A stretch of 14,600 nt of DNA. Source: Candidatus Altarchaeum sp. (GTDB lineage Archaea; Altiarchaeota; Altiarchaeia; Altiarchaeales; Altiarchaeaceae). Shown one piece after another: positions 1 to 14,600 of this stretch. Numbering within the stretch: position 1 is the stretch's first letter; each line of letters opens with the position of its first letter. The notes beneath the pieces are model-generated. The model saw only the letters and a list, made by a program, of their open reading frames with translations, was not told the DNA's origin and searched no databases. The position numbers were made by a program, and so were the translations under genes. Where the stretch lies: contig JAGTWP010000012.1 in NCBI GenBank assembly GCA_018260755.1, positions 1 through 14,600 of the forward strand, read 5' to 3'.

Positions 1-117
1 AAATCTTGCAGATTTTTAAAGATTAAAAATTTATAATTTTTAGTATTACAAAATGTTCCAAACATTTTGTAAGATTGAAATCAAAAGATTTCAGTATTTC
101 AAAATTTCATTTTGAAA
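1..117. repeat. Run of five short hairpins
   Basis: Five inverted repeats lie almost back to back. They are 1-15 (6-bp stem), 24-42 (8-bp stem, loop TAT), 46-72 (perfect 12-bp stem, loop CCA), 76-93 (7-bp stem, loop AAAA) and 97-117 (9-bp stem, loop TTC). The last is followed six bases beyond A120 by GAATAGTTACAAA. AT-rich DNA forms short stems by chance, but a perfect 12-bp stem with a 3-nt loop and the close packing are not typical. I see no protein-coding potential. Similar packing recurs at 10083-10393. It may be a hairpin-rich repeat element, a structured RNA, or the edge of a larger element outside the window. Confidence 0.6.
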
Positions 118-126
118 ATACCTCCC

Positions 127-139
127 GAATAGTTACAAA
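127..139 (+). repeat. GAATAGTTACAAA motif, copy 1
   Basis: The 13-base word is identical at 127-139, 10259-10271 and 10401-10413, always in the same orientation, always intergenic, and always a few bases downstream of a hairpin. Function is unknown. The hairpin-plus-short-conserved-flank arrangement resembles the ends of IS200/IS605-type or other hairpin-based mobile elements, but no transposase is present in the window. Confidence 0.55.
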
Positions 140-148
140 TTAAAAAAT

Positions 149-171
149 AATTACCTGAATAACAGGTAATT
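149..171 (-). terminator. Candidate gdhA terminator hairpin
   Basis: A perfect 9-bp stem (AATTACCTG / CAGGTAATT, loop AATAA) starts about 20 bp past the gdhA stop codon. Read on the minus strand it is followed by ATTTTTTAATTTG, a T-rich tail. Archaeal termination mainly needs the oligo-T tract. The hairpin may add RNA 3'-end stability or may belong to the repeat cluster at 1-139. Confidence 0.5.
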
Positions 172-191
172 CCCAATGTCTTCTGCTATAT

Positions 192-1550
192 TTATACAAT
201 TCCCTGTGCGAGCATCGCATTTCCAACCTTCATAAATCCAGCGATATTTGCTCCGATAACAAGGTTGGTTTTATCTTTTACATATTTTTCTGCTGCTGTT
301 GTGCTTTGGTTAAATATACTCACCATAATCCCGTCCAGCTTTGCATCAACTTCTTCAAATGTCCATGACAAGCCAATGTGATTCTGGCACATCTCAAGAC
401 CCGATGTTGCAACACCTCCTGCATTTGCTGCTTTTGCCGGCCCAAAAAGAACATTATTTGCTAAAAACAGGTCAATTGCTTCAGCTGTGGAAGGCATATT
501 TGCACCCTCTCCAACTGCAATAACTCCGTTATTTATTAGCTTCTTTGCATCATCTTTGTTGATTTCATTTTGCGTTGCACACGGTAATGCAATATCACAC
601 TTAAATTTCCACGGCTTTTCATTTGGGTAATACTCACATCCGAACTTTTCAGCATACTCTTTAATTCTTCCTCTTTTAACATTCTTCAATTCCAGCACAT
701 AAGATAGTTTCTTTTCATTTATTCCCTCTGCATCATAGATAGTTCCGTTAGAATCCGAAAGCGTGATGACCTTTCCCCCCTTCTGAATTGTCTTTTGTGC
801 AGCATATTGAGATACATTTCCCGACCCTGAAATTGCAACAACCTTTCCTTTAATCACTTCTTTCTTTAATTTTAACATCTCTCTGACAAAATAAAGTAAT
901 CCATATCCCGTTGCTTCGGGCCTGACTAATGAGCCGCCATATTCAATTCCTTTTCCTGTAAGCACACTTTCAAATTTATTTGTTAATTTCTTATATTGCC
1001 CAAACAGATATCCGATTTCTCTTCCCCCAACTCCGATATCTCCTGCTGGGACATCAGTATCAGCACCGATATACCTATAAAGTTCATTCATAAATGAATG
1101 ACAAAATTTCATAACTTCGTTATCGCTTTTTCTTTTTGGATCAAAGTCGCTACCTCCTTTTCCGCCGCCCATCGGAAGTGTTGTTAAAGCATTCTTTAAG
1201 ATTTGTTCAAATCCCAAAAATTTAAGTATTGATAAATTTACTGTCGGATGTAACCTTAATCCGCCTTTATATGGTCCTATAGCACTATTAAATTGAATTC
1301 TGTAGCCCTTGTTTATCTGCACTTCTCCGTTATCATCAACCCATGGAACTCTGAACATAATAACCCTTTCTGGCTCAACAAGTCGTTCAACAATTTTTGC
1401 CTTTTCAAATTCAGGGTGTGCTTTTAATGCCGGATCTATTGAAGCCAGCACTTCCTTCACTGCTTGGTGAAATTCTACCTGTCCTGGATTTTTTTCAACA
1501 ACCTGATTATACATTCCTTGTACTTTTCCCTTTAATTCGATAGTTGCCAT
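192..1550 (-). CDS. gdhA: NADP-type glutamate dehydrogenase, bacterial class
   Basis: This enzyme reversibly aminates 2-oxoglutarate to L-glutamate in the cytosol, normally as a hexamer using NADPH, and assimilates ammonium. The 452-residue protein matches the roughly 450-aa bacterial/fungal class and reads very much like E. coli GdhA throughout. Substrate and catalytic residues are K95 (GPYKGGLR), K119, K131 (PMGGGKGGSDFDP) and D171 (VPAGDIGVGG); all four sit at a constant offset of 6 from the Clostridium symbiosum enzyme. The Rossmann fold shows SGSGNVSQYA at 241-250, and SDSNGT near 266 fits NADP(H). The start has no Shine-Dalgarno sequence but a TATA box about 35 bp upstream. Many archaea instead carry a shorter GDH of about 420 aa, so acquisition from bacteria is likely; I infer this rather than prove it. 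Confidence 0.96.
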   Translation of the reverse strand: MATIELKGKVQGMYNQVVEKNPGQVEFHQAVKEVLASIDPALKAHPEFEKAKIVERLVEPERVIMFRVPWVDDNGEVQINKGYRIQFNSAIGPYKGGLRLHPTVNLSILKFLGFEQILKNALTTLPMGGGKGGSDFDPKRKSDNEVMKFCHSFMNELYRYIGADTDVPAGDIGVGGREIGYLFGQYKKLTNKFESVLTGKGIEYGGSLVRPEATGYGLLYFVREMLKLKKEVIKGKVVAISGSGNVSQYAAQKTIQKGGKVITLSDSNGTIYDAEGINEKKLSYVLELKNVKRGRIKEYAEKFGCEYYPNEKPWKFKCDIALPCATQNEINKDDAKKLINNGVIAVGEGANMPSTAEAIDLFLANNVLFGPAKAANAGGVATSGLEMCQNHIGLSWTFEEVDAKLDGIMVSIFNQSTTAAEKYVKDKTNLVIGANIAGFMKVGNAMLAQGIV

Positions 1551-1578
1551 TTTGTATTTTTTTAAATTTTGTATTTTA

Positions 1579-1592
1579 TTTTTTATAAATTA
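1579..1592 (-). promoter_or_regulatory. TATA box of gdhA
   Basis: TTTATAAA at 1582-1589 is centred about 35 bp upstream of the gdhA ATG, which would give a leader of only a few bases. This matches the same octamer upstream of radA and of the uL14 gene. The AT-rich surroundings limit certainty. Confidence 0.5.
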
Positions 1593-1729
1593 TTAATACA
1601 AGTATAATAATTTAGAGTTTAAAAAATAACCTTTTTTGAATTTTTTTGTTTAAAATTTAAATAAAATTTATCTCTTTTGTTTAAAAATGAAACCAACTAT
1701 TTATAAAATTTCGCAAAAGTTAGATAAAT

Positions 1730-3016
1730 TTATTTAATAAATGCATCCTTTCCTGCAAATTTTCCTTTATTTCCTAATTCTTCCTCTATCCTCATTAATT
1801 GATTATATTTTTCAACCCTTTCGCTTCTGCATGGTGCCCCTGTTTTTATTAGTCCGCCGTTCGTTCCGACAGAAAAATCCGCTATAAATGAATCGCATGT
1901 TTCCCCACTTCTGTGTGAAATTACTGCTTTCCATCTTGTTTTATGGGCTAAATTTATTGCATCAATTGTCTCGCTTACCGTTCCGATTTGATTTAATTTA
2001 ATCAGCACTGCATTTGCAGAATTTTCTTCTATGCCTCTTTGAATCCGCTTGATATTTGTCACAAATAAATCATCACCTATGAGTATTGTCTTTTCTCCGA
2101 TTTCTTTATTGATATGTTTCCATCCTTCCCAGTCATCCTCTGCAAGTCCGTCTTCAATTGATAAAATTTTATATTCATTAATAAGGTGCTCATATTTTTC
2201 AATCATCTCGCTGCTTGTTAATTTTAAATTTTCCCTTTTTAGTTCGTATGTTCCAGTTTTGTATAATCCACTTGCAGCAATATCCAGACCTATACCCACA
2301 TCCCTGTAATATTTATAGCCAGCATTTTCTATTGCTTCAATTATCAATCTTATCGGTTCTTCATTTGATTTTACATTAACAACAAAACCGCCTTCATCAC
2401 CGACGGATGTTGAAAGTCCTTTCTTTTTTAATAAATTTTTCAATTCGTGATAAATTTCCGCTCCGTATCTTAAACATTCGGTAAAATTTTTTGCACCAAG
2501 CGGAACTATCATAAATTCCTGAAAGTCAGTGCTTTGCCAGTTTGCATGCGCTCCTCCATTCAGAATATTGAGCATCGGAACAGGCAAAATTTTTGCATCT
2601 TTGTTGAAAAATTTATATAAAGGTAAATTTAGATACAATGCAGATGCCTTTGTTACTGCCATTGAAACGCCGAGCATTGCATTCGCCCCTAAATTCGTTT
2701 TGTTTTCGGTTCCGTCTAAATTGAGCATAATTTCATCAACAGCACGAACAACATTTATATCTCCTGCTTCCATTCCGATAATCTTCGGAGCAATGATATT
2801 ATTTACATTCGCAACTGCCTTTAAAACACCTTTTCCGTGATACCGCTTTTTATCATTATCTCTTAGCTCTAATGCTTCATAAGTTCCTGTTGATGCACCC
2901 GAAGGAACATCGCTTCTTGCTTTTATTCCGCTGTCTAATGTAATTTCAACCTCTACTGTCGGATTTCCTCTTGAATCCAAAATTTCCCTGCCTTTAACAG
3001 ATTTGATTTTTTCCAT
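1730..3016 (-). CDS. eno: Enolase (phosphopyruvate hydratase)
   Basis: Enolase interconverts 2-phosphoglycerate and phosphoenolpyruvate in glycolysis and gluconeogenesis. It is a Mg2+-dependent cytosolic enzyme. The 428-residue length is typical. The N-terminal signature [16 protein letters not shown] is at 9-24. Metal ligands appear to be D245 (GLDIAAS), E288 (LSIEDGL) and D315 (IGDDLF). Catalytic or substrate residues include E208 (SVGDEGGF), K340 (LIKLNQIGT), H368 (ISHRSGET) and K391 (GGLIKTGAP). Nothing is missing. It lies 179 bp upstream of gdhA on the same strand, too far apart to assume one operon. The start is the ATG in a TTTAAAATGG context without a Shine-Dalgarno sequence. The upstream region carries an 11-bp tandem repeat and a gene remnant, so its promoter may have been rearranged. 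Confidence 0.97.
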
Positions 3017-3060
3017 TTTAAATTCATGTTATTATATGTTTTTTTCTTCACGTTTTAATT

Positions 3061-3104
3061 ATGAGGCGTTTATGGGGCGTTTATGAGGCATTTATGATGC
3101 ATTT
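3061..3104. repeat. 11-bp tandem repeat, four units, upstream of eno
   Basis: The units are ATGAGGCGTTT, ATGGGGCGTTT, ATGAGGCATTT and ATGATGCATTT in direct head-to-tail order, diverging by one or two bases. The 11-bp period is close to one helical turn, so any protein bound to each unit would face the same side of the DNA. It lies 45-88 bp upstream of the eno start codon. It is also more GC-rich than its surroundings. It could be an operator array or simple slippage product; the sequence cannot decide. Confidence 0.8.
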
Positions 3105-3106
3105 AT

Positions 3107-3116
3107 CTCAATATAT
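3107..3116 (-). promoter_or_regulatory. Possible eno TATA box (long leader)
   Basis: On the minus strand TTTATATATT is the best TATA-like sequence between the gene remnant and eno. Use of it would give an eno leader of roughly 70 nt containing the 11-bp repeats. A nearer candidate (ATATAAT around 3029-3038) is only about 18 bp from the ATG, too close for a transcript that includes the start codon. Confidence 0.25.
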
Positions 3117-3203
3117 AAACATGTTCCTTCCACTTCTACCTTCCTGTTGCAGTATGCCTTTTTTGGTAAGAACAGCAAGTTCCCTTGATGCGGTCTGTCT
3201 GGA
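3108..3203 (-). pseudogene. 3' remnant of a winged-helix DNA-binding gene
   Basis: A 31-codon open stretch ending in TGA (3108-3110) translates as SRQTASRELAVLTKKGIL followed by QQEGRSGRNMFIY. The pattern 'SR.TA.R.L..L...GIL...G..GR...Y' is the recognition helix and wing typical of C-terminal winged helix-turn-helix domains, for example those ending Fic-family and RecG-like ATP-binding regulators. No start codon or N-terminal part exists: upstream the frame runs into the end of aspS, which is read in another frame. I read it as the tail of a decayed or recombined gene. The family assignment beyond wHTH is uncertain. Confidence 0.6.
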
Positions 3204-3223
3204 AAAATATAATGATGAAAAAT

Positions 3224-4567
3224 TTAAGGTGTAAGCCGATGTCTGTCTCTCGGGAATAATATAACTTCTCTTACTGTTGTATCAAGCATCTGCATTAAAA
3301 TTCTCTCAATTCCCAGTCCGAATCCCCCGTGAGGAGGCATTCCGTACTTAAATGCATCAAGATAAAATTTAAAATTTTCAGGATTTAGATTGCATCTTTT
3401 AATCCGTTTGGCAAGTAAATCATATATATGAATCCTTTGTCCTCCGGATGAAATTTCTACCCCTTTATACTCCAAATCAAACGCCCTGCTGTATTTATCA
3501 TCCGCATTGAAATTTTCCGGTGCGGTATAAAACGGCTTTATTTTGAGCGGATATTTTGTTATGAAGAACAATTCGCTTCCGAATTTATCTTTTACTATTT
3601 CCCCCAAAATCCTTTCGCATTTTGTGTCTATATCTCCTCCCCATTCAATAGTTATATTTTGAGCATTAAGTAATTGCAGACATTCGTCATAACTTATGCG
3701 GGGAAATTTTTCCGGGATTGAAATTTCTTTATTTAAAATTTTTACCTCTTCCGAGTCCTTTGCTTCGTTTAAAATTGTATTCATTAATCCCTCAATAACA
3801 TCCATAACATCATTCTCGCTGTCTATAAATGACATTTCGCAGTCAAATGCAGTGATTTCATTCAAATGTCTCGTTGTGTCATGCGATTCTGCCCTGAAAT
3901 ATGTTGCCGTTTCAAAAACCCTGTCAAAGCCGGCGGCCATGAGCATCTGTTTGTAAAGCTGCGGCGACTGGGCGAGAAATGCCTCTTTATCAAAATATGC
4001 TATTGGGAAAAGTTCTGTACCTCCTTCCGATGCGCTCGCAATAATTTTTGGAGAGTTGATTTCAATAAATTTATGAGCCCTTAAAAATTTTCTCCCCGCA
4101 TCAATTACCCTGCTCCGCAGTTTAAATATTGCTGTAACATCTTTCTTCCTTATATCAAGGAATCTGTTGTCAAGCCGGGTATCAATATTTGCCGTAACAT
4201 CTGCCTTTACCGCTTTCTCGCTCGGGTCTAACGGCAAGGGAACATTTGCAATTGAAATAATATTTAGTTCATTCGGAAAAATTTCATACCCATTAGGAGC
4301 TTTCGGATTTGCAGATAAATTTCCCTTAACACTTATTACCGACTCCTTCGTTAGTTCCTTTACTTTATTCAGGACATCATCGCTTGTTATTTTTTTCTTC
4401 ATACAAATTTGTACGGTTCCTTCTCTGTCCCTCAAAATAATAAATTTTAAATTTCCCAAATCCCTAGTTTCCTGCACCCAGCCAGCAATTAATACCTCCT
4501 TGTTTTCGCTGCTTACAAAATTTTTCAGCTGACTTGTCCATATCCTGTCTTTAAACGAAATCTGCAT
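3224..4567 (-). CDS. aspS: Aspartyl-tRNA synthetase, archaeal type
   Basis: This class IIb synthetase charges tRNA-Asp, and in many archaea also tRNA-Asn, with aspartate. At 447 aa it has archaeal size, without the bacterial GAD insertion. The N-terminal OB-fold anticodon domain occupies about 22-110 ([22 protein letters not shown]). Motif 2 is [14 protein letters not shown] (224-237). Motif 3 is GFGLGIER with R422, followed by the usual C-terminus [12 protein letters not shown]. Known specificity positions are of interest. The Trp and Lys that make Thermococcus AspRS discriminating (W26, K85) align here to Q32 and P91. A proline at the second position is reported for non-discriminating enzymes, so this enzyme may also charge tRNA-Asn; Q32 is ambiguous. 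It lies 79 bp downstream of the FtsZ-like gene. Confidence 0.96.
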
Positions 4568-4646
4568 TTTTAAAATTATGACTTTTAAAATTATTACTTA
4601 ACATTTAGTTTATTACTTGAAATTTAATTTGAAATTTATGAATTGA

Positions 4647-5978
4647 TTAAAACCCCCACTTCTTTAACAGACCTTCATCTTCACCGGAAGAAACGATTTT
4701 TATGACATCCTCTGTGTGTTTTATATAATTTTTTATCTTTTCTTCTATTGTCAATGCATCTTCCGTTGTGAGCGCATTTTCACCCGCTATGTCTTTATCT
4801 TCAAGGCCTTTTGAAAAAATTTCATATTTGTGCAAAGATGTTCTTATAACCTCCTTCAGAGAAAATCCGCCGAGCAAAACCAGAATGTCAAAATTTTCCT
4901 GTTCAGTTGTATAAGTAAGGGAAGCATACCTTGCAATTCCTCCTGTTGAACCGCACATATTATTTACCGCCCAGTCCTTTGTGATTCTTTCAAGTTCTTC
5001 CTGCGAGAATCGTTTTCCTATATACTTCTTCGGAGCCCGCATAATAAAGTAAGCCATCGTCGCTGTTTTTATATCCAACGGCACCATTGGATTCTTTACT
5101 GCAAAATCAATAGCGGTTTCCACATCTATAATTTCAGGGTCAAGACCCGTTGCAATGCACGGCGTAAAATGATATACTCCAAGGTTGCTCGGGATTTGGT
5201 GATAGTCGGCAACATCAACGGTTGTTTTTGATGTCTTTCCTCCCGGGGCGATCATTATATCAATTGCATCAATTATGGACCTATTTAATAGATAATACTT
5301 TTCTTCATCGGATAAAATTTTGTCGGGCGAATAACTATCGGAAGCAATTTTATTCTCTATCTGGGAATTATTTACAAGCATCAACAGGTCTGTATTTTGT
5401 TTCCAGTCCTTTCCATCAGTTGGATATTTTAATAAACGAGTCATTCCGCACATCGCATTAAAGTGTCTCTGCGGCGGCTCAACATCAAACGGCAGGACAC
5501 CTACTGAAAAAAATTTATTCTTATGTCCTGCGATTAGTGATTTTCCGTACTTTAATTCATTTATCAGATAAGGCGTGCTTCCGTTTCCAGTTCCTCCTCC
5601 CAAAGTATTAATTGTTAGTATTACATCTCCTTCAATTATTTTTAAATTTGAAATATATCTTCTTATCGTGTCAAAGTCTTCTCTTGCCTGCATCTCCCCG
5701 ACCTTCCAGACATTTCCCGCCCCGGGAGACGAACCGAATATACAAATTCTTTCTCTTTTTATCTTTTCGGAAATTTCCATAAATTTTACATCCTTTTTTA
5801 TGAGATAGTCAAAAATTTTTTCCGGATGGACATCCGCGGCAGCAGTATTTAGAAGCAAGACCCTGTCCTCAATTGCCATATTATGAAAACCCGTATGATA
5901 TTGCAGTGCAATCCTGTCCGCTCCTTCCCCTGACGCAATGATGCTCCATTTTGTCGGTTGTTCGCTTTCTTCAAACAT
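4647..5978 (-). CDS. Divergent tubulin/FtsZ-superfamily GTPase
   Basis: This is a GTP-binding, probably polymer-forming cytoskeletal protein, 443 aa. The superfamily loops appear in order: T1-like SGEGADR (16-22), NTAAADV (44-50, compare FtsZ NTD), T3 GAGN (86-89) followed by the 'VGEMQARED' segment, signature T4 GGGTGNG (127-133), VLPFDVEPPQRHFNA (161-175), the base-contacting NN (203-204), and the T7 synergy loop TVDVAD with D255 and D258. Both catalytic-type aspartates are kept, although FtsZ's leading Asn is Thr. The C-terminal half (about 280-385) fits the FtsZ/CetZ second domain. It is longer than typical archaeal FtsZ (about 370-390 aa), and I see no standard FtsZ C-terminal peptide; it ends LLKKWGF. 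It is clearly in the superfamily but not obviously FtsZ1, FtsZ2 or CetZ. It is divergent from the CBS gene at 6186. Confidence 0.85.
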   Translation of the reverse strand: MFEESEQPTKWSIIASGEGADRIALQYHTGFHNMAIEDRVLLLNTAAADVHPEKIFDYLIKKDVKFMEISEKIKRERICIFGSSPGAGNVWKVGEMQAREDFDTIRRYISNLKIIEGDVILTINTLGGGTGNGSTPYLINELKYGKSLIAGHKNKFFSVGVLPFDVEPPQRHFNAMCGMTRLLKYPTDGKDWKQNTDLLMLVNNSQIENKIASDSYSPDKILSDEEKYYLLNRSIIDAIDIMIAPGGKTSKTTVDVADYHQIPSNLGVYHFTPCIATGLDPEIIDVETAIDFAVKNPMVPLDIKTATMAYFIMRAPKKYIGKRFSQEELERITKDWAVNNMCGSTGGIARYASLTYTTEQENFDILVLLGGFSLKEVIRTSLHKYEIFSKGLEDKDIAGENALTTEDALTIEEKIKNYIKHTEDVIKIVSSGEDEGLLKKWGF

Positions 5979-6185
5979 TTTTAAATTTTAAAATTTGAAT
6001 CGGAAATTTGAATTAAAATTTGAATTAAAATTTAAATCATAAACAATTATAAACACAAATTAAAATTTAATATTTTATCTTTTTAATGATATTTTTAATA
6101 GATAAGACATAATTATTAATGTTAAAATTTAATAATAAATTTAATTTATTTTTATTTTCTAAAATTTTTAAATTTTTCTGTTAAA
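5979..6185. promoter_or_regulatory. Divergent intergenic region, FtsZ-like / CBS protein
   Basis: This is 207 bp of nearly pure A/T separating two divergent genes. It includes a 12-bp tandem duplication (AAATTTGAATTA, 6004-6027, with a partial third unit). Both promoters must lie here, but the composition makes individual TATA boxes indistinguishable. No Shine-Dalgarno sequence precedes either ATG. Confidence 0.4.
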
Positions 6186-6716
6186 ATGCCAAAGAAAAAA
6201 GAAACAAAAAGAAGCGAAGAGGACGAAGAAATAAATGATGAAAAAAGAAGCGGTGTATATAATAACGGCGAGGTTAGCATCAAAGTAGGGGATATAATGA
6301 CAACAAATGTAATCGGTGCAAAACCCGGCGATTCAATAGAACGTATTGCAAAATTAATGTATGCCAATAGAATAGAAGCAATTGTGATAATCGGAAAAGA
6401 TAAAGGCAAAGATAAAAACGGAATTATAACTTCAAAGGATGTTGTTTATAAAGTTGTAGCAAAAGGAAAAGATCCGAAAGAAGTAATTGCCAAGGATATA
6501 ATGACAAATGGGATAATTACAATAAGTCCGAATAATACCATTGATGAAGCGGCAACGCTGATGCGAAGATATGATATAAGGCGACTTCCCGTTGCAAATG
6601 AAAAGAAAGAGATTGTGGGAATCATCACGGAATCAGACATAGCAAGAATTTCTCCGGAACTCCATGTGTTAATAAGCGAAGGGTCAAGAATCAGAGATTA
6701 TGCGGATAGAGAATAA
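6186..6716 (+). CDS. Two-CBS-domain protein
   Basis: This 176-residue soluble protein consists of a highly charged, Lys/Glu-rich N-terminal tail (1-30) and a CBS pair (Bateman module). CBS1 runs about 33-95 (VGDIMTTNVIGAKPGDSIER; GIITSKDVVYKVV). CBS2 runs about 98-160 (AKDIMTNGIITISPNNTIDE; LPVANEKKEIVGIITESDIA). Bateman modules bind adenine nucleotides or S-adenosyl ligands and act as sensors. With no attached effector domain, this one probably regulates a partner in trans. The next gene, 208 bp downstream on the same strand, is another CBS-only protein. Ligand and partner cannot be predicted from sequence alone. Confidence 0.9.
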   Translation: MPKKKETKRSEEDEEINDEKRSGVYNNGEVSIKVGDIMTTNVIGAKPGDSIERIAKLMYANRIEAIVIIGKDKGKDKNGIITSKDVVYKVVAKGKDPKEVIAKDIMTNGIITISPNNTIDEAATLMRRYDIRRLPVANEKKEIVGIITESDIARISPELHVLISEGSRIRDYADRE

Positions 6717-6820
6717 ATAGAAAGAATATGAAACTTAAATTTTGGAATGAATTTTTGATGATTTTTTCAGATATTTTATGTTTTAAAATTTAAATTTAAA
6801 AAATTTAAATTTAATCGTTT

Positions 6821-6884
6821 TATTCGGAGATTATATTATTTAGACATTATATTATTCGGAGATTATATTATTCGGAGATTATAT
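6821..6884. repeat. 16-bp tandem repeat, four units
   Basis: TATTCGGAGATTATAT occurs exactly at 6821-6836, 6853-6868 and 6869-6884. A diverged unit, TATTTAGACATTATAT, lies at 6837-6852. The array lies between the two CBS genes, about 40 bp upstream of the second ATG, so it sits at or just above that gene's promoter. A related ATTATTCGGAGAGTATA occurs at 10283-10299. Confidence 0.85.
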
Positions 6885-6896
6885 TTTTAGAAATTT

Positions 6897-6904
6897 TTTA
6901 TATT
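6897..6904 (+). promoter_or_regulatory. Likely TATA box of the four-CBS gene
   Basis: TTTATATT is centred about 25 bp upstream of the ATG at 6925, which suits a leaderless or near-leaderless transcript. No Shine-Dalgarno sequence is present. Confidence 0.4.
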
Positions 6905-6924
6905 AATTTTAACCATTAATAAAA

Positions 6925-7710
6925 ATGAAAGTAAGCGAAATTATGACAAAAAAGGTAGAGGTTATTAAAGACAATGAACTTGTTACAAAAGCAAGAGCAA
7001 TTATGAGGGATAAAGGATACAGAGCAATGCCAGTAGTTGATAGAAATAACAAGATGGTTGGAATAATAGGCAGAGGTGATGTATTACACATTACATCCGT
7101 GAAGTCAAATTTGCTTGTTAAAGGGATGATGAGGCACACGGTTGTTGGTTTTGAAGATGAATGCCTAAATGCAATTGCCAAAAGAATGATTGACAACAGC
7201 ATAAAACAGATTGTGATTGTTGATAAAAAAGATCAAAATAAATTTTTAGGTGTTGTTTCCGCTTTGGATATTCTTTCGGCTTATGTGAATGAGGAGTATA
7301 TTTCAAAAGTAGATACTGTAGAAAAAATTATGAAAGATACTTTGTATTGTACGGAAGAAGATGAGCTCAGCAGGATTGGAAAAATGATGTTAGCAGCGGA
7401 TTTGACAGGAATGCCGGTAATAAAAGCAGAGGGAAAAAACAAAAAAGTAGTTGTTGGATTTGTCACTTACGGGGATTTAATAAGCGGTGGTTACAGGATA
7501 AGCGAAGAATCAGGAAAACAAAGGAAAACAAAGATAAAAAATGTTATGAAAGCAATTGCAAAGTATGTTACTGTAAATGAAAGAGTTAACAATGTAGCGA
7601 AATTAATGGTAAAAAACAGGATTTTAAGAATTCCTGTTGTTGATAACGAAAAAAATAAAAATTTGGAAGGTATAGTAGATATTGAAGAGATGTTAAGAGC
7701 ATATTTATAA
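6925..7710 (+). CDS. Four-CBS-domain protein
   Basis: The 261-residue protein is made entirely of four CBS repeats, i.e. two Bateman modules. The repeats are about 1-58 (VSEIMTKKVEVI; GIIGRGDVL), 66-127 (VKGMMRHTVVGF; GVVSALDILSAYV), 131-190 (VEKIMKDTLYCT; GFVTYGDLISGGY) and 203-261 (IKNVMKAIAKYV; GIVDIEEMLRAYL). There is no catalytic, DNA-binding or membrane segment. Such proteins sense AMP, ADP, ATP or SAM and act on partners. Each repeat starts with the I/V-M-K/T/R pattern and ends with the G[IVF]V/I..D strand-helix, which sets the boundaries. It is followed by tandem repeats and by pyrG about 400 bp later; a link to CTP synthase is not shown. Confidence 0.92.
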   Translation: MKVSEIMTKKVEVIKDNELVTKARAIMRDKGYRAMPVVDRNNKMVGIIGRGDVLHITSVKSNLLVKGMMRHTVVGFEDECLNAIAKRMIDNSIKQIVIVDKKDQNKFLGVVSALDILSAYVNEEYISKVDTVEKIMKDTLYCTEEDELSRIGKMMLAADLTGMPVIKAEGKNKKVVVGFVTYGDLISGGYRISEESGKQRKTKIKNVMKAIAKYVTVNERVNNVAKLMVKNRILRIPVVDNEKNKNLEGIVDIEEMLRAYL

Positions 7711-8107
7711 TAGGTAAAATTTCTTAGATAAGAGTTAAATTTCTTAGATAAGAGTTAAATTTCTTACATAAAATTTAAAAAATTCGCTCATATACTTATT
7801 ATTATTGAACTTTTGTGTTTTGCATTTTTAGTGTATTTGAACTTGGATTGATATTTGAATTTGTGCTTGAATTTTAAAATTTGCAAAACTTCAACAATGT
7901 GTTTGAACTCCATCAGTGAAAATCAACATAAGAGCGAAAAAATTTTAAGAAATTTATTTCTTTTTATTATTTCTCTTCTCTTTTTTTGTTTTTATTATTT
8001 CTCTTATCTTTCCAGCCTTTTCATTATTTCTTATTTTATTTCTAATTTTTTCTGATTTTTTATATTTTTAAATTTTCCATATTTTTAAATTTTACTAATA
8101 TTTTCAA
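7711..8107. other. Intergenic region before pyrG: 20-bp repeats and pyrimidine tract
   Basis: This 397-bp stretch has no convincing gene. At 7721-7760 a 20-bp unit (TTCTTAGATAAGAGTTAAAT) is repeated exactly, with a degraded third copy to 7780. From about 7957 to 8056 the plus strand is almost all T and C, with TTTTTATTATTTCTCTT recurring. The only open frame (7855-8055, TTG start) merely reflects T-rich codons (Phe, Leu, Ser). The pyrG promoter should lie in the last 60 bp, where TATATTTTTAAA-type sequences occur, but none stands out. Confidence 0.6.
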
Positions 8108-10066
8108 ATGAAATATGTCGTTGTTACGGGGGGGGTAATGAGCGGATTGGGAAAAGGTATTGTTTCCTCATCAATCGGAAAAATTTTGAAGAGTTACGGA
8201 CTTACGGTCAGGATGCTCAAAATGGACGGTTATCTTAATGTTGACCCCGGAACCTTAAATCCTTATGAACACGGAGAGGTTTTCGTTTTAGATGACGGGA
8301 CGGAAACTGATCTTGATTTGGGACATTACGAAAGATTTTTAAATTTAAATTTAGACAGGGACTCAAGTGTAACAAACGGCAAAATTTATAAAGAGGTAAT
8401 AGACAATGAAAGGAAAGGTATTTATCTCGGAAAAACAGTGCAGATAATTCCGCATGTTACAAATGTTATAATAGAACATATTAAACAAAAGTATTTGTTT
8501 AGCTGGGATGATGTTTCTAAAAACAATACAGAATTTATAAAATTTTTAAAAGATGATATGAAAATAAACTGGACAGAAAACGCAGCAATCAATAAAAGCG
8601 ATAATAACGAAATTATAAACATCGCAAAAGGAGATAACTCGCTCACATTCAAACAAAACAAAACAGAAAAGAAGGTAACTTTGGAAATTACAGGCAGCAA
8701 GATACATGAAATATATGAATATGAATATATTTTAAAAGAAGAGAATGGCAAGATAAACATATACAAACAAATCAATGAAAACAAAGATAATGAAAACAAA
8801 GATAATGATGTAATTATTATAGAAGTAGGAGGAACTGTAGGAGATATGGAAAACATGGTGTTTCTTGAAGCACTCAGGCAACTTTCAATAAAAGAAAAGG
8901 TGGTCTTTGTGCATCTATCATACATTCCGATTAGCAGCGGAAACGAGCAAAAAACAAAACCGACGCAACACTCCATCAGAAATTTACTCCAGCTTGGAAT
9001 TTATCCAGATATAATTGTCGGAAGATGCGGGACAGACCTTCAGGAAAATACTAAAAATAAAATTTCGCTTTTCGGAGGGGTTGAAAAGGAATGTGTAATT
9101 AGTGACCCGGATGCGGAAATTTACGAACTTCCTTTGTTGTTTGACAGGCAAAATGTGGGAAATATAATAATGAACAGGTTAGATGTTGGAATAAATCAGG
9201 AAGCGGAGAAAAATAAATTTAAGGAATTAAATAAGTGGAAAAATTTGGTTGAAAATTTAAAAAACAAATCAAATTCGGTAAGTATAGGAGTTATAGGGAA
9301 GTATGCTCACCTTGAAGATGCGTATTTAAGCATTAAGGAAGCAGTGAAACATAGTCAGATGAATTTAAATATCCCTGTTAATTTTGAGATTGTTGAAGCA
9401 GAAAGTGAAAATTTAGAGGAAAAATTAAAAAATTTTGACGGAATTATTGTCCCGGGTGGATTCGGGATAAGAGGAATTGAAGGAAAAATCAAAGCGATAA
9501 ATTTTTGCAGAACTAATAAAGTCCCTTTCATGGGAATATGTCTGGGCTTTCAGGCTGCAGTTATAGAATTCGCAAGGAATGTCTGTAATATAGATGATGC
9601 CAATAGCAGTGAGACCGCTCAAAAATGTAAAAATCCTGTTATTGATTTGCTTTTTGAACAAACGAAGATAAGAAACCTGGGAGGAACGATGCGACTGGGT
9701 GCTTATCCCTGCGTTATTAAAGACAACACATTAGCATACGAAATTTATAATACGAATACAATTAAAAGAAGGTATAGACATAGATACGGGGCAAATTTAA
9801 AGTATAAAGAAATTTTGGAAAGAAACGGAATGCTCTTTTCCGGAACATCACCTGATGGAAAATTGATGGAAATTTTAGAGTTACGCAGGGAAGTGCATCC
9901 GTTCTTTGTTGCTTCACAATATCATCCTGAATTTTCTTCACGACCGGAAAAACCTGAGGAATTGTTTATGGGACTTGTAAAAGCAGCTTTGGAAAAGAAA
10001 TATGGAAAAAGGTATAAAAAAATTGTAACTATTCAGAGGGTACAAAATTTTACTGAAAATTTATAA
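8108..10066 (+). CDS. pyrG: CTP synthase with ~100-aa insertion
   Basis: PyrG aminates UTP to CTP using ATP and glutamine. The N-terminal synthetase domain (1 to about 370) has the P-loop GGVMSGLGKGIVSSS (8-22, K16), KMDGYLNVDPGTLNPYEHGE (38-57), GKTVQIIPHVTN (108-119) and EVGGTVGD (239-246). The C-terminal class I glutaminase domain (about 388-630) has GGFGIRG (450-456), nucleophile C478 in GICLGFQ, and H606/E608 in SQYHPEF. All essential residues are present. At 652 aa it is about 100 longer than usual. The excess is one in-frame block, residues about 133-233, between the ITN helix and the EVGGTVGD strand, where E. coli has a short loop. The block is not intein-like. The ATG follows TTTTCAA without a Shine-Dalgarno sequence. 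A G8 run (8128-8135) encodes part of the P-loop. Confidence 0.95.
   Translation: MKYVVVTGGVMSGLGKGIVSSSIGKILKSYGLTVRMLKMDGYLNVDPGTLNPYEHGEVFVLDDGTETDLDLGHYERFLNLNLDRDSSVTNGKIYKEVIDNERKGIYLGKTVQIIPHVTNVIIEHIKQKYLFSWDDVSKNNTEFIKFLKDDMKINWTENAAINKSDNNEIINIAKGDNSLTFKQNKTEKKVTLEITGSKIHEIYEYEYILKEENGKINIYKQINENKDNENKDNDVIIIEVGGTVGDMENMVFLEALRQLSIKEKVVFVHLSYIPISSGNEQKTKPTQHSIRNLLQLGIYPDIIVGRCGTDLQENTKNKISLFGGVEKECVISDPDAEIYELPLLFDRQNVGNIIMNRLDVGINQEAEKNKFKELNKWKNLVENLKNKSNSVSIGVIGKYAHLEDAYLSIKEAVKHSQMNLNIPVNFEIVEAESENLEEKLKNFDGIIVPGGFGIRGIEGKIKAINFCRTNKVPFMGICLGFQAAVIEFARNVCNIDDANSSETAQKCKNPVIDLLFEQTKIRNLGGTMRLGAYPCVIKDNTLAYEIYNTNTIKRRYRHRYGANLKYKEILERNGMLFSGTSPDGKLMEILELRREVHPFFVASQYHPEFSSRPEKPEELFMGLVKAALEKKYGKRYKKIVTIQRVQNFTENL
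8504..8806 (+). other. Inserted segment within pyrG (residues ~133-233)
   Basis: Boundaries come from counting: E. coli PyrG has about 14 residues between the Asn of HITN and the Asp that begins the DVVLVEIGGTVGD strand, while here there are about 115. The segment is Asn/Lys/Glu-rich. It appears to hold an N-terminal helical part (NNTEFIKFLKDD), then alternating strands (NSLTFKQN, KKVTLEIT, YEYILKEENGKINIYK), and ends in a low-complexity NENKDNENKDN. It lacks the Cys/Ser start and His-Asn end of an intein. I do not recognise the fold. Confidence 0.7.
8774..8803 (+). repeat. 15-bp in-frame tandem duplication in pyrG
   Basis: AATGAAAACAAAGAT is repeated exactly twice, encoding the NENKD-NENKD linker at the C-terminal edge of the inserted segment. 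The unit is a multiple of three, so the frame is kept. It looks like a recent slippage event in a flexible linker. Confidence 0.85.
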
Positions 10067-10082
10067 ATAAAGTTTCAATCTT

Positions 10083-10104
10083 AAAAATATTTCAAAATAT
10101 TTTT
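10083..10104 (+). terminator. Candidate pyrG terminator
   Basis: A hairpin (AAAAATATT / AATATTTTT, loop TCAA) starts 17 bp past the pyrG stop, and its 3' arm runs into a T6 tract (10100-10105). The T tract alone could terminate archaeal RNA polymerase. Confidence 0.45.
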
Positions 10105-10115
10105 TAATGCCTGCG

Positions 10116-10137
10116 ATTTTCAAACTTGTTTGAAAAT
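10116..10137. repeat. Perfect 10-bp hairpin
   Basis: ATTTTCAAAC and GTTTGAAAAT flank a 2-base TT loop. It directly precedes the first ACGAACGAAGTGAGCGT copy. Confidence 0.7.
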
Positions 10138-10138
10138 G

Positions 10139-10224
10139 CACGAACGAAGTGAGCGTAAAATTTCAAAAAATACAATTTTAAAATCTCAAAGATTTTAAAA
10201 TACACGAACGAAGTGAGCGTAAAA
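10139..10224. repeat. Direct repeat ACGAACGAAGTGAGCGT, two copies
   Basis: A 22-bp word, C-ACGAACGAAGTGAGCGT-AAAA, is identical at 10139-10160 and 10203-10224. Each copy directly follows a strong hairpin (10116-10137 and 10175-10201), so the repeating unit is really hairpin plus GC-richer tail. The tail is notable in such AT-rich DNA. Related GAACGAAGTGAGC-type words are common extragenic motifs in archaea, but I cannot name a family or function. Confidence 0.8.
10175..10201. repeat. Perfect 12-bp hairpin
   Basis: ATTTTAAAATCT and AGATTTTAAAAT flank a CAA loop. Together with 46-72 this is one of the two longest perfect stems I found in the window. It precedes the second ACGAACGAAGTGAGCGT copy. 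Confidence 0.7.
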
Positions 10225-10283
10225 ATCAAAAAATTTACTCGTAATTTTTTGGGTGGCTGAATAGTTACAAAAAATTTAGTAAT
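10225..10283 (+). repeat. Hairpin + GAATAGTTACAAA unit, copy 2
   Basis: The unit is an imperfect hairpin (CAAAAAATTTAC / GTAATTTTTTG, 10227-10251), then GGTG, then GCTGAATAGTTACAAAA (10256-10272), then an AT-rich tail. It aligns along most of its length with 10373-10428, including the flanks of the hairpin, so the conserved unit is about 55-60 bp rather than only the 13-base core. Confidence 0.65.
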
Positions 10284-10299
10284 TATTCGGAGAGTATAA

Positions 10300-10356
10300 A
10301 AATTTCACCTCAATATATTCAAATATTTCAACTTCGTTGAAATACCTGTGAAATTT
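10300..10356. repeat. Nested two-tier hairpin
   Basis: An outer 9-bp stem (AAATTTCAC 10300-10308 with GTGAAATTT 10348-10356) encloses an inner 9-bp stem (TATTTCAAC / GTTGAAATA, loop TTC, 10324-10344). The design could extrude as a structured single strand or fold as RNA. It lies between copies 2 and 3 of the GAATAGTTAC unit. Confidence 0.55.
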
Positions 10357-10372
10357 CAAAAATTTAAAAAAA

Positions 10373-10428
10373 TCAAAAATTTACCTGATTTTTGGTTGCT
10401 GAATAGTTACAAAATTTATTAATTCTAT
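10373..10428 (+). repeat. Hairpin + GAATAGTTACAAA unit, copy 3
   Basis: The hairpin CAAAAAT / ATTTTTG is followed by GTT and GCTGAATAGTTACAAAA (10398-10414), identical to copy 2 over 17 bases. The spacing between the two cores is 142 bp. The downstream tails (AAATTTAGTAATTA versus TTTATTAATT) are also similar. Confidence 0.65.
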
Positions 10429-10499
10429 TGGCTTTTATATTAAAATTCATGATAAGTTCGTTTCGCGCTCAGATATGCCCATCCTTGGAGAGAACTATT

Positions 10500-11504
10500 T
10501 TAATCACCAATTCCGTTGGCAGTAACCTCAAATACACATTCTCCTTCCGGCAGACACGGCGAATCAACAAGTCGTGCAATTCTTTTATTCCCTTTACTCT
10601 TTCGCAAATATACCCTGTATGTTGATAAATGTCCAACAATATTTCCTCCGATTGGAGTTGTCGGGTCTCCAAACATCATTCCGGGATTTGACATCACCTG
10701 GTTTGTAACAATTACTGCAATATTGTGCATATCAGCAAGATCTCTTTGCAAGGAATGCAGATGTCTGTTTAATTTTTGCTGCCTCGGTGCCAATTCCCCC
10801 CTTCCGCTATATTCGGACCTGAAATGTGAAGTTAATGAATCAACAACAACTAATCGCACATTCCTCTCTTCTGCAATTTCTCCTGCTTTTTCTGCGAGTA
10901 GCATTTGATGGTCGGAATTGTACGCTCTTGCCACCATTATATTTTTAAGAACTTCTTTAGGGTCTAAATTTTTTGCCGCCGCCATTTGCATTATTCTTTC
11001 GGGCCTGAATGTGCCTTCTGTATCTATATAAACAGCGGTTCCGTTTAAGCCGCCTTTTTCCACAGGCAACTGGACATTTACTGCCGACTGTAAGCCAATT
11101 TGTGTTTTCCCGGAACCGAATTGTCCATAAAATTCTGTAATTGACCCTGTTTCTATACCTCCCCCGAGCAAATTATCTAATTCTTTACTTCCGGTTAGCA
11201 CTCTCCCAACTGCCTTTCTCTTTTCCATATATTCAAGACCAGTCTCAAATCCCATCTTTAAACTCTCTCTTGCGGCATTAATTATTTTTTCAGCAGATGT
11301 GTCTGTAAGTCCCGCATCTTTAAGTTCTCCTATTGATGCAACTGCAATTGACTCTACTGTCTGAAAGCCCATTTCTCTTAATTTTTCAGCTGTGGCAGGT
11401 CCGACACCCGGAAGGTCTTCAATAGATGATGTTTTAGCTTGCACTTTTTCTTCGTTCTTTTCCTGTTTTTCTGCGCTTTTATCTTCTTTTGGTTTTTCTT
11501 TCAT
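10500..11504 (-). CDS. radA: RadA recombinase
   Basis: RadA is the archaeal RecA/Rad51 homologue. It forms ATP-dependent filaments on single-stranded DNA and catalyses strand exchange in recombination and fork repair. The 334-aa length is normal. A Lys/Glu-rich tail (1-25) precedes the helix-hairpin-helix domain (about 28-80, [17 protein letters not shown]). The oligomerisation segment [12 protein letters not shown] has Phe-x-x-Gly, as in some methanogen RadA proteins. Walker A is GQFGSGKT (127-134) and Walker B LVVVD (218-222). The DNA-binding loop region is [21 protein letters not shown] (268-288), and the protein ends [10 protein letters not shown]. This fits recombinase RadA, not RadB. 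It converges on pyrG, and a duplicated TATA box lies upstream of its ATG. Confidence 0.97.
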
Positions 11505-11525
11505 TTTAAAAAATTTATTTTAATA

Positions 11526-11553
11526 AAACTATTTATAAAAAACTATTTATAAA
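11526..11553 (-). promoter_or_regulatory. Duplicated TATA box upstream of radA
   Basis: A 14-bp tandem duplication creates two identical TTTATAAA boxes (11532-11539 and 11546-11553), read as TTTATAAATAG on the minus strand. The proximal box is centred about 31 bp from the ATG, giving a near-leaderless transcript; the distal one would add about 14 nt. Confidence 0.55.
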
Positions 11554-11646
11554 TTAAATTTTATGAAATTAATTAAATTTTAGTAAATTTAGTAAATACC
11601 GGATTTTAATTAAATTTTTACATGGATTATTAATTTTATATTCCGA

Positions 11647-11656
11647 ATAAATATAG
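11647..11656 (+). promoter_or_regulatory. TATA box of tRNA-Thr
   Basis: AATAAATATA is centred about 29 bp before the first tRNA base, the usual archaeal TATA distance. The preceding CCGA could be part of a BRE. Confidence 0.5.
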
Positions 11657-11680
11657 ACTTTTGAAATCATACCACTTGAT

Positions 11681-11752
11681 GCCTCAGTAGCTCAGTGGTA
11701 GAGCGTTCGCTTGGTAAGCGAAAGGTCACGAGTCCAATTCTCGTCTGGGGCT
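11681..11752 (+). tRNA. tRNA-Thr (anticodon GGT)
   Basis: The sequence folds as a cloverleaf of 72 nt. The acceptor stem is GCCTCAG / CTGGGGC with one U-G pair, and the D stem is GCTC / GAGC with GG in the loop. The anticodon stem is TTCGC / GCGAA with loop TTGGTAA and anticodon GGT at 11713-11715 (reads ACC/ACU). The T stem is ACGAG / CTCGT. Discriminator base U73 is expected for archaeal tRNA-Thr. CCA is not encoded, and there is no intron. The oddity is the T loop, TCCAATT: position 55, almost always U (pseudouridine pairing with G18), is C. Confidence 0.93.
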
Positions 11753-11772
11753 TTAATTTTATGAGACCAAAT

Positions 11773-11798
11773 TTTATAATATTGACACATATTGACAG
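11773..11798 (+). promoter_or_regulatory. TATA box and 10-bp duplication upstream of the IMPase gene
   Basis: TTTATAAT (11773-11780) is centred about 25 bp from the ATG. It is followed by ATATTGACAC-ATATTGACAG (11779-11798), a nearly exact 10-bp tandem duplication that abuts the start region. The gap to the tRNA is only 49 bp, so read-through from the tRNA promoter is also possible. Confidence 0.4.
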
Positions 11799-11801
11799 AA
11801 A

Positions 11802-12626
11802 ATGTATGAAGGCATTTTAAATTTATTTAAAAATACAGGAACAAAAATTTCCGAAAGTGTCGGTAAAATTTACGGCACTGATGAAGCATCTGAAATTATT
11901 GGAAACGGTGCCGGAGGAGACAAAACAAAAAAAATAGATAAGATTGCAGAGAATATTGTAATCAGTGAAATTTCTAAAAGTTACGATGATTTTTGTCTGA
12001 TATCAGAAGAACTCGGAATTAAATTTTTCGGAAAGGCAACAGAGGATAATTGCACTCAATTTTTCTTTGTGGATCCGATAGACGGCTCAAATAACGCAAC
12101 CCGTGGAATTCCCATGTTTGCCACATCTTTGGCATTTTCAACATCACAATACATTGATGATATAAAAGTCGGATATGTTAAAAATATATTCGGAGAAGAG
12201 TATTATGCGAGCAAAGGAAAAGGAACTTATAAATCGTATAAAATCAATAATGAATCTTACAAACATCAGAAAATTTTAATGAATTCAAATGACGATAATA
12301 TTAAATTTTTAGGAGTTGAATTTACACCTTACGGAAAAAATTTAGACGAAATTTCAAAAATTATGCAACTTGCGAAACATTACAGAACTGTCGGAAGTAT
12401 TGCTCTCGGATTATGTTATGTAGCAAGCAACGCATTAGATGCATACATTGATTTAAGACCTCCGAGAATTCTGGATTTAACTGCTGCAAAACTCGTAATT
12501 GAAGAAGCAGGAGGACTATGTTTTTTAGGCAAAGAAAATCTAAGAGTGGATACAACAACCAAGACAAATTTAATTGCAGGAAACAGAAATATCGTTGAAA
12601 AGATAAGAAAAATTCTGGAAATTTAA
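11802..12626 (+). CDS. Inositol-monophosphatase-family phosphatase (IMPase/FBPase)
   Basis: This Mg2+-dependent sugar-phosphate phosphatase has 274 aa. In archaea, family members hydrolyse inositol-1-phosphate (for inositol lipids or solutes) and often fructose-1,6-bisphosphate. Key elements are GGDKTKKID (38-46, metal/substrate loop), ISEE (67-70, with a catalytic Glu), VDPIDGSNNATRG (90-102, metal ligands D91 and D94), and ILDLTAAKLVIEEAGG (223-238, ligand D225). The set is complete, so the enzyme should be active. Sequence does not separate IMPase from FBPase. The first ATG is accepted because the first helix begins at once and a TATA box lies about 25 bp upstream. The last two codons and stop fall inside a 35-bp tandem duplication. 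Confidence 0.9.
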   Translation: MYEGILNLFKNTGTKISESVGKIYGTDEASEIIGNGAGGDKTKKIDKIAENIVISEISKSYDDFCLISEELGIKFFGKATEDNCTQFFFVDPIDGSNNATRGIPMFATSLAFSTSQYIDDIKVGYVKNIFGEEYYASKGKGTYKSYKINNESYKHQKILMNSNDDNIKFLGVEFTPYGKNLDEISKIMQLAKHYRTVGSIALGLCYVASNALDAYIDLRPPRILDLTAAKLVIEEAGGLCFLGKENLRVDTTTKTNLIAGNRNIVEKIRKILEI

Positions 12627-12697
12627 TTTTAATGCTTTAAATGAGACGAATGAAAATTTAATTTTAATGCTTTAAATGAGACGAATGAAAATTTAAT
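12619..12697. repeat. 35-bp tandem duplication spanning the IMPase stop codon
   Basis: The unit at 12619-12653 is repeated at 12654-12688, with nine bases of a third copy. The core ATGCTTTAAATGAGACGAAT is identical in both. The first copy includes the final codons and TAA of the upstream gene. The second occupies the promoter region of the PHP gene, so the duplication may have doubled that gene's promoter (CTTTAAAT about 30 bp before the ATG). Confidence 0.9.
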
Positions 12698-12703
12698 AAC
12701 AAA

Positions 12704-13390
12704 ATGAAAAGATACGAATTACATTCGCACACAGATTTTAGCGACGGAAAATCAAGCATAGAAGAAATGATTAACATGGCGAGAGAAATGAATTCGGCAA
12801 TCGCAATAACGGATCATTTCATCGGAGATGAATTTTTCATCAACAAAATTTTACATCCGAACATGTCTTCATTAGATAGTTTTTTAAATAGGAGGAAGAA
12901 ATTTAGAGAAAAATTTAAAATTTCCGATGATGTTATATTCGGAATTGAAATAACAAGGATAAATCCAAAAAGAATACCTGAAATAGCAAAGGCAGCAAAA
13001 AAACTTGATTTTATTGTTTTGGTTCACGGTGAAACAAGTAGTGATAAGGTTCCTGCGGGAACAAATACTGCGGCGTTGAATTGCGAATATGTTGATGTCT
13101 TGGCACATCCGGGGCATTTAAGTGAAGAAGAGGCATTAAAAGCGAAAGAAAATAAAATTTTTATTGAAATTACCGCAAGAAAAATGCACAAATCGGAAAA
13201 TCCTGAAATTGCAAAAATTTGTAAAAAATTTAATTTGGAAATGGTAATAGATACTGATGCCCACTCCGCAGGCGAACTTATTGATTATAGAAGTGCTAAA
13301 AAGACAGGGTCGGATGCCGGATTAAGCGAGGATGAAGTATGGAAGACAAATGAAAATGCAAAAGAAATTTTTAAGAAATATTTAATATAA
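12704..13390 (+). CDS. PHP-domain metal-dependent phosphoesterase
   Basis: This is a 228-aa, single-domain member of the polymerase and histidinol phosphatase (PHP) family. The nine usual metal-site positions are filled: H7 and H9 (ELHSHT), D14 (DFSDG), H38 (AITDH), E82 (FGIEIT), H108 (LVHGET), H135 (LAHPGH), D185 and H187 (IDTDAHS). That implies a trinuclear metal site and real hydrolase activity. The HGET plus 'EITARK' pattern fits archaeal proteins annotated as histidinol-phosphatase-like. Without his genes nearby I would not assign that reaction. It is not the RNase P Rpp30 subunit. It lies 77 bp after the IMPase gene, possibly co-transcribed. Confidence 0.88.
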   Translation: MKRYELHSHTDFSDGKSSIEEMINMAREMNSAIAITDHFIGDEFFINKILHPNMSSLDSFLNRRKKFREKFKISDDVIFGIEITRINPKRIPEIAKAAKKLDFIVLVHGETSSDKVPAGTNTAALNCEYVDVLAHPGHLSEEEALKAKENKIFIEITARKMHKSENPEIAKICKKFNLEMVIDTDAHSAGELIDYRSAKKTGSDAGLSEDEVWKTNENAKEIFKKYLI

Positions 13391-13395
13391 CAAAA

Positions 13396-13410
13396 ACATA
13401 ATTGTTATGT
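13396..13410 (+). terminator. Small hairpin after the PHP gene
   Basis: ACATAA / TTATGT flank a TTG loop five bases after the stop codon. The stem is short (6 bp) and followed only by mixed AT sequence, so this is weak. Confidence 0.25.
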
Positions 13411-13429
13411 CTATAATTTACTAAAATCA

Positions 13430-13465
13430 CTAAATTTGTTGAACTAAATTTGTTGAACTAAATTT
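13430..13465. repeat. 14-bp tandem repeat before the uL14 gene
   Basis: CTAAATTTGTTGAA is repeated exactly at 13430-13443 and 13444-13457, with CTAAATTT of a third copy. It abuts the uL14 TATA box. Confidence 0.85.
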
Positions 13466-13470
13466 ATAAA
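13463..13470 (+). promoter_or_regulatory. TATA box of the uL14 gene
   Basis: TTTATAAA is centred about 31 bp upstream of the ATG at 13497, the same octamer and nearly the same distance as for radA and gdhA. Confidence 0.55.
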
Positions 13471-13496
13471 ATTATAAAAATTAAAATTAATATAAA

Positions 13497-13937
13497 ATGG
13501 CACAAGCATTAGCGGTAGTCCACAAAAATTTGCCTTTGGGAAAAACAATTCCCGCAAATGTAACAAAAGGTACTTTAAACGAGACAATTTTAAAGTGCGT
13601 AGATAATAGCGGAGCTCGGGAATTAAGAGTTATCGGAGTAAAAGGATTCAATGGAGTCAGAAGAAGAAAGCCAGCGGCAGGAGTCGGTGATATGGTAATA
13701 TGTAGTGTAATTAGCGGGGATATGAAAATAAGAAAACAGGTTGTCAAAGCAATTATCGTTAGACAAAAGATGCCTTACAGGCGACCAGATGGCACGAGAG
13801 TTGTGTTTGAAGATAACGCAGCGGCAATTATCAATGACGACGGAAGCCCGAAGGGAACAGAAATCAGAGGGATTATTGCCAAAGAAGTGGCTGCCAGATG
13901 GGATAAAATCGCATCCATGGCAAGAGGACTGATGTAA
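13497..13937 (+). CDS. rpl14: 50S ribosomal protein uL14 (L14)
   Basis: uL14 binds 23S rRNA at the subunit interface, forms intersubunit bridges and is part of the landing site for assembly factors. Family motifs are [17 protein letters not shown] (34-50), [13 protein letters not shown] (55-67), [26 protein letters not shown] (86-111) and [13 protein letters not shown] (117-129). The protein has 146 aa against about 132 in most archaea. The excess is an N-terminal tail of about 14 residues ([14 protein letters not shown]), supported by a TATA box about 31 bp before this ATG. In most archaea the gene sits in the spc ribosomal cluster between uS17 and uL24. Here it stands alone between a PHP enzyme and a membrane protein. 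Confidence 0.97.
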
Positions 13938-13999
13938 AGTAAATATAAATGATGTCTGTATTTTAATCTTTTAAATTTTTAATCTTTTTAATTTATTTT

Positions 14000-14011
14000 T
14001 TAATATATAAT
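14000..14011 (+). promoter_or_regulatory. TATA-like box upstream of the CxC membrane protein
   Basis: TTAATATATAAT is centred about 24 bp upstream of the ATG at 14029. No Shine-Dalgarno sequence is present. Confidence 0.35.
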
Positions 14012-14028
14012 TTATCAATATTTGTGAA

Positions 14029-14472
14029 ATGAACGGTGATGATGACGAGGAATCACAACCACAACAAAAAAAACCAAGTATTTTTTTGTACTTATTATAT
14101 GGCTCTATTATCGGTTTACTAATACTCCTTCTTTTTCAGACATTTTTTTTAGGAGAGTCAGAAGTAAATATCAACACACTTGTTACCCAAAATGTTGAAG
14201 AAAATTTAAATTGCGAATGTAAAATTTTTTTTGATAATGACTCAATACAAACAAATAGGGAAAATTTTACGCTTCAAAGATATGAAAATAAGGAGTTCTC
14301 ACACAAGATGCTCACTAAAAAGAAAAAAGTAGCGGTCTTCGGAGAATGTTATTGTGATGGCGAACATCATTATGAACAATCAAAGGCATACATTGCCGAA
14401 CTGGCATCGGATAAAATTTCAATTGATTTTGCGTTTGTGAAAAATAATACAAACATATCTTATGGGATTTAA
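14029..14472 (+). CDS. Membrane-anchored protein with two CxC motifs (unknown)
   Basis: I do not recognise this 147-aa protein. It has an acidic and Gln-rich N-terminus with a short basic stretch (1-16, ending QQKKPS), then one strongly hydrophobic segment (about 17-41, LYGSIIGLLILLLFQ), then a soluble domain of about 105 residues. The charges before the segment suggest N-in, domain outside, but the acidic tail makes this uncertain. The soluble part has four cysteines in two CxC pairs, C62/C64 (NCECK) and C107/C109 (ECYCD). These could bind a metal or form disulfides. Predicted beta strands surround both pairs. The last ten residues lie within a 75-bp tandem duplication, so the C-terminus may be recently altered. 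Confidence 0.75.
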   Translation: MNGDDDEESQPQQKKPSIFLYLLYGSIIGLLILLLFQTFFLGESEVNINTLVTQNVEENLNCECKIFFDNDSIQTNRENFTLQRYENKEFSHKMLTKKKKVAVFGECYCDGEHHYEQSKAYIAELASDKISIDFAFVKNNTNISYGI

Positions 14473-14592
14473 TAATAAAATACTAATTAGTTCCACTCAT
14501 AATATTTAATAATAAAAAATAATACAAACATATCTTATGGGATTTAATAATAAAATACTAATTAGTTCCACTCATAATATTTAATAATAAAA
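14440..14592. repeat. 75-bp tandem duplication including the gene's 3' end
   Basis: A 75-bp unit at 14440-14514 is repeated without mismatch at 14515-14589, with a few more matching bases. The first copy holds the last ten codons and stop of the CxC membrane protein; the second places the same coding tail downstream as a non-coding duplicate. Complete identity suggests a recent event. Confidence 0.92.
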
Positions 14593-14600
14593 TATAAATT

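Follow-up and report, generated by a model that had tools for sequence, protein, structure and literature searches.

A divergent tubulin-superfamily GTPase of Candidatus Altarchaeum, a possible member of a proposed five-component tubulin-like system tethered to the membrane

The locus and the motifs of gene B

The window, the 14,600-nucleotide stretch of Candidatus Altarchaeum DNA analysed here, has a gene for a divergent tubulin-superfamily GTPase (called B below) at positions 5978 to 4647 of the minus strand. It starts with ATG at 5978, ends with a stop codon at 4649-4647 and encodes 443 amino acids; the plus strand is stop-rich there. Besides the open frame, its orthologs and a Pfam match (PF00091, E=2e-7) support the gene. 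The score of this match, 31.9 bits, is just below the cut-off of 33, while orthologs of B reach 43 and 48 bits, above it. PF00091 is the sole match in the Pfam search, where FtsZ_C (PF12327), CetZ_C (PF21011), Tubulin_2 (PF13809) and the tubulin C-terminal domain all give no match to B, and the NCBIfam model TIGR00065 gives 33.1 bits against its cut-off of 295.2. Among solved structures archaeal FtsZ proteins rank first, the best being FtsZ1 of Methanocaldococcus jannaschii (profile E=8e-11). Judged by its homology, B is a real member of the tubulin superfamily, beyond a chance match, and a predicted GTPase.

The motifs of the superfamily are found in order along the protein. An S2/T2-type segment, NTAAADV (residues 44-50, positions 5829 to 5849), has N44, T45 and D49 invariant in 14 members. 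It is followed by a T3-like PGAGN (residues 85-89, 5712 to 5726), for which P85 to N89 are reported invariant in the 14 members; haloarchaeal members have GAGN or GVGN, and members from a second archaeal lineage (see below) read SGAGNNW. The T4 GTP-binding signature GGGTGNG (residues 127-133, 5580 to 5600) lies within TLGGGTGNGS, which is invariant in all aligned members and in haloarchaea. In the T7-like TVDVADY (residues 253-259, 5202 to 5222), D255 and D258 are invariant, haloarchaeal members included. In FtsZ, T4 and the T7 acids work across the subunit interface in GTP hydrolysis. The conservation of T4 and both T7 acids predicts, by analogy, that B may bind and hydrolyse GTP in the same FtsZ-like manner. 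At the C-terminus is KKWGF (residues 439-443, 4650 to 4664), with G442 and F443 invariant and W441 nearly so (n=14 members). This motif, [K/E]xWGF or close to it, is kept in Altiarchaeum and the second lineage and is absent from haloarchaea.

The preliminary description of this DNA had named a 443-residue protein with GGGTGNG, NTAAADV, GAGN and a T7-like TVDVAD with both aspartates, and all of these are present in the minus-strand frame. It had also noted that the usual FtsZ C-terminal peptide is missing, which is correct; the tail of B carries the WGF-type motif of its own instead. B is under strong purifying selection among Altiarchaeum genomes (dN=0.034, dS=0.495, dN/dS about 0.07). An AlphaFold2 model of B, built from four sequences that are all at least 93% identical, has a pLDDT of 30 and was left out of fold searches.

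Another gene of the window, at 192-1550, encodes a glutamate dehydrogenase that scores 745 bits with the bacterial-type NADP model versus 240 bits with the archaeal GdhA model. These scores suggest an origin by transfer.

Distribution of family B

Near-identical B loci are found in Candidatus Altarchaeum and Altiarchaeales (98, 97, and 93% identity). In a survey of 394 archaeal genomes (profile E<=1e-20), B is found only in the genus of the window (4/4 genomes) and in a second lineage that is not of the same class, and the rest of the window's own class has no match at this threshold. Within the second lineage, 15 of 23 genomes (those ranked nearest the genome G051) have B. In the compared loci, members of the family score 700-816 bits with the profile versus at most about 51 for the next tubulin-superfamily proteins; before the haloarchaeal members came in, the score boundary of the family was sharp.

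These haloarchaeal members were found by tblastn on five plasmids (32-35% identity over 93% of the length, E down to 4e-57), the collection searched being one of 72,556 plasmid records. One of them, OE_RS12040 on plasmid pHS2 of Halobacterium salinarum R1, is an ortholog of B and is annotated as 'hypothetical protein'. No relative of B is found in the viral contigs and phages searched, and PADLOC reports nothing.

Tubulin paralogs in the Altiarchaeum genome

PF00091 matches eight times in the Altiarchaeum genome (78 contigs, 1.32 Mb, 85% complete): three FtsZ domains, B, three more divergent paralogs, and a 985-amino-acid protein with Tubulin_2 (PF13809). Two of the FtsZ domains, each complete with PF00091 and FtsZ_C, are fused in one protein of 816 amino acids (locus L009, G000:C70, 2835-5285). 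The third ftsZ is directly downstream of the fused gene (1661-2716 of the same locus). The fused frame is found in 4/4 Altiarchaeum genomes, with 826-847 amino acids open. All three FtsZ domains group with FtsZ2, and no FtsZ1 is seen. The genome also encodes SepF. The check for canonical ftsZ and sepF that the preliminary description proposed thus finds both, so that division has other candidates than B.

Further divergent tubulins are found elsewhere in Altiarchaeia. A cluster on contig C41 (L011, G000:C41:14000-33900) combines a second A-like tubulin (A2; A, P, C, and D are described below), a 409-amino-acid tubulin paralog, and the 985-amino-acid Tubulin_2 protein with homologues of C and D, two beta-propeller proteins that are secreted, and several proteins that carry signal peptides; the same cluster exists in G003 (L158). 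In this second set A2 adjoins the C homologue and the Tubulin_2 gene adjoins the D homologue. In one Altiarchaeum genome, a divergent tubulin paralog of 444 amino acids (GGGGTGNG; L157:3118-4452, G001:C82) is encoded next to a secreted protein of the PQQ type. In another Altiarchaeia genome, three divergent tubulin-superfamily genes and secreted proteins share one 6.8-kb contig (L154, G025:C184).

Phylogenetic placement

In the tree with haloarchaeal members, B forms a single clade (100/100), in which haloarchaea are sister to Altiarchaeum and the second lineage at 97/95. Over three trees the support is 100/99-100 for the B clade, 100/99-100 for the FtsZ clade, and 97-99/91-96 for the CetZ clade, and B is excluded from both the FtsZ and the CetZ clades in 3/3 trees. 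For the deepest sister group of B, AU tests leave B+FtsZ (0.23), B+CetZ (0.12), and B+A (0.18) all unrejected. The preliminary description had proposed a tubulin-superfamily lineage distinct from FtsZ and CetZ. The clade of its own, together with the absence of FtsZ_C, CetZ_C, and Tubulin_2, supports this proposal, and the phylogeny gives no firm placement of B inside either family.

Some deeper joins are seen in single trees. B joins a beta-tubulin at 95/87, where two long branches meet. The beta-tubulin-like T3 form SGAGNNW of second-lineage members hinted at a eukaryotic affinity but was set aside as evidence: archaeal FtsZ comes first in profile searches, and long branches underlie the grouping in the tree. 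Long branches are likewise involved where B joins the third haloarchaeal tubulin (see below) or L021 and L022. The latter two (from G100 and G080) are divergent tubulin proteins of 461-467 amino acids with GGGTGCG and the T7 form TTDLADY, which join B in one tree on long branches. Comparison with TubZ and PhuZ gives weak matches only (4xcq, E=6.5e-5), and the PhuZ profile matches A, not B.

Partner proteins and gene order

In the second lineage P is encoded directly 5' of B in 14 of the 15 B-bearing genomes; the remaining one has a contig edge where B starts. P has 452-480 amino acids, with a predicted N-terminal transmembrane two-helix hairpin and a long coiled-coil body. Its search against solved structures gives no informative relative, only chance coiled-coil matches. 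Upstream of P is A, a second divergent tubulin (PF00091 about 1e-24, no CetZ_C), and A>P>B are contiguous in 12 genomes. Among solved chains A comes closest to CetZ1, and its profile matches that of B weakly (E=5e-9). C and D adjoin A and are divergently transcribed. Both are predicted single-pass proteins with a signal peptide and a large exoplasmic part, which is helical in C and Ig-like in D; a C-terminal transmembrane helix is then followed by a short tail in the cytoplasm. Such a gene context points to B as part of a putative envelope-linked apparatus.

In Altiarchaeum the five components are found on five contigs: A on C78, P on C44, B on C45, C on C29, and D on C47. Because the second tubulin, the membrane partner, and the two surface proteins are on other contigs, the partners of B were invisible to the preliminary description.

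On the haloarchaeal plasmid pHS2 the order is a third tubulin (540 amino acids), genes for 454 amino acids, A, 83 amino acids, 352 amino acids, P (OE_RS12045, 690 amino acids), B, 917 amino acids, C, D, and a divergent beta-propeller gene. Both P>B and C>D adjacency are kept there, and Natrinema and Halobaculum plasmids have the same cluster order. A, B, P, and the third tubulin each match the same 5 of the 72,556 plasmid records. For C, homology between the haloarchaeal proteins and those of the other groups is weak (E from 2.5e-9 to 5e-15, the protein set being small).

Canonical CetZ is also encoded in the second lineage, matching CetZ_C (PF21011) at 5e-65 and 7e-28. In two loci of this lineage (L133 and L134), three CetZ-related genes stand in tandem, two of them separated by a gene for a small secreted protein. 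FtsZ1, FtsZ2, and the A/B pair are present in these genomes too, which brings each to about seven tubulin-superfamily genes.

Co-occurrence of the components

P is found in 15 of the 394 archaeal genomes, and every one of these belongs to the 17 that have B. The other two of the 17, which have no P, are both drafts (G002, 87% complete; G107, where B is at a contig edge). Strong matches of A are found in 17 of the 394, 16 of them shared with B. The exceptions are G026, which has A and C without B, P, and D, and G107, which has B, C, and D without A and P; with G002, these drafts are 74-88% complete. The eight nearest genomes without B are also without P and C, and for D they show one weak Ig-type match only. 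The hypergeometric p for the co-occurrence is about 1e-25, a value that ignores phylogeny and is not to be read literally, and co-loss inside one operon does not count as independent evidence. The strongest argument that the five components would work together is that all five are retained after their dispersal in Altiarchaeum.

Discussion

Homology, motifs, the clade, the operon, and co-occurrence over three archaeal groups are consistent with B belonging to a tubulin-like system of five components (A, B, P, C, and D) that is tethered to the membrane and linked to surface proteins, and we give this reading about an even chance. From gene order and co-occurrence we infer that the five proteins may interact physically. 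The proposed mechanism is as follows. A and B would bind GTP and polymerise at the inner face of the membrane, jointly or in an alternating or regulatory fashion. P would tether the A/B filament to the membrane, and the filament would position or link the C and D surface proteins. The outcome would be a trans-envelope scaffold for shape, polarity, or surface organisation, apart from the FtsZ/SepF division ring. Polymerisation, GTP hydrolysis, tethering, the surface link, and any role in shape, adhesion, or division are all predictions from sequence. A stronger form of the proposal is tentative and rather unlikely: that the five proteins make up a machine spanning the envelope, with a GTPase filament of two tubulins inside the cell that would be coupled mechanically, through the membrane, to the surface proteins. 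To our knowledge, no such use of a tubulin-superfamily filament is described in prokaryotes.

The alternative that fares best, itself distinctly unlikely, is that A and B keep the fold but no longer form filaments, and that they recruit surface proteins by way of P, as scaffolds or switches dependent on GTP. The high divergence between A and B (profile match E=5e-9) would fit this, as would the lack of a recognisable C-terminal polymerisation domain, but B strictly keeps T4 and both acids of T7, which would be odd for a monomeric switch.

B may also be an accessory division protein, a diverged FtsZ-like subunit that joins the FtsZ paralogs and SepF at the division ring. Archaeal FtsZ1 and FtsZ2 (PF00091 + PF12327) do share with B the GTPase core, the GGGTGxG T4, and the D-x-x-D acid pair of T7; they are its best solved matches, and the same genome encodes FtsZ paralogs and SepF. 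However, B lacks FtsZ_C, is outside the FtsZ clade, and has another C-terminus. In the loci examined it never adjoins ftsZ or sepF, its constant neighbour being P, a membrane coiled-coil protein, and not SepF. Most archaea with FtsZ are without B, and we consider the division role improbable.

That B is a CetZ-like protein with a CetZ-type role in shape, its neighbours being incidental, seems very unlikely. Like the haloarchaeal cell-shape tubulins of the CetZ family (PF21011), B is an archaeal tubulin-superfamily paralog present in addition to two FtsZ, its partner A is closest to CetZ1 among solved chains, and Altiarchaeota proteins are called CetZ-like in earlier work (PMC9871819). B itself, however, has no PF21011 match and is outside the CetZ clade; canonical CetZ is co-resident in genomes of the second lineage, and the neighbourhood of B is conserved across lineages.

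The most doubtful reading is that of a mobile or plasmid-maintenance module of haloarchaeal megaplasmids, a TubZ-like segregation system moved between archaea: TubZ and PhuZ are tubulin-superfamily proteins with segregation-type roles, the distribution is patchy, and the haloarchaeal copies are all plasmid-borne (plasmids being the collection searched), but no TubR-like regulator is recognised near the cluster, which encodes many signal peptides and exoplasmic domains, and the locus is stable in several second-lineage families and its genes are dispersed in Altiarchaeum.

The five-component reading can be compared with other known systems. BtubA and BtubB of Prosthecobacter, which are close to eukaryotic tubulins, are encoded in an operon as two different tubulins with a third helical protein. 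The A/B/P set is similar in having two tubulins encoded with a helical third protein; it differs in that A and B are distant from each other and P is a predicted membrane protein. FtsZl1 has about 1000 amino acids with a coiled coil and a helical C-terminus, and its neighbours have vWA, kinase, and OmpA domains (Makarova & Koonin 2010, PMC2875224). FtsZl1/Tubulin_2 (PF13809) proteins are, like B, divergent tubulin-superfamily GTPases encoded with membrane-associated proteins, and belong to membrane-remodelling systems. B, in contrast, has 443 amino acids, no PF13809, a T7 that is kept, and other neighbours; the FtsZl1/Tubulin_2-type protein of the Altiarchaeum genome is the 985-residue one of L011.

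Santana-Molina et al. 2023 (PMC9871819) describe Altiarchaeota proteins of a CetZ-like kind and, in Halobacterota, a Halo.Tub group with coiled-coil neighbours and quasi-tandem copies. A is probably among these Halo.Tub/CetZ-like groups, and the third haloarchaeal tubulin possibly so. The text compared mentions neither a system of five components nor a P-B pair nor conservation across lineages. Single tubulins of such a kind (CetZ-like, Halo.Tub) are already known; the five-component system was not found described in the openly licensed literature searched, nor was B by name; an earlier description elsewhere is possible. Patchy non-canonical proteins are reported in DPANN (Brown & Duggin 2023, PMC9856176). 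It is also reported that the Halobacterium gene cetZ5 (VNG6260G) changes in expression over growth (PMC7439475).

Systems with scattered parts, as in Altiarchaeum, escape a reading of single windows. Halobacterium salinarum R1 encodes all components on pHS2, mostly as hypothetical proteins, making deletion, tagging, and imaging feasible in a well-established, genetically tractable laboratory strain. Archaeal cytoskeletons are understood almost solely through FtsZ and CetZ. If true, the proposed system would add to these a further family of the tubulin superfamily, one that has a membrane partner and surface proteins of its own and is conserved in a subsurface archaeon, a second lineage, and haloarchaea.
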